From Akkermansia muciniphila (GTDB lineage: Bacteria > Verrucomicrobiota > Verrucomicrobiia > Limisphaerales > SIBE01), in the NCBI GenBank assembly GCA_945861765.1, contig CAMAWP010000003.1:1-64000 (forward strand): DNA of 64,000 nt. The letters are read 5' to 3'. The translations under genes were made by a program, and so were the position numbers. Shown in pieces: positions 1-64,000 of the stretch. Position 1 is the stretch's first letter. Every line of letters starts with the position of its first letter. Under the pieces are notes generated by a model. The model did not search any database, was not told the DNA's origin, and saw only the letters and a list, made by a program, of their open reading frames with translations.

Positions 1-726
1 ATTAACGGCATTGAGCTGGCAAGTGTGGATCAGGCTCATAAAAATGTCCCCGACCTGCGCCCCCCGAAGGGTTTTGTAGGATAAGGAGTTCTTGCGATGC
101 ATGATCGCCATCTTCAAGGCTCGTTCGCAAACGTTGTTGTCCAGCGGTGCTCCCGGCACTTTGAGAAAGCGCGTCAGCGCTGCCCAATGGTTAAGCATGT
201 ACCCAAGGGCCCGGCCCAGGCCGGAGTTGGGTTCGACTTTCTTCTGGTCCAGTTGGACTTTCATCCATTGATGAAGGTCTTCCATGACCGGCCCGCTCTG
301 CGCTTGATGACAAGCCAGTCGATCCGCCTCCGAGAGCCCGTCTTGCTTCATCTGCGCTTCCAGCCGGTAAACCTCCCGCAGGCTTTGGATGACCTTCCGG
401 CATTCCTCGGGAAAATTCTCGATCTGGTCCACGAAATTGCGCCGCCCGTGCAGGAGGCAATGGCACAGGTCGGTCGGGCTTGACTTCGGTGAGTTGCGCG
501 AGAGCGCGTCACACATCTGCAAGGGCTTGTTCAGTTCGGCGGCGCGGCGCTTGAGCAATTCATCCAGGTTTTCCCCGGCATGCTTGCGCCCGGTGAAGAA
601 GAGCGCAATCTGGTTGGAGCCGGTCTGGCAGAGGAGGTTGGTGGTGAAGATGCCGGTGCGTCCCCCATCCTCTTGGGCAGCGATTTCCCGCCGCAGGCTC
701 TGCACCCGCATGAAGGTGTCATGAGG
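1..726 (-). pseudogene. IS66-family transposase (TnpC) C-terminal part, truncated by window edge and lacking its N-terminus
   Basis: Minus-strand open frame reads HDTFMRVQSLRREIAAQEDGGRTGIFTTNLLCQTGSNQIALFFTGRKHAGENLDELL...MCDALSRN...LGYMLNHWAALTRFLKVPGAPLDNNVCERALKMAIMHRKNSLSYKTLRGAQVGDIFMSLIHTCQLNAVN, typical of the IS66 TnpC core and C-terminus. Confidence 0.8.
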
Positions 727-926
727 CACAACCAAAAACCTTGCCCGTCGTAGACCAGTAATTTGAGCGCGCGCCGACTCCGGCTTCGGAAGACGAACAA
801 CGCGCCCGTCATTGGGTCGCTGCCCAGCGCCTGCCGGCACAACCCAGCCAGCCCGTCGATTCCCTTGCGAAAATCCACAGGCTCGACCGCCAGCAAAATC
901 CGCATCTGGGGAGTAATTTGAATCAC
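725..926 (-). pseudogene. IS66 accessory protein TnpB, 3'-truncated and joined to TnpC sequence
   Basis: MRILLAVEPVDFRKGIDGLAGLCRQALGSDPMTGALFVFRSRSRRALKLLVYDGQGFWLC matches the TnpB N-terminal half; the usual KRLSxGRFxWWP tail is absent and the frame runs out of register into TnpC. Confidence 0.75.
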
Positions 927-1351
927 CGCTCCTGCCTCCAAAAGGCCTCGGCCAGCGCCACCACGGCGCTGACATCACGGCCCAAGTGCAGCGTGAGCTT
1001 GCCTCCGGCTGGCTCGCCCATCACCGCTCTGAATGGAGGGATGGCACCCAGACTCCCGGGTTCAGCCACAGCCCACTCCACGAACGCTGGCGGCGGCAAA
1101 TCCGGCGGACCATCCTTGGCCCGGCCCATCCAGCGGCTCAATTTGTAATAGTCCAGATGCAGTCTGCGGGAAACCTGGCTAACTCCCAAAGAACGCGCCA
1201 GTAACGCGGCCGACTCCCATACCTCAGTCGGCAGACCAGCTCGGGTCCTCTGCTTCCGACGCCAAGCGTAGAGTTGACGCTCCAGCGTTTCCAGATCGGT
1301 GGTGGAAAACCCCTTTGGCCTCCGCAGTCCCTCGATAATCGTTGATCTCAT
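923..1351 (-). CDS. IS66-like accessory protein TnpA
   Basis: 142-aa ORF immediately upstream of TnpB; HTH-like LARSLGVSQVSRRLHLDYYKLSRWM and C-terminal LTLHLGRDVSAVVALAEAFWR. Confidence 0.65.
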   Translation of the reverse strand: MRSTIIEGLRRPKGFSTTDLETLERQLYAWRRKQRTRAGLPTEVWESAALLARSLGVSQVSRRLHLDYYKLSRWMGRAKDGPPDLPPPAFVEWAVAEPGSLGAIPPFRAVMGEPAGGKLTLHLGRDVSAVVALAEAFWRQER

Positions 1352-1611
1352 GCCACCAGCCTATGCGATCGCCGCCGCCGCACTCACGCACGCTTACCAA
1401 AGCAACACCGTTCGTAAAATGCCGCTCCTTGCCGCTGACGCCTATCCCACATCGATCGATATCCTCGCTACTACGTTGTATATCGAAAGCAGCAGCTACC
1501 GTTACTGCTGTGCGGGCGAGTTCGCTATCGAGACGGTTGTTCCTCCGGCACGAGGTGATGTGAATGTTGGATCGAATCAATGCTCGTGGGCGCTCGGGAC
1601 TTTCAGGACCG

Positions 1612-2652
1612 CTACTTCAATTCGTGGTCTGACGGTTTGACGCCCTTCTTGCCTTTACCGAACCCGAAAAACGTTGGCTTGAAATCTCCGACGTATTCCA
1701 CGTTGCTTTTGGCTGGTGCTTTTTCTTCCAGCCCGAGGCCCCAGTAGCAGGCGTTCACGAGCAAGCGGCGTAAGCCTTCGCTTTCCAAATCCGGAGCCGC
1801 GCCGATCGTGGTTCCGAGTACTCGCGATGTTTTTCCGCTCTCGCCCACGTAATTGCGAATCCAAATCAGCGGCATCATTGGGTTGTTCTTCGGACCTGTC
1901 ACGGCCTTGTCAGTTGGCTTCATGCCTTCCAGCACTTGGCCATAGACCAGAACCTTCACGTCGGCTGGCAGGTGGATGATGCCGTAAACATCGGTCGGAC
2001 CCCAGATGTCATCGACGCCTCTCAAGACCGGGTGATCCTTGAATTGCTCATTGATAAGGCCACGGGTGCTTTCTTTTCCGTGATTGCCATGGTGGCTGAT
2101 CCAGGTATCGCCGAGCACGTGCTGTCCGAAGCCGCCGGGCCATTCCTTGCTTTGCCAGTCGTATTTCGCATACACGCTCTGTTTGTTCCGCTTGATCTCA
2201 AACGCGTGCGTCGAGGTGCGAAGCCCTAGAATAGGTTTCCCCGAGTTCACGAAATCGGCGATGTATTTCATCTGGTCGTCAGGCGGTTCGCGGAAGCGAA
2301 GAAACAAGATCATCATGTCGGCAGTTTCAAGTGCTTTCAACCCGACGACATTGGTCGAGTTATTTGGATCGATGGTGCCGTCAGCGGGATTCAGGGCAAA
2401 GAGGACAGTGCATTTGAAGCCGTGGCGGATGGCCAGGATTTTGGCCAGCATTGGCATGCCTTCCTCGGATCGGTACTCCTCGTCGCCGGTGACGAAAACG
2501 ATATGTTTGCCTTTGCCCGGTCCTTGTTTGCCTTCGTAAGTTACCCAGTCTCCGGCGTTTATTCTGGTGCAGACGACCGAACTCAAAACGATTAATAGGG
2601 TTGCCAAATATTTCATAATTTCCTTTGAGTGAGATTTGTCGGCCGCATTCAT
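1612..2652 (-). CDS. ThuA domain-containing protein
   Basis: Signal-like N-terminus; HIVFVTGDEEYRSEEGMPMLAKIL, ADMMILFLRFREPPDDQMKYIADFVNSGKPILGLRTSTHAF typical of PVC ThuA-like proteins. Confidence 0.8.
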   Translation of the reverse strand: MNAADKSHSKEIMKYLATLLIVLSSVVCTRINAGDWVTYEGKQGPGKGKHIVFVTGDEEYRSEEGMPMLAKILAIRHGFKCTVLFALNPADGTIDPNNSTNVVGLKALETADMMILFLRFREPPDDQMKYIADFVNSGKPILGLRTSTHAFEIKRNKQSVYAKYDWQSKEWPGGFGQHVLGDTWISHHGNHGKESTRGLINEQFKDHPVLRGVDDIWGPTDVYGIIHLPADVKVLVYGQVLEGMKPTDKAVTGPKNNPMMPLIWIRNYVGESGKTSRVLGTTIGAAPDLESEGLRRLLVNACYWGLGLEEKAPAKSNVEYVGDFKPTFFGFGKGKKGVKPSDHELK

Positions 2653-2777
2653 ATCTCACGTTGCGAAAAAGGACAATCAGAAGTATCAGCTCTGTCCGAC
2701 GCGCAAGTGATCGTTTTGAGTCCTCGAAGTCGCTCTCGACAAGGTCGAAATGATTATCGAGGATTCGAAAAACCAAA

Positions 2778-5198
2778 ATGGATCAAGGACCCATGAAATT
2801 TGAAATCAAGCTTAAGTCGAACCTCGGCGCCATGATTTGTCTGGCGCTTGTCATGTCGGTTGCCCAGGCAGAACCTGGTCTATCCGCGAGCCAGGTGCAG
2901 GGAAACGCGCCTTCGGCTTCGGAGGTCCAAGGCCGCAGCACTCAATCGCAACGGGCGCGTCAGCTCGCGCAAGCAGGGACCGCTTCTGCCAAGTCCGTCG
3001 TGCCCGGCAAGCCGTATGTGGAGATGGATTATGGCCCGTTTTTTACGGCCTCGGTCGAAGTTGGCCAGAATAACATCGCATACAAGGGGGTCGCGATCCG
3101 GCTGGACGAAGGGGATGGCGGTGTTTCCAAGGGCAAGGCTTTCGTGATCTTTGACACCGACCTGATGCGATATGCCGCCGGTTGGGGAGGGGAGGGGTTC
3201 ATCGATTGGAAAGGCATTGCGTTGGATGGTCAGCACGGTGTCCACCCTGCCATCGTTGGTGCCACCGTATTCACGAACCCTGTGGCACCCGGTTGGGCTA
3301 ACCCCGAAAGCGGGAGCTTCGAAGACCCCCGATTTCGTGGCCTCGATCAAAAACCATACGGACCCCTTCCGCGGAGTTGGTCGCATTACAAAGGAGTGTA
3401 CGTCCACGGGAACCTGGTAATTCTTTCTTACACCGTAGGCGACTCGGAGGTTCTTGAATCCCCGGGATATGTGCAGAGCGGCAACATCAGGGCGCTTTCT
3501 CGGACACTCCAGATCGGCAAGTCGTCACACGATCTTTTGCTGCGAGTTTCACCGGAAAATGTGCCGACGTGGGTTGTAGGTCCTGCTGCATTGGAGATCA
3601 AAGCGAACGATGGATTTAATTTACTGAGAATTCCTGCCTCGATGACGCCATTGGTTGCCACCGTGTTTATGGCGGATTCGCGAGTTCCAGCGGAGTTGAG
3701 AGTGCTAAGAGCCCTCGGTGCTTCCACGCCCAAACTTGCCGATATGGCATCGTTCACCAAAGGCGGTCCCTCTCACTGGCCTCTCAAGCTGACGACTCAA
3801 GTTCAGCGAGGTCCTAACGATGGACCTTATGCTATCGACATCCTCGCGTTGCCCACGGATAACCCATGGCGCTCGTGGATGCGGCTTGGCGGGTTTGATT
3901 TTTTTGCAGATGGCCGTCGAGCGGCTGTCTGCACGTGGCAGGGCGATGTCTGGATTGTTGACGGCTTGGGTGACAGCCCCGAGAAACTGAGCTGGCAACG
4001 GATCGCGAGCGGAATGTTTCAACCGCTCGGGTTGAAAATCATTGATGAGAAAATCGTCGTGACGTGCCGGGATCAAATCACAATTCTCCATGACTTGAAC
4101 GGCGATGGCGAAACCGATTTCTACGAGAACTTCAACAATGACGCTCAAGTCACTGAGCATTTCCACGAATTCGCCATGGATTTGCAGGTCGATGCATCTG
4201 GGAATTTGTACTATGCGAAAGCGGCTCGCCACGCGAAGGAGCCTCTGGTTCCGCATCACGGCACCCTGATCAAGGTGAGCAAGGATGGCGCGCGGAGCGA
4301 AATTCTCGCGAGCGGTTTCCGGGCACCGAACGGCGTTTGCTTGAATCCCGATGGGAGTTTCGTCATCAGCGATCAGGAGGGGCATTGGACTCCGATGAAC
4401 CGTATCAACTGGGTGAAGCCCGGCGGGTTTTACGGGAACCTGTGGTCTTATTCTCCGGGCCGCGCTGTGGAGGATTACGATCCTCCGCTTTGCTGGATTC
4501 ACAAGAACATGGATCGTTCGCCTGCCGAGCAGTTGTGGGTCACCAGCGATAAGTGGGGGCCGCTCAAAGGCGCGCTGCTCAGCCTCTCTTACGGAACCGG
4601 TAGAATTTGGAATGTGCTTTACGAACAATCCGGTGAATGGATCCAAGGCGGCATTGTGCGGCTGCCTCTCCCGGAATTTCCGACTGGCATTATGCGTGGA
4701 CGTTTTAGTCCTCGCGATGGACAACTGTATGCCTGTGGACTGTTTGGTTGGGCGGGCAACAAAACGCAACCAGGCGGGTTTTACCGCGTTCGTTACACCG
4801 GGAAACCGCTTCATATGCCAACGAACCTGTTGGCTGTGCGGAACGGTGTGGTGATCACCTTTACGAATCCTCTCGATCCGATTTCAGCCCGTGATCCACA
4901 GAACTACGGCGTGGCGCGTTGGAATTATCAGCGAACTGCGAACTACGGTTCAGCCGACTACAAACTCAGTGACGGGACGAAGGGGCGCGACCAGGTGGAG
5001 GTCAGCGCCGTGAAAGTCTCGGAAGACCGCCGTTCGGTATTCTTGCAAATTCCCGATATGCGAATCTGCATGCAGATGGAAATCCAATGCGATGTGGTCG
5101 CAGCCGATGGAACACGAGTTTCGCAAGTCATAGGCAACACGATCAATTTTTTGAGCGATCTCTCTAAGACACTTTCGGCACCGTTCCAGGGGAAGTAA
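2778..5198 (+). CDS. DUF6797-type large secreted protein with beta-propeller-like region
   Basis: 806-aa ORF with signal peptide; PYVEMDYGPFFTASVEVGQNNIAYKGVAIRLD motif and LPTDNPWRSWMRLGGFDFFADGRRAAVCTWQGDVWIVDGL. Confidence 0.7.
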   Translation: MDQGPMKFEIKLKSNLGAMICLALVMSVAQAEPGLSASQVQGNAPSASEVQGRSTQSQRARQLAQAGTASAKSVVPGKPYVEMDYGPFFTASVEVGQNNIAYKGVAIRLDEGDGGVSKGKAFVIFDTDLMRYAAGWGGEGFIDWKGIALDGQHGVHPAIVGATVFTNPVAPGWANPESGSFEDPRFRGLDQKPYGPLPRSWSHYKGVYVHGNLVILSYTVGDSEVLESPGYVQSGNIRALSRTLQIGKSSHDLLLRVSPENVPTWVVGPAALEIKANDGFNLLRIPASMTPLVATVFMADSRVPAELRVLRALGASTPKLADMASFTKGGPSHWPLKLTTQVQRGPNDGPYAIDILALPTDNPWRSWMRLGGFDFFADGRRAAVCTWQGDVWIVDGLGDSPEKLSWQRIASGMFQPLGLKIIDEKIVVTCRDQITILHDLNGDGETDFYENFNNDAQVTEHFHEFAMDLQVDASGNLYYAKAARHAKEPLVPHHGTLIKVSKDGARSEILASGFRAPNGVCLNPDGSFVISDQEGHWTPMNRINWVKPGGFYGNLWSYSPGRAVEDYDPPLCWIHKNMDRSPAEQLWVTSDKWGPLKGALLSLSYGTGRIWNVLYEQSGEWIQGGIVRLPLPEFPTGIMRGRFSPRDGQLYACGLFGWAGNKTQPGGFYRVRYTGKPLHMPTNLLAVRNGVVITFTNPLDPISARDPQNYGVARWNYQRTANYGSADYKLSDGTKGRDQVEVSAVKVSEDRRSVFLQIPDMRICMQMEIQCDVVAADGTRVSQVIGNTINFLSDLSKTLSAPFQGK

Positions 5199-5385
5199 CC
5201 AGCCGTCCATGTCGGTTCCTGCCCAGCCGAAGGACTCAGACCACCGTTCAGCAGTCGTATGGTTCATTCCGTTGGAACGAGGTCGCCGAATCGGCAGTAC
5301 ATCAACACTGCTTCGGAAGGTCTTGAATAGTGGGCGAATCTCTTCAATCTAACTGCATCAATCGCTCAACCACTTAACCATTGCT

Positions 5386-8300
5386 ATGCCAGACGATACC
5401 CGATTCTTCGTCCACCGCCCCCTGCTCATGTTCCTTGTGACGGGCCTCTCCTTTGTTTTTTTAGCCGCTGCGCCATCCCATTCCGCAGAAGCGACATCGC
5501 CGACAGGCGGTGTCACTGCCGAGCGCGAAGCCGCTCTCCTGAAGGACGTGAAGATTCCGGATGGCTTTGAGGCCACGATCTTCGCCACGCCACCGTCGGT
5601 GAATTATCCGGTGTTCGTGTCCGCTGCTCCGGACGGAACGGTCTATGTCTCGTCCGACAAGAATGGCTCGTTGGATCGCGCGCCGGGACGTGGTCGGGTG
5701 CTACGCGCGCGCGATCTCGATGGGGATGGCCGAGCCGATGAGGTGAAATTGTTCGTCCCCAACGTCGATTCGCCGCGCGGCTTGGTATGGGACCGTGACC
5801 GGCTTTACCTCCTGCATCCGCCGCATCTCAGCGCATTCATTGATCGCGATGGCGATGGAGTTGCAGACGAAGAGAAGGTCTTGGTGAAGAATATCGCATT
5901 TGGCTTCAAGGACCGACCGGCGGACCACAGTTCGAATGGTATCGAATTGGGAATTGACGGTTGGATTTACTGTGCCATTGGCGATTTCGGTTTCATGGAA
6001 GCCGAGGGCACGGACGGTCGGAAGCTGCAACTGCGCGGCGGTGGCGTAGTCCGTGTCCGCCCCGACGGAACTGGGCTGGAGCTGTATTCGCGAGGAACAC
6101 GCAATATTCTCGAGGTGTTGGTCAGCCCGCTGTTGGACGCTTTCGCGCGCGACAACACCAACGATGGCGGGGGGTGGGATATCCGTTTCCATCACTTCGC
6201 GGGCTTGAGTGAGCATGGCTATCCTTCGCTCTACAAGAACTTTCTCGGAGAGTTCATTGAACCTCTCGCCGATTACGGTGGCGGCTCCGGCTGCGGCGGC
6301 TTATTCCTTGATGAACCGGGCTTTCCGGAAGGTTTTGGCCACGCCATTTACACCGCCGACTGGGGGCGTGAATGGATTTACCGCCACCAGATCACTCCGA
6401 AAGGCGCCACCTTCACGATCGATCAAACTCAGTTTTTCCGCGCGCCCCGCGTGACCGACCTGGATGTGGATGCATCCAGTCGGCTCTACGTCGCGAGTTG
6501 GAAAGGCGCGAGCTTCACATACGTCGGCGAAAATGTCGGTTTCCTTGTTCGTTTAACACCGAAGGGTTTCGTTCCTGAGCCTCTTCCTGATTTTGCCAAA
6601 GCCGGCCCGGCTGAACTTGTCCGGCTTCTGGAATCGCCAAGCCATCGCCGCCGCCTCGAAGCTCAACGTGAGTTGGTGCGACGCGGATTGAGTGAGGAAG
6701 TAACTCGAAATCTGATGGCTTTGGCCAAAGGCCAGTCGAAGCCGCTGGCATCGCGCGTCGCTGCCATCTTCGCCCTGAAGCAGGGTTTGCAAGCGGAGGC
6801 GATAGGAAGGCTTGTGGAACTGACAAACGACGATTCTGTTCGCGAGTACGCGATTCGCGCTCTCTGTGATCGCACGGCCGAAACTGAAGGTGTGCCCGCC
6901 GAACCCTTCCTTTCCGGGTTGGTGGACACGAACCCGCGCGTTCGGCGCGAAGCCGCCTTCGCGATGGCCAGGCTCGGCCGCACTCAATATGCCGAGGCGC
7001 TTACCTCTTTGCTGGACGACGTTGATCCAGTCGTTGCTCACACGGCAACGCAAGCCTTGAAGCGTTTGTCGGCAGCCGAAGCTTGCTTCTCTGTTCTCGA
7101 TAAGACTGGTGCTTCTTCCGCTCAACGAGTCGGCGCTCTTCGAGTGCTTCAGGCGTTGCACAAACCTTCTGTGGTGGATGGGTTGCTGGCGCGGTTGGGC
7201 CAGGAAACCGATTCCGCCCGCCGGTGGGGGCTGCTGACGGCTTTGTGCCGCTTATTCTACACGGACGGCCAGTGGAAAGGCGACAGTTGGGGGACGCGAC
7301 CTGACACGTCAGGTCCTTACTATCAAGCCGAGGGATGGGATCAGACCTCGAAAATCGCCGTCGGACTGACGGATGCGTTGAAACGAGCAAAGGGAGCTGA
7401 CGCCTCATTTCTGGTTTCTGAGCTAACCCGGCACAAAGTCCAATTGGATGGCGCGGTTGATCTCATCGTCGCGCTCGCGGTAAAAGATCCTTCGCTGCTC
7501 TCTCCGGCCGCAGCCCAGCTCTCGCGCAGTGATCGGATTCCTGCTGAAGCGATTCCCTTTTTGGTGATTGCCGCGACCGCCGACAGCACCGCCGACATTC
7601 CTCGATCTCAAGCGGTCATGGCGTTGGCCAAGACAGGCACGCCCGAGGCGGTCCAGGCTATTCTTTCGGCGTTGTCACGACTTGCGCAATCAAAGGCGTC
7701 GGAGTCGGATCGGGAGCGTCGCCTCGCAAGGGATGCATTCCTTAATTCGCCGCGCACCGAACTCCAGAGCGAATTACTCGAGAAGGAAGCGGCTAAGCTC
7801 AATCAAGACATTTCGGCTTGGGCAGACGCAGCTTTGCTCGCAATTTCGAACCGGCAAAACGCCTCGCCGGAAATCCGGGATGGCGCGAAGCGCGCCTTGG
7901 ACGCTGGTTGGGCGAATCCGAAGCGGCGCGCGCAAATTCTCCAGGCCATGATGCTAGGGGAGAGTCGGGTGTCGAGGGATAAGATCCTTGAGGCAGTGAA
8001 TGATCCGGATCCGACCGTGGCCGCTGCAGCGCGCCGGACGGCCCAAGTGTTGCGTTTGGACAGGGGGGCCAGGCGCGGACCACAACCGGCCGCCAGTCCG
8101 GTGATTGACAAACTCCAGCCCGCGGATGTGGTGGCCGCAGTCACGAAGACGACGGGGGATATAAAGCTCGGCGAGGAACTGTTTACTCGTCAAGCCTGCG
8201 TTAACTGCCATACGGTGACCGCGGATCAGCCATTGCGTGGACCTTTTCTTGGAAACATCGCGACAACCTACAAGCGCGCTGAGTTGGCCGAAGCGATTCT

Positions 8301-8571
8301 GCTCCCGAACAAGACTATTGCTCAGGGCTTCGTGACGCAGCATTTCGAGCTCAAGGACGGCACTGAGCTGGACGGCTTTGTTACGCAAGAGGCGGCTGAG
8401 CAAGTCTCCATCCGCAATGCAACAGCTCAAGAAAGCCTGATTCGAGTAAAAGACATCAGCAAACGCACCAAGCTGGAAAAATCTCTGATGCCCGAGGGAT
8501 TGGTTGCAAATCTCACCGTTAAAGAGCTGGCAGCGCTTTTGGATTATTTGGAAGGCTTGGTTAAAAAGTAA
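5386..8571 (+). CDS. PVC-type heme-binding CxxCH protein (dehydrogenase-like propeller, HEAT repeats, C-terminal cytochrome c)
   Basis: 1061 aa; propeller motifs DLDGDGRADEVK, HEAT-like repeats, C-terminal QACVNCHTV. Confidence 0.85.
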   Translation: MPDDTRFFVHRPLLMFLVTGLSFVFLAAAPSHSAEATSPTGGVTAEREAALLKDVKIPDGFEATIFATPPSVNYPVFVSAAPDGTVYVSSDKNGSLDRAPGRGRVLRARDLDGDGRADEVKLFVPNVDSPRGLVWDRDRLYLLHPPHLSAFIDRDGDGVADEEKVLVKNIAFGFKDRPADHSSNGIELGIDGWIYCAIGDFGFMEAEGTDGRKLQLRGGGVVRVRPDGTGLELYSRGTRNILEVLVSPLLDAFARDNTNDGGGWDIRFHHFAGLSEHGYPSLYKNFLGEFIEPLADYGGGSGCGGLFLDEPGFPEGFGHAIYTADWGREWIYRHQITPKGATFTIDQTQFFRAPRVTDLDVDASSRLYVASWKGASFTYVGENVGFLVRLTPKGFVPEPLPDFAKAGPAELVRLLESPSHRRRLEAQRELVRRGLSEEVTRNLMALAKGQSKPLASRVAAIFALKQGLQAEAIGRLVELTNDDSVREYAIRALCDRTAETEGVPAEPFLSGLVDTNPRVRREAAFAMARLGRTQYAEALTSLLDDVDPVVAHTATQALKRLSAAEACFSVLDKTGASSAQRVGALRVLQALHKPSVVDGLLARLGQETDSARRWGLLTALCRLFYTDGQWKGDSWGTRPDTSGPYYQAEGWDQTSKIAVGLTDALKRAKGADASFLVSELTRHKVQLDGAVDLIVALAVKDPSLLSPAAAQLSRSDRIPAEAIPFLVIAATADSTADIPRSQAVMALAKTGTPEAVQAILSALSRLAQSKASESDRERRLARDAFLNSPRTELQSELLEKEAAKLNQDISAWADAALLAISNRQNASPEIRDGAKRALDAGWANPKRRAQILQAMMLGESRVSRDKILEAVNDPDPTVAAAARRTAQVLRLDRGARRGPQPAASPVIDKLQPADVVAAVTKTTGDIKLGEELFTRQACVNCHTVTADQPLRGPFLGNIATTYKRAELAEAILLPNKTIAQGFVTQHFELKDGTELDGFVTQEAAEQVSIRNATAQESLIRVKDISKRTKLEKSLMPEGLVANLTVKELAALLDYLEGLVKK

Positions 8572-8817
8572 ACGAAGCGAGCTTGAAGGCTCCGGTTTGG
8601 AGGAAGTGGATTTCTCCTGGGATCTCGAATTGCGCGCTCAGATTGGACAATCTAAGTCGCCGCTGTCCGCTCTCGCCTTGGGCGGCTTTCGAGGCTACCG
8701 AAGGCCGGAATCCTCATCCAACTTGGATACGAGCGGCTTTTTTCTTGTGTCAACGCCTCTCGATGGCTATGGTTTAATCCGACAGTATAAAATCAAATAC
8801 CTATCAGTGTTTTAAGA

Positions 8818-9567
8818 TTGATGATCATATTAATATTTTTTCTTCTCCATTGGTACCTCTCACTTTTTGGACAAACATTTTACCTTCACCGTTATGCTGC
8901 CCACAAGATGTTCACGATGAACAAATCCTGGGAACTATTCTTTTATGTCTTTTCCTGGTTTGCTCAAGGCTCGTCTTACTTGAATGCAAGGGCTTATGCG
9001 ATCCTCCACCGGATGCATCATGCCTACAGCGATACAGAGGAAGACCCACATACGCCTCACTTTTTTAATGAAGTTTTCAGTATGTCAGTTCATACCGCAA
9101 AAGTTTATCATAGTTTGGCGACAGGAACGCTCAAGGCGGGTTCGCAATTTCAAAGCAATGATCCTGTATATCCGGTTATCGATCGAGTCGCTGATAGTTG
9201 GCTTACCCGAGTCGCGTTTGGGTTTTTATACACGCTGTTCTATGTTTCGTTTGCTACCCATTGGTGGATGTTCTTACTATTGCCAATCCATTATCTGATG
9301 GGGCCTGTGCATGGAGCCATCGTGAACTGGGCGGGCCATAAATATGGCTATCGCAATTTCGATCAACCCGACAAATCAAGAAACACATTGTTCATCGATA
9401 TCCTTCTGCTAGGTGAATTGTTTCAGAACAATCATCATCACAATGGTAAGAGACCAAACTTTGCGACCAAGTGGTGGGAGTTCGACCCTGTTTATCCTGT
9501 AATCAAATTATTCGACAGAATGCATATCATCCAATTGGTGAAACAAGATCCGGCGCCAAATTCGTGA
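8818..9567 (+). CDS. Acyl-CoA/fatty acid desaturase
   Basis: Three His boxes HRYAAH, HRMHH, NNHHHN and hydrophobic segments. Confidence 0.85.
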   Translation: MMIILIFFLLHWYLSLFGQTFYLHRYAAHKMFTMNKSWELFFYVFSWFAQGSSYLNARAYAILHRMHHAYSDTEEDPHTPHFFNEVFSMSVHTAKVYHSLATGTLKAGSQFQSNDPVYPVIDRVADSWLTRVAFGFLYTLFYVSFATHWWMFLLLPIHYLMGPVHGAIVNWAGHKYGYRNFDQPDKSRNTLFIDILLLGELFQNNHHHNGKRPNFATKWWEFDPVYPVIKLFDRMHIIQLVKQDPAPNS

Positions 9568-9644
9568 TTTTATTGATCGCCGTCGGTTTGCCCGAAAGCC
9601 TTTGGCGAATGGACCCATCCTTACGAAACAGAAAACCAACCATT

Positions 9645-10547
9645 ATGAAAATTCAGTCACTCCTTCAGAGTTTTATCGTCGGCTGTTCCTTTGTCGTGGC
9701 TCCACTCTTGTCGGTGTCTGGAGCCGAATTGGTCGTGCCGGACGACGTCCTATTTGAGGCCGGAATCGAGTATTCCAACCCAGACAATCAGCATTTGCAG
9801 CTCAACATGGCTCGCCCTAAAAATGGCAAAGGTCCATTTCCGGTGGTCCTCTGCATTCACGGTGGCGGCTTCCGGGCCGGCAGCCGGGATGGTTACAACA
9901 AGCTTTGCCAAACACTGGCGCAGCGCGGATTTGTGGCTGTAACAGCGAGCTATCGGCTGGCCCCCAAATATCAATTTCCCGCCGCTGTGCATGACGTGAA
10001 AGCTGCCGTGCGCTGGCTGCGAGCTAACGCTTCGAAATATCATCTCGATCCCGATCGCATCGGGACCACCGGCGGGTCGGCAGGTGGACACCTGGCTCAA
10101 TTTCTAGGCGTCACCCCCGGTATTGCGCAATTCGAAGGCAGTGGAGGAAACGCTGAGCAATCGAGCAAGGTCGCATGCGTTGTGAACTCTTATGGTCCAA
10201 GTGACTTCACCAAGTCGTACGGCAAAAGCGTCGATGCTGCCGAGGTCCTTCCCTTGTTCCTCGGTGGGGATGTGGAGCACGAGCGGCGGCGGCACATTGT
10301 GTCCAGCCCGCTTTACTGGGTTACTCCCGAGGCAGCACCGACATTGTGCATCCACGGAACCGAGGACAAATACGTTGCTTACGAGCAGGCGACCTGGATC
10401 GTGGATCGCCTGAAAGCGTGTGATGTCGAAGTCGAGTTGCTGACGCTGGAGGGAGCGGGTCACGGTTTCAAAGGGGCAGATGCGGAGAAGGCGGACAAGG
10501 CCTTGCTGGCATTTTTTGAGAAGCATCTAAAGCCGAAGACGAAATAA
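9645..10547 (+). CDS. Alpha/beta hydrolase (esterase/lipase-like)
   Basis: HGGGF oxyanion motif, GGSAGGH nucleophile elbow, GAGHGF; signal peptide from internal ATG at 9645. Confidence 0.85.
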   Translation: MKIQSLLQSFIVGCSFVVAPLLSVSGAELVVPDDVLFEAGIEYSNPDNQHLQLNMARPKNGKGPFPVVLCIHGGGFRAGSRDGYNKLCQTLAQRGFVAVTASYRLAPKYQFPAAVHDVKAAVRWLRANASKYHLDPDRIGTTGGSAGGHLAQFLGVTPGIAQFEGSGGNAEQSSKVACVVNSYGPSDFTKSYGKSVDAAEVLPLFLGGDVEHERRRHIVSSPLYWVTPEAAPTLCIHGTEDKYVAYEQATWIVDRLKACDVEVELLTLEGAGHGFKGADAEKADKALLAFFEKHLKPKTK

Positions 10548-10657
10548 CTCTGTAGGGGTTACGTCCTCGATGGCAAATGGGCCTTCAACACTGTGAGCTC
10601 AGCCGACCATCAGGATTTGAGCGGTACTCTGAGATGGTTTAACAAGCCGGTCTCAGG

Positions 10658-11779
10658 TCATTTGTCGGGCTCAGGCTCAACTTGAGGGGAGGTCTTCTCC
10701 GTCGCTTGGTCTGGCGCGGTTTTTCGAGTCTGGGCCTTGAGATCGTCGATGATATGGGCTAGCAGGGCCGCAGGGAGCGCATAGGAAGCGACTCGGCCAG
10801 CACGGGCGATGTTAAGACCGATGGCCTGGCCGTCGAGATTCAGGAGCGGCCCACCGCACTGCCATGGCTGCAGCACGGTGTCGTGTTGAACGGCCAGTTC
10901 AAAACCTTCAGAGCGTTGGCTGATTTCGCCTCCAAGTCGGTTCATGCGCTCCTGGCGATTAAACCCGCGGAATCCGGTTTCGGGCTTTGGCAACATCATT
11001 CGCACACTCGCATCGAACTCCTCGGTTTCGCGCTGGACGCGCAGCTTGACTGTCTGCCCTTCGCGGAAATGCCGCAGAGTGGTAGTTAATTCATCGCGGT
11101 TTTTGATCTTTGTATCGTTTACCGCGAGGATAATGTCGCCTGGCTTGAGACCCGCTTTTTCTGCACCAAGGCCCTCCGTGACCTCGACGATCTTGGCGAC
11201 TGCTGCGTTGGTCAGCAGGACCCCAATCAGAGCCCGTTTCGGCAGGATTTTCCGCGGCGGGACGCTGACAATACCGACCGCTTCCGGCGTTTTTTCCGTC
11301 CCGGGTGTCACGACCCATTGGCCAACGGAGGCTTCTTCCGAAACCCACCTGATTGGCGTCAAGCTGGTAGCTTTGACTTTCACCAGAGCCACATCGTTGT
11401 CATCATCCCTGGCCACCAATTCCGCATCGATCTCGGTGTGATTTGCGAGCTTGCAGGTCAACTTGCCGTCTTTGAGCTCGCTTGCCTTCGTGATGATCAG
11501 ACCGCTGGCTTCGACGACGGTACCGAGGGCGACCGTCTTACCATCCAGATCGATCCTCACGATCGAATGGCGCGCCGCGTCGGTCGCTGAAGAAAATGCG
11601 GCAAGCGTCAGAGCGCCACTCTTGAATCGATCCTCTCCCAGCGTGGCTGAACGGTTGGATGAATTCTGTGCGTGCGAAGTCCTCGTCAACACGCTCACCG
11701 CCAGCAGCAGGAGCGGCAGCATACGGCCTGGAATAAAACGCAACATATTAGCTTCTTCTCGAATTCCGAATTCTGACAT
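10658..11779 (-). CDS. HtrA-like trypsin-fold protein with internal PDZ, predicted inactive
   Basis: LGTVVEASGLIITKASEL, DDDNDVALVKV, PDZ (IGVLLTNAAVAKIVEVTEGLGAEKAGLKPGDIILAVND), then QPWQCGGPLLNLDGQAIGLNIAR; consensus His and Ser positions appear replaced. Confidence 0.75.
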   Translation of the reverse strand: MSEFGIREEANMLRFIPGRMLPLLLLAVSVLTRTSHAQNSSNRSATLGEDRFKSGALTLAAFSSATDAARHSIVRIDLDGKTVALGTVVEASGLIITKASELKDGKLTCKLANHTEIDAELVARDDDNDVALVKVKATSLTPIRWVSEEASVGQWVVTPGTEKTPEAVGIVSVPPRKILPKRALIGVLLTNAAVAKIVEVTEGLGAEKAGLKPGDIILAVNDTKIKNRDELTTTLRHFREGQTVKLRVQRETEEFDASVRMMLPKPETGFRGFNRQERMNRLGGEISQRSEGFELAVQHDTVLQPWQCGGPLLNLDGQAIGLNIARAGRVASYALPAALLAHIIDDLKAQTRKTAPDQATEKTSPQVEPEPDK

Positions 11780-13146
11780 TACGGACCGAACCGGCCGCCC
11801 CCGAAACCACGGCGTGGTTCGACAGTCACCTGGACGGACAATTCCATCGCATCTCGTTTGATGTCCAGCGTCACCTTTTGGCCTGGCTTGGTCCGCGTCA
11901 CGGATTGCTTGAACGATTCGGTTCCTTTTAGCTCATGGCCATTGAACTTTGTTACCACGTCGCCGACCTTCAATCCTGCCCTTTCTCCTGGACCATTTTT
12001 GTTAACAATCTCCAGCCGACACCCTTCGGGGTGGTCGAGTCCCCAGGCTCCGACCCAGACCTCCTGCACGGGCCGACCCCAGTCATCCCCTTTCGCCAGC
12101 CGATCCCAGGTTTCCTGAAACGCTCCGATTGAGACATGAAAGTTCGCGGCGGTGGAGTTGCTGATGCGGCTGTGGATGCCAACCACCCGACCGTGCATGT
12201 CGAACAGGGGTCCCCCGGAGTCGCCACCGATCAGGGTGCAATCGGTTTGCATCATGTCCGAAGCAAGCCGGATGATTCGCCCTAGTCGGACGACCATCGA
12301 GCGCTGGGGATCGAACCCGCCGGGATGGCCGAGCGCGAGGACCCAGTCACCCAGCCGAGTGCGGTCGATGTCACCGATATCTACATGGGACCAATGACCC
12401 TTGTCAGTGATCCTCATCAAACCTGCGTCCATCTCGTGATTCGTGCCCAGGGTTTTGCCTTTCGCGGTTTTGCCGTCGGGGAACGTAAATAGAACGTCAA
12501 GGTCGGGCGAGTCACAGACGTGGGCGGCGCACAGGACCAAGCCGTCGTCAGTAATGACAACGCCGCTGCCGCTGCCCCCTTGGACCTCGACGGCCACAAC
12601 GGACGGAGAGACCCGAGCTACCACCTTCTTAACATGATCTTCGATTGCTTTGAGATCGTCGAGCGATCCAGGTGTGTCTTTGCGGAAAGCACGAGGAAGA
12701 TCTGTGCGCCGGGTGGGCGGAGGCGTTGGAGCGGGCGCCGGTTCTGTGGGTGTGAAAGTCTCGTTCGGGGTTTCTTTAGCTTCCTGAAATAACAACCTGA
12801 GCACTGTTTCGACCTTCCTCGTCTCTTTAAGTAGAGGCAGGACTTCGCCATGGAACCGGCGATCTGAAGTGCTGGAAGTCTCGGATCGCTGGTCCGGCTG
12901 ATTCGATGGCTGCCGGGCAGCAGGTTGCTCTTTCGCGGACAGCGCGGCAGACGGCAGCAGGGCTGCAAATAGTCCGAAGGCAGCAAGCATCGCTGCGCCC
13001 GCGTGCTGAAGTGGCAGGAGTGCCTGGGCAAAGCGGGCCGCGGGGGTGCATTTACTGTGACCGGACGCGATCAGAACAGAGGCGTCGAGGCTCTTCGCGG
13101 TAGTATTGCAAAACCAAGTTCTCACACGGTTATAGACGCCGTTCAA
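11779..13146 (-). CDS. S1C family serine protease (HtrA/DegP-like) with C-terminal PDZ
   Basis: VLCAAHV, NHEMDAGLMRI, GGDSGGPLFD triad motifs and PDZ GPGERAGLKVGDVVTKFNG. Confidence 0.88.
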   Translation of the reverse strand: MNGVYNRVRTWFCNTTAKSLDASVLIASGHSKCTPAARFAQALLPLQHAGAAMLAAFGLFAALLPSAALSAKEQPAARQPSNQPDQRSETSSTSDRRFHGEVLPLLKETRKVETVLRLLFQEAKETPNETFTPTEPAPAPTPPPTRRTDLPRAFRKDTPGSLDDLKAIEDHVKKVVARVSPSVVAVEVQGGSGSGVVITDDGLVLCAAHVCDSPDLDVLFTFPDGKTAKGKTLGTNHEMDAGLMRITDKGHWSHVDIGDIDRTRLGDWVLALGHPGGFDPQRSMVVRLGRIIRLASDMMQTDCTLIGGDSGGPLFDMHGRVVGIHSRISNSTAANFHVSIGAFQETWDRLAKGDDWGRPVQEVWVGAWGLDHPEGCRLEIVNKNGPGERAGLKVGDVVTKFNGHELKGTESFKQSVTRTKPGQKVTLDIKRDAMELSVQVTVEPRRGFGGGRFGP

Positions 13147-13362
13147 AAAGATTGGTTAACTAAATCTTTGTCGGGAGGCTGAAATCTCAAGCACCGGCAG
13201 AGCCATCAATTCATCACGGAGTTGGCGATCGAATTACCTCCTGCAAACCTCGACGACCTCGGCACTGTGATCGGCCACGGCGCAATATTTCGGTTTTTCA
13301 CGTTAACCCAAGGATCTATAATGTTCAGGCTAAGACACCCGCGCAGGCATCCTTGTTTCGAG

Positions 13363-13386
13363 ACTTTGTGAAAAGTTTCACAAAGT
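13363..13386. promoter_or_regulatory. 24-bp perfect palindrome, CRP/FNR-type operator candidate
   Basis: ACTTTGTGAAAAGTTTCACAAAGT contains TGTGA-N6-TCACA; lies 38 bp upstream of the efflux operon ATG (13425) and downstream of TATAAT at 13317-13322. Confidence 0.55.
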
Positions 13387-13424
13387 ACTTGTAGTCGATT
13401 CTGACTGGCAATATTTTCGCCCGA

Positions 13425-14105
13425 ATGGGTAATCCAGATGTTGTTACGATTCGTGAGCTGTCGAAGGTCTATAGGCAGGGCGAGATCAACGTGACAGCGT
13501 TGAACCGCATCTCTCTCGATATTCAAACTGGAGAATTCCTCACCCTCATGGGGCCTTCGGGGTCGGGCAAGTCCACCCTGTTGCACATCATCGCGGGAGT
13601 GGACCGTCCGACCAGCGGGGAATGTCGCGTCCAGGGAATTGATGTCGCGCGCTTGAGTGAATCAGAGCTGGCAGATTGGCGGAACCAAAATGTCGGATTC
13701 GTTTTTCAGACGTTTAATTTGATTCCGGTCCTCACCGCTTTTGAAAACGTAGAGCTTCCTTTGCTGCTGACGCGGCTTCGGGGAAAGCAACGGCGGCAGC
13801 AGGTGGACACGACACTCGAGTTGGTCGGACTCGCCGATCGCAAACATCACTTGCCGAAACAGCTTTCTGGCGGGCAGGAACAGCGTGTCGCCATCGCGCG
13901 GGCTCTGGTGACTGACCCAACCCTGATTGTCGCCGACGAACCCACCGGCAATCTCGATTCGCATTCCGCCCAGGAGGTTCTCGGCATTCTGCAGGCCCTG
14001 AGTCGTAACGCTGCCAAGACGGTCATTATGGTGACACATGACCCGAAAGCCGCAGCCTTCGGTTCGCGAACGATCCATCTGGAAAAGGGTGAATTAGTTG
14101 CCTGA
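13425..14105 (+). CDS. ABC transporter ATP-binding protein (MacB/LolD-like)
   Basis: Walker [10 protein letters not shown], signature [15 protein letters not shown], Walker [13 protein letters not shown]. Confidence 0.92.
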
Positions 14106-14110
14106 ACATC

Positions 14111-15256
14111 ATGACCATAGGCTCCTTTATTTTGAAAAATGCGTTGAGGAACAAACGCCGCGCCGCGTTATCGATCCTGAGTGTGGCCGTCAGTTGCGCC
14201 TTGTTGGTCACCTTGCTGACGTTGCAGCGGGAGTTGACGATTCCGCCCGAATCCGAAGCGGCGTCGCTCCGGGTCATCGCCCGCAACAAGGTTTCCCTCA
14301 CCCAACCGCTGCCGGCGAAGCAATTGGCGATACTCGACAAAATTCCCGGCATCGTGGCTGTTTCTCCATTCAGCTTCTTTGGGGGGAATTTCCGCGAGGA
14401 AACCGTGACCAGCTTCGCGCAGTTCGCCGTGGACCCGGCCCGATTTCAGGGCCTGCTCGTCGAAGGAAAGATTGTGGAAGGTTCCTACGATAGCTTCATC
14501 AAGAACCGGACTTCGTGCTTTGTAGGCGCGGACACGATCAAACGTTATGGTCTCAAGGTCGGCGACAAAATGCGCTTCACTGGGACGTTTTTTCCCGTCA
14601 ACCTCGACCTGGAGGTCGCGGCGGTGTTTCAAGGCACCGTGGATGATCGAGGAGTTTTCTTTCATCACAAGCTGCTCGACGAACTGATGGGTGATCCCGG
14701 CACGGTGGGAACCTGGTACCTGCGCGTGGCTTCGGCGGAGGTTGCGAATGACGTGATCAGCCGCATCAACAAGGCGTTCGAGAACACCGCCGCGGAGGTG
14801 AGAGCGGAGACGGAACGAGCTTTCCAGATGAGCTTTATCAGCATGTTGGGTAACGTCAAACTGCTCATCGGCTCGATCAGTTCGGTGGTGGTCTTCACGC
14901 TGTTGCTCGTCACTGTCAGCACGATGAGCATGGCGATCCGCGAACGGTTCCGCGAGCTCGCGGTGCTCAAGGCGCTCGGGTTTCGCCGTCGTGACCTGTT
15001 TGGGTTCATCCTCGCGGAGAGCTTCGGCCTGTCGGCGATCGGCGCTTTCGTAGGCATCGGCGGCGCTTGGGCCATGTGGACTTTGTCCGATCTCCAAAAA
15101 CTGACCAATGGTTTCTTGATTTACTTCGAGGTCACGACGCGCATCATTGCCACCGGAGCCTCCATCGCTGCGCTGCTCGGCATCATTTCGGCGATTTTAC
15201 CTTCCATCGCCGTCTCGCGAATGAGCGTGGTGGAGGGGTTGAAAACACTCGATTAG
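14111..15256 (+). CDS. ABC transporter permease (FtsX/MacB type)
   Basis: N-terminal TM, FtsX-like C-terminus MAIRERFRELAVLKALGFRRRDLFGFILAES; adjacent to ATPase. Confidence 0.88.
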   Translation: MTIGSFILKNALRNKRRAALSILSVAVSCALLVTLLTLQRELTIPPESEAASLRVIARNKVSLTQPLPAKQLAILDKIPGIVAVSPFSFFGGNFREETVTSFAQFAVDPARFQGLLVEGKIVEGSYDSFIKNRTSCFVGADTIKRYGLKVGDKMRFTGTFFPVNLDLEVAAVFQGTVDDRGVFFHHKLLDELMGDPGTVGTWYLRVASAEVANDVISRINKAFENTAAEVRAETERAFQMSFISMLGNVKLLIGSISSVVVFTLLLVTVSTMSMAIRERFRELAVLKALGFRRRDLFGFILAESFGLSAIGAFVGIGGAWAMWTLSDLQKLTNGFLIYFEVTTRIIATGASIAALLGIISAILPSIAVSRMSVVEGLKTLD

Positions 15257-15393
15257 TCCAAAGTCCAAGATGTTTTATTGCATTCGTGGAAGCCTCATGA
15301 AACCTCCGATCTGCGCGGGCACAAATCGAAACGGTGAGATAAGCCTGACACATGTCCGTAGTTGGACATTGTGGACATTGGACTTAATTAATT

Positions 15394-16575
15394 ATGCCTT
15401 TGCCGCTGAAGTATAACTTTCGCAACGTGCGTGTGCGCTGGCGTTCAACGCTCTCCACCATACTGGGAATCGCTTTGGTGGTGAGCGTGTTTGTGCTCTT
15501 GAGAGCCCTGGCGCGGGGCATCGAGACGACCAACTCCAACACGGGCGACCCCCGGAATATCTTGGTTGTGCGTAAGGGCTCCCAGGCCGAATCCGGCAGC
15601 ATGGTCTCGCGTGAACAATTTCGGACGCTGCGATACTTTGACGAGATCGCTCGCAACGAGCAGGGCGAGCCGGTCATTTCAGCGGAATTGGTCTTGATTA
15701 TTAGCGTGCCGCGCGGCACTGGCGTAGGCGAGGCGAACACCTTGATCCGCGGTGTCACACCCAGCGGCCAGGAATTGCGGCCCCAGGTGAAACTTGTCAA
15801 AGGTCGCTGGTTCAGTCGTGGCAAACGCGAGATGATCGTCTCCGAGCGTTTGGCAGGCCGCTTCACCGGCTTTGAAATCGGCGGCACGATCAAGGCTGGC
15901 TTGGATCGTCTCACCGTGGTTGGCCATTTCGACGCTCGGAGCAGCGCCTTCGACAACGAAGCTTGGATGGATGCCGACGAAGCCCGCTCCATTTTTGACC
16001 GGGACCAGTATTCGAGCATATTGCTCCGGCCGCGCGATCAGGCGGCCGCAGATGCCATCATCAAACGCATCGAAGTGGACAAACGCCTAGGTTTGCGCGC
16101 CGAGCATGAGGTGGACTATTATTCCAAACAGACGATGACCGCGATGCCATTCAAGTACCTCGCCGCCATCCTCGGCGCGGCCATGTCCGTCGGCGCGGTG
16201 TTTGCGGCGATGAACACGATGTATGCGAGCGTCGCCGCGCGCACGCGCGAGGTTGGCACATTGCGAGTTCTTGGCTACTCGCGGCGATCGATTGTGTTCT
16301 GCTTTCTGATCGAGGGGACGCTCCTCGCGATACTAGGCGGGCTTCTCGGTTCGATTCTATCGCTCGCGGTTTATGCCTATGTCGTGGTGAGAAAGGTTCA
16401 GTTTGGGACGATGGATTGGCAATCTTTCGCTGAAACCGTCTTCCAGTTTCGCGTCACGCCCGATCTGATGCTGACTGGGATCGCGTTCGCCGCGATGATT
16501 GGTTTGGCTGGAAGCTTTTTGCCCGCGTTGCGCGCGGCTCGTCTGCCTGTAATCTCCGCCCTCAAATCCCTATGA
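15394..16575 (+). CDS. ABC transporter permease (FtsX/MacB type)
   Basis: MNTMYASVAARTREVGTLRVLGYSRRSIVFCFLIEGTLLAILGG FtsX-like. Confidence 0.88.
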   Translation: MPLPLKYNFRNVRVRWRSTLSTILGIALVVSVFVLLRALARGIETTNSNTGDPRNILVVRKGSQAESGSMVSREQFRTLRYFDEIARNEQGEPVISAELVLIISVPRGTGVGEANTLIRGVTPSGQELRPQVKLVKGRWFSRGKREMIVSERLAGRFTGFEIGGTIKAGLDRLTVVGHFDARSSAFDNEAWMDADEARSIFDRDQYSSILLRPRDQAAADAIIKRIEVDKRLGLRAEHEVDYYSKQTMTAMPFKYLAAILGAAMSVGAVFAAMNTMYASVAARTREVGTLRVLGYSRRSIVFCFLIEGTLLAILGGLLGSILSLAVYAYVVVRKVQFGTMDWQSFAETVFQFRVTPDLMLTGIAFAAMIGLAGSFLPALRAARLPVISALKSL

Positions 16576-17594
16576 ATGAAGAGAAGCTTCAACACCTCCG
16601 GATCGCTTCGGACCAGAAACGGCGCGCAGGCGCACCCATTTGGACGATCGTTTTGGGTATCGCAGCCATCACAGGGGTCGCGATATTCTTCGCTATTCCC
16701 CGAGCCTCGGACTCGGTCCGCAGCGGCCTGAAGTCCAATCGGGAACTGGCGCGAACCTCCGATAAAGGCGCCCCCGACTCCAACCTCGGCACGCCTGCCG
16801 CCCAGGGCTCTGCGATGGCATCGCAACCGGCCAAGATTGAAGGTTCCGTGCTGACCGCCAGCGGTTACATCGTGAACCGGGAACGGATTGAACTGAGTCC
16901 GCGTTTCATGGGGGTGGTGAAATGGATTGGAGTAAAGAAGGGGGATTCAGTGACGAATGGCCAGGTCGTCGTGCTGCTCGATGATGCCGAATACAAGGCT
17001 CGTCTTAAGGAAAGCGAAGGCCGTTTGGCGTATGCGAAAGCTGGCCTGTCAAAAGCTGAGTTGGATTATGATCGCGTTGCCAAGTTAGCTCTGGAAAAGG
17101 TCGAATCCAAGCAAGCCGAGGACGATGTTCGCGTCCGAGTTGAGTCTGCTCGCGCCTCTTTATTGGAGAGCCAAGGTCAAAATGAGCTGGCGAAGACATT
17201 TCTGGATTGGACCGTGATTCGATCTCCGATCGATGGGGTCGTGCTAGAAAAGTTGGTTGATCCCAACGAATTGGTAGTTCCTCAAAGTTTTGGCGGCACA
17301 CGTGGCCCGAGCACGGCGTTGATTGCTCTGGCTGATCCAAAGGATTTGCAGGTCGAGATTGATCTGAACGAATCGGACCTCTCTAAGATCTTCCTCAATC
17401 AAGTGTGCAAGGTCAGTCCAGAAGCCTATCCCCAGAAAGGATATGAAGGTTACGTGGCGGAGATTGCTCCCGAAGCCAGTCGCCAGAAAGGAACCTTGCA
17501 GTTGAAAGTGCAGATCCGCAATTCCGATCGGTTCCTAACGCCTGAATTGAGCGCGAAAGTTGATTTCATCGGGGTTTCAAACGAGCAAAGATAA
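16572..17594 (+). CDS. HlyD/RND-type periplasmic adaptor subunit
   Basis: ATGA overlap with permease; single N-terminal TM, GYIVNRERIELSPRFMGVVKWIGVKKGDSVTNGQVVVLLDDAEYKARL lipoyl/barrel-sandwich motif. Confidence 0.88.
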   Translation: MNEEKLQHLRIASDQKRRAGAPIWTIVLGIAAITGVAIFFAIPRASDSVRSGLKSNRELARTSDKGAPDSNLGTPAAQGSAMASQPAKIEGSVLTASGYIVNRERIELSPRFMGVVKWIGVKKGDSVTNGQVVVLLDDAEYKARLKESEGRLAYAKAGLSKAELDYDRVAKLALEKVESKQAEDDVRVRVESARASLLESQGQNELAKTFLDWTVIRSPIDGVVLEKLVDPNELVVPQSFGGTRGPSTALIALADPKDLQVEIDLNESDLSKIFLNQVCKVSPEAYPQKGYEGYVAEIAPEASRQKGTLQLKVQIRNSDRFLTPELSAKVDFIGVSNEQR

Positions 17595-17952
17595 ACGGCG
17601 TGCAACCGACTTTGGCATCGAGCAATGAGAGCTTGTTTGAAAACTAAGAGAGGTCTTGCGGTGAGGAGTTTTGGTTTCGGCGGAGGCGGCGAAGCCGGAG
17701 ACAACATTTCGCAAAGCGAACGTTCCTCAACGAGAGGGTAAAGATTGTTTGCCGGCCGTTCCTCCGTGGCAAAATTTGCCTGCTCCTCGCCAAACCCGGT
17801 TAGCCGTGCCGCAGGAATGTCGGTTTTGGCTTGGAAAAGGCGTTCTTTACGTCCGGCAATGTATTGGTGTAAAACATGCTTTGCGTCCCAGGTAGCAGAG
17901 TAATGAAGCAAAGCAAATTGAAGCAATACTGAGCATCGATGCAATAGAATTT

Positions 17953-18246
17953 ATGGTCATCAATACAAATTCCACCGGAATGGTAAGCCCGAACAACCTG
18001 AACTCAGGTTCCGCCAACGCCGCCAAGGCAAGTCGCCAAACTGCCGTTCGCTCAGATGACACGGATATTACTGCCCGAAACGCGGAAGAAATATCCCATG
18101 TTGCCGTTCGCGAGATACTGGATTCGCGCGGTGCCGATGCGGCTACTGATTACGCCCGGATTCATATTTTGACAGACTCGAATACCGCGCTTCTGGTTCA
18201 AGCCAATTTGAATCCTCAGCATGTGCTTGATCTCCTTGCGGAGTAA
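17953..18246 (+). CDS. Small flagellin-like protein (D0-N plus D0-C like termini without central domain)
   Basis: 97 aa: N-term MVINTNSTGMVSPNNLNSGSANAAKASRQTA and C-term ADAATDYARIHILTDSNTALLVQANLNPQHVLDLLAE resemble flagellin termini. Confidence 0.6.
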   Translation: MVINTNSTGMVSPNNLNSGSANAAKASRQTAVRSDDTDITARNAEEISHVAVREILDSRGADAATDYARIHILTDSNTALLVQANLNPQHVLDLLAE

Positions 18247-18531
18247 CTACTGAGCACCGGCGACGGTGTCGAATGGCCTGCGCAAACGATTGGCTCGCGA
18301 TCCACCCATTTGCTCGGGCGTGGATCACGACAACGCTCAACCCCTTCTATTCAGGCGGTTTTCTAGCTGCCCTTCTCACATCTAGACCTGGTTTCTCGAT
18401 CACCTTCGCTTGAGGAGTGAGGAGCAAGGTTTCTGTTGATGATTGGAGGATGGAGTGACATTCCGGCACCGACGACAACTATTATGAATACGAGATCTTT
18501 TCTTCTCCCGAGATACTGTTAAAGTGTTCCA

Positions 18532-19062
18532 ATGAAATCGGAGACTATTCTAGTGTTGGCATTGGCGACCAGTTGGCTGTTTTTGAGTGGGTGTTTCCCT
18601 CCTTCCAAGACTTCGCCGACGGCCCAAAGCAACGCCGTGGAACAGCCGGTGCAGAAAGAATCAGCTATGACGAATAAAGTAATTAAATCGGCCGAAGAGT
18701 GGGAGAAATCGCTGACGCCCGAGCAATTCAAGGTCACTCGCAAGAAGGGAACGGAGCGGGCATTCTCGGGAGATTATTGGAACACTAAAGAAGCGGGCAT
18801 CTACAGATGTGTCTGCTGTGACAATGAGCTTTTTGGTTCCGAGACAAAGTTTGATTCGGGGACTGGTTGGCCTAGTTTCTGGACGCCAATCTCCGAAGGG
18901 AAAGTTAAATCAGAATCGGATAACACCTTATTCATGAAGCGAACGGAAGTGCTTTGCGAACGCTGCGACGCTCATCTAGGCCACGTTTTCGAAGATGGCC
19001 CCAAACCGACAGGCTTGCGCTACTGCATTAACTCGGCCTCTCTGAAGTTTGTAAAAAAGTAA
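18532..19062 (+). CDS. msrB: Peptide-methionine (R)-S-oxide reductase with lipoprotein-like signal
   Basis: [55 protein letters not shown]-term WLFLSGCF lipobox-like. Confidence 0.93.
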
Positions 19063-19197
19063 GCGCCGAGTCGTTCGCTGGCCTCTGTTCCGAGAGAACA
19101 CCGAACGCTGAGATTCAAAGCCACGGGCTCTCAGGTACGCTGAGGATTGAAAAATCGTGGCGGTTGACAATGAGAAACCTTTAACCATAATCGCGCC

Positions 19198-19746
19198 ATG
19201 AAAATTATTGCGTTGATCTTCGCGCTTTGTGTAAGCCAATGCGCTATTGCTGAGACTATGCCAAACCTTTACGACATCTCCCTGAAAGACATTAACGGGA
19301 AAGACACTTCCTTGAACGCCTACAAAGGCAAAGTTTTGCTCGTGGTCAACGTCGCTTCGCAATGTGGACTGACGCCTCAATACAAAGCTCTGGAAACGAC
19401 CCACCAGAAATATAAGTCCAAGGGTTTAGCCGTCGTGGGATTTCCGTGCAACGACTTTGGCCAGCAGGAACCTGGCACAAATGAAGAAATCAAAACTTTC
19501 TGTTCCACTAAGTATAGCGTCACTTTTCCCTTGTTCGACAAGGTTCATGTGAAAGGTGCCAACCAGCACCCGCTATTTGCATCGTTGACCGGCAAGACTT
19601 CACCCTATCCAGGCGACATTCAGTGGAACTTCGGAAAGTTTCTGATTGGCCGAGATGGAAAGATTCTGAAACGGTTTGAGCCCAAGGTTACTCCCGATTC
19701 TCCGGAAGTTATCCAAGCGATTGAAGCTGCCTTAGGGAGTAAGTAA
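19198..19746 (+). CDS. Glutathione peroxidase family protein (Cys type)
   Basis: VVNVASQCGLTPQYKALE, GFPCNDFGQQEPGTNEEI, WNFGKFLIGRDGK. Confidence 0.93.
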   Translation: MKIIALIFALCVSQCAIAETMPNLYDISLKDINGKDTSLNAYKGKVLLVVNVASQCGLTPQYKALETTHQKYKSKGLAVVGFPCNDFGQQEPGTNEEIKTFCSTKYSVTFPLFDKVHVKGANQHPLFASLTGKTSPYPGDIQWNFGKFLIGRDGKILKRFEPKVTPDSPEVIQAIEAALGSK

Positions 19747-19807
19747 CTCGAAAGCCTGCAATCGTATTGCGGAAGGATTCGTTGACGTTTTGCCGGGAAA
19801 AATTCTT

Positions 19808-20110
19808 ATGTCAAAAGTTAAACACATCGCGCTGATTAAATTTAAAGAGGGGACTTCTGAGGAACAGACTGAGAAGTTCTTCGCTGAAATTATGGACATC
19901 TCCGAGTCGATCCCCGGCATCGAAGATTATGTTTCCGGCAAGAACTGCAGCCCGGAAACTTTAAGCAATGGGTTCACCCACGGCCTCATCATGACGTTCC
20001 AAGATGCTGCGGCACGGGACGCGTATCTTCCCCACCCGGATCACGAGAAAGTTAAGGCGCTCATTCTGCCTCACGTCGAGTCTCTTGTCGTATTTGATTT
20101 TGAGGTCTGA
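19808..20110 (+). CDS. Dabb family (stress-responsive alpha/beta barrel) protein
   Basis: VKHIALIKFKEGTSEEQTEKFFAEI... YLPHPDHEKVKALILPHVESLVVFDFEV; ATG at 19808 (TTG possible at 19790). Confidence 0.85.
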   Translation: MSKVKHIALIKFKEGTSEEQTEKFFAEIMDISESIPGIEDYVSGKNCSPETLSNGFTHGLIMTFQDAAARDAYLPHPDHEKVKALILPHVESLVVFDFEV

Positions 20111-20595
20111 TGGTCGCCCTGATCCGGTTTCCCCTCCGCTGTCGCCGGATGTTCGGTGCAGATCTCGACTCACTGAGCCAGTCGGCGTTCCTCGTGTTAA
20201 CCTGATTAGTTTACAGCGAACCTCTTTCGCTCTCACATCGACACTTCGCGCGCAGCCGCGGGAATCAATTTATGGAGTCCGTGTTTTAGTCGGTAGGACA
20301 CGGAGGCGAGGCAGCGCACGCACTCCATCGTAGCCCTCTTTTGCGCGGATCAAGATAGTTTCTCCATCGGAATTCCACGGTTCTACCTCGCCGGCGAATC
20401 GGCACCGTTTCGAGCTGGCGCGTTTGTTACTCCAAGGCAAGATATTGATTTGTCTCAACGCGATTCACTTTTTCTCGCTGCGTTCAAAGTTGATCCTTGA
20501 TCATTCCCGCGTGATCTGGGTCCACCGTCCGAACAGGACAGCAACAACGCGGATCTGGAAAATCGCGTCTGGGACTGTCACCGGTCGAATCACTA

Positions 20596-20850
20596 ATGAT
20601 TGGCTCGACGTTCCGGCGCATCAACGTCGGTCAAATCCACGCCTTCTGGATTTGCGTCCCACCCCTCCCCGAATAAGCCGCCATCGCCGCATATCTGGAC
20701 GAGGAGACGGCGAAGCTGGACGCGCTGGTGGGGAAGGTGGAGGAGGCGGTGGAGCGGTTGCAGGAATACCGCACCACCCTCATCACCGCCGCCGTCACCG
20801 GCAAAATTGACGTGCGCGCCAATTCAAAACCCACTACCCTCACTGCATGA
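20596..20850 (+). pseudogene. Type I restriction specificity subunit HsdS, C-terminal remnant with in-frame stop
   Basis: Frame from ATG 20596: MIGSTFRRINVGQIHAFWICVPPLPE*AAIAAYLDEETAKLDALVGKVEEAVERLQEYRTTLITAAVTGKIDVRANSKPTTLTA*; TAA at 20674-20676 sits where HsdS normally has Q (PLPEQ). Confidence 0.82.
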
Positions 20851-21962
20851 TAACTCATCTCTGCGCCAACAACTTTCGCTGCCTGGTGGACTTCAAGGCC
20901 GAGTTCGATTCCTTTGGCGTCCTGTGCGGACCAAACGGGTCGGGCAAAAGCTCGATGTTTGATGCCCTGCGCCTAATCCGCAATCTTGGCACAGGCGATG
21001 GCGTCCTTGGTGGAGACCGGGATCATGATGTTTCTAATCTGGAGTTCACCAACTGGCTGAAGAGCGATGTTCAAGAGTTTGAGCTCGGTGTGACTTCCAA
21101 CGCACATGCGTTTGAATATGTCATCCACATCCAACAGGCGACGGATTCTGAGAAACCGCGGATTGTGAAGGAGCGGGCGAACTGCGACGGCAAGACGCTG
21201 TTCGAGCGCGATTTGAAGGGAGTCAGTTTCAAGCGGCCGGATGGAACACAGGCAGGGTTCTTTCCCCTGGACTGGCGTCAAGCAGCGCTGGCCTCAATCC
21301 AGCCAGAAGGCCACCTCAGTGAGTTGGCAAGGCTTCAGGAGGTGATAGCCAAGCTTCTGATCCTCCGTCCCAATCCCCGGGGCATGGAGCGCGAAAGCAA
21401 AGCGGAATCGAAACGGCCAGACCTGTATATGACAGGCCTGACTTCGTGGTATCGCTCACTGTCACAGGATTTGGATTGGACGATCGCGCTGCGTGACCTC
21501 CTGCAAGAAGTCTGGCCGGACTTCAAATCACTGAAATTGGTGGACGTGGGGCTGAACACCAAGGCGCTGCAACTCCTCTTTGGTGGGACGAACGGGGGCA
21601 GTTCGGGGTCGATCTTTTTCGACAAGCTTTCTGACGGCGAAAAGGCCTTAATTGGTCTTTACATGGTGCGGGCGGCGCTGGCTACCAATGCGGCTCAGAC
21701 GGTCCTGATTGATGAACCAGACAACTATGTCGGGCTGCCGGAGCTGCAACCGTGGGTGTTGTCATTGCGCGAGCTCTTGGATGACCAACATCAGGCGATC
21801 TTGATTACGCATCATCCGGAAATCCTGAGCAGCGCCGGGCAGGACCACGGCCGTTATCTCTGGCGGGAAAATCACACCTCGCGGACTCGCATCGGACCAT
21901 TGAACGTGCCGGAAGGAATGTCACCCAGCGAAGCGATAGCAAGGGGGTGGGTGCGTGGCTAG
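20847..21962 (+). CDS. AAA ATPase (AAA_21/AAA15, OLD/SMC-like)
   Basis: Walker A GPNGSGKSS, signature LSDGEKA, Walker B TVLIDEPDN, ILITHHPEIL; ATGA overlap with hsdS remnant stop. Confidence 0.85.
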   Translation: MITHLCANNFRCLVDFKAEFDSFGVLCGPNGSGKSSMFDALRLIRNLGTGDGVLGGDRDHDVSNLEFTNWLKSDVQEFELGVTSNAHAFEYVIHIQQATDSEKPRIVKERANCDGKTLFERDLKGVSFKRPDGTQAGFFPLDWRQAALASIQPEGHLSELARLQEVIAKLLILRPNPRGMERESKAESKRPDLYMTGLTSWYRSLSQDLDWTIALRDLLQEVWPDFKSLKLVDVGLNTKALQLLFGGTNGGSSGSIFFDKLSDGEKALIGLYMVRAALATNAAQTVLIDEPDNYVGLPELQPWVLSLRELLDDQHQAILITHHPEILSSAGQDHGRYLWRENHTSRTRIGPLNVPEGMSPSEAIARGWVRG

Positions 21963-22524
21963 CAAGACCGCAATCGTCTGCCTTCATGAAGGGACAAGGG
22001 GGCACAGCATTGACCCTGTCTTTATCAACAAGCTCATTCGAACGCTCAAGCCAAGTTGGATTCGTTGGCAAGGCAGCAACATCGTGAGACTTGATCCTTG
22101 CGGCGGGCGCAAAGACCTAATCGGTTTGTTTCCACAAAAGCTGAGAGAAGTAGTGCTTGCCGCAGGAGGCAACACGACACTCATGGTGTGGGCGGATGTT
22201 GATGACGACATGCCCGACTGCGATGCCTTGAAAAATGAGTTTTGGAGGGAAGCGGAAAAGCAGGGCGTCACGCGTGATCAATTCGACCAGGTGGTCTTTC
22301 TCTTTGCAAAAGATCGGATTGAAAACTGGATTGAGTTTCTCCGGACTGGCGCAACTGACGAATCCAAGGAAGGGCCAAGGATTAAACATGGAAGTGAGGC
22401 TGCCGAGGCTGCAAGAATACTCGCGGCTCAATGCCAGTCCGGCGCGCCCATAAAGAACATCCCTCCATCGCTTGAGTGGTCGTGCAAAAACTGGCGGGAT
22501 TTGAAGAGCCGGATGAATAGCTAG
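21955..22524 (+). CDS. Hypothetical protein, putative TOPRIM/DUF4276-like partner of the ATPase
   Basis: 8-bp overlap with ATPase gene; acidic motifs IVCLHEGTRG, MVWADVDDD, KDRIENWIEFL. Confidence 0.5.
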   Translation: MASKTAIVCLHEGTRGHSIDPVFINKLIRTLKPSWIRWQGSNIVRLDPCGGRKDLIGLFPQKLREVVLAAGGNTTLMVWADVDDDMPDCDALKNEFWREAEKQGVTRDQFDQVVFLFAKDRIENWIEFLRTGATDESKEGPRIKHGSEAAEAARILAAQCQSGAPIKNIPPSLEWSCKNWRDLKSRMNS

Positions 22525-22554
22525 GCATTAAGACTGAAGCGCGGAAAACAGCCC

Positions 22555-24276
22555 ATGCCTCAAACCACCGAACGCGCCTTCGAGACCTACGTGGTGGAAA
22601 TCCTCAAGACGCGCGGCGGCTGGAAGTCCGGCAGCATCGCGGAGTGGGACAAGGAGCGGGCGCTGTTTCCGGCGCAGGTGTTCGCTTTCATCGCGGACAC
22701 GCAACCAAAGTTGTGGGTCGAGATGCAGGCGCTGCACGCGGCGGGGTTGGAGGCGTTTCTGCTCACCACGCTGGTCAAGGAACTGGACGCGAAAGGTTCG
22801 CTCCATGTGCTACGGCACGGGTTCAAGTTTTACGGCAAGACGTTTCGCCTCGCCTACTTCAAGCCCGCGCACGGCGCGAATTGGGAAGTGCTGGAGCAAT
22901 TCGGCAAGAACCGGCTGACAGTGACGCGCCAAGCGCCGTGTCATCCCGGCGACAATCGCTCGCTGGACATGGTGCTGGCGGTGAACGGGTTGCCAGTGTC
23001 CACCATCGAGTTGAAGAATCCCGGCACGGGCCAGAACTGGCGACACGCGGTGCGGCAATACAAGGAGGATCGCGACCCGCGCGCGCCGTTGTTCGATTTC
23101 AAAAAGCGGGCGCTGGTGCATTTCGCCGCTGACTCGGAGGATGTTTGGATGACCACTAGGCTCGCTGGCGAGAAGACGTTTTTCCTGCCGTTCAACCGGG
23201 GCAGTCATCCGGGACAGATCATCTGCGGCGCGGGCAATCCGCAGCACGAGTCGGGCTACCGCACGGGTTACTTCTGGGAGGACGTCCTCCAGTTCGAGGG
23301 CTTCCTCGATATTCTCGGCCACTTCATGTTCCTCGAAAAGAAGGATGAAACGGTGGACGACGGTCGCGGCGGGCATCGCGTGGTGACGAAGGAGACGATG
23401 ATTTTCGCGCGCTATCACCAGCTCGACTCGGTTCGGAAATTGGTGGCGACGACGCGCTGTGAAGGGCCGGGTCGGAATTATCTGATTCAGCAATCAGCCG
23501 GAAGCGGAAAGACGAACACGATCTCGTGGCTCTCGCATCGGCTCGCCAGTCTGCACGACGCGAGGGACGTGAAGGTCTTTGATTGTGTCGTGGTGATCAC
23601 CGACCGGCAGTTGCAGGACGCGATTTACCAGATCGAACACGCGCAAGGCGTGGTGAAGGCGATTGATCAGGACTCGAAGCAACTCGCGGCGGCGCTGATT
23701 GACGGCACGAAGATCGTCATTGCCACGTTGCAGAAATTCCCCTTCGGCCTGCGCGGCCTGCTCCATGCCGCCGGCGCGGAAAGTCAGGAGGAGGCGACCG
23801 CTGAGCAGAAGGCCGATGCGGCAAAGTGGGAGGCGGAAATTGCCAAACGTCGGTATGCCGTCATCGTGGATGAAGCGCACTTCAGCCAAAGCGGCGAGAC
23901 GGCGCGGGAGTTGAAGGCCATTCTCGGCGCAGCGGCGCAGGCCGAGAACGGCGAGGACGAACCAGATTGGGAAGACCGCTTGAACCAAGTGATGCAGTCA
24001 CGCGGGCTTCAGCCGAACTTGAGTTTCTTCGCCTTCACCGCGACCCCAAAAGGCAAAACGCTGGAGTTGTTCGGGCGCAAGGGGGCAAGCGGGTTGCCCG
24101 AAGCGTTTCATCGAAAGCGATCTACGACCCGATTCCGACGGAAGAACACTCTCCCACGCCCGTCGAATAACCTTCGACGCGCCCTGCCTGCGCACGATGT
24201 ATGCCGACAAGCCGATGCAAGGCCACGGCAGGGGAAGGAAGAAGGAAGAATCTGGATGACTGCGAACATTGCGTGA
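22555..24276 (+). pseudogene. Type I restriction endonuclease subunit R, 3'-decayed
   Basis: N-terminal nuclease region DMVLAVNGLPVSTIELKNPGTGQNWRHAVRQYK, motif [39 protein letters not shown]; after ~24105 the frame breaks and a +1 frame fragment [19 protein letters not shown] (24173-24229) follows, then HsdR ends. Confidence 0.85.
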
Positions 24277-24285
24277 GGTAATAAT

Positions 24286-27200
24286 TTGAACAATCACAAA
24301 ACTGCCATGAAATTCTTTGATTCAGTAGTGAGGAGAGGTCTTTTGGCTGCGACCGCGCTTTGCTCGAATTTGGTCCACCATCCGGCCGTCGGAGCGGATG
24401 TGGATACCAGCAAGTTGCCTCCAGCTTCCATCCGCAAAGCCGATTTCAATAAAGACATTCAGCCGTTGTTCGCGAACAGTTGCTATGAGTGCCACGGGCC
24501 TAAAAAACAGGAAGGCAACCTCCGTCTCGATCAAAAGGCAGCCGCCCTTAAAGGTGGCGAATCCGGCCCGGCGATTGTGCCGGGTAAGAGCGCGGAGAGT
24601 TTGCTCATTCATGCGGTCGCGGGGGCGCGAGACGATTTGAAGCGAATGCCAAAAAAAGGCGATCCGCTCACCTCGGATGAAATTGGCATCCTCCGCGGCT
24701 GGATCGACCAAGGTGCCGACTGGCCCGAGACGAGCGTCGATAGGAGGGACTTGAAGCAGCATTGGGCCTTCAAAGCGCCGGTTCGGCCTGCCGTACCGTC
24801 CGCTTCTGGCGAGGCATGGGCACGGAATTCGATTGATAATTTTATCCTGGCCCGTCTGCACAAGGAAGAACTCAAGCCATCTCCTGAAGCCGATAGGATC
24901 GCTCTCCTGCGTCGCTTGAGCCTCGACCTAATCGGGTTGCCGCCGACGATTGCGGAAGTGGATTCATTTCTGGCGAACAAGAGCAAGGACGCCTATGAGA
25001 AACAGGTCGAACGCCTGCTGAACTCCCCGCATTATGGCGAGCGCTGGGGACGTCATTGGCTCGATGCTGCGCGCTACGCTGACTCAGATGGCTACGAGAA
25101 GGATAAGTCCCGTCAGGTTTGGTTTTATCGCGACTGGGTCATTAATGGACTGAATCGCGACCTGCCTTACGACCAATTCATCATCGAGCAGCTCGCCGGA
25201 GATCTGCTACCGAATGCGACGCAAGATCAGATTGCTGCCACCGGTTTCTTGAGGAATTCCATGATCAACGAAGAAGGTGGCGTGGACCCCGAGCAATTCC
25301 GAATGGACGCCATGTTCGATCGCATGGACGCGGTGGGCAAGAGCGTCCTCGGGCTCACCATTCAGTGCGCTCAATGCCACAACCACAAGTATGATCCAAC
25401 CACTCAGGAGGAGTATTATCGGATTTTTGCCTTCCTGAATAACGACCATGAGACGCAGCGTGTCGTCTATACGCCGGCCGATCAGATGCGCGTCGCCGAC
25501 ATCACCCGGCAGATGCGCGACTTGGAGGAAGGCCTGCGTCACGCCCATCCTGATTGGGCTGAACGCATGGCCAAGTGGGAAGAATCTGTTCAGAGCGACC
25601 AGCCCGAATGGATCGTCATTCATCCCACGCAAATTAGCGAAGCTGACACGAGGTTTTATCCGCAAAAGGACGGGTCGCTGCTCGGTCTTGGCTACGCGCC
25701 AACGAAGTTCACGTTTGTCTTCCGAGCCACGAATGACTTGGCAACAATCAATGCGTTCCGACTCGAACTCGTGACTGATCCAAATTTGCCCTGCAATGGG
25801 CCAGGCCGGTCCTTCAAAGGCACCTGTGCTCTCACTGAATTCAAGGTTGAAGCCGCTGGTGTCCAAAACCCAACCAACAAAATATCAGTGAAGCTCGTCA
25901 AGGCCACGGCTGACTACGCGAATGAAGAGCGCGAGCTCGAACCGAACTTCTACGATAAGTCCGACAAGCGGCGTGTCACCGGATCAGTGAGCTTCGCGAT
26001 CGACGAGAAGGACGACACGGCTTGGGGGATCGATGCCGGACCGGGTCGTCGAAATCTGGACCGCAAAGCCGTCTTCAACGCAAGCACGAACATCGCGTTT
26101 CCAGGCGGGACCATTCTGACGGTTTCCCTGAAGAATAACCATGGCGGCTGGAACAGCGATGACCACATGAACAATATGGTCGGTCGCTTTCGGCTCTCCG
26201 TGACGGGTGCGACCAATGCTGTCGCCGATCCGTTGCCAACGGGCGTCCGCCAGCTCCTGGCGATTCCTCGCGAGAAGCGTTCGCCTGCGCAGGTCGCCGC
26301 CATTTTTAATTATTGGCGCGTGGCGATTCCGGAGTTCAAACAAACCAACGACAAGATTGAAGCGCTTTGGAAACAATGGCCGAACGGCTCAACAACACTC
26401 GCGCTGATGGCTCGCGAAGACCCACGCGAGACGCGGATGTTCAAGCGCGGCGATTGGCTGAAGCCTGGCAAAGCGGTGACTGCCGGTGTGCCTGCCTTTT
26501 TGCATCAATTACCAGAGAACTACGAACCCAGCCGACTGACGTTCGCGAAGTGGCTTGTGGACCGAAAATCCCCAACGACTGCGCGGGTCTTCGTGAACCG
26601 CATTTGGCAATCCTATTTCGGCGTTGGCCTTGTGAGCACGTCGGAAGATTTCGGCCTGCAGAGCGAAGCTCCGTCGCACCCGGAATTACTCGACTGGCTT
26701 GCCTGCGAGTTCATGGACCACGGTTGGAGCCCAAAACATATCCATCGCCTCATCGCCGCGTCCGCGTCGTATAGGCAGTCATCGAACGTGACGCCCGAAC
26801 TTTACGCGAAGGATCAATACAACCGTTTCCTGGCGCGTGGTCCGCGCTTTCGCGTCGATGGCGAAATCGTCCGAGATATCACTCTGGCGGCGAGTGGACT
26901 GTTAACGCCGAAGATAGGTGGCCCTTCCATTTTTGCTCCGGCGCCTGAATATCTTTTTATGCCGCCGGCGAGCTACGCGCCATTCCCCTGGAAGGAGGAG
27001 ACCGGACCTGATCGATACCGCCGTGCTCTCTACACGTTTCGCCGCCGTTCGACGCCTTTTCCGATGTTGCAAACGTTCGATGCACCGAATGGCGACTTCT
27101 CGTGCGTCCGCCGCCTTCGTTCCAACACGCCACTTCAAGCACTCATGACACTCAATGAAACTGTCTCGATGGAATGCGCTCAAGGCTTGGCGTTGCGCGC

Positions 27201-27483
27201 CATCGAGGAAGGCGGCAAATCCGACGCGGAGCGGATCACGTACGCCTTTCGCCGTGCTCTGAGCCGCCCTCCCTCGGTGGACGAGGCTAAAGAGTTGCTC
27301 GATCTGCTGACACGGCAGCGCCAGCGTGTCGCTGACGGGTGGGTGAATCCATTCGAGCTCGCAACAGGCAAGAATGAGAAGCCGGCCAAACTCCCGCCTG
27401 GGACGACGCCGACACAACTCGCAGCATACACAGTTGTGTCTCGAGTCATTTTGAACCTGGATGAGACGATCACGAAAGAATAG
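24286..27483 (+). CDS. DUF1549/DUF1553 protein with N-terminal planctomycete cytochrome c-like domain
   Basis: FNKDIQPLFANSCYECHGPKKQEGNLRLD; SIDNFILARLHKEELKPSPEADRIALLRRLSLDLIGLPPT; WLVDRKSPTTARVFVNRIWQSYFGVGLV. The ATG at 24307 is an alternative start. Confidence 0.92.
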   Translation: MNNHKTAMKFFDSVVRRGLLAATALCSNLVHHPAVGADVDTSKLPPASIRKADFNKDIQPLFANSCYECHGPKKQEGNLRLDQKAAALKGGESGPAIVPGKSAESLLIHAVAGARDDLKRMPKKGDPLTSDEIGILRGWIDQGADWPETSVDRRDLKQHWAFKAPVRPAVPSASGEAWARNSIDNFILARLHKEELKPSPEADRIALLRRLSLDLIGLPPTIAEVDSFLANKSKDAYEKQVERLLNSPHYGERWGRHWLDAARYADSDGYEKDKSRQVWFYRDWVINGLNRDLPYDQFIIEQLAGDLLPNATQDQIAATGFLRNSMINEEGGVDPEQFRMDAMFDRMDAVGKSVLGLTIQCAQCHNHKYDPTTQEEYYRIFAFLNNDHETQRVVYTPADQMRVADITRQMRDLEEGLRHAHPDWAERMAKWEESVQSDQPEWIVIHPTQISEADTRFYPQKDGSLLGLGYAPTKFTFVFRATNDLATINAFRLELVTDPNLPCNGPGRSFKGTCALTEFKVEAAGVQNPTNKISVKLVKATADYANEERELEPNFYDKSDKRRVTGSVSFAIDEKDDTAWGIDAGPGRRNLDRKAVFNASTNIAFPGGTILTVSLKNNHGGWNSDDHMNNMVGRFRLSVTGATNAVADPLPTGVRQLLAIPREKRSPAQVAAIFNYWRVAIPEFKQTNDKIEALWKQWPNGSTTLALMAREDPRETRMFKRGDWLKPGKAVTAGVPAFLHQLPENYEPSRLTFAKWLVDRKSPTTARVFVNRIWQSYFGVGLVSTSEDFGLQSEAPSHPELLDWLACEFMDHGWSPKHIHRLIAASASYRQSSNVTPELYAKDQYNRFLARGPRFRVDGEIVRDITLAASGLLTPKIGGPSIFAPAPEYLFMPPASYAPFPWKEETGPDRYRRALYTFRRRSTPFPMLQTFDAPNGDFSCVRRLRSNTPLQALMTLNETVSMECAQGLALRAIEEGGKSDAERITYAFRRALSRPPSVDEAKELLDLLTRQRQRVADGWVNPFELATGKNEKPAKLPPGTTPTQLAAYTVVSRVILNLDETITKE

Positions 27484-27542
27484 TCCGCCCCCCTCGCACT
27501 GCCATGAAGCAACTGACGCAGACCAACCGTAGCAAGAGGCGT

Positions 27543-28118
27543 TCAGCGTGTCGGCACTCTGGGCTTGGTTTTCTTCGGCGCTTGGCGTGTTCGCAGTTGT
27601 GTGTGAAAACCAATCTCTCGCCCTTTCTCGACTGGAGGAGCCAAAAGGCGCTCCAACGTTTCAAAGACTTGCCGGATTTCGACGTCGTGGCTGGCCACTG
27701 TCTTTTCGATGGCCGACAGTTTGCCCAGCAGTTCCTGCCTGTCGGCGACGAGTGCTCGCAGCCGGACAAAAGCCTCGATGAGATGAATGCTCATGTGGAT
27801 GGCGCGCGGGCTGTTCAAGATCGTAGCTGCCATCAGTGCGCCATGCTCGGTGAATGCAAAGGGTGTGACCGGCGAGAATTTGAGTTCTCGGAGGTGGTCA
27901 CAGTTTGTGACCACCTCTTTCTTTTCAGTGACCGTCAACCGAAACATGAACCGTTGTGGAAAGCGCTCGCGGTTACGTTTGATGGCTTGGTTGAGAACCT
28001 TGGTCTTCACTCCGTAAAGCTCGGCCAGATCCAAATCCAAGATCACTTTCTGATCACGAATTAGATGAATGCGCCTTTCCAAATTGTCCGGGATGACAAC
28101 CAGCCTGGCCCTTGGCAT
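27543..28118 (-). CDS. ORF6N domain-containing protein
   Basis: [48 protein letters not shown] ... [17 protein letters not shown]. Confidence 0.9.
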
Positions 28119-28212
28119 GAGTCGGAGAATAGTTGCCGATCAGTTAAACTCAAGTTGGATGTTTGCAGGATCGTCAATCAGTCACGCAGTTGATTTCGAG
28201 GAGCAACACTCT

Positions 28213-29652
28213 ATGAACATCTCTGAACACCACTTCAATGAATACCGCAAAAAGATCAGCCGCCGGTGGTTCTTCAAGGAATGCGGCGTCGGGCTCGGCG
28301 CCGTTGCGCTCGGTTCGCTCCTGAACGAAACACTTTTCGCCACGGCCGCAAAGCCGTCGCTTGTCAACCCGCTTGCTCCCAAACAGCCACCTTTCAAGGC
28401 CAAGGCCAAGAACGTCATCTACCTTTTCATGGCGGGCGCGCCCAGCCACCTCGATCTCTTCGATTACAAACCCGAATTGGTGAAATGGAATGGTAAGCTT
28501 CCCCCTTCCGATTTGGTGAAGGGTTATCGGGCTGCCTTTATCAATCCAAGTTCCAAGCTCCTCGGCCCAAAATTCAAATTTGCCAAGCACGGGCAATGTG
28601 GCGCGGAACTGTCCGAGTTACTACCGCACTTGGCAACCGTCGCGGACGACATCGCCATCGTGAAGTCGATGCACACGGACGCCTTTAACCATGCGCCCGG
28701 CCAGATTTTCATGAACACCGGCTCGGTGCAGTTCGGGCGTCCGAGCATGGGCGCGTGGGTCACTTACGGCCTCGGCAGTGAATCGCAGGATTTGCCGTCT
28801 TATGTTGTCTTCAGCTCCGGCAGCAAGGGCACCAGCGGCGGCGCGTCCAATTGGGGTTGCGGTTTTCTCCCATCGCTCTATCAGGGCGTCCTGTTTCGCA
28901 GCCAAGGCGAGCCGATTCTTTATCTTTCAAACCCGAAGGGCGTGGACACCGAGATCCAGCGAGATTCGCTCGATACAATCAGGCGACTCAACGAGAAGCG
29001 GCTGGACGTGGTCGGCGACCCTGAAATCGCCACGCGCATCAATTCGTTCGAGATGGCTTACCGAATGCAAACCAGTGCGCCTGAACTGATGGACATCGCG
29101 AAGGAGCCGAAGGAAATTCTGGAAATGTACGGCGCGGAACCTGGCAAATCTTCTTTCGCAAATAATTGCCTTCTGGCCCGCCGTCTCGTCGAGCGCGGTG
29201 TGCGCTTCGTTCAACTTTTCCATGAAGCATGGGATCAGCACGGCAACTTGACCAAGGATCTTCGGAAAAACTGCCAGGACACCGATAGGCCCTGCGCAGC
29301 GTTGGTCAGAGATCTCAAGCAGCGTGGCTTGCTCAAAGACACGATCGTGATCTGGGGCGGTGAGTTCGGCCGCACACCGATGGTTCAAGGCGGAGACGAT
29401 GGCCGCGATCACCATCCCAATGCGTTCAGCATGTGGATGGCGGGCGGTGGTGTGAAGCCAGGCGTCTCGGTGGGTGAGACCGACCAGTTCGGATTTAACG
29501 CCGTGCGCGACAAAGTCCACGTCCACGATCTCCACGCGACGCTGCTCCACTTGCTCGGCTTCGATCACACGAAACTCACATATCGGTTTCAAGGCCGTGA
29601 CTTCCGGTTGACTGACGTGCATGGAGAACTCGTGGAGAAGCTGCTGGCCTAA
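28213..29652 (+). CDS. DUF1501 domain-containing protein
   Basis: [80 protein letters not shown]. Confidence 0.92.
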
Positions 29653-29793
29653 AGCCGAAAGCATCTCGACAGTATGCCCTGTGCGCCGAATTCCTCGATA
29701 GCACTGGTAAATTGCTGGGGCTTGTGTAAAGGTTCGGCACGCCGGAATGAACTCGTTAATTTCTAAAACCTAATAACTGATACAATATTTGTT

Positions 29794-30114
29794 ATGGCTC
29801 ATGTCGTTACCACCAAATGTCTAGGCTGCAAATTTACTGATTGCGTCGAGGTCTGCCCCGTTGCCTGCTTCTACGAGTTGGACGGTCAGCTCATAATTCA
29901 TCCGGATGAATGCATCGACTGCACCGCTTGCGTGGCTGAATGCCCGGTTGAAGCCATCTATGTCGATCACGCGGTTCCCGAAGAATTCAATGCGAGCACC
30001 GAGTTCAACGCGACTGAAAGCCTGAGGGTGAAAGCGGCGGGCCAGGAAGCGATCACCTCCAAGAAAGAGCCGCTGCCGACCGCTCAACAAAGAAAAGCAG
30101 AACTGGGCTACTAA
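29794..30114 (+). CDS. fdxA: Ferredoxin, 7Fe/8Fe FdxA-like
   Basis: [47 protein letters not shown]. Confidence 0.9.
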
Positions 30115-30274
30115 TTCCAATTTGCTTTCAAGTTGAGAGTAATTCGCTGGTCTGCCGGGCGTCTGGCTTCGTTGCTTGTCAGTCACAGATCACGGTGGAT
30201 TTGCTCCTTCCTCGCGCCTCGCCAGCCGCCCGGCATCCGGCGCGCCTTAACCTCAACTTGAAAGCAACTTGGAA
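30115..30274. repeat. ~160-bp nested imperfect palindrome with 23-bp terminal inverted repeats (MITE-like or terminator-like)
   Basis: 30115-30137 ttccaatttgctttcaagttgag vs 30252-30274 ctcaacttgaaagcaacttggaa (22/23); inner arms 30153-30167 / 30221-30235 (14/15). Confidence 0.75.
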
Positions 30275-30586
30275 TAAGTTGACCGTTTCACACCTGGTAA
30301 CGAAGCAAGTCGTTTGCGCTACGCAGCACAGCCTTTCGGAAGCCTCCGGTTTTCCGGGCTGACCACTCCGAAGCTTCAGATCGCAGGGGTGGCTCTTTAG
30401 CTTATGGCCTTCGATTCAGCTCGTGAGCCGAGGGTGCTTCCGCCGACCCGGACCCGACCCGGAGCTGTCCGTCCGCCAGGCTGAGATGACGCTGGGTCGC
30501 TCCTGCCAGCGCTGGGTTGCGGGCGACGTTGGGAATCATCGAGGTTTGCCTTGGTGTCCCGGTTCTGCCAAGAAAGACGGTGCTGC

Positions 30587-33118
30587 ATGACAAATTCACA
30601 TTCAGGCTCCGCTGCTGCCAGCGAGTCTCGCGTACTGACCCGGACTTCGTTGAGGAGGCTATTCGTCCTATTCTTCTCCTCCGGTGCGTTGGCATTGATC
30701 TACGAGGTAATTTGGCAAAGGCAATTCGCGTTGGTGCTGGGCGGCGCCGCACCCGCCGCAGCGGCGGTGCTGGCGGCCTATTTCGCCGGTTTGGGCCTGG
30801 GTAGCTTCGCATTGGGCGCGGCTGCGGCAAGATGGCCTCGCCCACTCCGAGCCTATGCCGCTTTGGAGGCTTTGATCGCGGTGGGTGCGCTGCTAGTGGC
30901 ACCGCTCCTGAGCGGATTGGAACGACTCCACCCGTGGTTGTTCGAGCGGCTGAGTCAGCATCCGAGCCTGTTCTGTCTGGCCAAGGCCTTGCTGGCGTTT
31001 TTTCCGCTCGCGATGCCCACCTTTTGCATGGGTGGAACGTTGCCGGTGCTGGGCCGCCTTGTTGATGCCGGCCAACGCAGGCTTGGATGCAACGCCGGCT
31101 TGCTTTACGTCGCCAACACAGCTGGAGCAGCCGCTGGAGCGCTGTGCGTGCCGTTTTTCCTGCTGCCGGTTTTCGGGGTGACGGGCAGCACATGGCTCTG
31201 CGCGACTGGCAATCTGTTCGTAGCGCTGGCTGCTTGGCAAATGGATACTCATCTGGCGCGCGACGCCAACCCGCAGCCTCAAGCCTTAAGAACACACGAT
31301 GAAAAGAACAGGCTGTCATGGAAGAGTCCGGTCCTGGTATTGGCTTTGTTATCCGGCCTGGTCACTTTCATCCTGCAAGTGTTGTGGAACCGCGCCTTTG
31401 CTCAGGTTCACGAGAATTCGGTATATTCGTTTGCGGTCCTTGTATCCATTTTGATACTTGCTCTGGCGTTCGGGGCGCACTTGGCGCGCGTGGGATTGAA
31501 GCGAAGACTGGCACCGCATAAACTGATTGGCTGGGCCTGGGTACTCGGAGGAGCTGCTGTAATGGTCACTCCTTGGCTTTTTCTTCGACTAACCGATGGG
31601 CTGCGTTATCTGCCCTCGGATGGAGGCTGGAGCCGCTACGCTCTTCGAATTGTTGAAGTGGCGATGGCCGTGCTCCTGCTCCCTGTGATGTTCCTAGGAG
31701 TTGGTTTGCCGGTGATCATGGAACAGGCAGGTCAACAACAACGCGCCGACTCCAGCGTGATTCTTGGGCGGGTGCTCTCCGCAAACATCATCGGTTCCGT
31801 GATTGGCGCTTTGGCAGCCGGTTTTCTGTTGCCCCGTTGGATCGGGGTTTGGAGCAGTGTGCTGCTAACGGCCGCCCTGCTTGTCACTGCCGGGAGCTGG
31901 CAGCTTGTTTCAATGATGAACCACACGGTGAAAGCACTTTTGCGATTGGCGCTTCTGGCGGGCTTTTGCGCGAGCCTCTGGCCCATTTCAAAAGTTGAAT
32001 GGCCTCGAGTGCGAGTTGCGGAATCGGAAGGGGAGCGATTGGTGGCTGTCTCCGAAGGGACCTACGGCATCGTGGCTGTGGTCGAGCGCGCGAATTCACG
32101 GCGCCTAAAATTGAACAACTATTACGTCTTGGGCGGGACTGCCTCATCCGGAGATGAACGAATGCAGGCCCATGTGCCTCTCCTGCTGCATCCCTCGCCT
32201 CGAAGCGTAGCGGTCCTCGGCTTAGGCACGGGCATAACGGCGAGCGGAGCGTTGTTTCATCCCGTCGATCAAATCACAGCCGTGGAACTCGTCCCAGAGG
32301 TCGTCACCGCAGCTAGAGACCATTTCGCCGAGGCTAACGGCGCAGTGCTCGATAACAGAAAAACTCGAGTCGTTGCCGAAGACGCTCGGAGCTATTTGCG
32401 TGGAACGTCGGCGCGATTCGATGTGATTATCGGTGATCTCGTCGTGCCCTGGCGTCAGGGCGAGGGGGCATTGCTCACACTCGAACACTTCTCCGCGGCT
32501 CGGCAGGCATTGGCTCCGGGAGGCTTGTTTTGCCAATGGCTGCCCCTGTTTCAACTTTCGGAACCCGAGGTGCAGATACTCCTTCGAACTTTTCTGTCGA
32601 TCTTTCCTCGCGCTTTCGTTTGGCGCGGCGACTTTTCGCCGAACCAGCCCACCATCGCTCTGATTGGAAGCCTTGAGCCGTTCGAACTCAAACCGTCCGA
32701 CATTGAACGTCGCATTCGCGAACTGAGGCTGGATCCGCTCAATCCTCAGCTAGCGGAGACGCCAGCCTTCTGGATGCATTTCATCGGCGTCATTCACGCG
32801 CAGGATTTAGCCTCGAACGAAAATCGGATTAACCGGGAGGATCGCCCGTGGATTGAGTTGCTTGGTCCGATGCGGCACGGACGAGAATCTTTGTGTATTG
32901 GGCGGCGATTTCAGGCCTGGCTCAGCGAGTTGAAGCAGCAAACACGAGGCCGTTCTCCCAATTTGAACGCGACGGAAGCCGCGGGTTTCGAAGCGGGCGA
33001 TCTCATGCTGGAATTCACACTGTTATTATCCGAAGAAAATCAGACAACTGCCAACGAGGTTCAAGCACACTTACGAAGCCTTCTCCCCGTGCAGGCATTC
33101 AAGAAGATCTTTCCGTAG
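30587..33118 (+). CDS. Fused multi-TM / spermidine synthase-like protein
   Basis: N-terminal hydrophobic TM bundle (SGALALIYEVIWQRQFALVLG) and C-terminal SAM-binding region VAVLGLGTGITASGALFHPVDQITAVELVPEVV, VIIGDLVVPWRQGEGALLTLEHF. Confidence 0.82.
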   Translation: MTNSHSGSAAASESRVLTRTSLRRLFVLFFSSGALALIYEVIWQRQFALVLGGAAPAAAAVLAAYFAGLGLGSFALGAAAARWPRPLRAYAALEALIAVGALLVAPLLSGLERLHPWLFERLSQHPSLFCLAKALLAFFPLAMPTFCMGGTLPVLGRLVDAGQRRLGCNAGLLYVANTAGAAAGALCVPFFLLPVFGVTGSTWLCATGNLFVALAAWQMDTHLARDANPQPQALRTHDEKNRLSWKSPVLVLALLSGLVTFILQVLWNRAFAQVHENSVYSFAVLVSILILALAFGAHLARVGLKRRLAPHKLIGWAWVLGGAAVMVTPWLFLRLTDGLRYLPSDGGWSRYALRIVEVAMAVLLLPVMFLGVGLPVIMEQAGQQQRADSSVILGRVLSANIIGSVIGALAAGFLLPRWIGVWSSVLLTAALLVTAGSWQLVSMMNHTVKALLRLALLAGFCASLWPISKVEWPRVRVAESEGERLVAVSEGTYGIVAVVERANSRRLKLNNYYVLGGTASSGDERMQAHVPLLLHPSPRSVAVLGLGTGITASGALFHPVDQITAVELVPEVVTAARDHFAEANGAVLDNRKTRVVAEDARSYLRGTSARFDVIIGDLVVPWRQGEGALLTLEHFSAARQALAPGGLFCQWLPLFQLSEPEVQILLRTFLSIFPRAFVWRGDFSPNQPTIALIGSLEPFELKPSDIERRIRELRLDPLNPQLAETPAFWMHFIGVIHAQDLASNENRINREDRPWIELLGPMRHGRESLCIGRRFQAWLSELKQQTRGRSPNLNATEAAGFEAGDLMLEFTLLLSEENQTTANEVQAHLRSLLPVQAFKKIFP

Positions 33119-33363
33119 GCACCTTGAGAGGCGTGCGCCCGTGCTGCGTCGATGCGTTGGGTCGCGCAACGCCAATTTTGGAGTAAGAATGGACAGAATT
33201 CAAACGCTGCTTTCGGCATCTTCTTTCCAGTTAGGATTCGGTAATGAAACGCCGGGTTGAATACGTTTCGCTTCGTAAACTTGTCTGTTCACCCACAAAA
33301 AACACCATGTCGCCCCTTGCCTGTTTACGATCATGCTCTTTCTTGGCAAGGATACGGCTGAAA

Positions 33364-34545
33364 ATGACTACCAACCAAACCATCCCTTCCGTTTTTATGC
33401 GGCTCGCACGCGCGCTCTTGACTGTCAGTGTTTTGATCGGCGTCGTCGGATTCAAATCCGCTGCCCTCGGACAGGGCTGAGTGGTCGCACGCATAAGCTC
33501 GCCCAGTTTGGGTGCAGCCTCGTATCAAGAAAAGGGAGCGTGGACCGCCGCGGTGAGCCACCGTTGGCAATACTCGGACAAACATTTTGTCGGGGATGTC
33601 GAGCAGGTCTATCGCGAGAAAGAAGGGAGCCAGGTGATCAACGACATGAACGTTATTGATCTCTCCGTAAGCTATGCGGTGACCAAACGCATCAACCTAA
33701 CCCTCGCCGTCCCCTTTCAGTTCGCGACGCGCTCGCAGACGATTCGGGACACCAGGAGAGTGCCGGGGACAGGAGCGAGCGGTCCATTCCTAAATCCCAG
33801 TCCGTTTCCCGGCCCAGACGGTCGAGTCAACGGCGCGGTTTTTGATCGCTTTGAAACCTCTGCGGGCGGTTTAAGTGACATCAAATTGCTGGCCACGAGT
33901 TGGTTGTTTGATCCCGAGACACACAAGAATCAGAACATTTCGGTGGGATTAGGGATGCTGTTCCCCACCGGCGAAAAGGATCACAAGGGTGTCTTTGAGC
34001 AGTTTAATACCAATTCACCGGGCTTTATTGCCACGACGGAACAAAATGTGGACAATTCGATTCAACCAGGCTCCGGCGCTTGGGGCATCATATTCGACGT
34101 CTCCGCCTTCAAGGAGATATTCAAGAATTTCAATCTTTTCGCGGCGGGCACTTACGTCGCCACTCCCGAGAGGGACGCTGGCGTGATATCAGGAAGCCTA
34201 ACCGCCGCCAATCCCACGATTTGGTCTGTTAACGATTCCTATCTCGCCCGGGCAGGATTTGGCTATGCGTTTTTGCCGAAATATGGACTTACATTTACGT
34301 TGAGCGGGCGCTTGGAAGGTGCCCCGGTCCACGACCTCATCGGCAGCAGTGAAGGCCGACGACGACCTGGTTATGCCGTATCCATCGAGCCTGGAATAGT
34401 GTTTACCAAGAATCGTTGGTTCGCCTCCTTCAGCACTCCCGTAGCGCTGTATCGCAACCGGACACAAAGTGCTGTGGAGACCACTGGCGGGGACGCGGCA
34501 TTTGCGGATTTCATGACTTTATTCAGCGCCGGGCGCAGTTTTTAG
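33364..34545 (+). pseudogene. Outer-membrane beta-barrel (transporter-like) protein, reading frame interrupted by TGA at 33478-33480 just after the signal peptide
   Basis: ORF 33244-33480 and ORF 33481-34545 are in the same frame: MTTNQTIPSVFMRLARALLTVSVLIGVVGFKSAALGQG*VVARISSPSLGAASYQEKGAWTAAVSHRWQYSDKHFVGD... Confidence 0.6.
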
Positions 34546-34551
34546 CCAAGG

Positions 34552-35991
34552 CTAAGGTTTGACCGTGCTTCGGTTTCCACCCGGTTTTACGGCGAGTCCT
34601 TCACGGATGGCAGTTTCGACTTGCGCCGGAGGTTTTCCAGAGGCGCGATACGCTGCGGCTGTTCCGCTCACGTAGGCCGTCGATGCAGAAGTGCCACTAA
34701 TGAGGTAGGATTGACCGTTGTATTGCACGACGCTGAGTCCGGGCGCGATGACATCCACGAAGCTGCCGCGGTTCGCATAGGGAGCCAGATTTCCCTTTTT
34801 ATCGCCAGCTGTAACCGCCACCACTTCCGAATAAGCAGCCGGATAGATGGGCGCGGTTGAAGGTTCGTTGCCGGCGGCACCGAAGAAAAGCACTCCCGAT
34901 TTGTAGGATTCCTGAATGAGATTAGACAAGAGTTTGCTCTCTCCCGCGCCTCCCATGCTCAAGTTGATAATCGTGGCTCCCGCATTGATCGCGGTGTAAA
35001 TGCCTTTGGCGACGTCAAAAGTCGTTGTCTCCGTACTGGTGCCATAGACATCCACAGGCAGAATTCGCACGGTCGAACCGCCATTTTCTTGCGTGGCGAG
35101 CGAGAGGCCCTGGAGAATTGTTTCCGCCATTGAAGTTCCGTGGCTGAGTTGACCATCCATCTTAGGCGACTCACCAGCCACAGCAATGGACGGGAGGAGA
35201 AACTCGTTCATGCCAGGGGCGAGCGGCTGCACGGGCATATCGATCAATCCGACAATTACTTTGCTGGCATCGGTGCTCACCTTTGGTTTCAGGGAGAAGG
35301 GAGGAGGAGGACTGCTGAGCTGCAGTTTTTCAGTCCGCGTTGGAGAACCAACAGAATAGTTGGAATCGACATCGATAGAGTTTTTTTCCGTCGCCAAGGT
35401 TTCGCGGGCGGCATCAGCATCGGCTTCGTCCTTGAACTGTAGGCGATAACTATGCAGATCTTCGGCGCTCCCGATGACTTTGGCACCGAGTCGTCGCGCC
35501 AAGGCTTCGATACTTTCCTTTGATCCTGGTTTGAGAGTCACGATCAGTTCGTTGGGTATGGCTTTGTTGGCTGTCGATTTGCCTTTTGGTTCTTGAGCGA
35601 CCGGGATCAGTTGGGTCGCCTCTTGCAACGAAGTGCGATAAATGAAGAGTTTCGCCGGAGCATTTGTTTGAGTGAGCAACGCGAAATTCACGTCTCCAAG
35701 CAATCGGCGAAGGGCTTCGCTGGGTGAAAGATTTTTAAACTTAACGGAAACCACCCGGTCGGTCTCAGGCTCCAGATAAATTTCCCAACCTGTAGCAGCC
35801 GAAATCTTGCTCAGGACAGTCTTCAAGTCCCAAGATTCGATCTGGGCATCAACTTTACTTTGTTTTGCTTTCCAGACCAGCGAGTCAGCGTTCACCCATC
35901 CTGACATCGGCCCGCAAATCAAAAACGACCCTAACCCTAAGCCGAAGATTCCCAGTCGATTTCGCCATCGCGCTCTCATTGTGCTCAACAC
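34552..35991 (-). CDS. S8 (subtilisin-like) serine peptidase with N-terminal STN-like domain
   Basis: GLIDMPVQ (Asp), QLSHGTSMAETI (His), ISGTSASTAYVSGTAAAY (Ser); N-term LKTVLSKISAATGWEIYLEPETDRVVSVKFKNLSPSEALRRLLGDVNF. Confidence 0.82.
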   Translation of the reverse strand: MLSTMRARWRNRLGIFGLGLGSFLICGPMSGWVNADSLVWKAKQSKVDAQIESWDLKTVLSKISAATGWEIYLEPETDRVVSVKFKNLSPSEALRRLLGDVNFALLTQTNAPAKLFIYRTSLQEATQLIPVAQEPKGKSTANKAIPNELIVTLKPGSKESIEALARRLGAKVIGSAEDLHSYRLQFKDEADADAARETLATEKNSIDVDSNYSVGSPTRTEKLQLSSPPPPFSLKPKVSTDASKVIVGLIDMPVQPLAPGMNEFLLPSIAVAGESPKMDGQLSHGTSMAETILQGLSLATQENGGSTVRILPVDVYGTSTETTTFDVAKGIYTAINAGATIINLSMGGAGESKLLSNLIQESYKSGVLFFGAAGNEPSTAPIYPAAYSEVVAVTAGDKKGNLAPYANRGSFVDVIAPGLSVVQYNGQSYLISGTSASTAYVSGTAAAYRASGKPPAQVETAIREGLAVKPGGNRSTVKP

Positions 35992-36141
35992 TAGGATAGA
36001 ACCCTGGTACGGTCAAAACGTTGTGGTACAATTCCAAGTAATAAATCCACGGCGGAAAAAACAGTGGTTTGGTTGGAAGTGACTCCGAGTTTCAGCTTGC
36101 GATAAGGCAAGCCAATTTGTTACAACCACTCGCAAACACTT

Positions 36142-36897
36142 ATGGCAGCAATCGGTCGATTTCAAAAGGGCGACGAAATATTTCACGCAAAAGTTGTGGA
36201 TGGTGAGCTTTTTCGGTTGCAGGGCGATGTCTTTGGATCACCTTCTTACGAGAAGAAACCCATTCCACTCAAAGGGGTTAAGACCCTCATCCCGGTGACG
36301 CCTTCCAAGGTGATCGCCGTGGGACTGAACTATGCCGATCATGCCCGCGAGTCAGGCAAACCGCTTCCCAAGGAGCCACTTTTCTGGCTCAAAGCTCCGA
36401 CATCTCTGATTCCAGATGGTGGAAAAATCGATATTCCTTTTCTGTCGCATCGGACAGATTATGAGGCGGAACTGGCGATTGTGATAGGGCGCCGGATGCG
36501 AAATGTGACGTCAGCAGCGGCGGCTCGTTACATCTTTGGATATACGGCTGCGGAGGATATCAGCGACCGGACCATTCAGAACTCGGAAAGCCAATTTGCT
36601 CGGTGCAAGTCTTTTGACACGTTCACTCCGCTGGGACCGTACGTGGAGACGAAGATAGATCCGCATGATTTAACGATTCAGTTATTTCAGAATGGCCAGC
36701 TTCGGCAGAATTCGAATACCAGCCAGCTCATTTTCAATTGCTTCCAATTAGTGAGCTTTATTTCCGTGAACATGACGCTGTTGCCTGGGGATATCATTCT
36801 CACCGGAACGCCCAGCGGGGTAGGACCAATCGAACCGGGAGACCGGCTTGAAGTTCGGATTCAAGGTTTGTCACCTCTGGTGAATACCGTGAAATGA
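36142..36897 (+). CDS. Fumarylacetoacetate hydrolase family protein
   Basis: VIAVGLNYADHARESGKPLPKEPLFWLKAPTSLI, HRTDYEAELAIVIGRRMRNV, GDIILTGTPSGVGP. Confidence 0.93.
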   Translation: MAAIGRFQKGDEIFHAKVVDGELFRLQGDVFGSPSYEKKPIPLKGVKTLIPVTPSKVIAVGLNYADHARESGKPLPKEPLFWLKAPTSLIPDGGKIDIPFLSHRTDYEAELAIVIGRRMRNVTSAAAARYIFGYTAAEDISDRTIQNSESQFARCKSFDTFTPLGPYVETKIDPHDLTIQLFQNGQLRQNSNTSQLIFNCFQLVSFISVNMTLLPGDIILTGTPSGVGPIEPGDRLEVRIQGLSPLVNTVK

Positions 36898-37096
36898 CCA
36901 GAGCGGGCTCATTGCGAACGCCGAACTAGTTTCCTGTAGCCCAAGACCAAATGCTTCTCAGGCAACGCCGTCGTTCATAAGTTTGCCACGCTGGTTTCTC
37001 CATGTCCAGGATTGCTAACTCAAATCGCGACGCCCAAATAATCAACCCGGTGCTCGCGCCTATTACTCACTTCAAATTCATCCCATAAAGTCTCCC

Positions 37097-38809
37097 ATGC
37101 GTTGGACTCAAACCCTAATCCCGACACTGAAAGAAACGCCTGCCGATGCGGAGATACGCTCTCACCAATTATTGGTCCGGGCAGGATTGGTTCGTAAGGT
37201 CACCGCCGGCCTTTACACGCTCCTGCCGCTTGGCCTCCGAGTCGTGCGCAAAGTCGAAGCAATCATCCGCGAGGAAATGAATCGCGCAGGAGCGCTCGAG
37301 GTCTTGATGCCCGCGCTTCAACCGACCGAGATCTGGCAAAAGAGCGGCCGCTATGAATCCATGCGCGATGTTTTTTTCAAAGCACGGGATCGCGCTAAAA
37401 AAGAGTGGATTCTTGGTCCCACTCACGAAGAGGTGATCACGATGTTGGTCGCCGGTGAAATCAATTCCTATCGCCAGTTGCCAAAGAACTTTTATCAGAT
37501 TCAAATCAAATTTCGCGATGAAATCCGCCCTCGCTTTGGTCTGATGCGAGCCAAGGAATTCATCATGAAGGATGCCTACAGCTTCGATGCCTCGGACGAG
37601 GCGGCTCAGGTGAGTTACCAGAAAATGTACGATGCTTACGTGCAAATCTTTCAGCGCTGCGGACTCAAGGCAATGCCAGTGGAAGCCGATACGGGCGTCA
37701 TGGGAGGGAAATTCTCTCACGAATTCATGGTTCCTGCTGAAACCGGTGAAAGCGAAGTCGCTTACTGTGAGACTGGGCATTACGCCGCGAACGTTGAAAA
37801 GGCCATCAGCCAGCTTCCTCAAGTTTCAAATCCCAAATCGAACACCCCGAACCTCCCCGAGAAATTCCCCACCCCGGGCGTCGTTACTATCGAGGCTTTG
37901 ACCAAAGCGCCACACAATGTTCTGGCCGAGCAGCAAATTAAAACCCTGGTCTATTGTGTCGATAGCAAGCCGATCCTAATCCTATTGCGTGGAGACCATC
38001 AACTCAACGACGCCAAACTCACGGCCGCCGTCGGGACAGGTAATTTCCGCCCGGCTTCGGAGGAGGAAATAGTCGCCGCTTTGGGGGCGCATCCAGGAAG
38101 CCTCGGTGCCGTCGGCATCACAACGCTCCCGGTCTATGCCGATGAAATGCTGAGAGGCGGCGAGGGTATGACCACCGGAGCGAACGAGGATGGTTTTCAC
38201 TGGCGTTACGTTGCAATTGATCGAGACATTTCAGTGACAAAATGGGCTGACCTAAGGCTTGTCAAGGCGGGTGAACCTTGCTCGGTTTGCGGTCAGTCGT
38301 TGCAAATCCGCCGAGCCATCGAGGTCGGGCATGTTTTTAGGCTGGGCACAAAGTACAGCGAGGCGCTCGGAGCACTTTTCCTAGATGAGGCTGGGAAACA
38401 ACAGCCGGCTATCATGGGGTGTTACGGAATCGGTGTGACGCGCACGATGCAAGCTGTCATCGAACAATGCCAAGACAAGGATGGAATCATTTGGCCGATG
38501 TCCGTCGCTCCATTTACCGTCTGTCTGACTCCATTGAACATTACCGTTGGCCATCCTGTGATGATACTGGCCGAAAAACTTTACCAAGACTTAACCGCTC
38601 ACTCCGTCGATGTCATCTTGGATGATCGTGATGAGCGGCCGGGCGTAAAGTTCAAAGATTCCGAGCTGATCGGTTTTCCGGTTCGAATTGGTATTGGCGA
38701 AAAATCTCTCGCTCGAGGCGAGGTCGAGATTAAGGTTCGCGGCGGGTCGATGATTTTAGCAAAAGCGGAGGAAACGGTATCGAAGGTTTTGGAATTGCTC
38801 AAGCGATAG
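37097..38809 (+). CDS. proS: Prolyl-tRNA synthetase
   Basis: MRWTQTLIPTLKETPADAEIRSHQLLVRAGLVRKVTAGLYTLLPLGLRVVRKVEAIIREEMNRAGALEVLMPALQPTEIW; class II motifs. Confidence 0.97.
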   Translation: MRWTQTLIPTLKETPADAEIRSHQLLVRAGLVRKVTAGLYTLLPLGLRVVRKVEAIIREEMNRAGALEVLMPALQPTEIWQKSGRYESMRDVFFKARDRAKKEWILGPTHEEVITMLVAGEINSYRQLPKNFYQIQIKFRDEIRPRFGLMRAKEFIMKDAYSFDASDEAAQVSYQKMYDAYVQIFQRCGLKAMPVEADTGVMGGKFSHEFMVPAETGESEVAYCETGHYAANVEKAISQLPQVSNPKSNTPNLPEKFPTPGVVTIEALTKAPHNVLAEQQIKTLVYCVDSKPILILLRGDHQLNDAKLTAAVGTGNFRPASEEEIVAALGAHPGSLGAVGITTLPVYADEMLRGGEGMTTGANEDGFHWRYVAIDRDISVTKWADLRLVKAGEPCSVCGQSLQIRRAIEVGHVFRLGTKYSEALGALFLDEAGKQQPAIMGCYGIGVTRTMQAVIEQCQDKDGIIWPMSVAPFTVCLTPLNITVGHPVMILAEKLYQDLTAHSVDVILDDRDERPGVKFKDSELIGFPVRIGIGEKSLARGEVEIKVRGGSMILAKAEETVSKVLELLKR

Positions 38810-38944
38810 ATACGCGTCAGGGAACGCTGGTTCCGGTGTGCCGTCAAACGCACACTTCCGATTTCGCAGCAGGTGGTGAATAGGATTTGACACCGTTTGC
38901 CAACCGACATAGAAACCTTCCATTCCGCGCACCCACTAATTGCT

Positions 38945-39784
38945 ATGAAAATCTTTCAACAAACCGTTTTACGCCCGTCTCCGACCCGCCTTCGCTCCGG
39001 GGGATTTACCTTGATCGAATTGCTTGTCGTGATTGCGATCATCGCCATCCTCGCGGGGATGCTGTTGCCCGCCTTGGCCAAGTCCAAAACCAAAGCTCAA
39101 GGCATTTCCTGCATGAACAACCTCCGCCAGATGATGCTGGGATGGAAGCTCTATGCGGACGACTTCGATGACACGCTCCTCGCCGCGCTCGATATGTCCC
39201 CCAATCCCGCTCGGCGCGTCAGGTGGGTCACCGGCAATCTGGATTTTGGCACGGGTGCGAGCAATTGGAATGTGACGAACGACATTGCAAAGAGCCCGTT
39301 GATGCCCTACATCGGTAACAATTATTCCCTTTGGAAATGTCCGGCCGATAAAGCGACCGTCACTGTTGCTGGCAAGAAAATGCCTCGTGTCCGGAGTAAC
39401 TCGATGAGCCAGGTTTTTGATAACGGCGGTTGGCTGCCCGCGGGCCCGTGGCGGATTTATCAAAAATCAGGTGATATCATTATTCCTACGAAAACGTGGG
39501 TTCTGGGTGATGAGCATCCGGACAGCATTAACGACGCGGCGATGGCTGTGCAAATGCCGTTAGCCGGCGGCAAAACTGGCAACATCATAGATTTCCCTGC
39601 CAGCTACCACAACGGAGCCTGCGGATTCTCTTTTGCGGACGGTCATTCCGATATCCGCAAATGGATCGGTTCAAAGATTAAAGCGCCCGCAAAATATAAT
39701 GGATCTCTTGCTCTCAATGTTCCGTTCGGCGACTCCGAGAGAGACGTCATCTGGTGGGAAGACAATACCACGGTGGCAAAGTAG
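38945..39784 (+). CDS. Type II secretion-like prepilin with N-terminal cleavage/methylation motif
   Basis: [59 protein letters not shown]-terminal [16 protein letters not shown]. Confidence 0.92.
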
Positions 39785-39932
39785 TCATCTCTCCTCTTCT
39801 CGGGTGGTTTAACCTCGGTACAAAACATGTGCCTTTAAACGCACACGCGCTTTTGCCTCTCGAATGCAATAATCCTTTGACAAATTCCGAGAGAATTCAT
39901 AGAAGCGCATAGTTCCACTTATCCAAATTGCT

Positions 39933-40841
39933 ATGAGAAATAACAAACAACTTAACTCCTTTCGTCTGCCAACGAAAAATGTTCGCGCTGGCGGATTTAC
40001 GCTCATCGAACTTCTGGTCGTTATCGCGATCATTGCCATTCTTGCAGGGATGCTCTTACCCGCTCTGGCAAAAGCAAAAACAAAGGCACAAGGCATCTCC
40101 TGTATGAACAACGGCAAGCAGATGATGCTTGCCATGCATCTTTACGGTGGCGACTTCGACGATCTTCTTCCTCCAAACCCTGACGACGGCAACACGTCGG
40201 TGGGGAGAAACTGGTGCCCTGGCCAGTCTGGACGGGGTGGCGCGGAAGAATTTAATCCCGACATTCTTGATGATCCGACGAGATCGCTTTTAGTCCCTTA
40301 CGGTGTTAACCATAGTCTCTTCAAGTGCCCAGCGGATAAACGAACCGGAAAATATGGAGGGAAGGACCCGGCTCAGAAAGGGAAACTAGTCCCAGCCGCG
40401 CGGTCGTTTTCGATGAGTCAAAATGTTGGGACGAACCCCAACGGAGGAGCAAAAGTCGCCGTCGATGGTCCGTGGCTTGACGGCAGTCATGGTCATACTC
40501 TCGGTAAGACCTGGTACACCTATGGCAAGCTCTCTAACATTAACGACCCGGGCCCCGCTAACTTAATTGTGCTCCTTGATGAGGATGACAACAGCATTAA
40601 TGACGCTGGGTTTGCAATCATCGGGCCGAAGACTCCGTTTAATTATCAAATGATTGATTGGCCAGGCACTTACCACAATAATGCTTGCGGTTTCGCCTTC
40701 GCCGACGGGCACTCGGAAATTCACAAATTCAAAGATTACCGGTCCAAAGTTTATAAAGGAAATGTCAGAATCAGTAATCAGAAGGATAACCAAGATATCT
40801 TGTGGATGTCAGAGCACGGTTCAGCTCTGATCAAGAAGTAA
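39933..40841 (+). CDS. Type II secretion-like prepilin (paralog of upstream gene)
   Basis: [74 protein letters not shown]. Confidence 0.92.
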
Positions 40842-40872
40842 TTTAGACTGCACTTAACGAAAGTCTTTCATC

Positions 40873-40910
40873 TACCGCATCACTGTTCTCAGGTGATGCG
40901 GTATTTTATT
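40873..40910 (+). terminator. Rho-independent terminator downstream of tandem prepilins
   Basis: Perfect 11-bp stem taccgcatcac / gtgatgcggta (40873-40883, 40893-40903) followed by ttttattt. Confidence 0.85.
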
Positions 40911-41056
40911 TCTGCCGTCAGTTGGGCTCCTGGCCACCGCGCAAACGGTCTTGCTATCCCTCCTTCTCCGGCCTCGTCACGTTGAAGAGTTGCGTTCTCT
41001 TTTCTCTGCCCGATCTTTGCTTTCCAAATTCTCCGGCTTTGCGTTAGCTACACGTC

Positions 41057-41863
41057 ATGTCCTTTTACGACACTCATGCCCACCTGGATTACCCTGAGTA
41101 CGCGGACGATTTGCCGCAGGTCATTGAACGTGCTCAGGCTGCGGGGATTTCTAAGATCATTAGCATCGGCACCGATCTCGATAGCAGTGCGCGGGCGATC
41201 CAGTTGAGCGAACATTTTGAGAACATCTTCGCAGCGGTCGGTTGGCATCCGAGTAATGCATCTGAAGCGCCCGAGGATCTGCGTCCCCCGCTGCGAGAAA
41301 TGGCTCGTCATCCTAAGGTCGTCGCCATAGGAGAAACGGGACTCGATTACTATCGTTTGCCGAGCCAGAAGCCCGAATTTGGGGTTGAAGACGATGCAAG
41401 GTATAAGAAAAAGCAATCCGAAATCTTCCGACAACAATTGGAGGTTGCGGCTGAGTTTGGTTTGAATTGTGTCATTCACCAACGCGACTCGCTGGAAGAT
41501 ACCTTGGCTGAGATTGAGCCGTTTGTCGGGCGAGTGCGAGGTGTCTTTCACTGCTTTGTGAATGATGCAGCGACGATGCAGCGTATCCTTGAAATGGGGT
41601 CATTGGTCAGCTTCACAGGTATTTTGACTTTCAAGAATGCTCAAAACGTTCGAGACACCTTGGGTGCCACACCATTTGATCAGTTCATGCTGGAAACGGA
41701 TTGCCCTTATCTGGCACCGGCGCCTTACCGTGGCAAGCGATGTGAACCTGCCTACGTCCGGGAAATCGCAGAAGCAGCAGCTCAGGTTAAAAACTGCACA
41801 ATCGAGGAGTTGGGTCGAGTGACGTGTTTGACCGCCGAAAAGTTTTTCCCCAAGTTGGGCTGA
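41057..41863 (+). CDS. TatD family hydrolase
   Basis: YDTHAHLDYPEYADDL, AIGETGLDYYR, VIHQRDSLEDTL, LETDCPYLAPAPYRGKRCEPAYVREIAEAAA. Confidence 0.95.
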   Translation: MSFYDTHAHLDYPEYADDLPQVIERAQAAGISKIISIGTDLDSSARAIQLSEHFENIFAAVGWHPSNASEAPEDLRPPLREMARHPKVVAIGETGLDYYRLPSQKPEFGVEDDARYKKKQSEIFRQQLEVAAEFGLNCVIHQRDSLEDTLAEIEPFVGRVRGVFHCFVNDAATMQRILEMGSLVSFTGILTFKNAQNVRDTLGATPFDQFMLETDCPYLAPAPYRGKRCEPAYVREIAEAAAQVKNCTIEELGRVTCLTAEKFFPKLG

Positions 41864-41945
41864 TCTCAGATCCTCATCGGCGCAGAGGCAGGCCTTCCAT
41901 GGCCGGGACAGAAAAACGACAAGCGAGTTATCGAAGTTGTGTTAT

Positions 41946-42242
41946 CTAACTTGCCGGGCGCAATGTTTCCTGAATAAAACCAAGACTCAATCCACGGATA
42001 AGGACCACTTTGTGCCTCGATCCCTGGCCCTTGACGAGTTGAACGGCGCCGCGAGGACAATCCAGCACATCGGCCAGCAAACGGAGAAGAGCTTCGTTCG
42101 CAGCTTGATCAACGGGTGGCGACGTGACTCTGATCTTCAGTTCAGAACCGAGCGCTTCATCAATGCCATTCTTCGACGCTCGCGGTTGGAGTTTAACAGA
42201 AAGCAGAACTCCGTCGGCATGAATGCGGAGAAATGGCGGCAT
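41946..42242 (-). CDS. DUF167/YggU family protein
   Basis: LSVKLQPRASKNGIDEALGSELKIRVTSPPVDQAANEALLRLLADVLDCPRGAVQLVKGQGSRHKVVLIRGL. Confidence 0.9.
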   Translation of the reverse strand: MPPFLRIHADGVLLSVKLQPRASKNGIDEALGSELKIRVTSPPVDQAANEALLRLLADVLDCPRGAVQLVKGQGSRHKVVLIRGLSLGFIQETLRPAS

Positions 42243-42245
42243 CGG

Positions 42246-43088
42246 TCAAAAAGGGAGGCGTTGATAAAGTAGAGGAAGCCAGTTTCGCCCGAGGGTTTCG
42301 ATGAACAAAACTGCGGCTATCCCGACGACTGGTGAGAGATCGACCCGTCCAATTCGAAGAGGCAGCCAGGCAACCGGTCGAAACAGACTGCGAGCGGTAA
42401 GGTTCACAAAATGCCAGAAAGGAGCGTTGCCGAGATACACATAAGTGTTCAACAGATGGAGCAGGAGCAATCCGAGGAGAAGGAATTTCCAAACCAAGAC
42501 CGCTGCTATCCCGAGCAAGGCGGCTTGCTGCCACAGGAGGTTAGTCGAAACGGGAGCAGGAATAATTCCCAACCGCTCCAGACCTGGATTCACTAGTACC
42601 CAGAGCAAGGCAGCAATCAGTGTTGGTAAAAAAAATCTCATAATGGCCGGAAACCGTTCGAGCCATCCCAGGTGGAATCGAAGCAACTTTTGGAATGGGT
42701 CGCTGTCGGTGACCTTGTGATTCACAGCGGAGATCAGGAGTAGCCAACCGTAGAAGCCAGCAAGCAACAAGCCAAAGCTGGAAGCTGAGAAGATCAACAT
42801 CGGTAGAAAATAGTCACTCCGGAAGGGGAGGGTGATAGCAATCAAGTCGATGACGGGAGTCCAGTTTGTCGCCGACCCCATGTGCCAATAGAATAGGCCT
42901 CGAATCAGCAGTAGAGCGAGCAAACTCACCAGATAGAGCCAGCGAGCTGCAAACTTCGGTTCAGTTCGTTTAAGCGTTAAAAGGAGTGAAAGCTTGGCGG
43001 TTGAATCGATGGTCACGAAGCCGATCGAACGCCAATTCAGCCAGAGGAGCAAACAGGCTACATTGAGAATCTGGTGAATCAGAATCAT
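42246..43088 (-). CDS. YggT family integral membrane protein
   Basis: Multi-TM with two YggT-like segments; NLTARSLFRPVAWLPLRIGRVDLSPVVGIAAVLFIETL; adjacent to YggU. Confidence 0.8.
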   Translation of the reverse strand: MILIHQILNVACLLLWLNWRSIGFVTIDSTAKLSLLLTLKRTEPKFAARWLYLVSLLALLLIRGLFYWHMGSATNWTPVIDLIAITLPFRSDYFLPMLIFSASSFGLLLAGFYGWLLLISAVNHKVTDSDPFQKLLRFHLGWLERFPAIMRFFLPTLIAALLWVLVNPGLERLGIIPAPVSTNLLWQQAALLGIAAVLVWKFLLLGLLLLHLLNTYVYLGNAPFWHFVNLTARSLFRPVAWLPLRIGRVDLSPVVGIAAVLFIETLGRNWLPLLYQRLPF

Positions 43089-43177
43089 GCCCTAAATCAG
43101 TCGGCACACGACGGTGATCGGTAGCGCGAGGGGCTTGATCTCACCTTTCCTACAGCCCCGTATCTTAACGACCTCTT

Positions 43178-44068
43178 TTACATTAACTTGAGTAGTGTAT
43201 CGGCCATCTCTGACGGCGTGGAAGCCACTCCAATTCCTGCGTCCTGGAAAGCGGCGATCTTTGCGGCAGCTGTGCCTTTCCCTCCACTGACGATAGCTCC
43301 GGCATGGCCCATGCGACGTCCCGGGGGAGCCGTCGCGCCAGCAATAAATCCTGCAACCGGTTTCTTACAGTTCTGTTTGATCCATTCCGCCGCTTCTTCC
43401 TCAGCCGAGCCGCCGATTTCCCCGATCATGATGATGCCATGCGTTTCGGGATCTGCACTGAACATTTTGATAACATCCAAGTGCGATGTGCCATTGACAG
43501 GGTCGCCGCCGATGCCAACGCAGGTCGATTGCCCAACACCACGGCAGGTCAGTTGCCACACGGCCTCGTAGGTCAAGGTTCCGCTCCGAGAGACTACTCC
43601 CACATGGCCTTTTTTGTGAATGTAGCCGGGTGCAATTCCAATGCGACAGCCGCCGTGCGAGTCCTTGCCTTCGCCTGGCGCCACAATGCCAGGGCAATTG
43701 GGTCCAATGAGCCGCGTTTTCTTCCCTTGCATCGCTCGTTTGACTTTGACCATGTCGTTGACTGGGATGCCTTCGGTAATACAGACCACGAGGTCGAGCC
43801 CGGCATCGACTCCTTCGAGGATGGCATCTGCAGCGAACGGTGGCGGAACGAAGATGGCCGAGACCGTGGCGCCGGTTTGCTGGGCGGCTTGGGCCACCGT
43901 ATCGAAGATGGGAACTCTGTTTTCAAAGAGCTGTCCGCCTTTGCCGGGCGTGACGCCGGCAACAATTTGAGTTCCATAGGCCAGACTCAGTTGAGTGTGG
44001 CGCGTGCCAAAGCCGCCCGTGATGCCTTGAACAAGAACCTTGGTGGAAGGGTTAACTAAAATTGACAT
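43178..44068 (-). CDS. sucD: Succinate-CoA ligase subunit alpha
   Basis: [80 protein letters not shown]. Confidence 0.97.
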
Positions 44069-44152
44069 AATGTGCGAACCACGAACGATTGTGGCATTTC
44101 CAGCCCGACGGGTTTCCGGCGGTTAAGTTGAATGTTGCGCGCATTCTTGCTG

Positions 44153-45358
44153 CTAGTTGTTTACAGCCTTGACCACTTTCTGTGCGGCATCAGCCATTGA
44201 CTCGCCGCCGATGATTGTCAGCCCAGATTCCTGCAAAATCTTCTTTCCCAGTGCCACATTGTTTCCTTCTAGTCGCACGACGAGTGGGAGATTAAGATGA
44301 GTTTCTTTGACGGCCGCGACAATGCCAGTGGCTATGATATCGCATTGCATGATTCCCCCAAAAATATTGACCAAAATGGCTTTCACATTTGGATCGCTTA
44401 AGATGATCTTGAAAGCAGCGGTGACCTGCTCTTTGCTCGCGCCGCCCCCGACGTCTAGGAAGTTGGCCGGGCTGCCGCCATAGTGCTGAATGATATCCAT
44501 CGTCGCCATGGCTAAACCGGCTCCGTTGACCAGGCACGCAATATTTCCGTCCAACTTAATGTAATTTAAGTTGAATTTGCTGGCCTCAATTTCGAGCGGA
44601 GCTTCTTCGCCCAAGTCGCGCATTTCCTGGATATTCTTGTGCCGATAAAGGGCGTTGTCATCGAGCGAGATCTTGGCGTCCACCGCGATCAGCGCTTCTT
44701 TGCCATCGGCGGTTTCCACGACGCAAAGAGGGTTGATCTCGAGCAATGAAGCGTCGCAATCCCACCACGTCTTGTAGATTCCTTGCAGCAGTTTGGTAGC
44801 TTGGTTGATCAACTCACCCTTCAATCCCAAAGCGGCCGCCAGCTTGCGCGATTGGTAAGGCATGAGTCCTATGGCTGGATCAATCTCTTCCTTGATTATT
44901 TTCTCGGGCGTTTTTGCGGCGACTTCTTCGATGTCCATTCCGCCCTCTGAACTAGCCATCACGAGGGGCCGCGATGAGGCGCGATCCAGGAGAACAGCGA
45001 GATAGAATTCTTTCTTGATGTTCGAAGCCGCTTCCACAAGGACTTTCTGAATGAGGCGTCCTTCGGCTCCCGTTTGCTTGGTCACAAGGACTTGTCCAAG
45101 CATCGCGTGCGCCATCTGATAAGCCTGCTCGGCGGATGAACAAACCTTAACACCTCCTTGAAACCCGGTCTTAAAAGTGCCTTTACCGCGCCCACCCGCA
45201 TGAGTTTGCGACTTCACAACCACGCGTTTGGCACCGCTCGCGAACTGTGTTTCGGCAATCCGTTTTGCTTCCTCGGCCGTGGAACAGACTTGGCCCGGCG
45301 GCACCAGGACGCCGCTTTGAGCGAGCAGTTGCTTCGCTTGGTATTCGTGGAGATTCAT
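44153..45358 (-). CDS. sucC: ADP-forming succinate-CoA ligase subunit beta
   Basis: [74 protein letters not shown]. Confidence 0.97.
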
Positions 45359-45439
45359 CTAGAGGTTTAGATTTAAAAGAGGCAAGGCGCGAATCTGACG
45401 CAGAATTCACGTCGGTTCGGACTCTTACTGAAGAGCGAC

Positions 45440-46570
45440 TTATCGTTGATCGATCGGTACGACTTTGAGACCAGATTGGCCGGTGTAAGTGCTTTGTGGC
45501 CGGATCAAACGATTGTCAGCCAATTGCTCCAGAACGTGCGCGGTCCAACCTGCAGTGCGGGCAATGGCGAAGATCGGAGTAAAAAGATCGGTCGGAATAC
45601 CGAGCGAGAAATAGACCGTTGCTGAGTAAAAATCGACATTTGCGTTCAGATTTTTTTCCTTGAGCATGATTTCTGCGATCCGTTCGCTCATCTGGATCCA
45701 TTTGGGGTCGCCGAGTTTTTCACTCAAGATCTGGGCCATGCGCTTGAGGTGCGGTGCGCGAGGATCGAGTGTTTTATAGATGCGATGGCCGATGCCCATG
45801 ATCTTCTTCTTTTGCGTCAGACAATCGGCAATGTAGGCATCCACTTTGTCCGGGGAGCCGATTTCTTGAAGCATCTTGATCACGCCTTCGTTTGCGCCAC
45901 CGTGGAGCGGGCCTTTGAGTGTGCCAATGGCTGATGTAATTGCGGAATACATGTCGCTCAAAGTGGCAATTGTCACCCGGGCACTGAAGGTCGAGGCATT
46001 CATCCCATGGTCGGCGTGGAGCACGTAGCACATGTCCATAGTCTGCTCCTTCTCACCTGACGGCTTCGCGCCGTCAATCAGGTACAGGAAGTTGGCAGCT
46101 TCGCCCAACGCCGGATCTGGCGGCAGGATGCTTTTGCCTTGGCGGGCGCGATGAAAATAGGCGGTGACAATCGGGATCTGGGCGATTAACCGAATCGCCT
46201 TGTTCTTTTGAGCTTCTGGTGAATCATCCTCGGCTTGCGGGTCAAAGCAGCCTAGCGCCGAAACAGCCGTCCGAATCGCATGCATCGGCGGGGTGGATTT
46301 GGGAAAGCTCTTGATGGTTTCGATCAACGCCTTGGGCAACTCGCGCTCGGAGGCAAGTTTGTTCTTCAGTTCGGTGAGCTCTTTGCGATTCGGTAAATGC
46401 CCCTGATGCAAGAGGTGAACCACCTCTTCGTAGGACACTTTCCCAGCGAGTTCATCGATGTTATAACCACAGTAGATCAGCTGGCCGATGTCACCGTTGA
46501 CATCGCTCAAACGGGTGCTCGCAGCGACCACGCCTTCTAGTCCTTTCGGGGAAGCAGCAGGATTAGTCAT
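45440..46570 (-). CDS. gltA: Citrate synthase
   Basis: LEGVVAASTRLSDVNGDIGQLIYCGYNIDELA, ADHGMNASTFSARVTIAT, GPLHGGANEGVIKML, GIGHRIYKTLDPRAPHLK. Confidence 0.97.
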   Translation of the reverse strand: MTNPAASPKGLEGVVAASTRLSDVNGDIGQLIYCGYNIDELAGKVSYEEVVHLLHQGHLPNRKELTELKNKLASERELPKALIETIKSFPKSTPPMHAIRTAVSALGCFDPQAEDDSPEAQKNKAIRLIAQIPIVTAYFHRARQGKSILPPDPALGEAANFLYLIDGAKPSGEKEQTMDMCYVLHADHGMNASTFSARVTIATLSDMYSAITSAIGTLKGPLHGGANEGVIKMLQEIGSPDKVDAYIADCLTQKKKIMGIGHRIYKTLDPRAPHLKRMAQILSEKLGDPKWIQMSERIAEIMLKEKNLNANVDFYSATVYFSLGIPTDLFTPIFAIARTAGWTAHVLEQLADNRLIRPQSTYTGQSGLKVVPIDQR

Positions 46571-46962
46571 TTAGAAAATTAGTAGATTGGTTGATTTCTT
46601 CTTATTTGTGCCGGTGAATCTAGGTAACGTGTCTGGACCCGTCAACGGTTTTCCCGGAATTTTCCCTGAACCCACTTGCGCGGTGGCATTTCACACGCAG
46701 ATGATCTGAATTCCTATAACATCTGAATTCGTTATACATCCCATGCAGATTAGCACCCTTATTTGCGCGCGCCCTACACATTGATGTTGCGACATTTAAC
46801 GAAGCGTGGCGATCTTGTCAGCAGCAACGATTTGTCATGAATTCCCGAGGAGGTCCGGCGCTGTCGATAGGCTGAACCCGTTGCCCCCATGAAGGCCGGT
46901 CTCCGGGCTTAAGATCAGAGTTGCTGGAGATTTTGGACGAGGGCCAGGCTCGAATGAAGCGG

Positions 46963-47214
46963 CTATTTGCTGTTCGATTTGCTGGCGCTGCTGCTCCCGC
47001 TTTTTTTTCCGCCGCCGACTGTGAGAACGGTGCCCGTCAGAAGGCCGATCGCGAAAAACGCCATGTACATATAGGCCGCCGGGAGTTGAATCGGTTTAGG
47101 AACCAAGGGCGGCAACGCGAAGGGGACGGGGCCGCGATTGTTCGCCCCCATCATGACTAAGAGAAGAAGAACAACGATTAGAAAAAGTGTCTTCAAAAGA
47201 AGTTTCGCGTTCAT
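46963..47214 (-). CDS. LapA/DUF1049-like small membrane protein
   Basis: Two TM segments: MNAKLLLKTLFLIVVLLLLVMMGANNRGPVPFALPP...AAYMYMAFFAIGLLTGTVLTVGGGKK. Confidence 0.55.
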   Translation of the reverse strand: MNAKLLLKTLFLIVVLLLLVMMGANNRGPVPFALPPLVPKPIQLPAAYMYMAFFAIGLLTGTVLTVGGGKKSGSSSASKSNSK

Positions 47215-47364
47215 AGGTGCAAATTTTTCCAGACGGTAGGGAATACGCTTGCGGGCGTCAATCAGCATGTGGCTAAATCAGCGTGTATTGCGCTTAGCGT
47301 GAGACGTATTGGTAGAACCACCTTTTGGGATGTATGACGGATTTGGTAACACACTCTAATTATC

Positions 47365-47919
47365 ATGAGCATTGCCACTAAAACTGGTGACAGCGGCACG
47401 ACAGGCTTGATGTATAATCGCCGCGTTTCGAAATGCCATCCACGGGTTGAGGCTTATGGCTGTGTTGATGAACTCAACACCGCGCTCGGTATGGCTCGTG
47501 CCACCAGCGAACACCCGTTTGTTGGTCAGAATCTCCTGGCGATACAGAAAGACCTGGTCATTCTAATGGGCGAATTGGCAACCGGCGTCGAGGATTTAGC
47601 ACGTTATGTGAGGGATGGTTTTACTCTCGTTGGGCCTGAAATGACGGCCAAGCTCGATGTGCTTGTAAGGGAGATCGAGTCACTGAATGTTAGCTACAGA
47701 GGTTGGGTGACGCCGGGGGCGACAATCGATTCTGCTGCCCTCGACCTAGGGCGGACCACTTGTCGGCGTGCCGAGCGCCGCGTGTGCGCTCTGCAGGAAA
47801 CGAATCAGCTCCAGAACGCTGAAATCATAATCTATCTCAATCGCTTGTCCGATCTCCTCTGGCTGTTCGCGCGATGGGTGGAGACGCAGACGACCTCTGG
47901 CGCGCCGCAACTCGCGTGA
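47365..47919 (+). CDS. Cob(I)alamin adenosyltransferase (PduO type)
   Basis: MSIATKTGDSGTTGLMYNRRVSKCHPRVEAYGCVDELNTALGMARA; TTCRRAERRVCAL; IIIYLNRLSDLLWLFARW. Confidence 0.95.
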   Translation: MSIATKTGDSGTTGLMYNRRVSKCHPRVEAYGCVDELNTALGMARATSEHPFVGQNLLAIQKDLVILMGELATGVEDLARYVRDGFTLVGPEMTAKLDVLVREIESLNVSYRGWVTPGATIDSAALDLGRTTCRRAERRVCALQETNQLQNAEIIIYLNRLSDLLWLFARWVETQTTSGAPQLA

Positions 47920-47950
47920 CGAATTCTTACATCCACTTCGTTCTGCGATT

Positions 47951-49027
47951 TCAGAGAATCATCATCGCATCTCCATAGCTAAAAAATCTATACCGTTCAC
48001 GAACGGCTGTCTCATAAGCCGACAGAATTATTTCGCGACCGTCTGTCGCGTTGGGTGAAGCAAACGCGCTTGCTAACATCAGCAAGGTCGATCGCGGCAA
48101 GTGAAAATTGGTGATCAAGGCATCGATGACACGAAACTGATGCGGCGGATAAATGAAAATCCGAGTTCGGCCTTCGGTGGCAGTCAACTTTCCTTGATTT
48201 GTGGCTGCGACACTCTCGATCACTCGGACGGAGGTTGTTCCGACCGCAATAATCCGGCCTCCAGCAGCCTTTGTTTCATTGATTGCCTGGGCTGTAGCGC
48301 CATCCAGGCTAAATCTTTCCTCATGCATGTGGTGTTCTTGAATGGTTTCTGACTTCACGGGAGCAAATGTCCCAAGACCTACGTGCAGAGTGACATACCG
48401 AATAGCAACTCCTCCATTTTGAATCTCAGCTAGCAACTTTGGGGTGAAATGAAGGCCGGCTGTCGGAGCCGCCACCGACCCAGCCGTTCGAGCAAAAACC
48501 GTCTGATAGCGGCTAAGATCGTCTATGCCTCCGGTCAACGACGTGCGCGTGATATAGGGAGGCAGAGGAACGGACCCAAGATGCTCTAATTCCTGCAGGA
48601 TGTTACCTACTCCCAAGAACTTTAGCCGACCATGCCCTTCCGAGTTCTTTTCCACGACGATCGCCTCGACTGGGCTCATTCGACCAAAACGATCGCGAAA
48701 GCTAATCGTGGTCCCAACAGGCGCGCGCTTGCCGGGTCGGAGCATCGCCCACCAATCATTGAGGTTGTTCTCTTCGAGAAGCAGCGCCTCGATCTGTCCG
48801 CCCGAAGGCGCTTTGATCCCGTGCAAGCGAGCTGGGATCACGCGCGAGTCATTTAAGACAAGCAGATCGCCTGGCCGCAAGTAACTAGGAACGTCTGCGA
48901 ATCGACGGTGGTGAATCTGCTTTGTTGTCCGTTCAAGAGTCAACAGACGAGCCCGATCACGTTCCGGCTCTGGTGCTTGAGCAATCAGCTCGGTGGGGAG
49001 GAAAAAATCAAAATCTTTGGTCCTCAC
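47951..49027 (-). CDS. queA: S-adenosylmethionine:tRNA ribosyltransferase-isomerase
   Basis: FDFFLPTELIAQAPEPERDRARLLTLER, GDLLVLNDSRVIPARLHG, GSVAAPTAGLHFTPKLL, FIYPPHQFRVIDALITNFHLPRSTLLMLASAF. Confidence 0.97.
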   Translation of the reverse strand: MRTKDFDFFLPTELIAQAPEPERDRARLLTLERTTKQIHHRRFADVPSYLRPGDLLVLNDSRVIPARLHGIKAPSGGQIEALLLEENNLNDWWAMLRPGKRAPVGTTISFRDRFGRMSPVEAIVVEKNSEGHGRLKFLGVGNILQELEHLGSVPLPPYITRTSLTGGIDDLSRYQTVFARTAGSVAAPTAGLHFTPKLLAEIQNGGVAIRYVTLHVGLGTFAPVKSETIQEHHMHEERFSLDGATAQAINETKAAGGRIIAVGTTSVRVIESVAATNQGKLTATEGRTRIFIYPPHQFRVIDALITNFHLPRSTLLMLASAFASPNATDGREIILSAYETAVRERYRFFSYGDAMMIL

Positions 49028-49158
49028 GGGTTCAAATAATCAATTCCGTCGAAGACTTCCAATGCAAATGGCGGTCCAGGGCGGTTTCAACAAAGACTTA
49101 GCTGTCGATAACTTGTGAACAAGTTTCCGGTTGTCAAGTGTGATATTGTGTTGACCGG

Positions 49159-49193
49159 TGGGGTGAAATGTCTAATAGTGGGGCGTTGTGGGG
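49159..49193 (+). promoter_or_regulatory. Candidate MraZ box: TGGGG repeats on a 10-bp period upstream of mraZ
   Basis: TGGGG at 49159, 49179 and 49189 (spacing 20 and 10), overlapping a candidate promoter TTGACC (49151-49156)...TAATAG (49173-49178). Confidence 0.65.
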
Positions 49194-49228
49194 CAGGAAG
49201 AAAGCTGATTTCTTCTTGCTGAACAAAA

Positions 49229-49702
49229 ATGTCAGAAAACGCAACCAACGCAGCCGACGAGATAATTTATTATAGTTCACTTTATCGACATGGCCTGGAC
49301 GAAAAACGACGCCTCCAAATCCCATCAAAATGGCGACCCAAACAAGGCGAGGTAGAATTAACATTGATCATTTGGCCTAAAGGAACTCAGCAGGAAGCGT
49401 GCCTGCTTGTGTTGCCTCCGGAAGAATGGATTACGCTAGTGAAAAAATTAAAAGCCATGCCCTTTTCCGATCCAAAGGCTGAAGCGCTTCGCAGGCTGTT
49501 GGGCAAGAAATCGGATCGGGTTACTACGGATAAGGCGGGTCGCATTTGTTTGCCGGAAAATATGGCTAAGGCAGCCTCCATTGACAAGGAAGCTGTTCTG
49601 GTTGGGTTGGTGGACCGTTTTGAAATCTGGAACCCCGATCGTTACGATTCGGCAAGTCTGATTGATGAAGAGTTAGCTCCCGAAGCTTTTAAACTGATTT
49701 GA
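49229..49702 (+). CDS. mraZ: Division/cell wall cluster transcriptional regulator MraZ
   Basis: YYSSLYRHGLDEKRRLQIPSKWRP...LSxKSDRVTTDKAGRICLPENMAKAASIDKEAVLVGLVDRFEIWNPDRY; first gene of the dcw cluster. Confidence 0.93.
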   Translation: MSENATNAADEIIYYSSLYRHGLDEKRRLQIPSKWRPKQGEVELTLIIWPKGTQQEACLLVLPPEEWITLVKKLKAMPFSDPKAEALRRLLGKKSDRVTTDKAGRICLPENMAKAASIDKEAVLVGLVDRFEIWNPDRYDSASLIDEELAPEAFKLI

Positions 49703-49707
49703 AAGTT

Positions 49708-50310
49708 ATGAGCCTGATGCATCTACTCGCCATGGGGAAAAGCCTTATTGGGCTCAAAGGAGAGATCGCCCGTTACACCTCGGTCCAGCAGAACTTACTC
49801 CCCAAATTCGTGCCTGTTCACCAGCGATTTAGTCAACCACTACCTCCAAACACAGAGCTGTCCCGAAGCAAACCATCGATTCCTGATAGCCCGTTGCCGC
49901 AACAATCGACCCCGTCGCTACCGATGAAGTTGATGAACCCACTCTCAGTTCACGAAGAAGCCTCGGCGAGAAAGTTGGTCTCGCCTCAAAAGACCCCCAG
50001 CAACCATCTTTCTCGGGATCAGGTTGTGCCGAAGCGCTGGTCGATATTCAGAAATCCATTTTCTTCCAAATCTTCGGTGAAATCCCCGCGTGAGCTCGTT
50101 CAAGCCGAACTGGCTCTCGGAGCGGTCAAAGTAGTTCGAAATGATTTAAGTGAGCCTGACGTTGAGGTGATCGCCTTGCAGGTCAAACCGGAGGCGAAAT
50201 CCGAGGCAAATCCTGATCAGAACCCGCCGACAACTGAAACGGCGGTGCCAGGGGTTCGGTGGAGTCGGCTTGCTGCTCGGTTATGTGACTCAGGCCCTTC
50301 ACGAGCATAA
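49708..50310 (+). CDS. Hypothetical Pro/Ser-rich protein between mraZ and rsmH
   Basis: ~200-aa ORF starting just after mraZ stop (TTG 49699 / ATG 49708); no recognised domain. Confidence 0.6.
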   Translation: MSLMHLLAMGKSLIGLKGEIARYTSVQQNLLPKFVPVHQRFSQPLPPNTELSRSKPSIPDSPLPQQSTPSLPMKLMNPLSVHEEASARKLVSPQKTPSNHLSRDQVVPKRWSIFRNPFSSKSSVKSPRELVQAELALGAVKVVRNDLSEPDVEVIALQVKPEAKSEANPDQNPPTTETAVPGVRWSRLAARLCDSGPSRA

Positions 50311-50328
50311 TCTTAATGTATCAATTTC

Positions 50329-51258
50329 GTGTCTCAATTTGCGCACATTCCCGTGATGGTCGCGGAAGCGCTCGCCGCGCTGGCTCCGCGATCGGGCGGT
50401 TGCTATGCCGATGGAACGATTGGCGGCGGTGGTCATGCCCACGCAATTCTGAAGGCGAGTTCTCCGGAAGGGTGGCTCTATGGATGTGATCGGGACAAAG
50501 CTGCAGTTGAAGCTGCGATCGAGCATTTGGCCGAATTTAAAGGGCGATTTGAGATTCGGCAGGAAAACTTTTCGGAGCTTGCTGACTGGATCGGACCGAA
50601 CCGTTGCGATGGGGTTTTATTGGATCTCGGCGTCAGCTCGGCGCAGCTGGATCAAGCGGATCGCGGGTTCAGTTTTCAGCAGGACGGTCCGTTGGATATG
50701 CGGATGGACCGGCGTCAACCCCTGACGGCAGCGCGATTGGTAAATGAGACCGACGCTGATCAGTTGGGTCGGCTGTTTTGGCAGCTCGGTGGAGAGCGAG
50801 AGGCGCGGCGGATTGCGCGAGCGATTGAGCGAGAGCGAAAGCTTCGGGCTTTTGAGACAACTGGGCAACTAGCAGGTTTGATCGAGCGATTGATCCCTCG
50901 AAAGGGACACAGGCTCCACCCGGCGACGCGAGTTTTTCAAGCTCTGCGCCTCCGAGTGAATGAAGAGATGGACCTGCTGCCACAAGCGTTGGTGGACATT
51001 TGGACAATTTTAAAACCGGGTAAGCGATTGGCTGTGATTACGTTTCATTCATTGGAAGACAGAACGGTCAAGGAGTTTGGCCGAGCACTCGCGCGAGACT
51101 ATCGCTTCGAAGGCGACGTTGATGTGCCTGAGCTTCGCCAGCCTAAAGCCCCCGAATTGAAGTGGGTGAATCGAAAAGCGATTCAGCCGAGTGCCGATGA
51201 GATAAGAGAAAATCCACGGGCGCGGAGCGCGCATCTGCGGGTGATGGAGAAAATCTAA
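50329..51258 (+). CDS. rsmH: 16S rRNA (cytosine(1402)-N(4))-methyltransferase
   Basis: HIPVMVAEALAALAPRSGGCYADGTIGGGGHAHAIL, DGVLLDLGVSSAQLDQADRGFSFQQDGPLDMRMD, FHSLEDRTVKEF; GTG start. Confidence 0.97.
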   Translation: MSQFAHIPVMVAEALAALAPRSGGCYADGTIGGGGHAHAILKASSPEGWLYGCDRDKAAVEAAIEHLAEFKGRFEIRQENFSELADWIGPNRCDGVLLDLGVSSAQLDQADRGFSFQQDGPLDMRMDRRQPLTAARLVNETDADQLGRLFWQLGGEREARRIARAIERERKLRAFETTGQLAGLIERLIPRKGHRLHPATRVFQALRLRVNEEMDLLPQALVDIWTILKPGKRLAVITFHSLEDRTVKEFGRALARDYRFEGDVDVPELRQPKAPELKWVNRKAIQPSADEIRENPRARSAHLRVMEKI

Positions 51259-51641
51259 TGGCAACACATCGAAAAAATGAGCCAGCCGCTGTCCGCTTTG
51301 GACCTGCTCTAATAGCCTTGGTGGCGTGCGTCTTTATTGGAGGTTCCGGCATCGGCTACGTGGGCCAAAAGAATCAACTTCATATTCTCGGCGCGCAGTT
51401 TAAAGAGCGTGAACTTCGGCTCGACAAACTCAGGCGGGAAAACGAAGGCCTTGTTCGCGTGTTGGACTCCCTGCAATCCCCGATCGAACTCGAGACCCGT
51501 GTCAAACTTATGAACCTCGGGTTGGGTGCCCCTCAGCCCGATCAAATTGTTAGATTGGTAGAACGGCCTCCGGAGGCAATCCGACAAGGCACTGAACGGC
51601 TTTATGTAGAACAGAAAATCCAAGCAAATGGTCATCCGTAA
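51258..51641 (+). CDS. ftsL: FtsL-like cell division protein
   Basis: Position between rsmH and PBP; single TM plus coiled-coil-like LGAQFKERELRLDKLRRENEGLVRVLDSL. Confidence 0.65.
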   Translation: MATHRKNEPAAVRFGPALIALVACVFIGGSGIGYVGQKNQLHILGAQFKERELRLDKLRRENEGLVRVLDSLQSPIELETRVKLMNLGLGAPQPDQIVRLVERPPEAIRQGTERLYVEQKIQANGHP

Positions 51642-51727
51642 GGGTTGGCGATTTGTTTATTTCAAAACCGCCAGTTGAAGTTCGGAAAAAGTTGGATGAG
51701 TTCAGCTGATCGCAAAAGAGAACAAAT

Positions 51728-53626
51728 ATGGTCAAAGCGGTCCAAAATGGAAGATTGGTGGTGATGGCTGTTTTGCTGGCGCTGGCGTTCGCGGCGTTAG
51801 GCTACCGCTTGGTTGATCTTCAGTTCCTGCGCTGTGACGACTTACGGAAGAAGGCGGAGGATAATACACATCGGACCTTCGTCCGCGAACCTCGTCGCGG
51901 CGATATTCGCGACCGGCGTGGCAACCTGTTAGCCGGTAGTGTTTTTGTGAAGACAGTTTCCGCAGCTCCGGGGCTCATTGGTGGGTATCAAGCCATAGTG
52001 GCGCGGACCTTGGCTCCGCTGCTCGAGATGAGCGAGACTCAACTGGCGGAAAGACTCCAGATCCGAACCTATGTCACCGCCGAAGGTGAGACCAAAATTG
52101 ATCCGCATGTCGTCTTGAAACATAAGGTATCTTTGGAAGCTTGGGAAAAGATTCAGGCTGCGATGTACGCGCTAAAATTCGGTGTTAACGAGACTGCCTT
52201 GCATCCCAAGAAACGTGCGTTTTATCGCGAGCTCCGGAGTTCGGCGATTTTTGCGGAAGCTTATAACGATCAACTGCGAGTTTATCCGAATAGAGCCTTG
52301 GCCGCTCATGTTTTGGGGCATGTTCAGATGAGAGACCGTGACACGGTCCGGGGGACAGTCAGCGAAATGGCGGGCGCTGACGGGGTTGAACGGGCCTTGG
52401 ATTCATCTCTACGCGGTGTTCCTGGTTGGCGTACAACGGAGGTGGCGAAGGCGCGTGAGTTGGTTCCGTTTCGAGAACAGGACGTTGAACCCAGTTCTGG
52501 CCGACACGTTATTCTAACTATTGATGCCGCTTTGCAGCACATCGTTGAATCGGAGCTCGCCGAAGTCATGCAGAAGTTTTCGCCGGTCAGTGCTTCGGCA
52601 ATTGTGGTGAAACCGCGGACAGGAGAAATTCTGGCTTTAGCCAACGTCCCCTCATTCGATCCAAACAAGCCTGGCGATTTTCCTGAAGCGTATCGGCGCA
52701 ATCGGGCTATCACTGACATCTCGGAGCCGGGTTCAACATTTAAAATAATTGCGGTTTCTGGAGCGCTAAACGATGGGATTGTCGGACTGGATACTGAGTT
52801 CGATTGCGAAGAGGGTCACTTCCTATATGCCGGACGGCGGCTTCGGGATGACCATCCGTCTGGTTCACTTTCTGTGGAAGATATCGTTGCCAAGTCATCC
52901 AATATTGGAACGGCCAAGATCGCGCTTCAGATGGGTCGGGAGCGGCTCTATGATTACATCCGAGGTTACGGCTTTGGCAGCGTGACAGGGATCCCGCTGG
53001 TTGGTGAAGTTCGAGGTATCATCCATTCGCCTAAGGCTTGGGATAAGCTTTCCATCACGCGTTTTCCAATAGGGCAAGGGGTCGCAGTCACTCCGTTGCA
53101 AATGGTGATGGCGATGAGCGCTATCGCAAATGGAGGACGGCTAATGCAACCGATGTTGATCGACCGCGTGGTGGACGATGAAGGTCGTATCGTGGTCCAG
53201 TATCAACCACAGCAGCTCCGGCAAGTCATCAGCGAAGCGGCGGCCAAGCAGATGACCGTGGCGTTGAAGTCAGTGGTCTCTGAAAAGGGTACCGCGAAGC
53301 GGGCGCGCCTTGTTCATTATACAGTTGCGGGCAAAACGGGTACGGCTCAAAAAGCAGGAAACGGAAGCTATTTGCGCGGTAAATATTTTTCCTCGTTTAT
53401 TGGCTATTTCCCTTCCGAAATGCCGGAGTTGTGTATTTCTGTGGTCTTGGATGAACCGAAGCTGCCGAACTATTATGGTTCCCAAACTGCCGCTCCCGCC
53501 TTCCGTAACATCGCTGAACGCGCCGCCAAATATCTTGCGATCAAGCCGGACATCAGTCCGAACGAACCGCTCGTGCTGACCAGCAACTTAACTCGCCCGT
53601 TCGTCACGAGCAAAGCCAAACCCTAA
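51728..53626 (+). CDS. ftsI: Division-specific penicillin-binding protein (FtsI/PBP3-like)
   Basis: SEPGSTFKI (SxxK), KSSNIG (SxN), VAGKTGTAQKA (KTG). Confidence 0.95.
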   Translation: MVKAVQNGRLVVMAVLLALAFAALGYRLVDLQFLRCDDLRKKAEDNTHRTFVREPRRGDIRDRRGNLLAGSVFVKTVSAAPGLIGGYQAIVARTLAPLLEMSETQLAERLQIRTYVTAEGETKIDPHVVLKHKVSLEAWEKIQAAMYALKFGVNETALHPKKRAFYRELRSSAIFAEAYNDQLRVYPNRALAAHVLGHVQMRDRDTVRGTVSEMAGADGVERALDSSLRGVPGWRTTEVAKARELVPFREQDVEPSSGRHVILTIDAALQHIVESELAEVMQKFSPVSASAIVVKPRTGEILALANVPSFDPNKPGDFPEAYRRNRAITDISEPGSTFKIIAVSGALNDGIVGLDTEFDCEEGHFLYAGRRLRDDHPSGSLSVEDIVAKSSNIGTAKIALQMGRERLYDYIRGYGFGSVTGIPLVGEVRGIIHSPKAWDKLSITRFPIGQGVAVTPLQMVMAMSAIANGGRLMQPMLIDRVVDDEGRIVVQYQPQQLRQVISEAAAKQMTVALKSVVSEKGTAKRARLVHYTVAGKTGTAQKAGNGSYLRGKYFSSFIGYFPSEMPELCISVVLDEPKLPNYYGSQTAAPAFRNIAERAAKYLAIKPDISPNEPLVLTSNLTRPFVTSKAKP

Positions 53627-53641
53627 GCCCAGATAGATCCC

Positions 53642-55171
53642 ATGCACCTAAAGCAATTACTTCATCCCCTTCCAACAGCCAGCGTGGATGGAACGGTCGA
53701 ACGGGAAATTCTAGGAATCGCCTACGACTCGCGCCGCGTCGGCCCCGGCATGGTCTTCGTGGCCATCCCTGGACAGAATGTCGATGGTCACGATTACATC
53801 GACAGCGCTATCGAGAAGGGCGCTGTGGCAGTTATCTGTGAGCGCGATCACTTCGTTTCGCAGAGGGTGACAAAGATCACTGTTCCTGACGCGCGGGAAG
53901 CATTGGCGATTATTGCCGCTGAGTTTTATCACCATCCCAGCGCCAAGCTCAAGGTGATTGGAGTCACCGGTACGAACGGGAAGACGACCGTGGCGTTTAT
54001 GGTGAAGCACCTCTTGGAAACCGCCGGCATTAAGACTGGTTTGATCGGCACCATTCGCTACGAAATCGGCGAACGAATTATCGCGGCTCAGCGTACCACT
54101 CCTGAAGCTCTGGAAGTTCAGCAGATGCTCGCCCAAATGCTGCGCGCCGGGTGCGAGGCTGTGGTCATGGAAGTCAGCTCCCACGCGCTCGACCAACAGC
54201 GGGTCCATGGAGTGGACTTTGACGTTGCGATCTTCACGAACTTGACTCACGACCACCTCGATTATCATGGCACGATGGAAACCTATTTTAAGGCCAAGAA
54301 AAAATTGTTCACCTCCTTGCAGGGCGGCACGAAGCAAGGCGGCGTGGTGATCAATATCGATGACGCGTTTGGCCATAGGCTCTCCACCGAAACGAAAGTG
54401 GAAGTCCAGTTGACATACGGGTTGGGCGAGGCTGCCAAACTGCGTGCCAGTCATATCCAACTGGGCAAAGACGTAACGAACATGGTGATCGAAACGCCGG
54501 AGCGCCATTTCGCTTGCCGGCTTCCGCTGATTGGTCGGCACAACGTCTATAATGCTCTGGCTGCCGTCGGTGCCGGACTTGTTCTGAAGGTCGGCGTTTC
54601 AGCTTTGAAGACCGCGTTGAACACGATGGAGCCAGTGCCCGGTCGGCTGGAAAGTCTTTCGGCCGGCAAGCCATTCGGAATCTACGTCGATTACGCGCAT
54701 ACTGAAGATGCCCTCCGGAATGTTCTTACGACATTGCGGGAAATAACTCCCGGACGCTTGCTGATCACCTTCGGCTGCGGCGGAACCCGCGACACTGGCA
54801 AGCGATCCAAGATGGGGCGCGTCGCTGCTGAGTTGGCGGATTTCACGATTATCACCACCGATAATCCACGCAAAGAATCTCCGGCTGTCATCGCTTTCCA
54901 AATCGAAGAAGGCTACCGGATGGTTCGGCAGACTGGATATCGAGTGGTACTCGACCGACGCCAGGCTATCGATGAGATCATCCGAATGGCGCAGGACGGC
55001 GATAGCGTCATCATCGCTGGAAAAGGGCACGAGACTTATCAGGAGTTTGAGAACACGGTCGTTCCCTTTGATGACCGTGTCTATGCAGAAGAAACTTTGG
55101 AAACCCTCGGCTCGTGGACCACCGCGAGTTCTGAGCCACATCGACAAGCACTGGAGTACAGTTTTGCATGA
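53642..55171 (+). CDS. murE: UDP-N-acetylmuramoyl-L-alanyl-D-glutamate--2,6-diaminopimelate ligase
   Basis: VTGTNGKTTVAFMVKHLLETAG, MEVSSHALDQQRVHGVDFDVAIFTNLTHDHLDYHGTMETY, DNPRKESP. Confidence 0.97.
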   Translation: MHLKQLLHPLPTASVDGTVEREILGIAYDSRRVGPGMVFVAIPGQNVDGHDYIDSAIEKGAVAVICERDHFVSQRVTKITVPDAREALAIIAAEFYHHPSAKLKVIGVTGTNGKTTVAFMVKHLLETAGIKTGLIGTIRYEIGERIIAAQRTTPEALEVQQMLAQMLRAGCEAVVMEVSSHALDQQRVHGVDFDVAIFTNLTHDHLDYHGTMETYFKAKKKLFTSLQGGTKQGGVVINIDDAFGHRLSTETKVEVQLTYGLGEAAKLRASHIQLGKDVTNMVIETPERHFACRLPLIGRHNVYNALAAVGAGLVLKVGVSALKTALNTMEPVPGRLESLSAGKPFGIYVDYAHTEDALRNVLTTLREITPGRLLITFGCGGTRDTGKRSKMGRVAAELADFTIITTDNPRKESPAVIAFQIEEGYRMVRQTGYRVVLDRRQAIDEIIRMAQDGDSVIIAGKGHETYQEFENTVVPFDDRVYAEETLETLGSWTTASSEPHRQALEYSFA

Positions 55172-55914
55172 GTAACTCCCCACGTCCTGATTTGTTCGGC
55201 GTTGTCGCCGGGTTCTTTCTCGCCGCCGGGCTGGTGTGTTCGGCCATGGTAGTCACGAGTGCCTGGCTGAAAGTCGCCGAGTCTCAAAACATTAGCGTGA
55301 CAGGCTCGGCCAGGAAAGCTGTCGAGTCCGACCTAATTATCTGGCGTGGCTCCTTTGCTACCGAAGACAAGACGCTGTTAGCTGCGCAACGGGCTTTAAA
55401 AGTTGACTTGGAGAAACTAGAAAACTTCCTTCGCACGAACCAGGTAACGAACTATTTGATCAGCCCAATTTCCATTCAGGAATTGCGGTCCAGAGAGAAA
55501 GGCCAATCCGAGATGGCGCAGGATAAAATCGTTGGCTACCGGTTAACACAGTCTGTGGAAGTGCGCTCGGCGGATGTGCAAGGAATCACCCGGCTCAGTC
55601 GGGAGACGACCGCTCTCGTCGAGCAGGGCGTCTTGTTTGCTGGCAGCGAGCCAAGCTACATCTACACGAAAGCTGGTGAAGCCAAGGTGGAAATGTTGGC
55701 TGAAGCAACCAAAGATGCTCGATCCCGAGCCGAGCAAATAGCCTCGCAAGGTGGCCGCAAAATCCATCAGCTTCAGTCGGCAAGGATGGGAGTTTTCCAG
55801 ATCACGCCGATCCACACAATTCAAACGCAAACGAGCTGGGAGGGTATGAACGATGTTTCCTCGTTCGAGAAAATCGTAACTGCAGTCGTCAGCGCCACTT
55901 TCTCCATGAACTGA
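55168..55914 (+). CDS. SIMPL (DUF541) domain protein
   Basis: ATGA overlap with murE; N-terminal TM, ISVTGSARKAVESDLIIWRGSFATEDKTLLAAQRALK, DARSRAEQIASQGGRKI. Confidence 0.85.
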   Translation: MSNSPRPDLFGVVAGFFLAAGLVCSAMVVTSAWLKVAESQNISVTGSARKAVESDLIIWRGSFATEDKTLLAAQRALKVDLEKLENFLRTNQVTNYLISPISIQELRSREKGQSEMAQDKIVGYRLTQSVEVRSADVQGITRLSRETTALVEQGVLFAGSEPSYIYTKAGEAKVEMLAEATKDARSRAEQIASQGGRKIHQLQSARMGVFQITPIHTIQTQTSWEGMNDVSSFEKIVTAVVSATFSMN

Positions 55915-55928
55915 AAATTGAAGCCCGA

Positions 55929-57314
55929 ATGGAATCTCGCTCCTTAAGATATTTCGCCGAATCATGTGCGGGTGAACAAATTTATGGTTCACCGGACATC
56001 ATGATCCGCCGCATTAGCACGGACTCACGGCGAACGCAGGCGGGCGATTTATTCGTGGCTTTGGAAGGCGAGCGATTCGATGGCCATAGTTTTTTGGAGC
56101 AAGTTGCAAGCAATGGAGTTTCCGCTGTTGTTGTCAACCGTTCCAAGCTAGCCGGTGGCTTTGATCGTTGCGCCGTTCTCGTCGTCGAGAGCACCCGCCG
56201 GGCCTTGACTCAAATGGCAAAGCGCTATCGCCAGGACTTTAGTCTCCCTATTGTTACCGTGGGCGGCTCCAACGGCAAGACGACGACCAAAGATTTGCTC
56301 GCCTCGGTCCTGAGTGAGAAGCTTCCGACACTTTGGAGCGAAGCCAGTTTCAATAACGACATTGGTGTGCCCTTGACGTTGTTGAATTTGGAACAAACTC
56401 ACCGAGTCGCTGTGCTGGAAGTGGGCACTAACCATCCGGGTGAACTGGCTCCTTTGGTCGAGATGATCCGCCCGGATTATGGCGTTCTGACCAGTATTGG
56501 CCGCGAACACCTCGAGTTTTTTGGCGATATCGAGGGCGTCGCCGAAGAGGAGGGCTGGCTGGCAGAGCTATTGCCTGCCCACGGTAAGTTGTTCGTGAAT
56601 GGCGACAGCCCTGAAGTGGAGAAGATTGTTCAACGGACTCGCGCCAGCGTTGTTCGAGTAGGGATCTCGAAGGGGAATGATTGGCGGGCAAGCCAAGTTA
56701 GAGCAGATGAAGCCGGCCTCAATTTCAGGGTCGATGTTTCGGACGGCAACTACGCAGGTGAATACCGTCTGAATTTGCTGGGACGGCATCAAGTCGTCAA
56801 TGCGCTCCTGGCGATAGCCGTCGGGAAGGAGTTCGGTTTGAGCTCTGTTCAAATCCAGAGCGGTCTGGACAAATGCCGTGCCTCGAAAATGCGGCTGCAA
56901 CTTTGGAAAGTGAAAGATGTGCAGGTGCTCGATGATACTTATAATGCAAATGCTGATTCGATGAGAGCTGCTCTCGAAACGTTACACGACTTCCCTTGTC
57001 GAGGACGTCGGATCGCCGTCTTGGGCGACATGGCTGAACTCGGCGCGCACGGGCTCGCCGCGCACGCCGAGATAGGTCGGCACGCCGCTGAACTCGGCGT
57101 CGGACATTTATTTGCCGTTGGAAAAATGGCGTTGGTTGTAGCTCGCGCGGCTCGCGAAGCGGGACTAAGCGCCGTGAGAGAATTTATTGCGGTCGAGGCC
57201 GCGGCGTCGGCTCTTCGGGATTTCGTGCAGGCAGGCGACGTGGTGTTGTTGAAGGCTTCACGCGCTGCTCGGCTGGAGCGAATTGGCGATGTCTTACGGA
57301 ATGTGGCAACCTAA
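55929..57314 (+). CDS. murF: UDP-N-acetylmuramoyl-tripeptide--D-alanyl-D-alanine ligase
   Basis: ISTDSRRTQAGDLFVALEGERFDGHSFL, VGGSNGKTTTKDLLASVLS, LDDTYNANADSMRAALETL. Confidence 0.96.
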   Translation: MESRSLRYFAESCAGEQIYGSPDIMIRRISTDSRRTQAGDLFVALEGERFDGHSFLEQVASNGVSAVVVNRSKLAGGFDRCAVLVVESTRRALTQMAKRYRQDFSLPIVTVGGSNGKTTTKDLLASVLSEKLPTLWSEASFNNDIGVPLTLLNLEQTHRVAVLEVGTNHPGELAPLVEMIRPDYGVLTSIGREHLEFFGDIEGVAEEEGWLAELLPAHGKLFVNGDSPEVEKIVQRTRASVVRVGISKGNDWRASQVRADEAGLNFRVDVSDGNYAGEYRLNLLGRHQVVNALLAIAVGKEFGLSSVQIQSGLDKCRASKMRLQLWKVKDVQVLDDTYNANADSMRAALETLHDFPCRGRRIAVLGDMAELGAHGLAAHAEIGRHAAELGVGHLFAVGKMALVVARAAREAGLSAVREFIAVEAAASALRDFVQAGDVVLLKASRAARLERIGDVLRNVAT

Positions 57315-57366
57315 GAAATAACAACGGACTCAGGCGGTGGCACTTCCGCCATTGAGCCCAGACAAA

Positions 57367-58515
57367 ATGCTTTTTTATTTGAGCCAATACGTACATGACC
57401 GGGTGGCAGAGACGGAGTGGGCAGACTATTTCTCCTATCTCCGGGTCTTCCGCTATATCACCTTCCGCAGCGCCGGCGCGGCGATCACAGCATTGGTGCT
57501 CAGTTGGGTTATGGGTCCTAGAGTCATCGCTTGGCTGAAAGAATTGAAGTTCGGTCAGAATTACGCGGACAAGGCGGAAGAAACCGGCGGCATGGCGGCT
57601 CGAGTGCTGGATAAAAAAGGCACACCCACGATGGGCGGTGTGCTCATCGTCACGGCCATGGATTTGTCCGCGCTTCTATGGGCTCAGTGGAACGAGCTGG
57701 TGGTATTGACCTTGCTTTCCTTGGTCGTGCTCGCGGGACTTGGGTTTTACGACGATTACGCGAAGGTCACTCAGCAGAATAATCGGGGTGCCAAGTCTTA
57801 TGTGAAGCTCTGCGTGCAAACGTTGCTCGCTTTGGTCATCGGCGGCTGGCTTTTTCTCCTGCCCGCCCGGAGCCAATTGATCACCGAGATCATGGTTCCG
57901 TTCTTCAAGTATCCGGTGTTAACGGGAGTCGCTGGCTTGGGGTTGGCTCTGACGGTCGTGACAATTGTCGGCAGCTCGAATGCAGTTAATCTGACCGATG
58001 GGTTGGATGGTCTTGCCATCGGCTGCACGCTCATCGTGACGACCGTCTTTTTAATTCTGACCTACATTGCCGGGAACACGGTCATCGCCACTTATTTGCA
58101 GGTGCCCTATGTGGCTGGGGCCGGTGAATTGACCGTCTTTTGCGCCGCCATGCTCGGAGCCGGTCTCGGTTTTCTGTGGTTTAATTGTCACCCCGCTCAA
58201 GTTTTTATGGGCGACACCGGATCGCTCGCGTTGGGAGGCGCATTGGGGATCATGGCTGTCTTAATCCATCAGCCGTTCGTCTTGTTGATTGCCGGGGGCG
58301 TGTTTGTGGCTGAAGCGGTCTCCGTTCTTTGCCAAACTGGATGGTATAAATATACGAGGCTCCGGTACGGAACTGGGCGCCGGATTTTCCTGATGGCTCC
58401 GCTGCACCATCATTTTGAAAAAAAAGGTTGGTACGAATCGCAGGTGGTCACACGCTTTTACATTCTTTGTGTGCTCTGCGCCGTGGTGGCGCTCAGCACG
58501 TTGAAGCTCCGATGA
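57367..58515 (+). CDS. mraY: Phospho-N-acetylmuramoyl-pentapeptide-transferase
   Basis: KKGTPTMGGVLIV, GFYDDYAKV, SSNAVNLTDGLDGLAIG, FMGDTGSLALGGALG, APLHHHFEKKGW. Confidence 0.97.
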   Translation: MLFYLSQYVHDRVAETEWADYFSYLRVFRYITFRSAGAAITALVLSWVMGPRVIAWLKELKFGQNYADKAEETGGMAARVLDKKGTPTMGGVLIVTAMDLSALLWAQWNELVVLTLLSLVVLAGLGFYDDYAKVTQQNNRGAKSYVKLCVQTLLALVIGGWLFLLPARSQLITEIMVPFFKYPVLTGVAGLGLALTVVTIVGSSNAVNLTDGLDGLAIGCTLIVTTVFLILTYIAGNTVIATYLQVPYVAGAGELTVFCAAMLGAGLGFLWFNCHPAQVFMGDTGSLALGGALGIMAVLIHQPFVLLIAGGVFVAEAVSVLCQTGWYKYTRLRYGTGRRIFLMAPLHHHFEKKGWYESQVVTRFYILCVLCAVVALSTLKLR

Positions 58516-58615
58516 GAATTTACACCGAGATGCTGGGTGCTCAATGCACGGTCCTCGATAGTTATGGGAGATTGGATTCCATAGCCAGGGCTGGGCACCC
58601 AACATCGTTTTGAGC

Positions 58616-60157
58616 ATGCACGCGCTGGGAAACAAGAACGTTTTGGTCATCGGACTCGGGCTGAGTGGCCAAGCTGCTTGCCGTCTCTTGCGGAAACGGG
58701 AAGCGATCGTGACAGCGATAGACAGCGCCAATACCGATGCCTTGCAAGCCGATGCGAATCGATTGCGGGCCTTGGGAGTCAAGGTTGAATTGGGAGCCAC
58801 AGCTCCTCCGGCGGAGCGGTTCGAATTGGTGGTAGTTAGTCCAGGTGTGCCACCGAAATCACCATTAATGCAAGGCATCGCTCACGATCAAGTCCCTTTG
58901 ATCGGCGAATTGGAACTTGGATTTCAACAGTCGCTTTGTCTGAATATCGCCATCACAGGAACGAATGGCAAAACGACTACGGCTGAGCTCATCGAGCGAA
59001 TGCTGACTCATGCCCACCGCAAGACGATCGCCGCCGGGAATATTGGTCTGCCATTGTGCGATGTGGTCGATCAGACAAAAGAGCTGGATTTTTTGACTCT
59101 CGAAGTCAGCTCCTTCCAGTTGGAGACTACACAATTTTTTCGTCCGGCTGTCGCGGTTCTCCTCAACATCACTCCCGACCATCTGGATCGTTATGCGTCC
59201 ATGGCAGATTACGCTCGGGCCAAAGCCCGAGTGTTTATGAATCAACAGCCCTTTGATTGGGCTGTCGTCCAGAGCGAAGCGCTCGCGCAAATTCAGTCGC
59301 TCAATCTTCCCGTGCCGTCCAAAGTTATTACGTTCAGTGCGATTGATCAGCGGGCTGATATTTATTTGGATCGCGGTTTACTCATTAGCCGTATGCCGGA
59401 CTGGACTGGGCCGCTCTTGGATATGGAGGCCTGTCAGATCGAGGGCCCGCACAACGCAGAAAACATGATGGCCACCCTGGCGGTCGGGAGAGTTCTTCGC
59501 CTGCCTTTGGAACAGACCATCGAATCTTTGCGGGCTTATCGTCCTCCTCCACACCGTTGCGAGCGAGTGGCCGAAATTAAGGGCATTCATTTTATCAACG
59601 ATTCAAAGGCAACCAATCTCGACGCCGTTGAAAAGGCCCTATTGTCCGTGCCGAGCGGAACGGCGGGAGAGCCGAACGTCCTCTTGATCGCGGGCGGCAA
59701 GGACAAGGGATTGGAATATCACGACATTGGGCCGCTTCTGGCCAAGCGTGTAAAACATGCGTTTTTGATCGGTGAAACCCGAGAAAGAATCCAGTCGGCG
59801 TGGAGCCTGTTTACTCCTTGTACTCTCGCAAACTCACTGCCCGACGCCGTTTCCATGGCATACGAGAACGCTGTTTCCGGCGACGTTGTGTTACTCTCTC
59901 CCGCCTGTTCTAGTTTTGACATGTTTCAAAACTACCAGCACCGAGGCGAAGTATTCCGACGTTCCGTGCAGCAACTGCTTTCAACCTGCCAGGCGATCCT
60001 CCCCCAGGGCAAGTCCGGCCTAGCTCCCACCGAACCGAATTCTCCGGAACTATCAGAGGAGCCATTTTCGAATAATATTTCGTCGCGAGGGTTTCTCACC
60101 AAGAGTTCCGCGATGAACAAATCTGAATCCAACACACCTCATAACAACCAACATTAA
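58616..60157 (+). CDS. murD: UDP-N-acetylmuramoylalanine--D-glutamate ligase
   Basis: NVLVIGLGLSGQAACRLL, ITGTNGKTTTAELIERML, LNITPDHLDRYASM, FINDSKATNLDAVEKAL. Confidence 0.97.
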   Translation: MHALGNKNVLVIGLGLSGQAACRLLRKREAIVTAIDSANTDALQADANRLRALGVKVELGATAPPAERFELVVVSPGVPPKSPLMQGIAHDQVPLIGELELGFQQSLCLNIAITGTNGKTTTAELIERMLTHAHRKTIAAGNIGLPLCDVVDQTKELDFLTLEVSSFQLETTQFFRPAVAVLLNITPDHLDRYASMADYARAKARVFMNQQPFDWAVVQSEALAQIQSLNLPVPSKVITFSAIDQRADIYLDRGLLISRMPDWTGPLLDMEACQIEGPHNAENMMATLAVGRVLRLPLEQTIESLRAYRPPPHRCERVAEIKGIHFINDSKATNLDAVEKALLSVPSGTAGEPNVLLIAGGKDKGLEYHDIGPLLAKRVKHAFLIGETRERIQSAWSLFTPCTLANSLPDAVSMAYENAVSGDVVLLSPACSSFDMFQNYQHRGEVFRRSVQQLLSTCQAILPQGKSGLAPTEPNSPELSEEPFSNNISSRGFLTKSSAMNKSESNTPHNNQH

Positions 60158-60172
60158 CCAGCGCCAAAGTCC

Positions 60173-61003
60173 ATGAACATTCCCAACTCACCCATGCTCC
60201 AGAGTCCGCTCCAGCAGCGCCCTGCCAATGGCAAATCCAGCGTCCACATCGTCGTTTTTACGACAGTCGCCCTTCACGCCGTTTTCTTTAGCGGCCTTCT
60301 CATGCTAGGTTGCGGTCGAGAGAAAGTTGCGGCCAAGAAGGCCGAACCCACCAACAACGTTGCAGACGTGCTTCCGAAGCTCGATACGAATGCCGGCTAT
60401 TATTCAAGCTTCGGCGACGTCCCGGCGGTCAGTACTAATGTTCCGGCGACGAATGAGTTCTTGCTGCGGCCACCTCAGTCGGTTTTGGCCACACCGACAC
60501 CCCCGCCACCATCGCGCGAGACCCCCGGTGAATCCAAAGAATACACGATTGTTAAAGGCGACACTCTTGGAAAGATTGCCAAGGCACATGGCGTAACGCT
60601 TGCCGCCCTCAACAATGCTAATCCGGGCCTCGATTCCACTAAGCTTCGGCTGGCTCAGAAAATTCAGATTCCCGCTGCGAGCGCTGCTCCTGCTCGAGTT
60701 CCCGGGCTTGTTGAACCAGCTCGGGTCGAGACGGGTGACGGAAAAACCCATGTCGTCAAAGTAGGCGAAAATCTCACGAAAATTGCTAAGCAACACGGGA
60801 CGACAGCCTCGGCCATACGAGCTGCGAACAACATGAAGACAGATCAGTTGCTGGTCGGGAAGAAATTGAAAATACCGGCTTCTTCGGCTCCGACCGCATC
60901 CGTGAAAACAAACAAGTCAACGTCGGGGTCACCCCTTCCTTTGACCAATCCAGATCACGTCGAGCCGTTAAGGGCCGGATCCACGACAACGAACCTCCGC
61001 TAG
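60173..61003 (+). CDS. LysM domain-containing protein (two LysM repeats)
   Basis: KEYTIVKGDTLGKIAKAHGVTLAALNNANPGLDSTKLRLAQKIQIP and THVVKVGENLTKIAKQHGTTASAIRAANNMKTDQLLVGKKLKIP. Confidence 0.93.
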   Translation: MNIPNSPMLQSPLQQRPANGKSSVHIVVFTTVALHAVFFSGLLMLGCGREKVAAKKAEPTNNVADVLPKLDTNAGYYSSFGDVPAVSTNVPATNEFLLRPPQSVLATPTPPPPSRETPGESKEYTIVKGDTLGKIAKAHGVTLAALNNANPGLDSTKLRLAQKIQIPAASAAPARVPGLVEPARVETGDGKTHVVKVGENLTKIAKQHGTTASAIRAANNMKTDQLLVGKKLKIPASSAPTASVKTNKSTSGSPLPLTNPDHVEPLRAGSTTTNLR

Positions 61004-61066
61004 CGAGCCAGGGAGCCAGGGGGCCTGGGTGACCCGGGCGCGCTGCCGCGACTCGCCGATTCGAGA

Positions 61067-62200
61067 ATGAAAATTGCCTTCACGGTTCTGATCTCTTCTG
61101 TGGGCGTCTTGGTCTCCCTGGGCATGGTAGTGCTTTACAGCGCTGGCATGGGGAGAGGAGAAGCGAGTGCCCATTTTTTCCTCACGCAACTCGCTTGGTT
61201 TGGAATTGGTCTGGTCGCTTGCTGCTTGATGGCCACGATCGACTACCAGATCTTCAAAAAATTCGCTTTGGTTTTGTTCGCCGTGTCGGTTGTTCTGCTG
61301 CTGCTCGTGCTGGTGCCTGGAATCGGCTACAAGACCGGTGGAGCCCGGCGCTGGTTTCGTTACGGCATTAGTTTTCAGCCGTCGGAACTCGCTAAGCTCG
61401 GCCTGATCGTCATGGTCGCATGGTACTGTGAACGTTACCAATTGTTGTTGAGAAAAGCTAAGCAGGGCGTGGTTGTTCCCGGACTTTTTATCGGCTTGGT
61501 CTTGGTCTTGATTTTCCTGGAGCCAGACGTGGGGACGACGATCCTGCTGGCCGGGGTCAGTTCCATCATGCTTTTGGTGGCGGGGATCCGATGGTTGCAC
61601 TTCCTGCCGCCTTCTTGTTTGGGCATGGGTGCTTTGAGCCTGTTCTTGTGGCAGGACCCGATGAGATCGGAACGGATTTATTCCTGGCTTCATGTGGAAG
61701 AAACCAAGATGGAGAAAGGCTTGCAAGCCTGGCAGTCCATGCTCGCCTTTGGCTCCGGCGGCTGGCAAGGACTTGGTTTGGGGAATGGACGGCAGAAGTT
61801 GGGGTTTGTTCCCCAGCAACACACGGATTTCATCTTTTCGGTTATTGGCGAGGAGTTTGGGCTGATCGCCACGCTCACGGTTGTTCTGCTGTTCGTTCTC
61901 CTGGTGATCAGTGGTGTCTATATTTCCGGCAAATCTCGGGACGTCTTTGGATTGCTGCTCGGCACAGGGATTACTTTCATGATCGGCGCGCAGGCATTCA
62001 TCAACATAGGGGTGACTACGGGAGCTTTGCCCAATAAGGGCTTGCCCCTTCCGTTCATAAGTTTCGGTGGCTCCAATCTTTTGTTGATGCTGGGCTGCAT
62101 TGGAATACTCCTCAGTATCGGCCGCCATGCGGCTGACCGGACGGAGGATGCCTCGGGACGATTCCATTCCACAGAGGTGTTAGCGGGCCAACTTTCCTAA
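61067..62200 (+). CDS. ftsW: Septal peptidoglycan glycosyltransferase FtsW (SEDS)
   Basis: GGARRWFRYGISFQPSELAKLGLIVMVAWY, LGLGNGRQKLGFVPQQHTDFIFSVIGEEFGLI, GALPNKGLPLPFISFGGSNLL. Confidence 0.97.
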   Translation: MKIAFTVLISSVGVLVSLGMVVLYSAGMGRGEASAHFFLTQLAWFGIGLVACCLMATIDYQIFKKFALVLFAVSVVLLLLVLVPGIGYKTGGARRWFRYGISFQPSELAKLGLIVMVAWYCERYQLLLRKAKQGVVVPGLFIGLVLVLIFLEPDVGTTILLAGVSSIMLLVAGIRWLHFLPPSCLGMGALSLFLWQDPMRSERIYSWLHVEETKMEKGLQAWQSMLAFGSGGWQGLGLGNGRQKLGFVPQQHTDFIFSVIGEEFGLIATLTVVLLFVLLVISGVYISGKSRDVFGLLLGTGITFMIGAQAFINIGVTTGALPNKGLPLPFISFGGSNLLLMLGCIGILLSIGRHAADRTEDASGRFHSTEVLAGQLS

Positions 62201-63423
62201 TGCCGATGCCAACACCAAATCCGTTCGTCGTGATTGCCTGTGGTGGGACAGGGGGGCATCTCTTTCCGGGGATTGCTATCGCCGAGGCGCTTCAGCAAAA
62301 GGCTTGTGACATTGCACTTATCGTCTCTCCGAAGGAGGTGGATCAGGAGGCCGTAAAATCGGCAACCGGATTCGAGGTGAGGACTCTGCCGACCATTGCG
62401 CTGCAAGATGGCAACTGGACAGCCTTCGTTAGAGGATGCTGGGCTTCTTACCGCATTTGCGCGCGAGGCTTTAAAGCGCGGCAGCCCGACGCTGTTCTCG
62501 CGATGGGCGGCTTCACGAGCGCACCTCCGATTCTCGCCGGAAAATTCGCTGGCGCCGCGACTTTCTTGCATGAATCGAACGCGATCCCGGGACGAGCTAA
62601 TCGATGGCTCGCCCCTTTGGTGGATCAGATTTTTGTCGGCTTTCAAATGGCGACCCGACGGCTTCGCCATCAATCGGTCAAGGTTGTTGGAACACCTGTC
62701 CGCCCTGCCTTTAGTCCCCTGGAGACTGCAGCTTGTCGAATGGCTCTCGGCCTGAATCCGGCCAAACCGGTGTTGCTGGTGATGGGGGGAAGCCAGGGGG
62801 CCAGCGGCATCAACGACCTGTTGAGACAAGCATTGCCTATCCTTTCCGCTCGCCTCCCTGAATTGCAATTCGTGCATCTCACCGGATCGAGTGACAAAGA
62901 AAAGGTGGCCGCTGATTATGCCCTGCACAAGCGCCGCGCGGTGGTCTTCCCGTTTCTCACGGAGATGGAGCTGGCTCTAGGCGCCGCAACCATCGCTTTG
63001 AGCCGGTCTGGAGCGTCGTCTTTGGCCGAATTCGCGGCCATGCGCTTGCCCGCGATTTTGATTCCATTTCCTTCGGCAGCGGATAACCACCAGTTTTACA
63101 ACGCGCGCGCTTTCGCTGAAACGGGAGCGGCTGTGCAACTCGATCAAGCGAGCGTCACGCTGGAAAAGCTGACAGATCAGATCGTCCTGTTGATCGAAGA
63201 CACCAAAGCTCGAGTTGCCATGACGTCTGCTTTGGAGCGGTGGCATTATCCGGACGCTGCTGAAGAAGTTGCCAAGTCTATCTTAAGACGACTAGGGGTC
63301 GCAGACGTTGGTCCCCCAGTTCACAAGCCCGAAGACTCGAAAAGTTTAGGCTCTTCATCTCTGAAAGAACCGCCTGGCCGCGAGGTGAATCCTCAACTCT
63401 GCCTCTCCCGATCAAACCTGTGA
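62200..63423 (+). CDS. murG: UDP-N-acetylglucosamine--N-acetylmuramyl-(pentapeptide) pyrophosphoryl-undecaprenol N-acetylglucosamine transferase
   Basis: ACGGTGGHLFPGIAIAEAL, FLHESNAIPGRANRWLAPLVD, LVMGGSQGASGINDLL, SRSGASSLAEFAAMRLPAILIPFPSAADNHQ. Confidence 0.97.
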   Translation: MPMPTPNPFVVIACGGTGGHLFPGIAIAEALQQKACDIALIVSPKEVDQEAVKSATGFEVRTLPTIALQDGNWTAFVRGCWASYRICARGFKARQPDAVLAMGGFTSAPPILAGKFAGAATFLHESNAIPGRANRWLAPLVDQIFVGFQMATRRLRHQSVKVVGTPVRPAFSPLETAACRMALGLNPAKPVLLVMGGSQGASGINDLLRQALPILSARLPELQFVHLTGSSDKEKVAADYALHKRRAVVFPFLTEMELALGAATIALSRSGASSLAEFAAMRLPAILIPFPSAADNHQFYNARAFAETGAAVQLDQASVTLEKLTDQIVLLIEDTKARVAMTSALERWHYPDAAEEVAKSILRRLGVADVGPPVHKPEDSKSLGSSSLKEPPGREVNPQLCLSRSNL

Positions 63424-64000
63424 CGGATCTCAACCCAGATCAAGTTGTTGAACTCCTTCAAATGAAAGGTCCGGGCGCAACCGTTTACTTGGTCGGCGCG
63501 GGCGGCTGCGGCATGAGCGGTCTCGGGCACCTTTTATTGGACATGGGATATTTGATCGCCGGATCGGATCTGGCTGTGAATACCGAGGTGCTGCAACTGC
63601 GCGCGCGCGGGGCCTTGATTCATTCTGGACATCTCGAAGGTCAGGTCATCGCGGCGCGTCCTTTTCTCGTGGTGTACTCGTCGGCGGTTCGACTGGGCAA
63701 CGCGGAGCTGCGAGAGGCTGAAGAGATGCAAGTTCCAGTCATCCGCCGAGGTGTTGCCTTGGCCGCATTGGTGCGCCGCCACCGCGGCATCGGGATTGCC
63801 GGAATGCATGGCAAGACCACGACTACGGCGCTTCTGGCCTTTGCCTTCCAGCAGCTCGCGATCAACGTGAGCTATGCTGTCGGTGCCTTGGTTCCCCAAC
63901 TCATCCCTCACGCAAAATCGGTGCCGGCTTCTCCATCTTCAGTCCAGGACTCTCAGCCTTATTTTGTCGTTGAAGCCGATGAGAGCGATGGCACTCTTCG
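63420..64000 (+). CDS. murC: UDP-N-acetylmuramate--L-alanine ligase (partial, runs off window)
   Basis: GTG start overlapping murG stop; VYLVGAGGCGMSGLGHLLLDMGYLIAGSDLAVN, GIAGMHGKTTTTALLAFAF, YFVVEADESDGTL. Confidence 0.93.
   Translation, partial: MTDLNPDQVVELLQMKGPGATVYLVGAGGCGMSGLGHLLLDMGYLIAGSDLAVNTEVLQLRARGALIHSGHLEGQVIAARPFLVVYSSAVRLGNAELREAEEMQVPVIRRGVALAALVRRHRGIGIAGMHGKTTTTALLAFAFQQLAINVSYAVGALVPQLIPHAKSVPASPSSVQDSQPYFVVEADESDGTL

Follow-up and report, generated by a model that had tools for sequence, protein, structure and literature searches.

Production of flagellin is restrained by a circuit of FliS, FliW and CsrA whose signal is flagellin itself. A 97-aa protein that carries the two ends of a flagellin with no body between them raises the question of whether it is the scrap of a deletion or a working small protein and, if the latter, what its ends would be kept for. 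In the present study, we followed up such a gene in a stretch of 64,000 nucleotides (the window; G000:C3:1-64000), for which the initial annotation had proposed either a deletion remnant or a genuine small protein in which D0 polymerisation helices are reused.

Results

The 97-aa ORF annotated at 17953-18246 on the plus strand was recovered with its exact translation, and the features of this gene, called here the mini-flagellin gene, are as follows.

17953..18246, plus strand: mini-flagellin ORF (P0001), encoding 97 aa
17953..18087, plus strand: residues 1-45, D0-N/spoke-like segment (MVINTN...NL..S...K.S...SDD..I..R), scoring 16.5 bits with a local N-terminal flagellin profile
18082..18237, plus strand: residues 44-95, Flagellin_C-like segment (I-D---A-------R--IL---------VQAN-----V--LL), Pfam PF00700, E=2.4e-4
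17865..17880, plus strand: sigma-54-type -24/-12 element TGGTGTAAAACATGCT (GG-N10-GC), starting 88 nt before the ATG

The draft genome to which the window belongs (G000) has 7.27 Mb, and a metagenome bin with the label Baikal-deep, 'Pedosphaera sp.', is its closest named relative; the host is a lake-dwelling Verrucomicrobia relative of the Pedosphaera type. The mini-flagellin gene lies outside any flagellar gene cluster, flanked by genes for an efflux-type membrane-fusion protein and an MsrB-type methionine sulfoxide reductase (both named by eye). The claim that the window holds no flagellar genes agrees with our searches for Flagellin_C, FliS, FliW, FlhA and sigma-54. No second Flagellin_C match was found on the window contig, and the FliS, FliW, FlhA and sigma-54 matches of the genome are all on other contigs. 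Flagellar export genes, which the initial annotation had suggested seeking elsewhere in the genome, are present there as FlhA together with other flagellar genes; the genome encodes sigma-54, FlhA, FliS, FliW and at least 11 full-length flagellins. Thirteen Flagellin_C matches over the cut-off were obtained in this genome, 12 of them in open frames of at least 242 aa (one cut by a contig end) and the last in a second short protein.

The C-terminal end of the window protein was matched by Pfam PF00700 Flagellin_C, residues 44-95 aligning with positions 35-86 of the 86 in the profile. This match (E=2.4e-4, 21.8 bits) is formally sub-threshold against the curated cut-off of 23; the ortholog in G003 is above it, with 25.0 bits. 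Matches to this end were also given by eight flagellin models of NCBIfam and in the PDB, where the top matches are flagellins (E=3.9e-5); the tail scores 45 bits against a local profile, a score that none of 300 shuffles reached. At the other end, Pfam Flagellin_N gave no match to the window protein, and residues 1-45 score 16.5 bits against an N-terminal profile built from 42 flagellins of the loci in this analysis, a score reached by 0/300 shuffles. The Flagellin_C match and the N-profile score together indicate that both ends are flagellin-derived, with the D1 core missing between them, as it is in all six orthologs. Hence, the C-terminal D0-C helix and the lack of a central domain were both borne out, whereas the N-terminal likeness is upheld by the local profile and not by Pfam; with the two HMMs proposed for the check, Flagellin_N is silent and Flagellin_C falls just under its cut-off. 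At the level of sequence, the architecture observed, two flagellin tips without the body, is confirmed as genuine.

Like bacterial flagellin (FliC/Hag; PF00669, PF00700), the mini-flagellin has a MVINTN-type start and a tail of the form R--IL------A-L-QAN--PQ-VL-LL, and the flagellin partners FliS, FliW and FlhA are present in its genome. Unlike flagellin, which has about 270-300 aa, it has 97 aa, no D1 core and no Pfam-recognised Flagellin_N, and is encoded outside the flagellar cluster. In addition, the AQAN of flagellin is VQAN in 6/6 mini-flagellins of the family. The AlphaFold model, made with a two-sequence alignment, did not give a confidently predicted fold (mean pLDDT 44).

In the GTDB family of the host, a short ortholog was found in six of eight genomes including that of the window (five of the seven others), and the six span three genera with the same architecture and no internal stops. 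Their lengths are 97 (G000), 97 (G001), 96 (G002), 103 (G003), 105 (G005) and 108 aa (G006), and identity to the window protein is 94% in G001, 53% in G002 and 29-36% in G003, G005 and G006. No ortholog was found in G004 or in G007, the latter 67% complete. As G004 does without it and has flagellar genes (FlhA, FliS and FliW), the mini-flagellin is dispensable. Against a family profile, the six orthologs give E values of 1e-37 to 1e-43, five of those six and the window protein having themselves built the profile, and ordinary flagellin tails give 5e-12 or weaker. A scan of genome contigs returned the near-identical ortholog alone. When 388 genomes of the phylum were searched with a profile at a cut-off of E 1e-9, no further full-length member was recognised among the matches listed; nearly all of those outside the order are in frames of at least 190 aa, and the matches listed include one 126-aa frame with a stop, in G448. 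In the open-access PMC literature, most subscription papers being outside its scope, we found no account of short or mini-flagellins in Verrucomicrobia.

Between G000 and G001, the mini-flagellin has dN=0.028 and dS=0.104 (6 and 7 differences, which are small counts), giving a dN/dS of about 0.27 against this nearest ortholog; the flanking msrB gene is similar, at 0.022/0.100. Residues 55-97 differ by one amino-acid change in this pair. Across the six orthologs, the invariant residues are M1, I3 and R42 only in the N-terminal part, and I55, D57, A61, R69, I72, L73, V82, Q83, A84, N85, V91, L94 and L95 in the C-terminal part. Against the local N profile, G000, G001, G002 and G006 show clear similarity to D0-N and G003 a weak one, and G005 scores no better than shuffled sequence; the N-terminal part of G003 and G005 has proline-rich stretches. 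Judged from its sequence, the mini-flagellin is a conserved gene and not deletion scrap. Conservation, length and dN/dS, the tests suggested at the outset, support the proposal of a real small protein. The reuse of D0 polymerisation helices appears doubtful, since the C-terminal part is kept in all orthologs but D0-N is recognisable in only some.

The promoter regions have an element in common. TGG-N9-TGCT, which has the GG-N10-GC layout of a sigma-54 promoter, stands before 6/6 mini-flagellin genes, starting 79-113 nt before the ATG. Its background in these loci is 1.0% of random 100-mers and 8 of 384 ORF upstream regions, a set that includes most of the mini-flagellin genes. The G003 element CTGGCATTCATGTTGCT is a good match to the full consensus (11/13), and those of genus g1, including that of the window, are poor ones (8/13). 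The same motif is found at one fixed place before fliW, the first gene of the fliW-csrA-flagellin operon, in 6/6 family genomes, and an NtrC-type activator gene adjoins fliD. We infer that the mini-flagellin gene belongs to a sigma-54 flagellar regulon. A further element of this type, before flagellin 1 of the fliW operon, was discounted because it is inside the csrA reading frame. No convincing sigma-28 promoter match was found before the window gene, and its start codon lacks the CsrA-type GGA hairpin that several flagellin genes in this genome have.

Furthermore, 138 fliW loci in the order were compared: 91 have a full-length flagellin after csrA, 21 have no recognisable flagellin within 700 nt, and in five (G036, G132, G133, G077 and G261) a frame of at most 150 aa with a flagellin tail is directly behind fliW-csrA. 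Four of these five short proteins, G261 being the exception, are over the Pfam Flagellin_C cut-off. The G036 protein passes it as well as matching Flagellin_N with 47 bits, and this intact N-terminal match makes it look like a young loss of the middle. FlhA had no match in the G036 genome (97% complete), though its fliW-csrA-mini arrangement is intact; FlhA is present in G132, G133 and G077. The short protein of G132 matches the profile of the window family from end to end (45.7 bits). Two more short proteins at the fliW-csrA position, L238 (G279) and L245 (G275), were set aside as too degenerate to claim, the G279 protein having no Pfam flagellin match. Loci of family f43, for example L160, L161 and L222, have fliW-csrA with no recognisable flagellin behind, in genomes that have FlhA.

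Discussion

The pattern of conservation directs attention to the chaperone FliS, which wraps the last 40 residues of flagellin, the D0-C tail, and whose contacts in Helicobacter pylori FlaB include Q501, N503, L512 and L513 (PMC7248283). In the mini-flagellin, Q83, N85, L94 and L95 have the same spacing as these residues and are invariant in seven sequences; every mini-flagellin has Q-A-N followed by an LL pair 9-10 residues past the N, and FliS is encoded in 8/8 genomes of the family. Flagellins conserve the FliS-contact residues for the packing of D0 as well, so that their retention alone is not proof of FliS binding. With the tail conserved and its D0-N partner helix decaying, however, the part under selection would be the chaperone-binding tail, and the conserved part appears to fit a FliS-binding tail better than a polymerisation module. 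For FliW, N-terminal fragments of Bacillus subtilis flagellin of 60 or 72 residues are bound, and FliW contacts the D1-C region too (PMC6070490); a literature search on Hag N255 and FliW found nothing.

The reading that we prefer, with confidence slightly below even, is that the mini-flagellin acts as a FliS-binding flagellin mimic of the flagellar regulon and not as a filament subunit. A flagellin would have lost its D1 core and everything outside it, so that what stayed is the beginning of D0-N together with the D1-C/D0-C tail. The resulting gene would share sigma-54 transcription with the flagellar regulon, and the tail of its product would bind FliS as the last 40 residues of flagellin do. 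The mini-flagellin could occupy FliS, and possibly, by its N-terminal end, FliW too, and so tune the timing of flagellin release or export; alternatively, it may itself be delivered to FlhA and secreted. Sigma-54 control, FliS binding, and regulation or export of the protein are steps that we infer; the data themselves show homology, conservation, purifying selection, a common promoter-type element, the presence of FliS, FliW, FlhA and sigma-54, and parallel D1-less flagellins after fliW-csrA.

A functional precedent, with no kinship claimed, is H. pylori HP1076, a FliS partner and co-chaperone that is small, resembles part of flagellin and competes with flagellin for FliS; RpoN (sigma-54)-dependent expression has been reported for it, and it is described as H. 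pylori-specific (PMC7248283). Unlike the mini-flagellin, HP1076 resembles the D1 domain in structure and not D0 in sequence. The name 'mini-flagellin' has also been given to EspA of the LEE type III system, a shortened flagellin relative that reuses the C-terminal flagellin coiled coil (PMC1084347). EspA, which polymerises, is thought to keep D1-C and lack D0, the reverse of the window protein. FlaC of Campylobacter jejuni, of about 250 aa, is not reduced to two ends as the mini-flagellin is. FlaC is described as a non-structural protein of flagellin type that is exported by way of the flagellum (PMC5466977).

The other explanations were weighed against the same evidence. A decaying flagellin pseudogene, left by an in-frame deletion, is a very remote prospect: these genomes have many flagellins, and internal deletions do occur, the G036 mini looking recent, but six orthologs of similar length in three genera, without stops, with dN/dS of about 0.27 and a common promoter-type element, contradict the deletion remnant of the initial annotation, which we reject on conservation and selection. 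Rod and hook axial proteins likewise use terminal D0-type helices, and the mini-flagellin might be a minor axial protein, a D0-only subunit secreted by the flagellar T3SS to a junction or the filament core. In G000-G002 and G006, the two flagellin ends can both be recognised, the start residues M1 and I3 are invariant, and FlhA and FliS are present. This is nevertheless unlikely, for G005 has not conserved the D0-N helix and G003 keeps a weak form of it, proline-rich stretches being present, and a D0 coiled coil is improbable where that helix is missing; moreover, the protein has no D1, the domain that carries most subunit contacts in the flagellar filament.

A role mainly in binding FliW, as a flagellin surrogate that would free CsrA independently of FliS and export, also seems rather doubtful. 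It draws on the five genomes with short flagellins in the flagellin position after fliW-csrA, on G036, which keeps fliW-csrA-mini where no FlhA was found, and on the FliW-binding B. subtilis fragments of 60 or 72 residues (PMC6070490). However, the window family conserves the C-terminal and not the N-terminal part, its gene is not beside fliW, the D1-C region contacted by FliW is mostly missing, and G036 is a single draft genome whose mini may be a fresh deletion. It is improbable that the flagellin ends were taken over for an unconnected function in an envelope system with a DUF218 (YdcF-type) membrane protein and its operon, which also encodes a cupredoxin-like protein, a HAMP/class III cyclase and a porin-like protein. 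The mini-flagellin gene is directly before the DUF218 gene (assigned by Pfam) on the same strand in G003, G005 and G006, and the DUF218 protein is present in 6/6 genomes with the mini-flagellin and 0/2 without; but one of those two genomes is 67% complete and co-occurrence over eight related genomes is weak, the DUF218 gene is on a different contig from the mini-flagellin in genus g1 (G000-G002), and in G000 and G001 its upstream region yielded no sigma-54-type element. The gene order DUF218, cupredoxin-like, HAMP/class III cyclase, porin-like is seen at L099:11605-16325 (G006:C229) and, in similar form, in L120 (G000:C108).

Taking the FliS-binding mimic together with the fliW-csrA survey, we tentatively suggest, at well under even confidence, that Pedosphaera-type Verrucomicrobia have repeatedly made D1-less flagellin regulators that keep the FliS (perhaps FliW) ends, placed after fliW-csrA or encoded by a sigma-54-driven gene of their own, as a dedicated decoy in the flagellin homeostasis circuit. 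If this is true, a natural, conserved flagellin consisting of the binding ends only would be a built-in competitor in the FliS/FliW/CsrA circuit, and an example of an abundant structural protein giving rise to a regulator. It would also account for short flagellin matches that annotation may drop as fragments.

Several hairpins were observed at other flagellin genes. In several of the G000:C27 flagellin genes (L002 and L003), the ribosome-binding region is overlapped by a GACAAAAGGAATTGTC hairpin that has GGA in its loop; these are candidate CsrA sites, and the flagellin GGA hairpins fold only modestly better than shuffles. The second short flagellin-like protein of the genome (G000:C227:8552-8932; L044:5553-5933, plus strand) has 126 aa, scores 42.9 bits with Flagellin_C, over the cut-off, and has relatives in G001:C40 and G002:C19. 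Its gene has a sigma-28-type promoter, TCAAGTTT-N11-GCCGATTC, and, immediately upstream of the start codon, a GACAAACGGATTTGTC hairpin whose loop contains GGA and which resembles those of the C27 flagellins. Hairpins of the same kind and sigma-28-type sites were also seen at the genes in L075 (G001:C116) and L082 (G007:C9), which encode flagellin-like proteins of about 280 aa; in these, D1 and the C-terminal part are ordinary, and the N-terminal end is no longer D0-N-like.
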